DNA of 35,526 nucleotides from Mycobacterium sp. (GTDB lineage Bacteria; Actinomycetota; Actinomycetes; Mycobacteriales; Mycobacteriaceae). Of the stretch, positions 1 to 35,526 are shown piece after piece. The notes beneath the pieces were generated by a model. That model did not search any database, was not told the origin of the DNA, and saw only the letters and a program-made list of their open reading frames with translations. Where the stretch lies: the NCBI GenBank assembly GCA_025965975.1, contig JAOPVX010000212.1, forward strand, positions 1 through 35,526, in the 5' to 3' direction. The position numbers were made by a program, and so were the translations under genes. The stretch's first letter is position 1; each line of letters starts with the position of its first letter.

Positions 1-1
1 C

Positions 2-175
2 GGCCTTGCTGCCAACGACTGGCCGGGCGCCAACCCGTGGGTGCTCTTCAAACGCGAGGTCACGACCGAGCGTATCGACGAGTCAGGAACTCGATACGCC
101 CACGCCGCGAGCGAAATCGAGCAGCGCGCAATGTATCACGCATGGCGCGACCTCATGGGATCGAAGAAGGACTGA
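2..175 (+). CDS. Rieske ring-hydroxylating dioxygenase alpha subunit, C-terminal fragment (cut by window start)
   Basis: The window opens inside an open frame that ends at TGA 173-175, leaving the last 57 residues. The visible tail (EIEQRAMYHAWRDLMG near the end) resembles the C-termini of large subunits of aromatic-ring-hydroxylating dioxygenases. The next gene, six bases downstream, is a typical beta subunit, which supports the call strongly. The Rieske cluster and mononuclear iron site would lie upstream of the window and cannot be checked. Expected role: the catalytic subunit that cis-dihydroxylates an aromatic ring using electrons from a ferredoxin and reductase, neither of which is visible here. 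The identification rests mainly on context. Confidence 0.7.
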   Translation, partial: GLAANDWPGANPWVLFKREVTTERIDESGTRYAHAASEIEQRAMYHAWRDLMGSKKD

Positions 176-181
176 GGAGAC

Positions 182-700
182 ATGACAGGACGCAACGTAA
201 CTGCCGACATCTCCCTAGATATCGGGTTGGCCGGAGAACTTCTCACTCGTGAAGCCGAACTGTTGGATTCTGGGTGCCTCGACGAGTGGTTGGCCGTAGG
301 GACGGTCGACATGCGGTACCGAGTGCCGAAGCCAACCGCGTTGCTCAACGACCGCATTGACATCATCAACGATCAGCGCGCCGACCTGGTTGAGCGGGTG
401 TGGCGCATCCAGAACAGCGGCTTGAACCACAGCCAGGATCCACCCACGCGTCAGATGCGCTGCGTGACGAACATCCAGGTCGCCCCGACGGAGGATCCGG
501 CGGAATTCGACGTGCGCTGCAACACGCTGCTGTGGCAGATCAGATCCGGCGGGCACGATGCCGGGCAGCCCATTGCCTGCCACCCAATGCGGTGCGAGTA
601 CATCTGGCGGTTCACCGACGACGGGTGGCGAATCTCGTTGAAGGTACTCAATCTGCTGGAATCCGCCGCGACGCTCACGACGCTGACGAGCATTATCTAG
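182..700 (+). CDS. Rieske dioxygenase beta subunit (SnoaL/NTF2-like fold)
   Basis: 172 residues, the normal length for the small subunit of aromatic-ring-hydroxylating dioxygenases. The N-terminus carries the family pattern of a helix followed by LLTREAELLDSGCLDEWL, then a segment on strand-forming residues with RYRVPKPT. Typical late elements include the RCNTLLWQIR stretch and a C-terminal WRISLKVLNLLES. The beta subunit is structural: it packs under the alpha subunit in an alpha3beta3 hexamer and has no cofactor. ATG 182 follows AGGAGA at the end of the alpha gene, with a six-base gap, so the two are surely cotranscribed. The substrate class cannot be read from the beta subunit. Confidence 0.88.
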   Translation: MTGRNVTADISLDIGLAGELLTREAELLDSGCLDEWLAVGTVDMRYRVPKPTALLNDRIDIINDQRADLVERVWRIQNSGLNHSQDPPTRQMRCVTNIQVAPTEDPAEFDVRCNTLLWQIRSGGHDAGQPIACHPMRCEYIWRFTDDGWRISLKVLNLLESAATLTTLTSII

Positions 701-717
701 TTGATACCGGAGCAACC

Positions 718-1026
718 GTGAGTTCAGACATCAGTCAACCGCTCATTGCGCGGAACGAGTTCGCAGCCGCGTCGCTGGAACTGGTCGACCGTGGTTCCTT
801 CTCCTATCTGGTGATCACCGACATGGCCAGCGGCGTGACCATCTCACTCGATGCCTTCGAACTGCAGTCGCTTGCGTGGGCGCGACACGAGCAATTGGCC
901 GAAATCGTCGAGCCGGACAACCGGCTCAAGGCGCCCACTCGGGCGGCTCGGCACCAACCGCGCGACGGGCTGTCCGGCGGCGAAGGCAAACAACGTCAAC
1001 ACGATACTGCGACACCAAGGAGTTAG
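718..1026 (+). CDS. Small dioxygenase-associated protein of unknown function
   Basis: A 102-residue frame from GTG 718, preceded by GGAG at 709-712 with good spacing, and ending at TAG 1024-1026, four bases before the next gene. The core reads NEFAAASLELVDRG, then GVTISLDAFELQSLAW. This resembles a family of about 100-residue actinobacterial proteins that often sit next to Rieske dioxygenase subunits and are sometimes labelled dihydrodiol dehydrogenase. It has no Rossmann motif and is too short to be a dehydrogenase, so that label would be misleading. The C-terminal 40 residues are polar and low in complexity. Its position between the dioxygenase and the BVMO gene suggests a role linked to the dioxygenase, but no function can be stated. 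Confidence 0.65.
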   Translation: MSSDISQPLIARNEFAAASLELVDRGSFSYLVITDMASGVTISLDAFELQSLAWARHEQLAEIVEPDNRLKAPTRAARHQPRDGLSGGEGKQRQHDTATPRS

Positions 1027-1030
1027 GGAC

Positions 1031-2857
1031 ATGACCGAAGTAGACAACGATGCTCCGACCGCCGCCGGGTTGGACGACTTGGGATTCGATCCGGAGGCAT
1101 TGCGGGAGAGGTATCGCCAGGAACGCACCAAGCGCCTTCGCCCGGAAGGTGTCAACCAATATGTCGAAGTGAAGGGCGACTTCAGCAAGTATCTGGACGC
1201 TCCCTACCCAGACCTCGACCCTCATTTCACACGCGCGGCGGTAGACGAAGAGGTCGATGTATTCGTCGGCGGCGGCGGCTTCGCCGGACTTTCGATGGCC
1301 GCTCGCCTTCACAAAGCCGGCTTCGAAAGTATGCGGATCGTCGAAAAGGGCGGTGACTTTGGCGGGGCCTGGTACTGGAACAGATACCCCGGTGCACAGT
1401 GCGACATCGAATCCTACTGCTACTTACCGCTTCTCGAGGATACGGGATACATTCCCAAGGAAAAGTACTCCTACCGTCCGGAGATTTTCGAGCACGTCCA
1501 ACGAATTGCGAAAACGTTCGATCTCTACAGGTACGCGTTGTTGCAGACCGAGATCACCGAGATGCGCTGGCTCGAGGACGAACACCGGTGGCTCGTCGAG
1601 ACGGACCGTGGCGACCGGATCCGCGCAAGGTTCGTCGTACAGACCAACGGAACCCTTGATCGTCCGAAGCTACCGGGGGTGCCTGGCATCGAGACCTTCA
1701 AAGGGCACACGTTCCACACGAGCCGCTGGGATTACGACTACACCGGAGGAGACACCACCGGCGGACTGACCAAACTAGCCGATAAGCGCGTCGCCATTCT
1801 CGGGACCGGAGCCACCGCCGTCCAGTCCATCCCATTCCTCGGACGGCACGCAAAGCATCTCTACGTCGTTCAGCGCACACCCGCGTCGGTCGACGAGCGC
1901 CGCAACGCACCGACCGATGCGGAGTGGGTGAAGTCGCTAAAGCCCGGTTGGCAAAGCGAGCGCCGCCGCAACTTCACTTGCCTGGTCTCGGGTGTGCCAC
2001 AGGACGTGGACCTCGTCAGTGACGGGTGGACGGACGCCGTGCGCAATGTCGGTGGGTTTTGGCAGACTAGCGACCGCGCCGGATCCGTCGAACAGCGCAA
2101 GCGCGCGATGGAGCTCGCAGATTTCAAGAAGATGAACGAGATCCGTGCCCGCATCGAATCGATCGTCGAGGATCCCGTGACGGCCGAGGCTCTCAAGCCG
2201 TGGTACCGCCAATTCTGCAAGCGACCGGCATTCAATGATCACTATCACGAGACCTTCAATCGCCCCAACGTCACGCTCATCGACACCGCAGGTCGGGGCC
2301 TCGACGCGGTGACCGAAAAGGGCTTGATGTTCAACGGCGTCGAGTACGAAGCCGATTGCATCATTTTCGCGACCGGTTTCGAAGTCGGAACGGCATGGGC
2401 GCGCCGCATGGGATTCGAGACGCACGGCCGCGACGGCAAGAAACTGTCCGACGAGTGGAAAGGCGGTCTCCGGTCACTGCATGGCTTCTACTGCCACGAC
2501 TTTCCAAATCTGTTGCACATGGGAGTGAACCAGAATGGGCAGTCATTCTGTGCCACCTACTCACTCGATGAACAGGCGGAGCACATCCTGTCGGTACTCA
2601 AGTACGCGCGTGATCGCAACGCGCGGCTCATCGAGCCGACCGTTGAGTCAGAGAAACGCTGGGTCGAGATAATCCGCGAGAAGTCGAGTGCGTCTAGGGA
2701 GTTCCAAGCACAATGCACGCCCAACTGGCAGAACAGTGAGGGAAGCACAGCACCCGGGCTCAATGACGAAATCTATGGCGGCGGCCCCGTTGAATACTTC
2801 GACTTGCTTCGCGCGTGGTGGGAGGACGACCAAATGGAGGGCCTCAATGTGCTCTGA
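1031..2857 (+). CDS. Baeyer-Villiger monooxygenase, long N-terminal-extended type
   Basis: 608 residues from ATG 1031 (weak upstream AGGGAC). Flavin monooxygenase that would insert oxygen next to a ketone carbonyl, giving an ester or lactone with FAD and NADPH. Seen: an N-terminal extension with the RERYRQERTKRLRPEG pattern (residues about 25-40), a first dinucleotide-binding motif GGGGFAG (80-86), the BVMO fingerprint FxGxxxHxxxWD with F223, G225, H229, W233 and D234, and a second motif GTGATA (258-263). The length and extension resemble the cyclopentadecanone monooxygenase-like group rather than the shorter cyclohexanone type. It lies four bases after the small dioxygenase-associated gene, in one operon. 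A second, related BVMO lies on the other strand at 14637-16481. The substrate is unknown; a cyclic or aryl ketone fits the context. Confidence 0.92.
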   Translation: MTEVDNDAPTAAGLDDLGFDPEALRERYRQERTKRLRPEGVNQYVEVKGDFSKYLDAPYPDLDPHFTRAAVDEEVDVFVGGGGFAGLSMAARLHKAGFESMRIVEKGGDFGGAWYWNRYPGAQCDIESYCYLPLLEDTGYIPKEKYSYRPEIFEHVQRIAKTFDLYRYALLQTEITEMRWLEDEHRWLVETDRGDRIRARFVVQTNGTLDRPKLPGVPGIETFKGHTFHTSRWDYDYTGGDTTGGLTKLADKRVAILGTGATAVQSIPFLGRHAKHLYVVQRTPASVDERRNAPTDAEWVKSLKPGWQSERRRNFTCLVSGVPQDVDLVSDGWTDAVRNVGGFWQTSDRAGSVEQRKRAMELADFKKMNEIRARIESIVEDPVTAEALKPWYRQFCKRPAFNDHYHETFNRPNVTLIDTAGRGLDAVTEKGLMFNGVEYEADCIIFATGFEVGTAWARRMGFETHGRDGKKLSDEWKGGLRSLHGFYCHDFPNLLHMGVNQNGQSFCATYSLDEQAEHILSVLKYARDRNARLIEPTVESEKRWVEIIREKSSASREFQAQCTPNWQNSEGSTAPGLNDEIYGGGPVEYFDLLRAWWEDDQMEGLNVL

Positions 2858-2944
2858 ATCCGGCGCTCTCCCATATCAGTAGGCGCCACGACGGTGTGCG
2901 CTTCGGTCGCGCACGGGGATCAACTCTTGCGACACGGAAGGTAG

Positions 2945-3853
2945 ATGATGATGAACAAGGTCGGTGCGGGCGGCCTGTGCGAGGGCAGGGTCGCCGTCGT
3001 CACGGGCGGCGGCCGCGGTATCGGACGGGAATTCTGTCTGCTTTTGGCGGCCGAGGGTGCCAAGGTCGTTGTCAACGATCTTGGCTCGAGCCCGAGTGGG
3101 GATGGCGCAGATCTGGGCCCCGCACACGACGTGGTGGCCCAGATCAAGGCCGCTGGCGGTGACGCGGTGGCCAATGGTGCCGACGTCAGCGATTGGCGCG
3201 AGGCTCAGGAGATGGTCGACCAGGCCGTCATGTCGTTCGGCCAGCTTGATGTGCTGATCAACAACGCCGGCATTCTTCGCGATCGAATGTTGGTCAATAT
3301 GACCGAGCAGGACTGGGACGCCGTGGTACGGGTCCACCTCAAGGGGACGTTCGTGGCAGCCCACCACGCCGCGCGACACTGGCGGGAGCGAAGCAAGACG
3401 CTGAAGGGGCCCGTCGACGCACGATTGATCAATGTGTCCTCCGCGTCTGGGCTCTACGGAAATGTGGGACAAGCGAATTACGGTGCTGCCAAGATGGGCA
3501 TCGCGGCTCTGACCATCATCACCGCTCGGGAACTCGAACGATACGGGGTGACCGTCAATGCCATTGCGCCGACTGCCGTGACTCGGCTGGTGGCCGGAAT
3601 GGTTGACGACGAGCGCGCGAAATCTCTGGATCCAGCGTGGATAGCGCCGATCGCTGTCTGGCTGGCCAGTGAGCGTTCGGGCGCCGTCACGGGACGCGTT
3701 TTCGAGGCCAGCGGTGAACGGATCGCGATCGCCGAAGGTTGGCACCGCGGACCCAGCACTGCGGCGGTAGCCGATCCGAAGCTCTTGGATTCCGTTGTCG
3801 CCGACCTCGTCTCACGGGCGCGCCCCAACGCCGGACCAACCGGCGAGGAATAG
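2945..3853 (+). CDS. Short-chain dehydrogenase/reductase (hydroxyacyl-CoA dehydrogenase-like)
   Basis: 302 residues. Classical SDR features are visible: TGGGRGIG cofactor loop (20-27), NNAG (106-109), catalytic serine in INVSSASGL (162-170), Tyr179 and Lys183 in YGAAK. The ND pair after strand two (VVVNDLG) and the GPAHDVVAQIKAAGGDA segment resemble the dehydrogenase domain of multifunctional beta-oxidation enzymes, so an NAD-dependent (3R)-hydroxyacyl-CoA dehydrogenase is plausible. Three ATG codons occur in frame at 2945, 2948 and 2951 behind GGAAGG; any could be the true start. It is separated by 87 bases from the BVMO and eight bases from the next gene. The MaoC hydratase at 6963 would supply its (R)-hydroxyacyl substrate if the beta-oxidation reading is right. 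Confidence 0.9.
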   Translation: MMMNKVGAGGLCEGRVAVVTGGGRGIGREFCLLLAAEGAKVVVNDLGSSPSGDGADLGPAHDVVAQIKAAGGDAVANGADVSDWREAQEMVDQAVMSFGQLDVLINNAGILRDRMLVNMTEQDWDAVVRVHLKGTFVAAHHAARHWRERSKTLKGPVDARLINVSSASGLYGNVGQANYGAAKMGIAALTIITARELERYGVTVNAIAPTAVTRLVAGMVDDERAKSLDPAWIAPIAVWLASERSGAVTGRVFEASGERIAIAEGWHRGPSTAAVADPKLLDSVVADLVSRARPNAGPTGEE

Positions 3854-3861
3854 AGGCCGCG

Positions 3862-5427
3862 ATGTTCCTGGCTGATCACGCCCGCCGCGCACCGGACAAG
3901 CCCGCCGCCATCACCGCAGCGGGTCGAGTAGTTACCTACGCGGAACTCGATGCCCGCTCGAACCGCTTGGCACACCTGCTCTATGCGCGCGGACTGCGAC
4001 GCGGCGACCACATCGCCATCTTCATGGAGAACAACATCCGCTTCATGGAATCGGTGTGGGCGGCATTTCGATCCGGTCTATACATCACACCCATCAACCG
4101 CTTCTCGACGGTGAACGAAGCCGCCTACATCGCCACGGATTGTCAGGCGAGAGCGCTTGTCTCGTCTGTTGCGCAAAGTGAGGTTGCCGAGCAGCTGCCA
4201 AGCCTGTTGCCTGACTGCGAGATCCGATTGATGGTCGACGGCATCGTCGACCGCTGGGAGCCCTATGAGCCGGCAATCAGCGAGTACCCATCCACCCCGC
4301 TGCCTCGGGAGTGGATGGGCGCCGCGATGTTCTACAGCTCCGGCACCACCGGTCGGCCCAAGGGAATCATCAATCCATTGTCCGACGCGACGCCGGCCGA
4401 AGGCTTCGCGAAGCGTCAGCGCACCAATCGTTTCGGCTTTGCCAGCGATACCGTCTACCTTTCCCCAGCGCCGATCTATCACTCTGCCCCGTTCTCCTCC
4501 ATCCTGAACGTTCAGGCCGTCGGCGGTACCGCCGTCATCATGGAGAAATTCGACGGCGTTGCGGCGCTCACGCTCATCGACAAGCACCGAGTCACCCATA
4601 GCCAATGGGTACCAACCATGTTCGTGCGAATGCTCGCACTGCCCACCGACCTCAGGACCGCATTCGACTTCTCCTCCCATCGGCTGGCCATCCACGCGGC
4701 AGCACCCTGCCCGATAGACGTCAAGCGGCAAATGATCGAGTGGTGGGGCAACATCATCTACGAGTTCTACTCCGGAACGGAGGGGGCGGGCTTCACCGCG
4801 ATTACGAGCGAGGAGTGGCTCGCGCATCCGGGGTCGGTCGGGCGTGCCGCACCGCGCGCGCTACACATTTGCGACGAGGATGGCCAAGAGCTCCCGGCAG
4901 GGCAGAGCGGCTTGATCTACTTCGAGCAGCCATCACCCTTGTTCGTCTATCACAACGACGACGCCAAGACGCGCGCCAGCCGTCACCCGCGCCATCCGAA
5001 CTGGGTCGGTATGGGCGACATCGGTTACGTCGACGGGGAGGGCTATCTCTATCTGACCGACCGTAAAGAATTCATGATCATCTCGGGCGGGGTGAACATC
5101 TACCCGAAAGCGATTGAGGACGTGCTCATTGCACATCCGATGGTGGCAGATGCGGCTGTCGTCGGCGTGCCCGACGCAGAAATGGGCGAGGCAGTCAAGG
5201 CGATTGTCGAGCCGAGAGCCGGTGTGGCGCACTCCGACGACCTTGCAGCGGAGTTGATCGCCTTCACCCGCGAGCGGGTGGCGCACTACTTGGTACCGCG
5301 GTCAGTCGACTTCATCACGGAGATGCCCCGACTACCAACCGGGAAACTCCACAAATACCGACTGCGGGAACGCTATTGGACCGCGCACGCTCGGGGTTCG
5401 GGTGATGTGGGAGCGCGGCGCTCATGA
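3862..5427 (+). CDS. Acyl-CoA synthetase (ANL adenylate-forming family, FadD-like)
   Basis: 521 residues from ATG 3862, eight bases after the SDR stop. The ATG at 3862 starts MFLADHARRAPDKPA, the usual N-terminus of this family; an open frame extends upstream but overlaps the SDR. Adenylation motifs are all present: P-loop YSSGTTGRPKG (158-168), YEFYSGTEG (300-308), GYLYLTDRKEFMIISGGVN hinge region, and a C-terminal PTGKLHK with the catalytic lysine. It would activate a carboxylic acid to its CoA thioester through an acyl-adenylate. With the neighbouring ALDH making an acid from an aldehyde and the MaoC/DUF35/thiolase set acting on CoA esters, it likely provides the entry step into side-chain degradation. 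Confidence 0.92.
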   Translation: MFLADHARRAPDKPAAITAAGRVVTYAELDARSNRLAHLLYARGLRRGDHIAIFMENNIRFMESVWAAFRSGLYITPINRFSTVNEAAYIATDCQARALVSSVAQSEVAEQLPSLLPDCEIRLMVDGIVDRWEPYEPAISEYPSTPLPREWMGAAMFYSSGTTGRPKGIINPLSDATPAEGFAKRQRTNRFGFASDTVYLSPAPIYHSAPFSSILNVQAVGGTAVIMEKFDGVAALTLIDKHRVTHSQWVPTMFVRMLALPTDLRTAFDFSSHRLAIHAAAPCPIDVKRQMIEWWGNIIYEFYSGTEGAGFTAITSEEWLAHPGSVGRAAPRALHICDEDGQELPAGQSGLIYFEQPSPLFVYHNDDAKTRASRHPRHPNWVGMGDIGYVDGEGYLYLTDRKEFMIISGGVNIYPKAIEDVLIAHPMVADAAVVGVPDAEMGEAVKAIVEPRAGVAHSDDLAAELIAFTRERVAHYLVPRSVDFITEMPRLPTGKLHKYRLRERYWTAHARGSGDVGARRS

Positions 5428-5518
5428 CGTTCACGGCGCGGGAGACTCGGCGACATCAACGATGCGTCGGGTTGGCGAAGCTGCGATCACGACGACGGGG
5501 GAGCGAGGTGGAAGACGA

Positions 5519-6925
5519 GTGACGTCCGACTTCAAGCTGTTGATCGACGGCAAGCTGGTCGACGGTGACCTCACACTCGAGGTGATCAATCCAGCGCGTG
5601 AAGAAGTCTTTGCCACGTGTGCGCGCGCATCGAAAGCGCAGCTGAACGACGCGGTCGCGGCAGCCAAGGCCGCGTTCCCGTCCTGGAGCGCCGCTCCGAC
5701 CAAGGAGCGCAGTCAGGTGCTGCTAGCCATGGCCGACACCATCGAGGCCAACGCCGGGGACCTCTCGCGTCTTCTGACCCAGGAACAGGGGATGCCCCTC
5801 GGATTGGCCGAGATCGATCTGCGGGGTTGCGTGAAGTTCTTCCGGTACTTCGCCGGTCTTGAACTGACCCCAAAGGTGGTGGAGGACTCACCGACTGCCC
5901 GCATCGAGATCCGGCACCGGCCGCTCGGGGTGGTGGGCGCGATAGTTCCGTGGAACTACCCGATGACGTTGATGAGCTTCAAAGTGCCCGCAGCCTTGAT
6001 CGCAGGAAACACCGTCGTTCTCAAACCAGCTCCGACTACCCCGCTCACGACGTTGCGTTTCGCGGCCCTCGTCCAGGAACTGGCGCCGCGGGGGACGCTC
6101 AACGTCATCACCGACGCCAATGATCTGGGCGCCGAGATGGCAAGGCATCCCGACATTCGAAAGATCAGCTTTACCGGATCCACCGCAACCGGCAAGAAGG
6201 TCATGGCGGGCGGGGCCGATACGCTGAAGCGGCTCTCGTTGGAATTGGGCGGCAACGATGCACTGATCGTCTTGGACGACGTTGACCCCAAGGCGGTGGC
6301 ATCGCGAGTATTCGCCGCTGCCATGCAGAACGCCGGGCAGATATGCATCGGAGCAAAACGCGTCTACGTCCACGAGCGCATATACGACGGCATGTGCGCC
6401 GAACTGGCCCGCCTCGCCGGAGCCGCGGTGGTCGGCGACGGGCTTGATGAGCGCACACAGGTCGGCCCCGTGCAGAACAAGCAGCAGTTCGAAAAAGTGC
6501 TGGCCCTCATCGATGCCGGGAAGAAGTCCGGAAGTCTGATCGCCGGCGGCGGACGAAGGGGCAACAAGGGCTACTTCATTGCGCCCACGATCATTCGCGA
6601 CATCACCGATGGCGACGAGCTGGTTGACGAAGAGCAATTCGGACCCGTCATACCAGTGATCAGGTTTTCCGACCCGCAGGACGTGGTGCGGCGGGCCAAC
6701 TCGTCGATGTTCGGGCTCGGCGGCTCGATCTGGTCGAACGACGAGGACCGTGCGTGGGCACTCGCGGAGTCCATGGAAGCCGGAACTGTGTGGGTGAATA
6801 CGCACGGCGAGCTGCGCCCGCACGTGCCATTTGGCGGTTCGGGGTTTTCGGGGATCGGGGTTGAGTTGGGGGAGGAGGGCCTCAAGGAGTTCACCCAGAC
6901 ACAGGTGCTGAATATGAAGAGATAG
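5519..6925 (+). CDS. NAD(P)-dependent aldehyde dehydrogenase
   Basis: 468 residues from GTG 5519, chosen because GAGGTGG precedes it and the protein then starts TSDFKLLIDGKLV as in the family; an upstream ATG at 5402 would overlap the synthetase and add a non-homologous leader. Seen: PWNYP with the oxyanion-hole Asn146, SFTGSTATGKKVM cofactor loop (217-229), general base Glu242 in LELGGND, and nucleophile Cys276 in GQICIG. C-terminal FGGSGFSGIG is typical. It would oxidise an aldehyde to the carboxylate that the adjacent synthetase can activate. There are 91 bases between the synthetase stop and this start, which hold no other recognisable gene. Confidence 0.93.
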   Translation: MTSDFKLLIDGKLVDGDLTLEVINPAREEVFATCARASKAQLNDAVAAAKAAFPSWSAAPTKERSQVLLAMADTIEANAGDLSRLLTQEQGMPLGLAEIDLRGCVKFFRYFAGLELTPKVVEDSPTARIEIRHRPLGVVGAIVPWNYPMTLMSFKVPAALIAGNTVVLKPAPTTPLTTLRFAALVQELAPRGTLNVITDANDLGAEMARHPDIRKISFTGSTATGKKVMAGGADTLKRLSLELGGNDALIVLDDVDPKAVASRVFAAAMQNAGQICIGAKRVYVHERIYDGMCAELARLAGAAVVGDGLDERTQVGPVQNKQQFEKVLALIDAGKKSGSLIAGGGRRGNKGYFIAPTIIRDITDGDELVDEEQFGPVIPVIRFSDPQDVVRRANSSMFGLGGSIWSNDEDRAWALAESMEAGTVWVNTHGELRPHVPFGGSGFSGIGVELGEEGLKEFTQTQVLNMKR

Positions 6926-6962
6926 AGCACGTTGCCATTCTTTTGACCGCTGAGGTGTTTCG

Positions 6963-7904
6963 TTGCCCATTTACTACCCGGACATACTTCATCAAACACT
7001 GCCCGCCCATAAGGTCTCCTACCGGGAACGGGATGTGATGCTCTACGCCCTCAGCATCGGGCTCGGCATCGATCCACTGAACGCACGCGAGTTGCCGTAC
7101 GTCTATGAGGCGGACCTGCAGGTCGTGCCGGCAGCTGTCACCGTGCTGGGAGGGGCCGGCGCCCAAGCTCCGCCAGCACCCGAGGTGCCGGCGGGGATGC
7201 GGCTGAGCACCTTCGACGAGGTCCGTGTCCTGCACGGCGAGCAGGCTGTCGAGCTACACCGGCCGCTGCCACGTTCCGGCGTCTTCACCGTCGAATCGCG
7301 CACGGTGGCGGCCTACGACAAGGGGCCGACAAAGGGTGCCATCATCGTCAAGGAGTCCACCTGGGTCGACGAGAACGGATCCAAGGTCGCGACCCTGACC
7401 AGTTCGGTTTTCGCGCGTGGCGATGGGGGATTCGGAGGGCCTGCGATCAGCGGCCCGCGACCCCATGCGCACCCCGACCGTGTTGCTGACCTCACCGTCG
7501 AGATCCCCACCCGGCCCGATCAGGCACTCCTCTACCGACTCAATGGTGACTACAACTCGCTACATGCCGATCCCGTGCGGGCGACACGGGCGGGATTCGA
7601 ACGGCCGATCCTTCACGGACTGTGCACTTATGGCCTCACGTGCAGGGCGGTGCTGCAATCGATTGCCGATTACGACGCCGACGCCATTCTCAGTCACCAG
7701 GCTCGGTTCGCGGCGCCTGTTTTTCCCGGCGAGACCCTGTGCGTCGATCTTTGGCGAGATGGCCCCGTTGTGTCTTTCGAGGCACGCGTGAACGAACGCG
7801 ACGTGGTCGTCATCCGCAATGGCAAGACCGTACTGCGGTCAGCAGATCTCGGTATTCAGCCGGACATGAATGGAGGTTCCTGGTCACGTGAGAATCCTGC
7901 CTGA
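6963..7904 (+). CDS. MaoC-like enoyl-CoA hydratase (hydratase 2 type, double hotdog)
   Basis: 313 residues from TTG 6963, with GAGGTG about seven bases upstream and no better start nearby. The length fits a double-hotdog hydratase 2, as in the C-terminal part of peroxisomal MFE-2. The catalytic hydratase 2 motif is seen at YRLNGDYNSLHADP with Asp196 and His201, followed by AGFERPILHGLCTYG (210-224), a hallmark of the family. It would hydrate trans-2-enoyl-CoA to (3R)-hydroxyacyl-CoA. The SDR at 2945 could oxidise the product, or the downstream DUF35/thiolase-fold pair could cleave it. Its 3' end overlaps the next gene by 17 bases, indicating coupled translation. Confidence 0.92.
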   Translation: MPIYYPDILHQTLPAHKVSYRERDVMLYALSIGLGIDPLNARELPYVYEADLQVVPAAVTVLGGAGAQAPPAPEVPAGMRLSTFDEVRVLHGEQAVELHRPLPRSGVFTVESRTVAAYDKGPTKGAIIVKESTWVDENGSKVATLTSSVFARGDGGFGGPAISGPRPHAHPDRVADLTVEIPTRPDQALLYRLNGDYNSLHADPVRATRAGFERPILHGLCTYGLTCRAVLQSIADYDADAILSHQARFAAPVFPGETLCVDLWRDGPVVSFEARVNERDVVVIRNGKTVLRSADLGIQPDMNGGSWSRENPA

Positions 7905-8298
7905 ACCCACCCCGGAAACCCTCCATTTCTGGGAGGGATGCCGCATCGGCGAGTTACGGCTCCAGCGGTGCCGGACATGTGAGGAGAGTTACTTCCCGCC
8001 ACGTGAGTTCTGTTCGAAATGCGGCTCGCGCGACGTGGAGGTCTACCACGCCAGCGGGAACGGCGTGCTGTGGTCCTATGTGATCAACCATCGACCTCGA
8101 CCCGACGTGGGATCTGAACCGTATGCCATTGCCGTCGTGAAGTTGGCGGAGGGTCCAACCATGATGACCAATATCGTCGGATGCCCACAAACCCCTGAAG
8201 CCCTCCGACTCGACATGGCGGTCCAGGTCCGCTTCGTCAGGCAAAGCGAGCAGATCACCCTCCCCTTCTTTGCGCCGGTCAGTGGAAAGATCCAATGA
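7888..8298 (+). CDS. DUF35 OB-fold/zinc-ribbon protein (partner of thiolase-fold enzyme)
   Basis: 136 residues from GTG 7888, chosen because GGAGG lies at 7873-7877 and the protein begins with the family-typical PEPTPETLHFWEG; an ATG at 7870 has no ribosome site. The rubredoxin-like zinc ribbon is seen as four cysteines (C28, C31, C42, C45), followed by an OB-fold with WSYVINHRP. DUF35 proteins bind thiolase-fold or Ltp2 aldolase subunits; in steroid side-chain degradation the DUF35 domain of ChsH2 pairs with Ltp2. The downstream gene overlaps by four bases (ATGA), which strongly suggests the two products form a complex. The same partnership also occurs with true thiolases, so the reaction type is not fixed. 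Confidence 0.92.
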   Translation: MRILPEPTPETLHFWEGCRIGELRLQRCRTCEESYFPPREFCSKCGSRDVEVYHASGNGVLWSYVINHRPRPDVGSEPYAIAVVKLAEGPTMMTNIVGCPQTPEALRLDMAVQVRFVRQSEQITLPFFAPVSGKIQ

Positions 8299-9452
8299 AG
8301 CAGAATTGTGCGGCCGTCGTCGGCGCGGCGGAAACGACCGAATTGGGCAAGATCCCCGGGCTGTCCGTCATCGGCTTGCACGCGGACGCGGTCCTCAACG
8401 CCCTGGCCGACGCGGGGCTGACACCGGGAGACGTCGATGGCGTTGCGACTGCCGGCGTCGCTGCCGAAGAGTTGGCCTACTACCTAGGCATCACCCCGAC
8501 GTGGGTCGACGGAACGAACGTGGGCGGCTGCTCTTTCATGTTGCACGTGCGCCATGCGGCCGCGGCGATCAACGAAGGCCTAGCGACGACGATCCTCATC
8601 ACGCACGGCGAGAGCGGGCGCTCGGGAGTCGGTGTCCCCCCGCTGGTTCGCTCGGCCAGCAGTTTGAGGGGTCAATTCGAGACGCCCTACGGCACCACCA
8701 TCCCGGTCACGATGTTCGCGGTACCGGTAGTGCGATACCTCAAGACCTACGGCCTGACCGAGGAAGACCTTGCATGGGTACCGGTGATCCAGCGGGAGTG
8801 GGCGGCCAAGAACCCCCGGGCGAGTTTCAAGGATCCGATCACCGTCGAAGACGTGCTCAGCTCGCCGATGGTCGCCTGGCCGTTCCGCAAGATGATGTGC
8901 TGCCCGGTGACCGACGGTGGCGGTGCGCTGATACTGACCCGGGCCGACAGAGCGAAGGACTTTCCGCAGACACCGGTGTACGTCCTGGGCACTGGCGAGA
9001 GCACGGCATCTCCGCTGATCAGCCAGATGGAGGACTTCACCTCCTCGCGCGCGTTCCGGGTTTCGGGGAGCAAAGCGTTCGACGAGGCGGGTATCAGCCA
9101 CGCCGACGTCGACCACCTGATGGTGTATGACGCCTTTGCCCATCTTCCGCTCTACGGCCTCGAGGATCTCGGCTTCTGCAAGCCGGGCGAGGCTGCCGGC
9201 TTCATCAAGGACCGCAACACAGCGCCTTCTGGTCCTGGAGGTGGTGGCGGCAAACTGCCACTGAACACCAATGGAGGTGGTCTGTCCTATATGCATTCGG
9301 GCATGTACGGCATGTACGCCCTACAGGAGAGTATTCGCCAAATGCGAGGCACGGCGCCCGCTCAAATACCGGGGGCGAAGATCTCAGTCTGCCACGGCGT
9401 CGGCGGTTGGTTCGCGGCCTCCGGCACGATCGTCTTCTCGAACGAGGTCTAG
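8295..9452 (+). CDS. Thiolase-fold lipid-transfer protein / Ltp2-like retro-aldolase or thiolase
   Basis: 385 residues, start ATG 8295 overlapping the DUF35 stop. It belongs to the SCP-x/lipid-transfer thiolase-like group: GGCSFMLHVRHA (77-88) sits where thiolases carry the nucleophile loop, DAFAHLPLYGLEDLGFC and LPLNTNGGGLSYMHSGMYG are strongly conserved family elements, and CHGVGG (366-371) is the C-terminal loop. The nucleophile-loop sequence differs from classical thiolases (no NxxCGSG). With a DUF35 partner and a MaoC hydratase next door, a retro-aldol cleavage of a hydroxyacyl-CoA, as by Ltp2, is a reasonable inference; a thiolase reaction is the alternative. A glycine run near residue 313 is longer than I would expect. 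Confidence 0.85.
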   Translation: MKQNCAAVVGAAETTELGKIPGLSVIGLHADAVLNALADAGLTPGDVDGVATAGVAAEELAYYLGITPTWVDGTNVGGCSFMLHVRHAAAAINEGLATTILITHGESGRSGVGVPPLVRSASSLRGQFETPYGTTIPVTMFAVPVVRYLKTYGLTEEDLAWVPVIQREWAAKNPRASFKDPITVEDVLSSPMVAWPFRKMMCCPVTDGGGALILTRADRAKDFPQTPVYVLGTGESTASPLISQMEDFTSSRAFRVSGSKAFDEAGISHADVDHLMVYDAFAHLPLYGLEDLGFCKPGEAAGFIKDRNTAPSGPGGGGGKLPLNTNGGGLSYMHSGMYGMYALQESIRQMRGTAPAQIPGAKISVCHGVGGWFAASGTIVFSNEV

Positions 9453-9598
9453 TCGTGTCCTCTGCGCAGATCAGCGCGATCCGAACCGGTCGACCGCGGG
9501 AGAAGACAGCCACTGAATGGGAGGCACCCTATAGATCAGACATGAATGCAAAAGTGCGCTCTTCTGCCGTGCGGCAAATACAAATATTGGAGGGATCA

Positions 9599-10018
9599 AT
9601 GACTGAATCGGTCAAAAATTCGGCGACAAGTGACGTAGCGTTAAGTCTCCTAAGTCTCCTTCGCGCCGCTGAGGCGGGCGGGCGTGATGAGGTTATGGCG
9701 AATTTCGATCCGGAAGCTGTTATCTGGCACAACACCGATGAGGTGACGTTAACCATTCAGGAGAATTTTTCTCCCTCAGTCGTTTTCGCATCCAAGGTGC
9801 CGGAGCGCCGATTTGAGGATGTCCGAGTGACACCCTTTGATGGCGGTTTCCTTCTACAGCACCGGATTGTTGGAAATACGGACGATGGAATGCCGTTTAC
9901 GTTAGTCGCCTGCGCGGTCATTCGGGTGCGAAACGGCAAGGTTTTAAGTATTGAGGAGTACTGCGATTCGGCCCCGCTGAAGCGACTCGGGATTGACTCC
10001 TGGTTACCGAAGGACTAA
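9599..10018 (+). CDS. SnoaL/NTF2-like protein of unknown function
   Basis: 139 residues from ATG 9599, with GGAGGG immediately upstream at the right spacing. The pattern of a helix pair, then VMANFDPEAVIWHN, and strands ending VACAVIRVRNGKVLSIEEYCDSAPL is typical of the SnoaL/NTF2 cone fold, a scaffold used by isomerases, hydrolases, cyclases and binding proteins. The catalytic chemistry cannot be deduced. Base use is unlike its neighbours: many A/T third positions and runs such as AAAAATT, in a very GC-rich region. A 9-bp tandem repeat (TAAGTCTCC at 9642-9659) encodes LSLLSLL near the N-terminus. It is 146 bases from the preceding gene and is closed by a strong hairpin, so it may be its own unit. 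Confidence 0.75.
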   Translation: MTESVKNSATSDVALSLLSLLRAAEAGGRDEVMANFDPEAVIWHNTDEVTLTIQENFSPSVVFASKVPERRFEDVRVTPFDGGFLLQHRIVGNTDDGMPFTLVACAVIRVRNGKVLSIEEYCDSAPLKRLGIDSWLPKD

Positions 10019-10037
10019 TGCCAAACGGAATTTTATT

Positions 10038-10064
10038 CCCTGCCGCGCCAACGGCGCGGCAGGG
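10038..10064 (+). terminator. Perfect 12-bp GC-rich hairpin after the SnoaL-like gene
   Basis: CCCTGCCGCGCC (10038-10049), loop AAC, and GGCGCGGCAGGG (10053-10064) form a perfect 12-bp stem 20 bases after the stop codon. There is no clear U-tract afterwards (TTGGCATTGTTG), which is common for mycobacterial hairpin terminators. It likely ends the catabolic operon transcript. Confidence 0.75.
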
Positions 10065-10090
10065 TTGGCATTGTTGTGGCCACATTGTCG

Positions 10091-10115
10091 CACCAGTCGC
10101 GGACCGCGACCGGTG
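10091..10115. promoter_or_regulatory. Inverted repeat upstream of the second ligase gene
   Basis: CACC-A-GTCGCG, loop GAC, CGCGAC-C-GGTG: ten paired bases with one mismatch, about 80 bases upstream of the ligase start. It could be an operator or a second part of the terminator region. Only the symmetry is seen; no regulator is assigned. Confidence 0.35.
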
Positions 10116-10193
10116 GTAGTGGTTATACGGAATTGTTACTGAGGGCGAGCGCGCGCTGCTGGTGCCGTAGCTCGGTCGAGGAAGGATGGGTAC

Positions 10194-11828
10194 ATGCTGG
10201 CGTGGAGTGTTGATCGGCTTGCGGAGCATGGTTTATCGGCGTCGGAGCATCGGAATCCGATTCCGGATGCTCCGCAGAACCTGACCGAACTCTACGATGC
10301 GGCGCTGGCCGACGATCCCAATAGGATCGCCGTTGTCGGTCGATCGGGCGCTTTGAGCTTTGCCGCGCTCGAGGCCGAGGTCAACGCGGCTTGCGCCTAT
10401 TTCGGTGAGCTGCGGATGCGGGCGGGCGACCGGGTCGCGGTCAGTCTGGCCAACGACATCCACATCGTGGTCGCGTTCTTGGCGGTTCAACGGATGGGGG
10501 GGATCTGGGTAGGCATCAACCGTGCCTACGTCGGGGCCGAGCGCCGCCATTTCCTCTCTGACGCAGGAGCAAACGTCTTCGTAACCGACCCAGCGATTGC
10601 CGAGGAAACGACGGCGATCGCAGATACGCTCCCTGACCTACGACACGTGATCGCGCTCGATCCCCTGGATAGTCAACGCAGCGAGTGGCATCGAGGTCTG
10701 CGCCGCCACGCCGGGGCCGCAAGACCGAGCATCGTGGTCGATCCCTTCTCCCCAGCGGCCATCGCCTACACCAGCGGCACTACCGGCTTGCCCAAGGGCG
10801 CGGTCCACAGTCAGCACAACATACTTGTCGCCGCGACCGTCGCCGAGCTGGTGGCCGTCGACAACCGGCCGGACGTCATCCGCGGAGCGACCTCCCCGTT
10901 GACCATTCTCAATGTGATGATCCTTGGCCCGGTGGCGACCCTGTCGCGTGGGCGGCGCGTCGTCTGCATGGACCGCATCGACGCGCAGGGGATCGCCGAA
11001 TGGGTGCGTCGTGAGAGGGTCAACACGCTCACGCTCGTGCCGACGTCGCTTTACGACTTGTTGACGCGGCCCGATATCGCCGTCAGTGACCTTGCGAGTC
11101 TGACGTGGGTCGTGGTGAGTGCGGCCGCGGTCCCCGAGGGCCTCGACACCCTATATCGCGAGCGGATCGGCCGCGATTTCACAATCAGCTACGGCCTCAC
11201 CGAGAATCCGACGACGGTTTCGCGCAGCCACACCGGCTCCGGCGGGAGCCCGGGCGCCGTCGGGCGGCCGCTCTTCCATCTTGATGTCGCGATATTCGAC
11301 GATACCGGTGCACGGGCCGGTTCTGGCGCCCACGGCGAGATCTGCGTGAGAGCAACCGATCATGGTCCCTGGGCGAATGTCTACACACCCGCGCTCGGTT
11401 ACTGGAAGAAAGCCGAAGCCACCGCGAAGCTCCTCGAGAATGGCTGGCTGCACACAGGGGACATCGGCTTCCTCGACGATCAGGGTGAACTCCACCTACA
11501 GGACCGGCTGGGCGACGTCATCAACCGGGGCGGCGCGAAGGTCTACCCGGCCGAGGTCGAGCGGGTACTCATGATGGAGCCGGGCGTCCACGACTGCGCG
11601 GTTACAGCGCGGCCGGACCGACGTCTAGGTCACACGGTTGCCGCATATATTCAGCCGTCTTCAGGAGTTAACGGCCCGGAATTGATCCAGCGTTTGCAGC
11701 ATCGGTGCAAGCGTGACATTGCAAAGTACAAAGTCCCGGCCCACTGGACCGTCGTCGACGTGATCCCGAGAAATACGATGGGCAAAGTCCTCAAGAGGCA
11801 GTTGCTCGACACTGACAGCACTTTGTGA
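10194..11828 (+). CDS. Second acyl-CoA synthetase / AMP-dependent ligase
   Basis: 544 residues from ATG 10194 behind GAGGAAGG. Motifs: YTSGTTGLPKG (192-202), SYGLTENPT, WLHTGDIGFLDDQGELHLQDR, INRGGAKVYPAEVE, and a C-terminal NTMGKVLKR with catalytic Lys531. The N-terminus is longer than that of the synthetase at 3862 and the two are distant within the ANL family, so they probably activate different acids or different pathway intermediates. It stands alone between a terminator-like hairpin upstream and a convergent minus-strand operon downstream, so it is likely expressed from its own promoter in 10065-10193. Its substrate is not predictable. Confidence 0.92.
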   Translation: MLAWSVDRLAEHGLSASEHRNPIPDAPQNLTELYDAALADDPNRIAVVGRSGALSFAALEAEVNAACAYFGELRMRAGDRVAVSLANDIHIVVAFLAVQRMGGIWVGINRAYVGAERRHFLSDAGANVFVTDPAIAEETTAIADTLPDLRHVIALDPLDSQRSEWHRGLRRHAGAARPSIVVDPFSPAAIAYTSGTTGLPKGAVHSQHNILVAATVAELVAVDNRPDVIRGATSPLTILNVMILGPVATLSRGRRVVCMDRIDAQGIAEWVRRERVNTLTLVPTSLYDLLTRPDIAVSDLASLTWVVVSAAAVPEGLDTLYRERIGRDFTISYGLTENPTTVSRSHTGSGGSPGAVGRPLFHLDVAIFDDTGARAGSGAHGEICVRATDHGPWANVYTPALGYWKKAEATAKLLENGWLHTGDIGFLDDQGELHLQDRLGDVINRGGAKVYPAEVERVLMMEPGVHDCAVTARPDRRLGHTVAAYIQPSSGVNGPELIQRLQHRCKRDIAKYKVPAHWTVVDVIPRNTMGKVLKRQLLDTDSTL

Positions 11829-12218
11829 TCGCCGACGGGGTGTGACCCTGACGTGCAACGACATCGCACCCGGCTGGATGATCAAGACACTCCATGCCCG
11901 TCGGTCTGAATCGTCTGGTCAACGGGGGGACTCCTAACGCGCAGCGCGCGGCTGCTCGTGGCGGTGCGCCTCACCGCGCTGGTAACGCTCGGCGGCCAGA
12001 CCCTTCGAGTCGTTGAGCGGCCGATCGAGTCCTTGCCGAGAAGGGCACGGTCGGGCTGCGACTCGGGCCGTGGGCAAGAAGACCCGACCGGAAGCGCCGC
12101 GGTTGGGTTGCGCAGCCCACTGCGCCGAGAACTGTCTCGGCGACGATGGACGGCATCGCGGGGTCGGCTCATTCTCAGACCGCCCGGAAGCGCCTCGGAC
12201 GGGCAGATGCCGCCGCCG
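11829..12218. other. Convergent intergenic region with no recognisable gene
   Basis: 390 bases between the ends of the plus-strand ligase and the minus-strand hydrolase. Open frames on both strands cross it, but their translations are arginine- and proline-rich and lack any family features or ribosome sites. I see no tRNA, no insertion-sequence ends and no clear terminator hairpin. Confidence 0.5.
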
Positions 12219-13214
12219 TCATTGCTTGGCGACGATGTGGTTCCGAAGGCAGCCGATCTTCGGGGAAGTCACCTCGACGACATCGCCGACATTGAGGAAC
12301 AGGTCGAGATTGAGCGGGGTTCCGTCACCGTGACGTTTGGAGGCATCGGCGGCTGTCCCTGTTCCCGTGCCGCCCATGATGACATCGCCGGGCACCAGCG
12401 TGAGGTCCTTGGACAGGTAGGCAATGTATTCGGCGAAGGAGTAGATCATTTCACGGGTGTTGTAGTCCTGGCGTAGCTCGCCATTGACGGTGACCGTCAC
12501 ATTGAGGTCTTGGGGGTTGCTGCCATCGACCAGGATGGCCGGCCCCAGCGACGCGCAGTTGTCGAAGTTCTTCATCAAGTTGAACGAAGCGGGATGTTTG
12601 GGGTCCTGCGTCCCGTCGCGGTCGCTCCAGTCGTTGCCCAAAGTGATGCCCCAGATATGGCTTTCGGCCCTATCGAGGGGAATGTCTTTGCCCGCGACCC
12701 CGATTACCACCGCTATCTCGCCTTCGTAGTCCAGTTGGGTGGTACGAGCGGGATAAGTGATTCCGTCGTCGGGACCCATCACCTCGATGGGAGTCTTCGT
12801 GAAGCCCTCGGGGTCGCGCTTGCGCGTTTCTCGCTCCACGTCTTCGCGGGTCATCGGGTTGCCGTAGTTCGTCTGTCCGTCGGCGACATGCTGCCCGTAG
12901 TTGGCGGCGGCACAGAATATGCGGTGTCCGGGCCATGGCGCGCGGAGTCGGACCGAGGCCAGCGGTTGAATCAGCGAGGAGTCGCCAGAGTCTTTGACGT
13001 GGTCGGCGCATCGGCGGGCGATGTCGAGCGCCGAACCGTCGGCGGCGATGAAGCGAGTCAGGTCGGCGGGCGCCTCGTAGTCGGCTCGCCTGCGTGCTTC
13101 ACTTTCGCTCATTTTGCTCGACAGGTACGCCGCCACCGCGTTGTTCACGTCGACGACGGACTCGTCGTCCACCAGACCCACCCTGCGTTGCGATCCAAAA
13201 ACTACGATCTTCAT
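12219..13214 (-). CDS. Fumarylacetoacetate hydrolase (FAH) family protein
   Basis: 331 residues, ATG at 13214-13212 with a perfect AGGAGG at 13225-13220. The FAH-fold metal site is visible: Glu164 and Glu166 in LDYEGEIAVVIG, and Asp195 in ITLGNDWSDRD, plus the conserved MGGTGTGTAADAS segment. Members cleave carbon-carbon bonds in 1,3-diketo acids or decarboxylate/hydrate meta-cleavage products. Downstream of a VOC protein and a BVMO in one minus-strand unit, it may act on a ring-cleavage product. It is separated by 136 bases from the VOC gene. Which of the hydrolase, decarboxylase or isomerase reactions applies is not clear from sequence alone. Confidence 0.88.
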   Translation of the reverse strand: MKIVVFGSQRRVGLVDDESVVDVNNAVAAYLSSKMSESEARRRADYEAPADLTRFIAADGSALDIARRCADHVKDSGDSSLIQPLASVRLRAPWPGHRIFCAAANYGQHVADGQTNYGNPMTREDVERETRKRDPEGFTKTPIEVMGPDDGITYPARTTQLDYEGEIAVVIGVAGKDIPLDRAESHIWGITLGNDWSDRDGTQDPKHPASFNLMKNFDNCASLGPAILVDGSNPQDLNVTVTVNGELRQDYNTREMIYSFAEYIAYLSKDLTLVPGDVIMGGTGTGTAADASKRHGDGTPLNLDLFLNVGDVVEVTSPKIGCLRNHIVAKQ

Positions 13215-13350
13215 CAGATCCTCCTATGGTGTTGCGCGGCCGCGGCGGTGACGCGGTCGATTTTCGCTGGTTGCTGGTGGAGTCGCGCGCAGACCAAGTT
13301 GGGCGTTGCCCGTCGCCACCAGCCGCTCCGGTTGACCACCCTGACGGCGA

Positions 13351-14565
13351 TCAGCCCAACGGCCCCTGGAACGGACTGTCGGTGTAGGTGTCAGAGTTGG
13401 GCTCGATCGTCAGCGGCCAGTCCGGGCTTGGTGTGGTGCGCAGGTGGGCTGGCCGCGACTGGCCGTCCCAGCCGATCTGCTCCATGTAGTAGTAGAGCTG
13501 GATGCAATGGCCCTCCGGGTCCAGGACGTTGAGCGTGTAGTCGATACCAGGGTGTAGTTCGTGTGGGAAGTCGACCACTTTGCAGCCTTGATCGACGAGG
13601 AAGGACCAGGCCTCGCGCAACTGCCGGTAGCTGCCTACCTGCAGACCGAGGCTCATGCACAGGCTGTGGTCACTGAAGCCGAGCGTCTCGCGCAGGGCGA
13701 GCGGGTAGAGGGCCAGGCTGTGATGTTCGCTGCCGCTCCTGAGGAACGCACACCGCTGACCGTCGAAGTCGATCTCCTCGGTGAGGGTGAGACCGAGGAC
13801 ATCACGATAGAAAGCCACCGCCTGCTCGACGTCGGGGACGAAGAACCGCAACGGGCCCAGCCGGACGATCTTGAACGGCCGCTCGAGCAGCACCCCACCG
13901 ACGTCGAATGCTCGGGATCGAGGGGCGGGGTGCTGATAGCCGGCGTCGATGTCGATGCCTCTGGTCACCGCCTCGGACACCTCCACGGCCTCCGGCACCT
14001 GGGGCAGCGGGATCTCTCCGTCGATTCCTAGGTAGTACATGGTGTGTGGCTTGCTCTTGCGGCTCCAGCCGATCTGCTCGATGCCGTAGTACAACTCGTT
14101 GACGTGGCCATCGGGGGCCGTGAAGTACACCGACCAGTTGCTACCGGGCAGTTCGCGGCCGCCGCGCACGAACTCCGCGCCGCGCTCCTGAACGAATTTG
14201 CCGCCGTTGACGACTTCGGCGAGGGTATTGACCTGCCAGGTGATCTGGTTGATCGTCGCGCCCTCGACGCCGGTCGGGAGCAAGAACTCCAGGTCCTTGC
14301 TGGCCAGAACCAGTGCGTGGTGGTCGGTGCCGTAGGTCAGCAGCGCCGAGCGAGCGTCCTTGACGCCAGCCAGGAGGTCGCTGAACCTCGGGTCATCCTT
14401 GATATCGAACTTGTCGGACACCTGGAACCCGAGGATGCGGGTATAGAAATCGAAGGTCTCATCGAATGACGACACCGTGAAGCCCGTGTGGCCCAGTCGC
14501 CGGATCTTGAACGGCTGCGGCAGCCGGACACCTCCGACGTCGTAGCTTGTGACTTTGCTGTTCAT
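13351..14565 (-). CDS. Two-domain VOC protein, extradiol-dioxygenase-like, with a degenerate C-terminal half
   Basis: 404 residues from ATG 14565-14563 (AAGGAA upstream). It is an internal duplication: both halves begin DVGGVxLxxPFKIxRLG (residues 9 and 221) and end with EQIGW (163 and 362). In the N-terminal half His26, His83 and Glu157 stand at candidate metal positions. In the C-terminal half the equivalents are Pro238, His282 and Gln356. The second-module first-strand position, where extradiol enzymes have their second His, reads Gln107 in the N-half. So if it is a metalloenzyme the N-half is the likely active one, whereas in BphC-type dioxygenases the C-terminal half is active. It lies between the BVMO and the FAH gene and may open a catecholic ring, but catalytic competence is uncertain. 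Confidence 0.82.
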   Translation of the reverse strand: MNSKVTSYDVGGVRLPQPFKIRRLGHTGFTVSSFDETFDFYTRILGFQVSDKFDIKDDPRFSDLLAGVKDARSALLTYGTDHHALVLASKDLEFLLPTGVEGATINQITWQVNTLAEVVNGGKFVQERGAEFVRGGRELPGSNWSVYFTAPDGHVNELYYGIEQIGWSRKSKPHTMYYLGIDGEIPLPQVPEAVEVSEAVTRGIDIDAGYQHPAPRSRAFDVGGVLLERPFKIVRLGPLRFFVPDVEQAVAFYRDVLGLTLTEEIDFDGQRCAFLRSGSEHHSLALYPLALRETLGFSDHSLCMSLGLQVGSYRQLREAWSFLVDQGCKVVDFPHELHPGIDYTLNVLDPEGHCIQLYYYMEQIGWDGQSRPAHLRTTPSPDWPLTIEPNSDTYTDSPFQGPLG

Positions 14566-14636
14566 TGTGAACGTTCCTTGTCGGTAGAGAGTGTCTGCGG
14601 GTGTGGCCGAAGGTTGCAAGAGCCGTGATCGTCGTC

Positions 14637-16481
14637 TCAGCGGGTCAGTTCCATGTCCTCGGTCAGACCGGTTTCGCGCCAGTCCTTGAGGATGTCGAAA
14701 TATTCGAATGCGCCGCCGCCATAGGCGGTTGGGAGGATGAGCTTCTTGAGGTCCTTCAAATTGCCCTCGGCGTTCATCAAGCTCGGCGTGCATTGGCGGA
14801 CGTAGTCCAGATTCACCGTCGACTTCTCGTCGATGGTGGCGCACCAGCGGTCTTCGGCCGGCTGGCTGACTTCCATCACCTGAACGTCATCGCTCAACAA
14901 GCGCGAGACAACTGCGGCCGCGTGGAGTGCCTGTTCGTCGATTATCAACGGGAAGTTCACGGTCGGTGCGCTCTGGCGAGTGCCGACGAGGAAAAACAGA
15001 TTGGGGAATCCGCGCGTGTACATTCCGTGCAGTGACCGCACGGCATCCGACCATTTCTCGTCGATGTTTTGACCGCCGCGTCCGAGTATCTCGATACCCC
15101 CTTCCTTGTGGGAGGTGGTGACGAGCTCAAAGCCGGTGGCGTAGATGATGCAATCGACCTCGTGGACCTGGCCATCGAATACGATCGCGTTCTCGGTGAT
15201 GCGGTCTAGTCCCCGCCCTCCGGTGTCGATGAGTTTGACATTTGACCGGTTGAATGTCGGTAGATACTCGTCACTGAATGTGGGGCGTTTGCAAAATCGA
15301 TTGAAGTAGGGTTTCAGAGACTCCGCTGTCGCGGGATCGGTGACGATCGAATCGACCCGCGCCCGGATCGCCTCCATCTTCTCGATGTCCATCCTCTGGA
15401 TGGCAGTGGCCACGTCATCGGGATCGGCGCCGTGCTCCGGTGGCGGTGGGGGCTCCCAGACCTGAGTCCACTCGTCAGCGACGAAATCTTCGTCTGCCCG
15501 GCCGGTGAGAACCATCTCGAAGTTGGCCATGCGGGCCTTCTGCCAACCGGGTTGCAGTGATCGCGCCCAGGCAGAATCGGTGGGCTTGTTGTTGCGGGCA
15601 GCCACCGCGGCGGGTGTACGCTGCACGACGTACAGCTCCTTCGCCCACCGCCCGAGCGGCGGCACGCATTGGATAGCGGAGCAGCCGGTGCCGATCACTG
15701 CGACCCGCTTGTCCGCAAGGTTGGTCAGCTCACCGTTCTCGTCGCCGCCGGTGTAGGTGTAATCCCACCGTGCGGTGTGGAACGACGCGCCGGTGAAGTC
15801 CTCAACGCCCGGGATTGCAGGCAGCTTTGGGTAATTCAGCTGGCCGTTGCCGACGAAGGCGAACCGCGCTGTGAGGGTGTCGCCGTGATCGGTACTTGCG
15901 ATCCATCGGGAGGCATCCTCATCCCACCGCAGCTCGGAAACGCGGGTGTCAAAGATGGCGCGTGAATGCAGGTCGAATCGTTCGGCAACCGCCTGCACCT
16001 GGGCGCGGATCTCCGGCGCGGCCGCATACTTCTCGGTGGGCATGTAGCCGGTTTCCTCGAGCAGCGGGATATAGCTGAAGGACTCGACGTCACAGCGGGC
16101 ACCGGGATAGCGATTCCAGTACCACACGCCACCGAAGTCAGCTCCGGACTCCACGATGCGGAAGTTGTCGACGCCGGCCTGGCGAAGGCGCGCGGCCGTC
16201 AGCAACCCCGACCAGCCACCGCCGACGATCACCACATCGACCTCCTCGTGAACCGGCGCGTGCTCACGCGGCGGCGCGGCATTCGGATTGTCGAGGAAGA
16301 AACGCGCCAGTTCTCCTTGTGTCCTTCGGTATTGGTCGACGCCGTCGGTGCGGATTCGTTTTTGCCGTTCCTCGCGATACTTCTCGAGCAGTGCGGCCTC
16401 TTGGGCCGACAGCGCTTTCGTGGCGTCGGCGCTTACTGATCGTGTGTGCGGGCTCTCAGCTGATGCGCTACTGCTGGACAA
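14637..16481 (-). CDS. Second Baeyer-Villiger monooxygenase
   Basis: 614 residues. The start is TTG at 16481-16479, because no ATG or GTG precedes the conserved KYREERQKRIRTDG segment (34-47); an AAAGGG about ten bases upstream is a modest ribosome site. Motifs: GGGWSG (87-92), BVMO fingerprint with F229, G231, H235, W239 and D240, and GTGCSA (264-269). It shares the long N-terminal extension and many blocks with the BVMO at 1031-2857 (for example WYWNRYPGA, and SLKPYFNRFCKRP compared with ALKPWYRQFCKRP), so the two are paralogues, but they are clearly diverged. It heads a minus-strand unit with the VOC and FAH genes; the gap to the VOC start is 71 bases. Different ketone substrates or successive steps are plausible. 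Confidence 0.92.
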   Translation of the reverse strand: MSSSSASAESPHTRSVSADATKALSAQEAALLEKYREERQKRIRTDGVDQYRRTQGELARFFLDNPNAAPPREHAPVHEEVDVVIVGGGWSGLLTAARLRQAGVDNFRIVESGADFGGVWYWNRYPGARCDVESFSYIPLLEETGYMPTEKYAAAPEIRAQVQAVAERFDLHSRAIFDTRVSELRWDEDASRWIASTDHGDTLTARFAFVGNGQLNYPKLPAIPGVEDFTGASFHTARWDYTYTGGDENGELTNLADKRVAVIGTGCSAIQCVPPLGRWAKELYVVQRTPAAVAARNNKPTDSAWARSLQPGWQKARMANFEMVLTGRADEDFVADEWTQVWEPPPPPEHGADPDDVATAIQRMDIEKMEAIRARVDSIVTDPATAESLKPYFNRFCKRPTFSDEYLPTFNRSNVKLIDTGGRGLDRITENAIVFDGQVHEVDCIIYATGFELVTTSHKEGGIEILGRGGQNIDEKWSDAVRSLHGMYTRGFPNLFFLVGTRQSAPTVNFPLIIDEQALHAAAVVSRLLSDDVQVMEVSQPAEDRWCATIDEKSTVNLDYVRQCTPSLMNAEGNLKDLKKLILPTAYGGGAFEYFDILKDWRETGLTEDMELTR

Positions 16482-16808
16482 TGGGTGCGTGCCCTTTCTG
16501 TGATTGCAGGACTACCGACGGGCCTTTCTGAGTCGGACAGAATGCGGTAGATGTCTCGGTCACTCGGCGCAGCGAGGCGGTCGTGTCACACTGCGCTGCC
16601 CTGGCGCCTCGGGGAATGTGTGCGGGACGGCTGCACCTGCAGGACCGGCGGCAGATCATGGCGATCGCCTGTCGCAGAAACGGTTTCGAACGTGATTGCA
16701 GTCGGCGGCGTGCACCAACCCCCGACAACCCACGACGGAGACGCACACGCCGGATGTGATACGGCTCATCGGAAGTGTGTACCACTAATGCTGGCTGTAT
16801 GGCAAGTG

Positions 16809-16825
16809 ATTTGTATATAACAAAT
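16809..16825. promoter_or_regulatory. AT-rich inverted repeat, possible operator
   Basis: ATTTGT-ATATA-ACAAAT, a perfect 6-bp inverted repeat with a 5-base centre, in an AT-rich island about 330 bases upstream of the second BVMO. It contains TTTGTAT, the same core as the three repeats at 19063-19110. This may be a binding site for a shared regulator, but that is inference. Confidence 0.4.
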
Positions 16826-17105
16826 AATTCGGAGTTTTTGGGCTATCGGGGCCATTGTCGAGACGTTGGCTGCTGTCTGCGGTGTCCCCGCCGGCGGGTG
16901 GTTGGTCGCGTAGCGGTTGGGTCCTCTTCGGGTCACCAGTCCGGTGACGAATCGTCGGGGAGAAGTCGATGGCGGATGAGGTCCTCCTCGACTTCGGTCA
17001 GACGGGTGTAGGCGACGGGCCAGAATATTGCCTGCGAGGGGGTTTGTGTCGCAACGTACTATGACGCTGGCACCTTAAGCATCCATGTAGCATAAATGCA
17101 TTGTG

Positions 17106-17127
17106 ATACATCAATAGATTGTGGTAT
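17106..17127. promoter_or_regulatory. Imperfect inverted repeat before the small coiled-coil gene
   Basis: ATACATCAAT-AG-ATTGTGGTAT pairs at eight of ten positions, 70 bases upstream of ATG 17197. A shorter palindrome GCAT-AA-ATGC lies just before it (17090-17099). Size and symmetry fit a dimeric regulator site. Confidence 0.35.
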
Positions 17128-17196
17128 GTTTCACTCTACGAACTGATCCGTCACACGGTCGACAGCCTCGACGACGGTGTGGATCGGAGGTGTGTG

Positions 17197-17469
17197 ATGA
17201 CCGAGGTAATCCGTCGCGGTCGCGCAGTCGGAGGCCGCGGGGATGGCAAGGTATCGACGGCGGTGAGCGTCATGGCGCTGCAAGCGCAAGTCGATGAGCT
17301 GACCGCTGAACGCGACACGCTCGCTGCAGAGAACCGAAGACTCGCAGTCTATCTCGATGACTGCCTCGATTTCGCGCAACTTCATGCACTTGACCCCGCG
17401 AACGAGCGCATTGCGGTCGCGGCCGTGCAGGCCCACGCGAAACATCTGGACGAGCAATACCACTGGTAG
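17197..17469 (+). CDS. Small hypothetical protein with a predicted coiled coil
   Basis: 90 residues from ATG 17197, with GGAGG at 17186-17190 in ideal position. Residues about 26-50 (VMALQAQVDELTAERDTLAAENRRL) have a heptad-like pattern of hydrophobic residues expected of a coiled coil, followed by a short acidic and histidine-containing tail ending HLDEQYHW. I do not recognise the family. No transmembrane segment or signal peptide is seen. It stands alone between a divergent BVMO and a convergent DoxX gene, behind a palindromic upstream region. It may be an accessory or plasmid/phage-derived small protein; function unknown. Confidence 0.55.
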   Translation: MTEVIRRGRAVGGRGDGKVSTAVSVMALQAQVDELTAERDTLAAENRRLAVYLDDCLDFAQLHALDPANERIAVAAVQAHAKHLDEQYHW

Positions 17470-17684
17470 CCGCCGGCGTGGGTAGAGGCTCCGCCTCGTC
17501 GGTGGCGATGAACTCCGCCTCCCAGACCTGCCGCTGGCTGGACAAGTCCCGACAGCGCCGGGTCAGCCGTGTCGGTTGACGGGAGTCGGCCGACGGCCGA
17601 TCCCGCACGAGAATTCACGCCTGATTCAGCGTCCAAGTGGATCCGGGTGGCCTTTTCGCGCCCTGGCAGACGTGGCTTCCAAGC

Positions 17685-18032
17685 TCAAATCGACAAGACC
17701 CGCAGGGTCAGTGCAGCTACGGCGATCAGCAGCATGATCAGCGCAGACGCGAAGTTGTTGTCCTTGACGCGCAAATGCGCGCCGACCGCGCCGACGAAGT
17801 AGAGGATGACCCCTACCGCCGCCGCGGCGCCGATCGGCCACCAGAACAGGCCGACCACCAGGCCGATCCCACCGGCGATCTCGGCCGTCGCCAGCAGCCA
17901 CACCTTGTCCTCGGGGAATCGGACGGTCTCATAGATCTTCGTCTGCTTGGGGTCTTTGGTCAGCTTTCCGTATGCCGAGGCGAGGAGAGCCGCGGCCAGG
18001 AGGCTGGCCACGATGGCGGCTGCGATAAACAT
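17685..18032 (-). CDS. DoxX family integral membrane protein
   Basis: 115 residues from ATG 18032-18030, with GGGAGA just upstream. Four hydrophobic segments are visible: the N-terminus MFIAAAIVASLLAAALLASAY, then a segment around VWLLATAEIAGGIGLVVGLF, one from WWPIGAAAAVGVILYFVGAV, and a last one ALIMLLIAVAALTLRVL. The charged first loop (GKLTKDPKQTK) and the AEIAGGIGLVVG core match the DoxX fold. The family includes small membrane proteins linked to redox stress and to membrane-associated oxidoreductases, mostly without a proven function. It is divergent from the MarR-type gene at 18156, and two palindromes lie between them, so MarR control is likely. Confidence 0.82.
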   Translation of the reverse strand: MFIAAAIVASLLAAALLASAYGKLTKDPKQTKIYETVRFPEDKVWLLATAEIAGGIGLVVGLFWWPIGAAAAVGVILYFVGAVGAHLRVKDNNFASALIMLLIAVAALTLRVLSI

Positions 18033-18095
18033 CAGATCTCCCGGGTGCCGAGGCAGGCAGGGGCTGCCCGACCAGTCGAACGAATCATAGACGAA

Positions 18096-18125
18096 GTGTA
18101 TAACACGAACTATTGGTGTAACACC
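18096..18125. promoter_or_regulatory. Paired palindromes between doxX-like and marR-like genes (putative MarR operators)
   Basis: GTGT-ATA-ACAC at 18096-18106 and GGTGT-A-ACACC at 18115-18125 (the second extends to TGGTGTAACACCA). Their centres are 19 bases apart, near two helical turns. They sit 31-60 bases upstream of the MarR start and about 64-93 bases upstream of the doxX-like start. The shared GTGTxxxACAC core suggests two sites for the MarR-type regulator encoded next door. Confidence 0.6.
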
Positions 18126-18155
18126 ATAAGTACGCAGGCACGGTACTCTTCGCTT

Positions 18156-18635
18156 ATGGCCAAGACCAAGGCACCCCGGCAGCAAGTGTTGCCTCTTGTC
18201 GAGTACTTGGCCCGCCTCGGACGGCGAGCCTATGAGGGCTCACTGCCCACTGGCGGGCTGCGTCCCCGACACACGCTCGCGCTAAGGCTGCTTAGTGAAC
18301 ACGGGCCGCAGAGTCAGCATGGGCTCGCGGAGGCCTTGAGTCTGGACCCCAGCAACGTTGTCGGGCTGCTCAACGATCTCGAAGATCGCGAGTTGGTCGT
18401 GCGTCGCCGCGATCGCGCGGACCGGCGGCGCCACCTCGTGGAGCTGGCACCGTTGGGAGAGAAGGCTCTTACAGCCGCGTACGCCCGTATGAGGCGCGCG
18501 GAGGACAAGGTATTCGCCTCGCTGACCGCCGATGAGCGGTCCACGCTCTACAACCTGCTCCAGCGGGCAGCGGGCGTCGCCACGCCGCCCGATTATGTCG
18601 CCCCCGAGGACGTCAGCAACACTACGTGGCGCTGA
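18156..18635 (+). CDS. MarR family transcriptional regulator
   Basis: 159 residues from ATG 18156. Winged-helix features typical of MarR are seen: LLSEHGPQSQHGLAEALSLDPSNVVGLLNDLEDRELVVRRRDRADRRRHLVELAPLGEKAL, with the recognition helix SNVVGLLNDLEDRELV and the charged wing RRDRADRRRH. The leading KTKAPRQQVLPLVEYLARLGRRAYEG and C-terminal helices would form the dimer interface. No cysteine-based redox sensor is evident. The upstream intergenic region holds two palindromes that are probably its own operators and control the divergent doxX-like gene. No ligand can be named; a phenolic or aromatic acid would fit the neighbourhood but is a guess. Confidence 0.9.
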   Translation: MAKTKAPRQQVLPLVEYLARLGRRAYEGSLPTGGLRPRHTLALRLLSEHGPQSQHGLAEALSLDPSNVVGLLNDLEDRELVVRRRDRADRRRHLVELAPLGEKALTAAYARMRRAEDKVFASLTADERSTLYNLLQRAAGVATPPDYVAPEDVSNTTWR

Positions 18636-18745
18636 CGTGAGGCGGAAGATGACACCGAAAGTGGTGACGATATCGCAGGAGTCAACAGAGGGCACTTTCC
18701 TCATTCCGACACTCAACCAGCGCCAGTTCATCGGTGGACTCAGGC

Positions 18746-19030
18746 TTAGCCGCAGCCAACTTTGCCGCAGTAGCCGCCGAATCGGGGAGCGGTTACCGAC
18801 GGACGTGCAATTGGTAATTGGGGAGCGATTACCGTCGGACGTGCAATCGGTGTTTCTGGCTCGCTCGGGGTTGGCGCCTCAGCGATCGACTGCGCGGTCG
18901 CCGGTGGCACCGTGAACGCGACATTCAAGGTGTTCACGCCGAAGAAAAGCGCGGCGCCGGCGGCCGCCGCGGCTGCCGTCACTCGCCGGCTGATATTCCC
19001 TAACCGCCGCTTCCTACGCTGCACTGTCAT
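18746..19030 (-). CDS. Small secreted proline-rich repeat protein
   Basis: 94 residues from ATG 19030-19028, behind AGGAG. The N-terminus is strongly basic (MTVQRRKRRLGNISRR) followed by a hydrophobic stretch VTAAAAAAGAALFFGVNTL and an ATAQS cleavage-like site, so it looks exported. The mature part is rich in Pro, Ala and Ile with two 12-residue repeats (TPIARPTVIAPQ and LPIARPSVTAPR) and ends FGGYCGKVGCG, whose two cysteines could pair or bind metal. The repeat corresponds to a 36-bp DNA duplication. I do not recognise the family. It lies convergent to marR and divergent to the AT-rich region at 19.1 kb. Confidence 0.65.
   Translation of the reverse strand: MTVQRRKRRLGNISRRVTAAAAAAGAALFFGVNTLNVAFTVPPATAQSIAEAPTPSEPETPIARPTVIAPQLPIARPSVTAPRFGGYCGKVGCG
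18784..18855. repeat. 36-bp tandem duplication inside the small secreted protein gene
   Basis: Two adjacent 36-bp copies (18784-18819 and 18820-18855) match at 31 of 36 positions; both begin GGGGAGCG and contain CGGACGTGCAAT. They encode the repeated PIARP motif in the protein. Confidence 0.8.
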
Positions 19031-19062
19031 CACGGCTCCTCTCTTCACGGCACAGCCGTACC

Positions 19063-19110
19063 TTTGTACGACATAGATCGTTTGTATGCCACAACTCATT
19101 TGTATAGCAC
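19063..19110 (+). promoter_or_regulatory. Three TTTGTA-type direct repeats at exact 18-bp spacing
   Basis: TTTGTACGAC (19063), TTTGTATGCC (19081) and TTTGTATAGC (19099) start exactly 18 bases apart in an AT-rich intergenic stretch just upstream of the minus-strand secreted protein gene. Regular spacing suggests a cooperative protein-binding array. Confidence 0.55.
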
Positions 19111-19138
19111 TAACCATCTATATCAGACGGATAGTTAG
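19110..19138. promoter_or_regulatory. Imperfect inverted repeat next to the direct-repeat array
   Basis: CTAACCATC (19110-19118) and GATAGTTAG (19130-19138) pair at eight of nine positions with an 11-base spacer. It directly follows the third direct repeat and may be part of the same regulatory region. Confidence 0.4.
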
Positions 19139-19160
19139 TTGTCAACGCTATGCTTGTCTC

Positions 19161-19370
19161 ATGGATGAACTTCCGCTTGCGCTCCCCCGGCCTCGGGGCC
19201 TGTTCGGTCCTCTGCTGGAGCTCATCGCCCGGCGCGTGCGCGCCGAGGTCGGAGTCGGAGCTGGCGAACTTCAATCGCAGGCGCCCGTGCGGCTTCGACG
19301 CCCGGAGCGCCGCCTCGGCCGGGTTCGAGCCAGGCATCCCACTAATGATATGTGCTATGCATATCATTAG
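19161..19370 (+). CDS. Doubtful small open frame
   Basis: 69 codons from ATG 19161 to TAG 19368-19370. The first 30 residues (MDELPLALPRPRGLFGPLLE) look protein-like, while the rest is arginine-rich and ends in the inverted repeat. There is no ribosome site. It could be the start of a broken gene or chance; I recognise no family. Confidence 0.2.
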   Translation: MDELPLALPRPRGLFGPLLELIARRVRAEVGVGAGELQSQAPVRLRRPERRLGRVRARHPTNDMCYAYH

Positions 19371-19372
19371 TG
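19340..19372. promoter_or_regulatory. Perfect 13-bp inverted repeat upstream of the LLM oxidoreductase
   Basis: CACTAATGATATG (19340-19352), 7-base centre, CATATCATTAGTG (19360-19372). The arms are perfect complements, AT-rich, and end 103 bases before the LLM start codon. AT content argues for a protein-binding operator rather than a terminator. The half-site start CACTAATG also occurs once at about 16784 upstream of the second BVMO. Confidence 0.65.
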
Positions 19373-19474
19373 AAGCACGCTTTACCGCGAGGAGGTACGC
19401 CCGATCGCCCACGGACATGCCCGTTCAGCTCTCGAATTCGTGAGCTTCCACAAGACATCGACAAGGAGCAGGCA

Positions 19475-20536
19475 ATGACCCTCCAGCAGTTCGAGTTCGG
19501 ACTGGATGGCGCTGTCCACGTTAGTGTCGACGAGTCCGGTCAACCGGTGGACGGTGACGTCGTTATCCGGAACACCATCGAAGAGGCCGTCTTGGCGGAG
19601 GCGGTCGGTATCGACTCGTTCAATATCGGCGAACATTACCGTCGCGACTTCATGGATTCCGCGGGACACGTGATCCTGGCAGCGATCGCCGGCCGGACCA
19701 AACGCATCCGGTTGGGCACCGCTGTGACCGTGCTGAGTACGCATGACCCGGTTCGGGTCTACGCCGACTTCGCGACACTGGACGCGGTGTCGGACGGCCG
19801 GGCGCAGCTCATAGTCGGCCGCGGTTCGCTAACCGATTCATTTCCTCTATTCGGATTCGACCTCGCCGACTATGAAGCCCTGTTCGAGGAGAAACTGGAC
19901 CTGTTCGTTCGGCTACTGCGTGATCAGCCTGTCACGTGGTCCGGCGCTTTCCGCCCCGCACTGAACAACCAGTACGTCAGCCCCCCACTTCGGCCGGGCC
20001 ACCTCCCGACCTGGATTGGTGTGGGTGGCACTGCGCAGTCGGCGATTCGGGCCGCGCGCTACGGGCTCGGCCTCATGCTTGCGCTCGTAGGCGGACACCC
20101 GCGCCGATTCAGACCACTTGTCGACATATATCGGAAAGCGTGCGAACAATTCGGCCACCCACCGTTGCCGGTCGGGCTACACGCGCTCGGATATGTCGGC
20201 AAGACAGATGAACAAGCGGTTGAGATTCAGTATCCCCACTGGGCGGAGATGATGAGCCGATCCGCGCGCGAGCGCGGCTGGCCGCCTCCGTCGAGGGACA
20301 GGTTCCAGTCCGATGTCGATGAGGGTTCATTGCTAGTCGGTTCGCCCGATACCGTCGCGACGAGGCTGGCGGCGACGATCCAGCGTCTAGGACTAAAGCG
20401 TTTCGATCTGGCTTATGCGCTGGGCCGAGTGCCCCATGAGCAGAGGCTCATAACGATCGAACTCTACGGACGCGAGGTGATTCCACGCGTCCGTGAGCTG
20501 CTCAGCACGCCTGCCGCTAACCCAGCATCGGCCTAA
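19475..20536 (+). CDS. LLM-class flavin-dependent oxidoreductase (luciferase-like)
   Basis: 353 residues from ATG 19475, behind AAGGAG. Luciferase-like monooxygenase (TIM barrel) features: EEAVLAEAVGIDSFNIGEHYRRDF, RIRLGTAVTVLSTHDPVRVYADFATLDAVSDGRAQLIVGRGS and PTWIGVGGTAQSAIRAARYGLGL. The group uses FMNH2 or F420; mycobacterial members are often F420-dependent, but the cofactor cannot be decided here. The late GSPDTVATRLAA segment is typical. The gene stands alone after a perfect inverted repeat that may control it. It is oriented away from the decayed region at 20.5-21.9 kb. Substrate unknown; a role in the same catabolic locus is possible. Confidence 0.9.
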   Translation: MTLQQFEFGLDGAVHVSVDESGQPVDGDVVIRNTIEEAVLAEAVGIDSFNIGEHYRRDFMDSAGHVILAAIAGRTKRIRLGTAVTVLSTHDPVRVYADFATLDAVSDGRAQLIVGRGSLTDSFPLFGFDLADYEALFEEKLDLFVRLLRDQPVTWSGAFRPALNNQYVSPPLRPGHLPTWIGVGGTAQSAIRAARYGLGLMLALVGGHPRRFRPLVDIYRKACEQFGHPPLPVGLHALGYVGKTDEQAVEIQYPHWAEMMSRSARERGWPPPSRDRFQSDVDEGSLLVGSPDTVATRLAATIQRLGLKRFDLAYALGRVPHEQRLITIELYGREVIPRVRELLSTPAANPASA

Positions 20537-21237
20537 AGAGGCCGCCCCCGTGCGGTCATTCATCGACTTCACCGTTTTCATGGCCCAATGACGACCTTGG
20601 CTTAAACGGCGACTGTACGGCCCCGGTAAAGCGCGCGGCGTTCTGCTTGATCAGCTGTCGGTGTTGACATCAGCGATCGATCCGTTCCGAGCGAGCATGA
20701 GTAGCGGGCGTCGCGTTGGTGAGTCCGGCAATCGACCGATGGCGGACAAGGACATGATTACAGGCAAGGAGGCCCGCGCGTCGAGGTGCATAACAGACAC
20801 CGGCACCCGTGCGTGGTGATGTCACCGGCGGGCGAGCAGTTCGCTCAGACCAGGCGCGCGCTCAGGACGTGACAGGGCGGCGCTTGCGCGCCGGCCGCAC
20901 TGTCCCGGTGGTCGGACTTGCCGCGGTGTCGGCCTCATTCCGCGGTGCACCCACACAGGCCGAACCGGTGAACATGGCGCGTCAGCACCTACTCCAAGAA
21001 GTTGCGTGACGCGTGGGACCTGGCGATCTCCATCGAACACCAAACGGTGAACTTGGTTGCTCAGGAGCAACGCGTCGCTTGACTGTAAAACGCGAATCGC
21101 ACTGACTCGATGTCGAACCGGCGGAGTGCTTAGGTACGGGTTTCGAGCGCAGTTCAGGGGGTGAATGCCACTTTGAAGCGGTGGTGTTGACCGCTCGACC
21201 TCGCGGTGGCCGATTTAGGGGAAGACGAGGCGAACCG

Positions 21238-21307
21238 TGTTGACGACGGTCCAAAGGTAGGCCAGCGGCGACGGGGCTACTGGTCCCCTCTTCAACCGTC
21301 GTCAACA
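21238..21307. repeat. 70-bp element bounded by a perfect 13-bp inverted repeat
   Basis: TGTTGACGACGGT (21238-21250) and ACCGTCGTCAACA (21295-21307) are perfect complements, 44 bases apart. A shorter GGGG/CCCC pairing lies between them. It may be a folded RNA, a large operator or the remains of a small mobile element; no flanking direct repeat was identified. Confidence 0.5.
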
Positions 21308-21420
21308 AACCGACGCGGTCAATGAGAGCGCTATCCGTTTCATGCACTGTCGCGAGCCACCGATAGTGGCGAAACGGCTCCAGCGCGGCGTACGAGTGGT
21401 CGGAGCGCGAAGTCCGTAAC

Positions 21421-21457
21421 GCCTCGGATAACGGAGCTGCGTCAGCGTTACCGAGGC
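21421..21457. repeat. Hairpin with one bulge
   Basis: GCCTCGG-A-TAACG (21421-21433) pairs with CGTTACCGAGGC (21446-21457), giving 12 base pairs with one bulged A and a 12-base loop. Its function is unknown; it could be a terminator for an upstream relic or a leader structure. Confidence 0.4.
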
Positions 21458-21666
21458 AATGTGACCGATCCCACACTGCTTTGGTCTCGACTCTTTGCGT
21501 CACGAGCGGACAGGAGTAAGCCAATGACTTTCGACGGTGGTATGGAAAGGTCTGCCGTGACCGCGTTCGCTGCACCGGCGGTACGACCGCACAATGCCCT
21601 CGGCCGTGGCCAGTTGCCGGGCGGGGCGCCCTCGACTGTGCCGAGAGTCCCGCGGGACACCTCGAC

Positions 21667-22615
21667 GTGAGCTATCACAGCGGCTGTGGCGTTGCGCCGT
21701 GCACCTGCCATGGCGATTACCCGCCTGAGATCCATCGGGCGGTCGGGATCGATGGTGTTAACAGTGTTCGCCGCGCTGACGGAGACTTCGGTTGCAGTGC
21801 GGTCGTCGTCCGGCCCGATCTCCATTACATGGCTCGGTTGGCGATGAAGTCGTGCGGAGGGTTGGGGCCCGGGGTGTTTCATCCAGAGTTGCCGCTCAGC
21901 ATCAACGATGTTTCGGTCGGAGGTAGGCATGGCACGAATCGATGAAGGTTTGGTGACCTACATCGACACATCAGGCCATCTGATCTTGGCCGACGTCGAA
22001 CTTCTGCCAGCGCGTTCCTTGCGCGACGCGACAGTTCTTAACTGCTCGATGGCAAGTACCGCGCCCGCCGGTGGCGCGGTGGTCCCCATTCGCCCCGCGA
22101 CCGCGAAATACGATTTGGGGCACGACCCCGTCGTGGCCCACTCCACCGGACTTGTGGTCGAACAGGTGAGGCTGGTGGTCGGGGGCCACCGTCGTCTCGA
22201 CGATGTGACTTTCACAGCACGCCCGAGCACGTTGACCACGAACATCGGTCCTTCCGGCACGGGCAAGTCCACGCTGATCAAGGTGCTGGCCGGCGCAACG
22301 GCGCCCAGCGCAGGCCGCGTTCGTTTCGATGGCCAACACGTACATGCCGAGTACGCCTGTCTGCGGACGCGGATCGGTGTGGTCCCGCAAATCGATGTGG
22401 TGCATCCTCAACTTAACGTCGAGCAGGGGCTGCGGTTCGCCGCCGAGTTACGACTACCCGGCGCATCAGCGGTCGTCCGCGAAAGCCCGGTTATCCGGGT
22501 GCTGGGTGAATTAAAACTGTTGGCGCACCGCAAGACTCGCGTCGACAAGCTCTCGGGTGGCCAGCGTAAACGACCCTCGGTCGCCATGGAGCCCTTGACT
22601 GGAGGAAGGTCAGCG
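21667..22615 (+). pseudogene. Decayed FHA-ABC ATPase gene (Rv1747-like), truncated before Walker B
   Basis: The reading frame from about 21667 carries a worn FHA domain (for example SVRRADGDFG, then RPDLHYMARLAMKSCGG, then INDVSVGG). A frameshift near 21930 moves the match to the next frame (MARIDEGL). From 22165 an ABC ATPase follows: EQVRLVVGGHRRLDDVTFTARP, Walker A GPSGTGKST, HAEYACLRTRIGVVPQ Q-loop region, and signature LSGGQRKR. Matches to Rv1747-type FHA-ABC exporters are close but several conserved residues are changed (VVPQID, KRPSVAMEPL). Homology stops just after EPLTG, before Walker B, D-loop and H-loop, so no ATPase activity is expected. The open frame continues into yrbEA without a stop. 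Confidence 0.75.
22601..22609 (+). promoter_or_regulatory. Strong Shine-Dalgarno at the ABC-relic/yrbEA join
   Basis: GGAGGAAGG lies six bases before TTG 22616. It begins where the FHA-ABC homology ends and decides the yrbEA start. Confidence 0.65.
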
Positions 22616-23554
22616 TTGACGGCACACAGCACTGCGGCGAGTCCCGAGGTTCACGCGGACACCCCTGATGTAGCAGGAAACCCGCGCGACGACGCGATCG
22701 CGCACTCGCTCAAGACGGAACATCCGTTGGCACCCCTTGGCCGCCGGCTACGCGGCACCGTCACGAAGTTCGTCCGCACGCCGCTCGACAGTGTCGCAAC
22801 GACGGGGCGGGGGGTCATGCTCTTCGCCGCAGTGCTGCGTTACGCCGTGACCGATGCCCTGTCTCTTCGCTTGCCACTCGGCGAAGTCATCGTCCAAGCG
22901 TGGACCCTTTACAAGGTTACGGCGTTGCCAGCCATCATGATGGCGATTCCGTTCGGTGCCATGGTTGCCGTCCAGGCGTCTGGACTGATCAATCAGGTGG
23001 GAGCGAACTCACTGGTCGGAGCCGCCAGCGGAGTGGGCGTCGTGCGCCAGGGCGCGCCGATCACCGCAGGGCTGCTGATGGGTGGCGCCGCAGCTGCCGC
23101 CATTGCATCCGACCTCGGTGCGCGGTCGATACGTGACGAACTGGATGCACTGCGGGTGATGGGAGTCGACCCGGTTCGTCATCTCATCGTGCCGCGCTTC
23201 CTGGCGTTGATCATCCTCGCCCCCATCTTGTGCGCGGTCATCCTTGCCTCGGCCGTGCTGGCGTCCTTCCTGCTGGCAATCACCGTCAATGATGTGACGA
23301 GCGGCAGCTTCTGGGCGTCCTTCGGCGCGTTCGCGAAGATGGTCGATGTCTGGTTCGCCATAGGCAAGGCAACGGTGTTCGGAGCGATCGTTGGAATCGT
23401 CTCGTCGCTCAGGGGGATCGAGGCCAAGGGTGGACCACGCGGTGTCGCGGATGCGGTTAACGCCGCCGTCGTGATCAACGTTGTCGGGATCGTCGTCGCG
23501 AACCTCGTGATCACCCAATTGCAGACGATGTTCTTTCCCATGCAGGTCGCCTGA
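22616..23554 (+). CDS. yrbEA: YrbEA, MlaE-type permease of a Mce lipid importer
   Basis: 312 residues if started at TTG 22616. The open frame continues upstream to 21908 through the ABC relic, so a 548-residue fusion cannot be excluded, but the strong ribosome site favours TTG. After a variable N-terminus (to about residue 35) the MlaE permease core follows: multiple hydrophobic helices, ALPAIMMAIPFGAMVAVQ, GLLMGGAAAAAIASDLGARSIRDELDALRVMGVDPVRHLIVPRF (the conserved EExDAL-type coupling segment), and C-terminal helices. It forms the inner-membrane channel together with YrbEB and is energised by an ATPase (MceG) that is usually encoded elsewhere. Its stop overlaps the YrbEB start by one base. 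Confidence 0.88.
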   Translation: MTAHSTAASPEVHADTPDVAGNPRDDAIAHSLKTEHPLAPLGRRLRGTVTKFVRTPLDSVATTGRGVMLFAAVLRYAVTDALSLRLPLGEVIVQAWTLYKVTALPAIMMAIPFGAMVAVQASGLINQVGANSLVGAASGVGVVRQGAPITAGLLMGGAAAAAIASDLGARSIRDELDALRVMGVDPVRHLIVPRFLALIILAPILCAVILASAVLASFLLAITVNDVTSGSFWASFGAFAKMVDVWFAIGKATVFGAIVGIVSSLRGIEAKGGPRGVADAVNAAVVINVVGIVVANLVITQLQTMFFPMQVA

Positions 23555-24426
23555 TGTCCGTGCTAGCGTCGGGCCGCCATGCCGTGCCCGCCTTCTACTT
23601 TCGCAGGCTGCGCACATCGAGAGATGCCGTTCAGGGTGTCTTCCGAAACATCGGGCAATGGATCGTCTTCACCGGACAGGTCATCTTCCTTCTCCCGCTG
23701 ACAGTCCGTAAGTATCGCCGGGAGACGCTGGCCAGAATGAACAATCTGGCCTGGGGCCGCGGATCATTGGTCGTCGACGGCGGCGTGATTAGCGTCTTGA
23801 TCATTCTGGGTCTGGCGATCGGTGCGTCGATAGCAATCGAAGCGTTCGCGACGTTGAACCTGCTTGGATTCGGCGCGATGTCGGGAATCGTTGGAGGCCT
23901 CGCGAACGTGCGCGAGATGGCGCCCCTCGTGGCCGGCATTGCCTTTGCTGCGCAGGCCGGGTGCCGGATGACCGCAGAAATCGGTTCGATGCGGATCGCG
24001 GAGGAGATCGACGCCGTCGAGGCGATGGGACTCAGGCCCATTCCGTTCGTCGTGGGCACCCGCCTCATCGGCGGGATGTTGATCGTGATCCCAGGGTTTC
24101 TGCTCACACTGCTGGTCAGCTTCTTCACCTCGAACACCATGATCAAGGTCTTCTACAGTCAGCCCGCCGGAACCTACGAGCACTACTTCGTCCAGTTCTT
24201 GTCACCCACCGATCTCGCCTACTCGACGGTCAAGGCAGCCATCTTCTGCGCCGCGGTGACGATAATCCACTGCTATTACGGCTATTTCGCTTCGGGCGGA
24301 CCAGTGGGAGTGGGCCTCGCGTCTGGGCGAGCGGTTCGGGCGAGCTTGGTGGCCATCATGGTGCTGGACTTGATCATGACGATCTCCCTGTGGGGGCTCA
24401 AGCCGACCTTCGTGTTCAAGGGCTAG
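23554..24426 (+). CDS. yrbEB: YrbEB, second MlaE-type permease
   Basis: 290 residues, ATG 23554 overlapping the yrbEA stop (TGATG). The core shows GASIAIEAFATLNLLGFGAMSGIVGGLANVREMAPLVAGIAFAAQAGCRMTAEIGSMRIAEEIDAVEAMGLRPIPFVVGTRL, with the EEIDAVEAMG ATPase-coupling loop typical of MlaE proteins, and about five to six hydrophobic helices. It pairs with YrbEA as a heterodimer in the cytoplasmic membrane. The N-terminal 50 residues form a basic amphipathic segment. Twelve bases separate it from mceA, so cotranslation of the importer operon is likely. Confidence 0.92.
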   Translation: MSVLASGRHAVPAFYFRRLRTSRDAVQGVFRNIGQWIVFTGQVIFLLPLTVRKYRRETLARMNNLAWGRGSLVVDGGVISVLIILGLAIGASIAIEAFATLNLLGFGAMSGIVGGLANVREMAPLVAGIAFAAQAGCRMTAEIGSMRIAEEIDAVEAMGLRPIPFVVGTRLIGGMLIVIPGFLLTLLVSFFTSNTMIKVFYSQPAGTYEHYFVQFLSPTDLAYSTVKAAIFCAAVTIIHCYYGYFASGGPVGVGLASGRAVRASLVAIMVLDLIMTISLWGLKPTFVFKG

Positions 24427-24438
24427 GAAGTTCATTCG

Positions 24439-25584
24439 ATGACTGCGCTACTCAGAGGGTCCGACGCCGACCAGACTCGTACGCTCAGCCGAATCGGCGC
24501 GGGCGTCGCGGTGTTCTTGGCCGTGGCAGTCGTGGTTTACCTCGTCGCCGACCCGTTCGGAGGCACACCGAAGAACGTCATATCCGTAGCCCTCGAAACG
24601 CCATATGTCGGACAGGGCGTCGCCGCTGGCACACCGTTGATCATCCACGGAGTCAAGGTCGGTGAGGTGACGACGCTCGCCAGTGCGCCCGGCGGCGGCG
24701 TTCGACTCAACGCCGACTTGCAGTCGGGGTCCACGACCGGGCTGACGGACGCCATGGGCATCGACTTTCGCCCGGCCAACTACTTCGGTGTCACGGGCAT
24801 AAACCTGATACCCGCCGATGGTGGGCGGCCGCTTCGCAATGGCACCGACATCAGCCTCACGCCCAAGGGGAACTTCGCCCTTCAGGCGCTGCTATACCGC
24901 CTCGGGGAGCTGTCGAACCAAGTGATCACGCAGCGCCTGATCAACGTCGTCGAGCGCGCCACTCGTTACACCGACGCACTGAATCCGCTGCTGGAAACGA
25001 TGATCATCGTCTCGACGACCGCTACCAACGTTCAGACTGTCAGCACCGCGCAACTACTGCGCAACGCCACCGGCACGAGCGTGGCGCTCCCAGGATTCAT
25101 CGACGCAATGGTCGATACCGGTGATCATTACTTGAAGACCAAGATTGGCGTCAAGGGATCCTTCAATGCCGAAGAGGACCTCAAAAGCAATCCATACGTG
25201 TCGACGTACGACGAAGCGCAGAGGGCGTACTACGACTCTGCGCGAAAGATGTTCGAGTCGGATCCGGACAAGGTCACTTACGGCAGGTACAAGGAGTGGC
25301 TCGTCGGCGCCGAGACCGACCTCTTCAGCAAGGTCGGAAAGTTGCTGTCATCGCATGTGTACGAACTGTTTCCCGTCGTCGAAGAGATTCGTGTCATGTC
25401 CGACGTCGTCCCCAGGCTCATCAGTCCCGTGGACATCGGCGATACCCTGCGGGAGCTGCGCACACGGCTCGAGCACATGTACGCGGGATCGGGAGATCAG
25501 CGCGCGCTGCAGGTGCGTGTGATCTTGGATGCACTGCCAGGCCAAGCGGGACCGCTTCAACTGGCATTGGGGGCAGCGGGATGA
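24439..25584 (+). CDS. mceA: MceA-family lipid-binding protein
   Basis: 381 residues from ATG 24439, 12 bases after yrbEB. One N-terminal anchor helix (GAGVAVFLAVAVVVYLVADP, about 20-39), then the MlaD/MCE domain beginning NVISVALETPYVGQGVAAGTPLIIHGVKVGEV (about 46-77). The remainder is the alpha-helical Mce C-terminal domain that stacks in a needle-like tunnel with MceB-F. As the first of six mce genes it is assigned MceA by position. Its stop overlaps the next start by four bases (ATGA). Confidence 0.9.
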   Translation: MTALLRGSDADQTRTLSRIGAGVAVFLAVAVVVYLVADPFGGTPKNVISVALETPYVGQGVAAGTPLIIHGVKVGEVTTLASAPGGGVRLNADLQSGSTTGLTDAMGIDFRPANYFGVTGINLIPADGGRPLRNGTDISLTPKGNFALQALLYRLGELSNQVITQRLINVVERATRYTDALNPLLETMIIVSTTATNVQTVSTAQLLRNATGTSVALPGFIDAMVDTGDHYLKTKIGVKGSFNAEEDLKSNPYVSTYDEAQRAYYDSARKMFESDPDKVTYGRYKEWLVGAETDLFSKVGKLLSSHVYELFPVVEEIRVMSDVVPRLISPVDIGDTLRELRTRLEHMYAGSGDQRALQVRVILDALPGQAGPLQLALGAAG

Positions 25585-26585
25585 TCAAGCCCCTGGGGGC
25601 ACTTTGGCGAATCGTACTCGCCGCAGGGGTGAGCGTCGTGTTGTTGATCGTGATCGCGAACGTAATCACCCAGCCCGTGGACGTCGTGACGCGTACCTAC
25701 GATGCCGAATTCACCGACGTGTCCGGACTGCACGAGGGGGCGGACGTCCGCGTCCGCGGCGTACAGGTCGGCAAGGTCGAGACACTCGCGTTGAAGCGAG
25801 CCGACGGGCGGAGTCTGGCCGAGGTGAGATTCACGATGGACAACCGCTTCAGAGTCGTGCCGACGAGTCGTGTCGCGATCAAGTTTCAGGCACTCACGGG
25901 TCTGCGCTACGTCGACGTGATGGGCACAGCAGACGGTGGCGGGGCAGGCGACGTGATGACGTCTCTGCCAACGGCCATGACTCAGCCCTCTTTTGACATC
26001 ACCGTGCTGTTCAATGGCTTGCAGCCCGTGCTGGCAACGCTGAGCCCGGACCAGATCAACACGTTCACCGACAACGTCGCAACCTTCCTCGACGGCGACG
26101 GCGAGGGGCTCGGCCCCATGCTCGACAGCATCCGCAACCTGACCGCATTGGTCTCGGACCGCGAGCAGGTGATATCGACCTTGGTCCGCAACCTGAAGAC
26201 ACTGGCGGACGGCACCCGCGGCGGATCGGACGAATTGATCCAGATCCTGAAACTCGTCCAGATCCCCATCGACGGCGCCATGACCGTGCTTGACGAATTC
26301 CGGAAGTCACAGCTCTATGGGCCTGACTTCGTATCCCAGGCGGTGCGACTGTTGGACAGCGTTGGCATCAAGCCCGGCATCGACATCGACACTGCGCTCG
26401 ACAAGGCGTTTACCAATGTCTATGACGCGATCGATGAGATGAAACGCGTGCCGGTGATCTGGGAGAACATCGGGCCGCCTTCTGCTGAAGGAGCACCGGC
26501 GCCGTGCTCCAAGGGGCGCGCCGACCTTCCGTTGCCGATGGACGTCCTTCTCAATGGCCGCAAGGTGGTGTTATGCAATCAGTGA
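25581..26585 (+). CDS. mceB: MceB-family protein
   Basis: 334 residues from ATG 25581 (overlap ATGA with mceA). Anchor helix at residues about 9-30 (WRIVLAAGVSVVLLIVIANVI), MCE domain YDAEFTDVSGLHEGADVRVRGVQVGKVETLAL, then helices with heptad-like leucines. A C-terminal region with two cysteines (PCSKGR and VVLCNQ) could form a disulfide outside the membrane. It should be one of six stacked subunits of the periplasmic lipid tunnel. The position is second in the operon. Confidence 0.9.
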   Translation: MIKPLGALWRIVLAAGVSVVLLIVIANVITQPVDVVTRTYDAEFTDVSGLHEGADVRVRGVQVGKVETLALKRADGRSLAEVRFTMDNRFRVVPTSRVAIKFQALTGLRYVDVMGTADGGGAGDVMTSLPTAMTQPSFDITVLFNGLQPVLATLSPDQINTFTDNVATFLDGDGEGLGPMLDSIRNLTALVSDREQVISTLVRNLKTLADGTRGGSDELIQILKLVQIPIDGAMTVLDEFRKSQLYGPDFVSQAVRLLDSVGIKPGIDIDTALDKAFTNVYDAIDEMKRVPVIWENIGPPSAEGAPAPCSKGRADLPLPMDVLLNGRKVVLCNQ

Positions 26586-27550
26586 AGACATCGGTGCGTA
26601 ACCCGATGTTCTGGGGCGTGGCAACACTCGTGATGGTCACCGTGATCGGTTTGGTCGTCGCATGGGTGTACATCAGCCCGCCGGGCCGAAAGATCGTCAC
26701 CTTCTACACCGACGATGCAGTTTCGATCAGTCCCGGTGACACCGTTCGCATCGCGGGCATCGTCGTGGGCGACGTCAAGGATCTTTCGATCGAGCCGAAC
26801 CAAGTCCGGGTGAGGGCGAGTGTGGACAACGACGCCTTCGTCGGAGACCAGTCTCAGGTCGAAGTACGCATGCTCACGGTCGTCGGCGGCTACTACGTCG
26901 CCATCAACTCCCTCGGTGACGCCCCGCTCGGGTCCCGCCCCATTCCCTTGAACCGAGTCACGATGCCGTACAGCCTGATTCGCACTCTGTCGGATACGAC
27001 GAAGATCACCGACAACGTGGCGACGAGGCCGATCAACGAATCCATCGATCAAATGCAGCAGGGCTTGACCGGTTCCAACGCCGATGCTCTCAGTCAACTG
27101 CTCAATGCGGGCAATGCCATCACCGACACGTTGGATCGCCAGCGAGGACAACTGTCGAAGATCCTCGAGCTGTCCAACGAATACATCGCCAAGCTGAACG
27201 ACAACCGCGAACTTCTCGAGTACCTGATATCGCGCGTCTCGATCCTCATGCAGACACTCGTTCTGTACGGGCAGGGTTTTCGCTCCGCGATGGAAGGTCT
27301 TGGCCAAGTAGGACTTCGCCTGGAATCCGTCACGGCCTTCTACATGCCGCATCGCCAAGACTTCCTCGCTCGGGTGCGCGGTGTCTTGGGCGAGCTCACG
27401 ACGATCGCCGACCGCAACGGTTTGGTTGTCCGCGTACTGGGTCGGATACGTGACCGCATGGAACGAACGTTGGCGGCGCAAAATAGTGGTACGCCGCCGG
27501 AACTGCTCGCCACGGACCTGTGCATGCCGACCGAGGGGGCGCACTGCTGA
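26573..27550 (+). CDS. mceC: MceC-family protein
   Basis: 325 residues from ATG 26573, overlapping the mceB stop by 13 bases. Anchor helix FWGVATLVMVTVIGLVVAWVYI (about 12-33), MCE domain starting IVTFYTDDAVSISPGDTVRIAGIVVGDV, then a long helical region (SKILELSNEYIAKLNDNRELLEYLISRVSILMQ). It is clearly shorter than the long MceC of mce1. The C-terminus ends LLATDLCMPTEGAHC with two cysteines, as in MceB. Role as above: subunit of the tunnel across the periplasm. Its stop overlaps the next start by one base (TGATG). Confidence 0.9.
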   Translation: MQSVKTSVRNPMFWGVATLVMVTVIGLVVAWVYISPPGRKIVTFYTDDAVSISPGDTVRIAGIVVGDVKDLSIEPNQVRVRASVDNDAFVGDQSQVEVRMLTVVGGYYVAINSLGDAPLGSRPIPLNRVTMPYSLIRTLSDTTKITDNVATRPINESIDQMQQGLTGSNADALSQLLNAGNAITDTLDRQRGQLSKILELSNEYIAKLNDNRELLEYLISRVSILMQTLVLYGQGFRSAMEGLGQVGLRLESVTAFYMPHRQDFLARVRGVLGELTTIADRNGLVVRVLGRIRDRMERTLAAQNSGTPPELLATDLCMPTEGAHC

Positions 27551-28665
27551 TGGCTCGTCGTCGATCCGGGTACGCAGTAGGTGCCTTGGTGCTGCTCGCG
27601 TTGGGCACCACGTCGTGCGGGAGCCCGCCGCATACGAAGGCATCCGAATTCTGCGCGATCATGTCGGACAGCGTCGGTCTGTACCTCGGAAACCCGGTCA
27701 CCCAAATGGGTTACAAGATCGGAACGATCAAATCGATAGACCCGGAGGCCATGGACGTCCGGATCGGATTTGAGATCACAGACAATCGCGTGATACCGCA
27801 AGACGTCAGAGCCGTCACCCGCTCACCTTCGATCCTGGCCGACCGCTCGTTGGAATTGGTCGGCAACTACGAGGGCGGTCCGCAGCTGAAGTCCGACAAT
27901 TGCATCCCTCTAAGCCGCTCGTCAACCCCGTTGAGCATCTCGAAGGTGATCGGATCGGCGACCACCTTCGTGAACGCCATCAATCCGGATGGATCGAACA
28001 ACCTCAAGGATGCGCTTCAAGGCATCGACCAGGCGGTCCAAGGCAACGGGGCGAAGGCGAATCAGCTACTGACCAGGTCGTCCAGCCTGCTCGACAACCC
28101 GGATCAGACCATCGCCGATCTTGGCGAGATCACCCGGAACATCGCCGAGTTGACGACCATGCTCAGAGCGAATAGAAGCCCGCTCAAGGAAATAGTGCAG
28201 GACTTGCCCACCGTCGGCCCGGACGTTGCGAGAGCCATTTACGGTGCCGCGAATCTGTCTCATCCGCTTCCCGAACTCATCCAGCTGGTCATGGATCTCG
28301 AACTCAAGCTTGGACCCGACATCCAGCTGGCGCTGGATACGGTCACCGAGGCCGTGCGCATCTTGAGCCCGCACTACAAGGGTATCGCCGACATGCTGAA
28401 TCCCCTGCCGCGCTGGATCAGTGGGCTCGCCAACGAGCCTCCCGGGGCGCCCGCAGGCGGAATCGCCAAGCACATCAACAATCACGTCTTCAATCTGCTG
28501 CCGTACCGTCCGCCCCTGTTCCGCATTCCTACACCGAACGGACTTCTCGCTTGCGGATACATGAATGCGTCCTTGCCAGGGAGCTGCGCAGACGTCGGCG
28601 GTCGTCCATACGCGGTGGACGTGGCGCTGCTGCAGTACGTGCTGACAGAGGCGGCGCGGAAATGA
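27550..28665 (+). CDS. mceD: MceD-family protein with a lipobox
   Basis: 371 residues from ATG 27550. The N-terminus MARRRSGYAVGALVLLALG is followed by TTSCG, a lipobox-like cysteine at about residue 20, so the protein is probably lipid-anchored rather than held by a helix. MCE domain EFCAIMSDSVGLYLGNPVTQMGYKIGTIKSI, then RSPSILADRSLEL. The C-terminal region contains NLLPYRPPLFRIPTP. MceD in the M. tuberculosis operons is not usually the lipoprotein, so this is a variation of the standard layout (see findings). The stop overlaps the mceE start by four bases (ATGA). Confidence 0.88.
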   Translation: MARRRSGYAVGALVLLALGTTSCGSPPHTKASEFCAIMSDSVGLYLGNPVTQMGYKIGTIKSIDPEAMDVRIGFEITDNRVIPQDVRAVTRSPSILADRSLELVGNYEGGPQLKSDNCIPLSRSSTPLSISKVIGSATTFVNAINPDGSNNLKDALQGIDQAVQGNGAKANQLLTRSSSLLDNPDQTIADLGEITRNIAELTTMLRANRSPLKEIVQDLPTVGPDVARAIYGAANLSHPLPELIQLVMDLELKLGPDIQLALDTVTEAVRILSPHYKGIADMLNPLPRWISGLANEPPGAPAGGIAKHINNHVFNLLPYRPPLFRIPTPNGLLACGYMNASLPGSCADVGGRPYAVDVALLQYVLTEAARK

Positions 28666-29657
28666 CACGTGGAGTGCGGTCGGCGATCGGCGCGATCATC
28701 TGTGCGTTGACGGTGACGTCGTGCGCGTCGGTCAACATCGACTCAATACCGTTGCCGGGCAGCGACTATCAGGATGGATACGACATCACCGCGGAGTTCA
28801 CCAACGTCCTGAATCTTCCCGACAGGGCGAAGGTGGTGATGGACGGTACCACGGTCGGAGTGGTGACAAAGGTCAACATCGCCAGCGACCACGTCGATGT
28901 CACGGCTCGCATCGCACACGATGTCGAGGTGCCGTCGAACATCAAGGCAGTTCTGCAGCAGGCAACGGTGCTCGGCGATATCTACCTGGGCCTGGACAGG
29001 GGGCTAGAGACCACTTCCGCGGCGGTGCCCTTGCGTCCGGGTGACCGAATTCCGTTGACGCAGAGTACATCACCACCCCAGCTTGAAGACACCATCGCGA
29101 ACCTGGCCAATTTTATCGGCAGCGGATCAATCCAACGCGCCCAGAACACCGTGGTCCGGCTCAACCAGTTGACCCCTCCCAAAGCTGAGGTGCGTCGGGT
29201 GGTCTCGCGGGTCACGACCGACCTTCGGGAATTGTCGGACAATGCCGACAACGTCGATCTGCTGCTCAACAGCCTGTCTGACACGTCCACCGTCCTGGCC
29301 AATCGGACACCGCAACTCAGCGTGTGGTTCACCCACGAGGGGGTAGCCGGCTTCAGTCGAGACATGGTGCTGGCCAACACCTTCAGCAAGCTGCTGCCGT
29401 CGCTCGGCACGATCTACAACGGCGGGTATTGGCTGGTCCCGCTACTCAGTTCGTTGTCAGGCGCCTTCGAAGCCGGCGTAGGTGCGAAACAAGCCGTGGA
29501 GCGCGAGTATCCGCTCTATCGAAACTTCATCAATGACTACTACCTTCGGCAGGAAAAGTATCCCGCGATCAACATCACCTCCATCGTCGGTCCCGACGGG
29601 CGCGAGCTGTCCGGCAACGTCGAACAGGTGCTGAGAATGCTTGGGGCAGTCCCGTGA
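28662..29657 (+). CDS. mceE: MceE-family lipoprotein
   Basis: 331 residues from ATG 28662. Signal peptide IGAIICALTVTSCA with lipobox cysteine near residue 21, as expected of MceE (Lpr-type) proteins. MCE domain YDITAEFTNVLNLPDRAKVVMDGTTVGVVTKV, then AVLQQATVLGDIYLGLD. The helical C-terminal half contains DLRELSDNADNVDLLLNSL and ends with SGNVEQVLRMLGAVP. It would anchor the Mce complex at the outer side of the cell envelope. The stop overlaps the mceF start codon GTG (GTGA). Confidence 0.9.
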   Translation: MTRGVRSAIGAIICALTVTSCASVNIDSIPLPGSDYQDGYDITAEFTNVLNLPDRAKVVMDGTTVGVVTKVNIASDHVDVTARIAHDVEVPSNIKAVLQQATVLGDIYLGLDRGLETTSAAVPLRPGDRIPLTQSTSPPQLEDTIANLANFIGSGSIQRAQNTVVRLNQLTPPKAEVRRVVSRVTTDLRELSDNADNVDLLLNSLSDTSTVLANRTPQLSVWFTHEGVAGFSRDMVLANTFSKLLPSLGTIYNGGYWLVPLLSSLSGAFEAGVGAKQAVEREYPLYRNFINDYYLRQEKYPAINITSIVGPDGRELSGNVEQVLRMLGAVP

Positions 29658-30694
29658 TCGTCAAAGGTCTGGCATCGTTCCTCGCCTTCGCCGCAATGGC
29701 CGTCGGGTTCTTCGCATACATCGGTTCGCTGGGCATACGGGCGGGCGCCCCGCCAGACCGCGCCAACCTCTCGATGGACGTAGCCGACATCAACAACGTC
29801 GTCGTCGAATCGAATGTGTTGTTTCGAGGGGTACCGGTGGGGAAGGTCAGCGGCATCGACTCCTCGGTGTCGACTGCGACCATTCACTTCTACATCGACG
29901 GCAAGTACAAGGTTCCCGCCGACAGCCTCGTCCGGTTGGAGAACCTCTCTGCGCTGGGCGAGAGCTATCTCGAGCTCGAGCCTCAGAGTTCCGGCGGCCC
30001 CGCGTTCCGAGACGGTCAGCGCATCGCGGCGGACTACGTGAAGCAACCACCTTCGATATCCGAGCTCGGCACGAGTGTTGTCCGCGTGCTGAACGAACTC
30101 AACCCCGGCCAGCTGCAAAACGTCATCGACGAGGCCGACACCGGATTGCCGGATCCATACGCCGTGCTGCCCAACCTGCAGCGCGCCAGCCTGCTGCTCC
30201 GCAACACTACGACCGATTTGAATGGGCGAGGCAAGGAGGCGCTCGAGAACGTTCAAAGCCTGCTCGAGAACGCGGGCTTCGTGGGGCCAGCACTGGCCGG
30301 GGCGGCGCCCAGCGTGCGAGACGTGGGACCGGGGATTCAGACGCTCTGGAACAACGGGGCCAACATCATACTGCGCGATGACTCGCCCGGCAGTGTCTAC
30401 GTATTCGGCAAGTTCCTCCAACGAATCCAGAAGATGCTGGACGATCGTGCCCCCGACATCAGGGTGCTGACCGAACCGCTGATGCCAAACATCAATGCGA
30501 TCGCCGCCTCGCTGGCCACCATCGACAGTAGTCAGATTCTTGGCAACCTCTTGGCGGCCGTACCGGCAGACGGCGCGATCAACCTGCACGTGACACTGCC
30601 CGACGCGGCGCCCGGCACGACCCCCGACGGGCAGTCCGGCCCGACCCCCGAAGGGCAGTCCGCCCCGACACCCGAAGGGCAGGCCGGCAACTGA
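29654..30694 (+). CDS. mceF: MceF-family protein with a Pro-rich repeat tail
   Basis: 346 residues from GTG 29654. Anchor helix GLASFLAFAAMAVGFFAYIGSLG (about 5-27), MCE domain LSMDVADINNVVVESNVLFRGVPVGKVSGID, then VPADSLVRLENLSALGESYLELEP. The C-terminus carries three 8-residue units (TPDGQSGP, TPEGQSAP, TPEGQAGN), encoded by three 24-bp DNA repeats. This tail is probably disordered and lies at the far end of the tunnel. It completes the standard six mce genes of the operon. Confidence 0.9.
   Translation: MIVKGLASFLAFAAMAVGFFAYIGSLGIRAGAPPDRANLSMDVADINNVVVESNVLFRGVPVGKVSGIDSSVSTATIHFYIDGKYKVPADSLVRLENLSALGESYLELEPQSSGGPAFRDGQRIAADYVKQPPSISELGTSVVRVLNELNPGQLQNVIDEADTGLPDPYAVLPNLQRASLLLRNTTTDLNGRGKEALENVQSLLENAGFVGPALAGAAPSVRDVGPGIQTLWNNGANIILRDDSPGSVYVFGKFLQRIQKMLDDRAPDIRVLTEPLMPNINAIAASLATIDSSQILGNLLAAVPADGAINLHVTLPDAAPGTTPDGQSGPTPEGQSAPTPEGQAGN
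30620..30691 (+). repeat. Three 24-bp tandem repeats at the mceF 3' end
   Basis: Three units start at 30620, 30644 and 30668, each beginning AC(C/A)CCCGA and containing GGGCAG. They encode the repeated octapeptide and run up to the stop codon, so copy number could vary between strains. Confidence 0.8.
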
Positions 30695-30753
30695 TGCGTC
30701 CCGCCACCAATGAAGGCGCCGGCAATCCCGGTAAGGAATGAGAGGAGACGATT

Positions 30754-31389
30754 GTGACAAACACCATCACCGCGCTAGAACCCGAGGTCGATGACGACGT
30801 CACTGTTGCGGAAAATAACGACGACGCGGTCACGACCTCCGCCGATGAGAAACCGGGGGGGACGGGCCGGCGGATATCCATCTCCGTTCGGGCCTTGGCA
30901 CTCGTTGCCATCATCATCGCCTTGATAGCAGCGACGGGTGTCACGACGTGGCTGTACCTGGGGGCACGCTCGACCCTCGAGCACCAGAACAGTCAGGCTG
31001 CCAACAACGCGCGTGCTGAGCAGATTGCTCTCGGCTACGCCGTCAATGCCGCGATCATGGACTACAAGGATCTGGGTCCGTGGAAGCAGAAGCTCGTATC
31101 TGGCACCACCCGTGAACTGAACGCGAAGCTGACCGAAGCGTCGACGGCCATGGAGCAGATCTTGCTTCCGCTGCAATGGAGTTCGACGGCCCAGCCGATC
31201 GCAGCGAAGGTGCGGTCCAGCGACAACGGAGTCTACGTCGTCGACGCGTTCATCAGCGTGATGACGAAGACGGTCCAGGCGGCAGACAGCTTGCAATCCA
31301 CGGCCACCTACACCGTCACCATCGACAGCAACAACGCGTGGCAGATCAGCGACGTCGGCGGGATCGCCTCCGTCGTGGCACCCAAATAG
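30754..31389 (+). CDS. Mce-associated membrane protein (Mam/Mas type)
   Basis: 211 residues from GTG 30754, with AGGAG seven bases upstream. An acidic cytoplasmic N-terminus (EPEVDDDVTVAENNDDA) is followed by one membrane helix (VRALALVAIIIALIAATGVTTWLYL, about 45-69) and an extracytoplasmic domain with a coiled, NTF2-like pattern (LNAKLTEASTAMEQILLPLQW, YTVTIDSNNAWQISDVGG). These features match the Mce-associated membrane proteins that follow mce genes in mycobacteria and are thought to stabilise the importer. The gap from mceF is 59 bases. There is only one such gene here, whereas many mce loci carry two or more. Confidence 0.85.
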   Translation: MTNTITALEPEVDDDVTVAENNDDAVTTSADEKPGGTGRRISISVRALALVAIIIALIAATGVTTWLYLGARSTLEHQNSQAANNARAEQIALGYAVNAAIMDYKDLGPWKQKLVSGTTRELNAKLTEASTAMEQILLPLQWSSTAQPIAAKVRSSDNGVYVVDAFISVMTKTVQAADSLQSTATYTVTIDSNNAWQISDVGGIASVVAPK

Positions 31390-31428
31390 CCGAGATGCGA
31401 CCGTCGTCGAAATCCTTGGAGGTCCCCT

Positions 31429-32058
31429 ATGGCTGTCAACCAGAAGTGCGTCAATGCACCAAAGTCCGTACGACGCCGTGCCCTAACGGTGGCAGTGTGC
31501 CTAGCGTTCGTTGCGACGGTATACACCGTCTCGAATGGACCAGCGAATGCCGACCCCATCAACGTGCCGCCGCCACTGCCGCTGTTCATCCCGACCGCCG
31601 GCAACTGGGCGCCGAAGTTCCCGCCCCCGTACGACGCCACGCAGAAGAACGTCACCGACGCAGACATCACCGCGGAGCGCGATATGTGCCAGTGGTTCAA
31701 CGCCCAGTACGTCGACCTACGGCGCCAGATGGACCAGTTGGGATTCGACCTGCTCCACGCCAACAACGACTGGACGGTTCCCGGAATACAGTTGGAGGCC
31801 GACGCCGTCGCGTCCAACATCGAGCAGACAGTCGCCTTCCTGGCGCCCCGAGCGGAGGCCTTGACGCAGAGCCAGGACTATGCCGCCGACAACTACTTTC
31901 CCATTTACCAAGGGGAGAGCTTCTACCGGTTGTGGCAGCACCTGTCGAACACCGGCGTCGGAATCAGGGCGCGAAATACGGCCTGGATCTACGGTCCCTC
32001 CCAACAGCGGACTAAACACTGGGGAAGCAGGATTGAGCGATCCCATGTCTGCGATTGA
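31429..32058 (+). CDS. Exported protein of unknown function in the mce operon
   Basis: 209 residues from ATG 31429, with GGAGG upstream. A signal peptide is seen: basic start, hydrophobic ALTVAVCLAFVATVYTV, and ANADP cleavage-like site near residue 42. The mature protein has a Pro-rich N-terminus (PPPLPLFIPTAGNWAPKFPPPYD) and then helices with aromatic residues (FYRLWQHLSNTGVGI). I do not recognise a named domain. It follows the Mce-associated membrane protein by 39 bases and is likely part of the same transcript, perhaps an extracytoplasmic factor of the importer. Confidence 0.7.
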   Translation: MAVNQKCVNAPKSVRRRALTVAVCLAFVATVYTVSNGPANADPINVPPPLPLFIPTAGNWAPKFPPPYDATQKNVTDADITAERDMCQWFNAQYVDLRRQMDQLGFDLLHANNDWTVPGIQLEADAVASNIEQTVAFLAPRAEALTQSQDYAADNYFPIYQGESFYRLWQHLSNTGVGIRARNTAWIYGPSQQRTKHWGSRIERSHVCD

Positions 32059-32124
32059 GGTGACCCGGCTCGGGCTGCGACGTGCTGCGGCGCGTTCTGC
32101 GCCCGCGGCATCGACGGAGAACAC

Positions 32125-32469
32125 GTGATGACGAAGCGCAAACGCGATGCGAGAGTCGTCGGCACCGCTGCGGCAGTTGGCGCCTTGGCGTGGGGTGGCC
32201 TGATTGCGGCCGGTCCCGCCGCAGCTGACACCGCGTCCTACCTTCAGAAGCTGCAGGACGCCGGGATCTCCACGCCCCGCGGCGCTCCCGAACTCAAGGA
32301 GTGGGGCTGGGAGATCTGCCTACTTCTCCAGCAAGGCCAAGACCCGCACCGGGTGATGGAGCAGGCGGTGTACAACTCCGGTTCGCGCCCTCAGTACGGG
32401 ATGACCGTCGAGCAGGCCGAGACCCTGATGCACATTGCCGTGACGGATCTGTGCGACGGGAGGGATTGA
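32125..32469 (+). CDS. DUF732-type small secreted protein
   Basis: 113 or 114 residues, depending on the choice between GTG 32125 and ATG 32128; GGAG at 32115-32118 fits either. Signal peptide with AAAVGALAWGGLIAAGPAAAD. The mature part carries the DUF732 pattern seen in many mycobacterial secreted proteins: SYLQKLQDAGISTPRG near its start, then a central cysteine (WEICLLLQQG) and a C-terminal cysteine (AVTDLCDG) that can form a disulfide. The function of the family is unknown. Its stop overlaps the next start by one base (TGATG). Confidence 0.8.
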   Translation: MMTKRKRDARVVGTAAAVGALAWGGLIAAGPAAADTASYLQKLQDAGISTPRGAPELKEWGWEICLLLQQGQDPHRVMEQAVYNSGSRPQYGMTVEQAETLMHIAVTDLCDGRD

Positions 32470-32981
32470 TGGACGGACTGCGTGACGTGACAATCTCCTT
32501 CGCCGGTTGTCAGCCATCGATGCAACGGCGCTCCCGTCGCGTAACCGCGGCATTCTTGAGCGCAATGACGTTCGCGGTCTTGGCGATGTCTCTGGCGCCC
32601 ACGGCAGCTGCAGATGTGACGGCGGACTTGCGGGCGAGTGTGGACGGGGCCCGCGGGGGATGCCCGGCGTTGCAGCCGGACCCGGTGCTCAACGATGCGG
32701 CGATACGCGCAACCTCCGAAACGCAGGCGTACATCGAACACACCGCCAGGTTCGTACCGTTCGAGGATCCGATGCCCGTCTTGCGCGAAATGGGTTACAA
32801 CGCAGGCAAGGCCAAGCTAGTGGTCGGCTACGGCGACAGCCAGGACAAGGCAATCCGGGGGATAAGCGTGTTGGGCTGGGACACAATTCCGGACTGCTCT
32901 TACACGAAGTACGGGCTCAGCGCACTCTACGGCGCCCGCGGCGATTACGTGCTCACCGCCGTGGTGCTGGCGGGCGATTGA
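32469..32981 (+). CDS. Secreted protein with CAP-like features
   Basis: 170 residues from ATG 32469; a second start at ATG 32520 (MQRRSRRVTAAFLSAMTF) would give a more normal signal peptide and is possible. The signal sequence ends APTAAAD. The mature region CPALQPDPVLNDAAIRATSETQAYIEHTA followed by DPMPVLREMGYNAGKA resembles a mycobacterial family of small secreted proteins distantly related to CAP/SCP domains. A disulfide between C54-type and C139-type cysteines (GGCPAL and PDCSY) is plausible. Function is unknown; the link to the operon suggests an envelope role. Confidence 0.65.
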   Translation: MDGLRDVTISFAGCQPSMQRRSRRVTAAFLSAMTFAVLAMSLAPTAAADVTADLRASVDGARGGCPALQPDPVLNDAAIRATSETQAYIEHTARFVPFEDPMPVLREMGYNAGKAKLVVGYGDSQDKAIRGISVLGWDTIPDCSYTKYGLSALYGARGDYVLTAVVLAGD

Positions 32982-33004
32982 CAACGGCGAAGGAGAGCAC
33001 ACAC

Positions 33005-33505
33005 ATGGCCGGACGATCGACGGCACGTGACGGCAAGACGTTGCCGCGACGGTGCCTCACAGCGGTTGCACGAACGCTCGCTGCCGCTGCCATCCTGTCG
33101 GGGGCCGCAGTCGGATTCGCCGGTCCATCCGCGGCAGGCGACCCGCTCGGCGTCTACGACTTCAGCAGCGACGGTGGCGAAACCAGCATCTGGACCGCGA
33201 CGCCATGTGGTGCCGGATGCGTCAACGTCGGGGTCACCAACATCTCCCCGAACTGGAATGACCAGCGGTTCACCGGGCAGGCAACGGAGGACGATGGTCA
33301 GTGGTACATGCGGGTTGACGTGCGCTACGCCGTACGTTGCGACATCGATCAGCTGCTATATCCGGGGCAGTTCGAGTACGTCTGGGACGCGGCGACTTTG
33401 ACTGGTACGGCGGTCGCGATCCAGACGACACCGAATTGCGGAAGACCGGCAATGGCCAGGACGGCCCCTGCTGGCTTCGTCTTGACACGTAGACCACCTG
33501 CCTGA
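33005..33505 (+). CDS. Secreted protein of unknown function, last gene of the mce operon
   Basis: 166 residues from ATG 33005 (AAGGAG about eight bases upstream). The signal peptide (AVARTLAAAAILSGAAVGFAG, then PSAAGD) precedes a beta-rich mature domain with several cysteines (TPCGAGCVNV, YAVRCD, TPNCGRP) and aromatic residues (SIWTA, QWYMRVDVRY). It resembles mycobacterial secreted proteins without known function. It is 23 bases after the preceding gene and so is probably cotranscribed. A convergent MmpL gene begins 77 bases after its stop. Confidence 0.7.
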   Translation: MAGRSTARDGKTLPRRCLTAVARTLAAAAILSGAAVGFAGPSAAGDPLGVYDFSSDGGETSIWTATPCGAGCVNVGVTNISPNWNDQRFTGQATEDDGQWYMRVDVRYAVRCDIDQLLYPGQFEYVWDAATLTGTAVAIQTTPNCGRPAMARTAPAGFVLTRRPPA

Positions 33506-33582
33506 GTGAAGAGCCACGAACCCCACTAGGCTCATTTGCGAAACGCTCTCACCGACTTGGTCTTCGACCGTTCGGACGGTGT
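33506..33582. terminator. Possible terminator hairpins between convergent operons
   Basis: GAGCC (33511-33515) with GGCTC (33529-33533), and ACCGT-TCGG-ACGGT (33567-33580), lie between the converging stop codons. Both stems are short, without U-tracts. They may serve both directions; support is weak. Confidence 0.35.
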
Positions 33583-35526
33583 CTACGTCGTAGTTGCCAC
33601 TGAGATCGGCGCAGTGTGTGCGTCGGACTGGCGCCGACGATCGTCGGGGCGCTTCGTGCGGAAGGTGTTCAGTGGCCACCAGAACCAACGTCCCAACGCC
33701 GCGGCGATCGAGGGTGTCATGAACGATCGCACGATTAGCGTGTCGACCAGGAGACCGATGCCGATGGTCATGCCGAGTTGTCCCACGACGCGCAGGTCGC
33801 TGACGATCATCGACATCATCGTGAACGCGAACACCAACCCGGCGGCGGTGACGACGCGACCGGTGGCGCCCATGCCGCGGATGATGCCGGTGTTCAATCC
33901 AGCGTGGATCTCCTCCTTCAGCCGCGAGACGACCAGAAGGTTGTAGTCCGACCCGACGGCTAGCAGGATTACCACCGACAGGGGTATGACGACCCACTCC
34001 AAGCCGAATCCCATGATGTCCTGCCAGATGAGCACCGACAGACCACATGCGGTGCCCAACGACGCGGCCACGGTGCCGACGATCGCCAGCGCAGCGACCA
34101 CACTACGGGTGATCACGAGCATGATCGCGAAGATGAGCAGCATCGAAGAAATGCCGGCGATGAGCACGTCCACGACGACACCGTCCTGCATGTCGCTGTA
34201 CATCGACGCGGTGCCGGCCAACGACACCTTCGCAGACTCGAGCGGGGTGCCCTTGATGGCCTCGGCGACAGTGTCCTTGATCCCGGCGACGTGCTTGATC
34301 CCGTCCACCGACGCGGGGTCGCCCTGGTGGGTGATGATGAACCGGACGGCCTTGCCGTCGGGGGAGACGAACATCTTGAGCCCGCGCACGAAGTCGGGGC
34401 TCTTGAAGACCTCCGGCGGCAGATAGAAGGAATCGTCGTTCTTGGCCTCGTCGAAGTATTGGCCCATGAGCGTCGAGCCCTGCGCCAACTCCTGCGTGTG
34501 GGCTTGGATGCCTGCCATCGTGCTGTGCATCGACAGCATGAACCCTTGCATCGTCTTCATCGACGCGATGGTCGGCGGCAGTGTCGCCAACATCTGCGGC
34601 ATCAATCGATCCATCTGATCGAGATCGCCCGTGAGGCCCTGTAGCTGGTCCGCCATCTTGTCGACGCCGTCCAGCGTATCGAACACCGACCTCACCGACT
34701 GGCAGACCGGGATGTCGAAGCAGTGCGGTTCCCAGTAGAAGTAAGCGCGCAACGGTCGGAAGAAATCGTCGAAATCGGCAATGTGGTCACGCAATTCGTT
34801 GGTGGTGTCCACGATGTCGTGTGTCTTACCCGTCATGTCGTGGGTGATCGCGACGAGTTGCTTCATGGTGGCGTACATCTGTTCCATGGTGGCGATGGTC
34901 TTGCTCAGCTCGTCGGACATCAGAAGCATCTGCGCCATGCTGTCGTTGTTGAACTTGGCGGTTTGGAGGGTGCCGGAGTTCTGCATGGCGATCTGGAACG
35001 GGATCGAACTGTGTTCGATCGGCGCCCCGAGGGGTCGGGTGATGGTCTGCACCCGCTCGATGCCGTGCAGGTGGAACACGCTCTTGGCGATGCGGTCGAC
35101 GACGAGCATGTCAGCGGGGTTGCGCACGTCGTGGTCGGCTTCGACCATCAGCAATTCGGGGTTCATCCGGGCTTGGGAGAAGTGCCGCTCGGCCGCTGCC
35201 ATGGCGACGTTGGCGGGCATGTCCTTTGGCGTGAACTTCTCGTCGTTGTATTGGGGAACGTAAGTCAGCAGGCTGACGAATCCGATGATCGCGATCATGG
35301 CAGTAACGGAGATGATCGGGATCGGCCAACGAACTACGGTCGTGCCGACCTTGCGCCAGCCACGCGTGGACAACTCCCGCTTGGGATCGACCAACCCGAA
35401 TCGAGACACCACGGCCAGGACTGCCGGTGCCAGCGTCAGCGCGGCGGCCACGATGACCAGGATCGCGATCGCGCACGGCAGGCCCATGGTCTGGAAGTAC
35501 GGCAGCGTGCACATGGCCAGGCACAT
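33583..35526 (-). CDS. mmpL: MmpL-family RND transporter, C-terminal two thirds (cut by window end)
   Basis: 647 residues visible, stop at 33585-33583; the N-terminus is outside the window. The order is: transmembrane helices to about residue 90, a large extracytoplasmic loop (residues about 90-430) with methionine-rich helices and a pair of cysteines (HCFDIPVCQ), then the C-terminal membrane bundle with [28 protein letters not shown]. The Asp and Tyr of the GSDYN segment correspond to the proton-relay residues of MmpL proteins. The final 50 residues form a basic cytoplasmic tail. Such proteins export mycobacterial lipids. It converges on the mce operon; whether the two act together is unknown. 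Confidence 0.93.

Follow-up and report, generated by a model that had tools for sequence, protein, structure and literature searches.

Does a stop-free frame that carries first an ABC ATPase and then a Mce permease encode a fusion of the two proteins, or does it run through the remnant of a gene into the start of a mce operon? We investigated this question in a window of 35,526 nucleotides (the whole stretch of DNA that was analysed), which is contig C323 of a draft genome of Mycobacterium sp. (7.4 Mb). One stop-free frame of 568 codons was found on the forward strand at 21848-23551, and Pfam places ABC_tran (PF00005) first in it and MlaE (PF02405) second. An earlier note on this DNA had read an ABC frame that continues into a Mce permease without a stop codon, and this reading was correct. 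However, the note had set the start of the feature at 21667, which lies before the first position of the open frame, 21848.

The left part of the window contains two flavin-monooxygenase-like genes (851-2857 and 14637-16481). Genes resembling those for short-chain dehydrogenase, AMP-ligase, aldehyde dehydrogenase, MaoC, thiolase and glyoxalase, a MarR-like regulator gene and a luciferase-like oxidoreductase gene (19352-20536) also lie left of the join. DNA similar to the flavin-monooxygenase-like genes was seen at 437-1539 of locus L068 (Mycolicibacterium sp. P9-22), upstream of its yrbEA. From left to right, the luciferase-like gene is followed by about 1.3 kb without a recognisable gene (20537-21847), then by the ABC piece and then by the mce operon. 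The larger pieces of the gene-free stretch that were tried had no Pfam match, and a search of 61 genomes (E up to 1e-20) returned, beyond its own locus, a single match, which belonged to the ABC part. The same stretch holds an inverted repeat at 21238-21307, with arms of 28 nt that are 75% complementary and outer ends TGTTGACGACGGT and ACCGTCGTCAACA that are exactly complementary; it is possibly an operator or the end of an element. A minus-strand open frame of 229 codons (20985-21671) matched no Pfam family with E of 10 or lower.

The ABC piece is best read as what is left of the 5' part of an FHA-ABC-type exporter gene, which by tblastn of homologues comprises a linker and the ABC ATPase to just before Walker B (22016-22603, forward strand). 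The PF00005 match at 22196-22588 (E about 1e-20 to 3.9e-20) is far beyond chance and covers profile positions 1-121 of 137. Walker A (GPSGTGKST, 22247-22273) and the ABC signature (LSGGQRKR, 22550-22573) can be read directly on the forward strand, as had been reported. The main tblastn alignments end at 22603 for nine homologues and for at least five of the six in a second set. Beyond this point intact homologues continue into PSLLILDEPTSGLDP or a closely similar sequence, which is the Walker B region and is missing from the window; the ATPase thus stops where the earlier note had said. The upstream limit of the remnant is uncertain (21869-22148), and the start of homology depends on the query: 22148 for most, 22016-22025 for L109 and L107, 21947 for L023, and 21869 for L020 and L112.

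We compared the ABC part with exporters of the Rv1747 type, which consist of FHA, ABC_tran and ABC2_membrane. In Rv1747 itself, a pair of FHA domains is combined with a nucleotide-binding part, which has both Walker A and Walker B, and with a membrane part (PMC5549992). Protein identity to the best homologues, L109 and L110, was 67%; L109 has 699 codons from stop to stop, with one FHA, a full ABC_tran and ABC2_membrane. In contrast to such exporters, the window frame has neither a complete ABC ATPase (Walker A, signature and Walker B) nor an ABC2-type membrane domain, and according to Pfam it runs into MlaE instead. When nine homologues were searched against the window by tblastn, only matches with E of 0.07 or worse appeared beyond the ABC part, and no decayed C-terminal exporter half was found. 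The best 25 of 161 NCBIfam rows for the ABC piece were all below their cut-offs. Among solved structures the piece matches many transporters, the best being ABCA7 at 5.9e-16, and these matches name no function.

The earlier note had also seen an FHA domain, frameshifted, upstream of the ATPase. This claim was not borne out. Even with E values as high as 10 allowed, Pfam returned nothing for 21520-21942, 21848-22147 and 21326-21667 or for two frames of the opposite strand, while FHA was recognised in four open homologues at 9.3e-27, 5.3e-32, 3.6e-17 and 6.7e-17. We then aligned 43 pieces with the FHA-side parts of six homologues in a Smith-Waterman shuffle test. The score of the piece in the ABC frame was 42, which 5 of 300 shuffles reached, and several other pieces did no worse. 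The piece 21520-21942, whose frame is the one required by a frameshifted FHA, was outside the ten best of the 43. An FHA-like run noticed by eye near 21880-21940, in another frame, was dropped for the same reason. An FHA part is therefore not demonstrable from these letters, its shuffle score being marginal.

The Shine-Dalgarno-like sequence GGAGGAAGG (22601-22609, forward strand), which had been noted as beginning where the ABC homology ends, does overlap the last homologous ABC codon; the join lies here, and a TTG follows at 22616. From this probable start, yrbEA would encode a Mce permease of 312 amino acids (22616-23554, forward strand). Its MlaE match (E 5e-55 to 1.9e-54) agrees with the note's assignment of the downstream gene. 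The best match in a solved structure is Yrbe1a of 8fed (9.9e-37), and NCBIfam TIGR00056 matches at 2.2e-35, below the curated cut-off. A second Mce permease gene, yrbEB, follows on the same strand (23554-24426, MlaE at 1.4e-54), and then six mce genes (24439-30694, forward strand) at 24439-25584, one ending at 26585, 26504-27550, 27520-28665, one ending at 29657, and 29654-30694. All six have an MlaD domain; the match of the first is 22.6 bits, under the Pfam cut-off of 25.1. Two MlaE permeases and then six MlaD-domain genes is the order of mycobacterial mce operons, and the DNA identity to one of them, at L108, is 68.7% over 7.8 kb. The window operon is unlike these operons only in the gene remnant that lies directly upstream and in frame. 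At the window end, an MMPL-family transporter gene on the minus strand (33583-35526) faces the mce operon.

YrbEA is 64-78% identical to eight aligned relatives, and its length and N-terminus fit theirs. Loci L041 and L046 share the N-terminal pattern MTxTxTG (MTATSTG and MTVTNTG), and the scan for Shine-Dalgarno sequences found none before yrbEA in these two. The closest fetched relative, L051, is 87% identical over YrbEA residues 56-312 and has AGGAAGG before an ATG at the place of GGAGGAAGG. YrbEA thus looks like a normal gene with a plausible start of its own at TTG 22616.

To compare constraint in the two halves, we counted changes at residues that are invariant among homologues. Homologues with fewer matched residues than a set minimum (140 for ABC, 240 for YrbEA) were left out, as were those with stops (in one comparison also those with N), identical copies and the window copies. 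The ABC piece had 10 of 62 invariant residues changed relative to 24 open homologues (140 ungapped codons; four loci duplicating longer fetched ones were also omitted), and each of the 24, left out in turn, had 0-6 changed. With 18 homologues the piece had 11 of 66 changed, against 0-6. In the YrbEA core, none of 73 invariant residues was changed over 250 codons and 43 other loci, each of which had 0-3 changes.

Branch lengths point in the same direction. The terminal branch of the ABC piece at codon positions 1, 2 and 3 was 0.436, 0.318 and 1.203, the longest at positions 1 and 2, and the largest terminal branches among the other homologues were 0.233, 0.136 and 1.057. The GC3 of the piece (0.71) is the lowest, that of the homologues being 0.79-0.96. 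The ratio of positions 1 and 2 to position 3 on the ABC branch was 0.31 (0.20 with fewer homologues), which is a rough value because third codon positions are near saturation. It is below 1, the value that unconstrained decay over the full branch would give; selection thus seems to have acted on the gene for much of this period, with decay setting in later. Among the others, L005 has a ratio of 0.30; L028 (0.51) and L109 are higher, but their branches are too short to judge. Truncated and with its constraint lost, the ABC piece is, as far as sequence can tell, a pseudogene.

We searched for the same join in relatives. Of 31 loci found with YrbEA, 30 belonged to Mycobacterium in the wide sense, and 144 of 148 genomes of the genus matched the junction region somewhere. 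With the window copies left out, there were 64 yrbEA loci elsewhere, and the removal of 13 duplicates left 51 distinct ones, among them a paralogue in the source genome (L002). None of the 51 had an ABC match at E up to 1e-3. Upstream DNA of at least 1000 nt was available for 49 yrbEA loci and of at least 3000 nt for 30, and within up to 3 kb upstream of yrbEA no DNA matched 21848-22615 at E up to 0.01. When the whole window was compared with 30 named loci by blastn, 28 had no match left of 22616, and the two exceptions matched elsewhere (L047 to window positions 15129-15177; L068 to window positions 1351-2438 and 15117-16139, in the monooxygenase genes).

The genome-wide search gave a similar picture. 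Among 396 genomes of the genus, 42 matched at E up to 1e-38, the source genome included. Only the source genome had a match that spans both halves; matches in the 395 others cover the ABC part or the yrbEA part. These 396 genomes were drawn from a larger group, and a close sister may have been missed. A conserved ATPase-permease fusion was thus absent from the 51 yrbEA loci and the 395 other genomes. An uninterrupted FHA-ABC gene directly before yrbEA, the arrangement that the earlier note had named as contrary to its own reading, was also sought in the 396 genomes and 51 loci and was not found. The plasmid search gave 21 records; in none did the match reach 80% of the query, and at least 20 of the 21 match mce permeases or an ABC part. 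No title on such a join was found among those listed for mce operons with pseudogenes and for MlaE/MlaF gene fusions, a check too small to claim absence.

Both parts match separately in two genomes, on different contigs in G329 and about 100 kb apart in G174. In the latter, an open FHA-ABC gene (L107) and a mce operon (L108) lie on one strand and in the order of the window, and a large deletion could join such a layout. A local deletion between neighbouring genes is not claimed, because the flanks gave only a distant match: in 19-kb stretches around FHA-ABC genes of five genomes, compared with left-part window frames of 120 codons or more, only an aldehyde-dehydrogenase-type match of 25-27% was found, in four of the five. 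The join has no direct repeat on its flanks. Five inverted pairs, all of them short (14-20 nt; I2, I5, I9, I13 and I14), place one arm on each side of it.

YrbE/MlaE permeases have ABC ATPases of the MceG/MlaF type as partners, and the window ABC part is not of this type. It is 58, 57, 56 and 52% identical to four FHA-ABC copies of the source genome and 28% identical to a MceG-type gene, which lies separately on contig C422 and was found with the MlaF-type protein of L069. Three of the four copies have the C-terminal half, and the fourth runs off a contig end. The MceG-type gene matches chain G of 8fed at 3.4e-181, a chain that the record names as an ABC ATP-binding protein-GFP chimera. According to a preprint, MceG-GFP was the tagged subunit, the MceG gene lies at another place in the genome, and the various Mce systems are thought to share this protein (PMC9882608).

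Taken together, the join is very probably that of a decaying FHA-ABC exporter stump brought by an ancestral rearrangement to a complete mce operon, with YrbEA translated separately and working with a MceG-type ATPase. The rearrangement (deletion, insertion or recombination) would have cut the exporter gene just before Walker B and left the complete operon directly behind the stump. The stump would then have decayed as substitutions accumulated, none of which has so far put a stop into this frame. Translation of YrbEA, a normal Mce permease, would begin at TTG 22616 behind its own Shine-Dalgarno, and its ATPase partner would be the MceG-type protein whose gene lies elsewhere in the genome. The earlier note had likewise proposed a decaying exporter gene joined to a mce operon and had held a real fusion to be less likely, and the comparison with relatives supports it on both points; the old recombination event that it named would be one of several conceivable kinds. 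Several observations count against a remnant, namely the 256 open codons, the in-frame join, the intact Walker A and signature, the branch ratio that is not 1, the lack of a Shine-Dalgarno in L041 and L046, and the lack of a C-terminal half in the window.

An assembly error, by which two contigs were glued at the join, might be suspected in a draft genome of 449 contigs with a contamination estimate of 4.6%, but we consider it improbable. The join sits inside a contig of 35.5 kb, and the G+C content is even on both sides (0.62-0.65 over 21750-23249). The other copies of the ABC part found in the genome have an identity of 67-71%, and the junction is spanned by no second match, so there is no near-identical repeat that could have misled the assembly.

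A real fusion would be translated as an ABC half-domain on the N-terminus of YrbEA. Its role would perhaps be regulatory or one of docking, because no ATP hydrolysis on its own is expected without Walker B. The frame, open from 21848 and with Walker A and the signature kept, speaks for this reading, and the whole of 21848-22615 was open in only 13 of 2000 dinucleotide shuffles. However, this stretch includes the coding-derived ABC part, and 152 of the 256 codons before yrbEA derive from a coding gene. The first 100 codons (21848-22147) were open in 254 of 2000 shuffles, an in-frame join occurs by chance in one case in three, and opposite-strand frames over family-supported genes in the window reach 360 and 408 codons. 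The open frame by itself is thus weak evidence.

We also simulated neutral change from homologous ABC segments over the 140 aligned codons, which are not all of the 256. At 0.05, 0.10 and 0.20 changes per site, these codons stayed open in 0.68, 0.48 and 0.23 of runs, and on average 6.4, 12.1 and 21.5 invariant residues were changed. The observed 10 fit about 0.08 changes per site. Since at matching divergence roughly one neutral run in two keeps the 140 codons open, the open frame was rejected as a sign of selection; together, the simulation (140 codons) and the shuffles (100 codons) make it compatible with neutral decay, and selection is not needed.

Against the fusion stand the loss of Walker B and of everything after it, the changed invariant residues, an ABC part nearer to FHA-ABC genes than to the MceG-type gene, the lack of ABC at all 51 yrbEA loci, the ribosome site of yrbEA itself, and the MceG-type gene elsewhere in the genome. 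With Walker B absent and MceG encoded elsewhere, a fused half-ATPase would not be needed and could not work by itself. We therefore regard a translated fusion as highly improbable. It is less probable still that the frame is used and that a catalytically incomplete exporter-type ABC half-domain on the N-terminus of the Mce permease competes with MceG or modulates it at this single transporter. That the stump is kept as a leader, carrying the yrbEA promoter or coupling its translation, has the slightest chance of all: it lies directly upstream of yrbEA with no separate intergenic region left, but a scan for sigma-70-type promoters gave no promoter-like site, and the relatives examined have no similar DNA upstream of yrbEA.

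The remnant reading also bears on annotation. The frame at 21848-23551 is most likely an ordinary gene remnant that continues into yrbEA, and not a new fusion protein. A gene caller that takes the longest frame would annotate here an ATPase-permease fusion, a protein that the cell most likely does not make.
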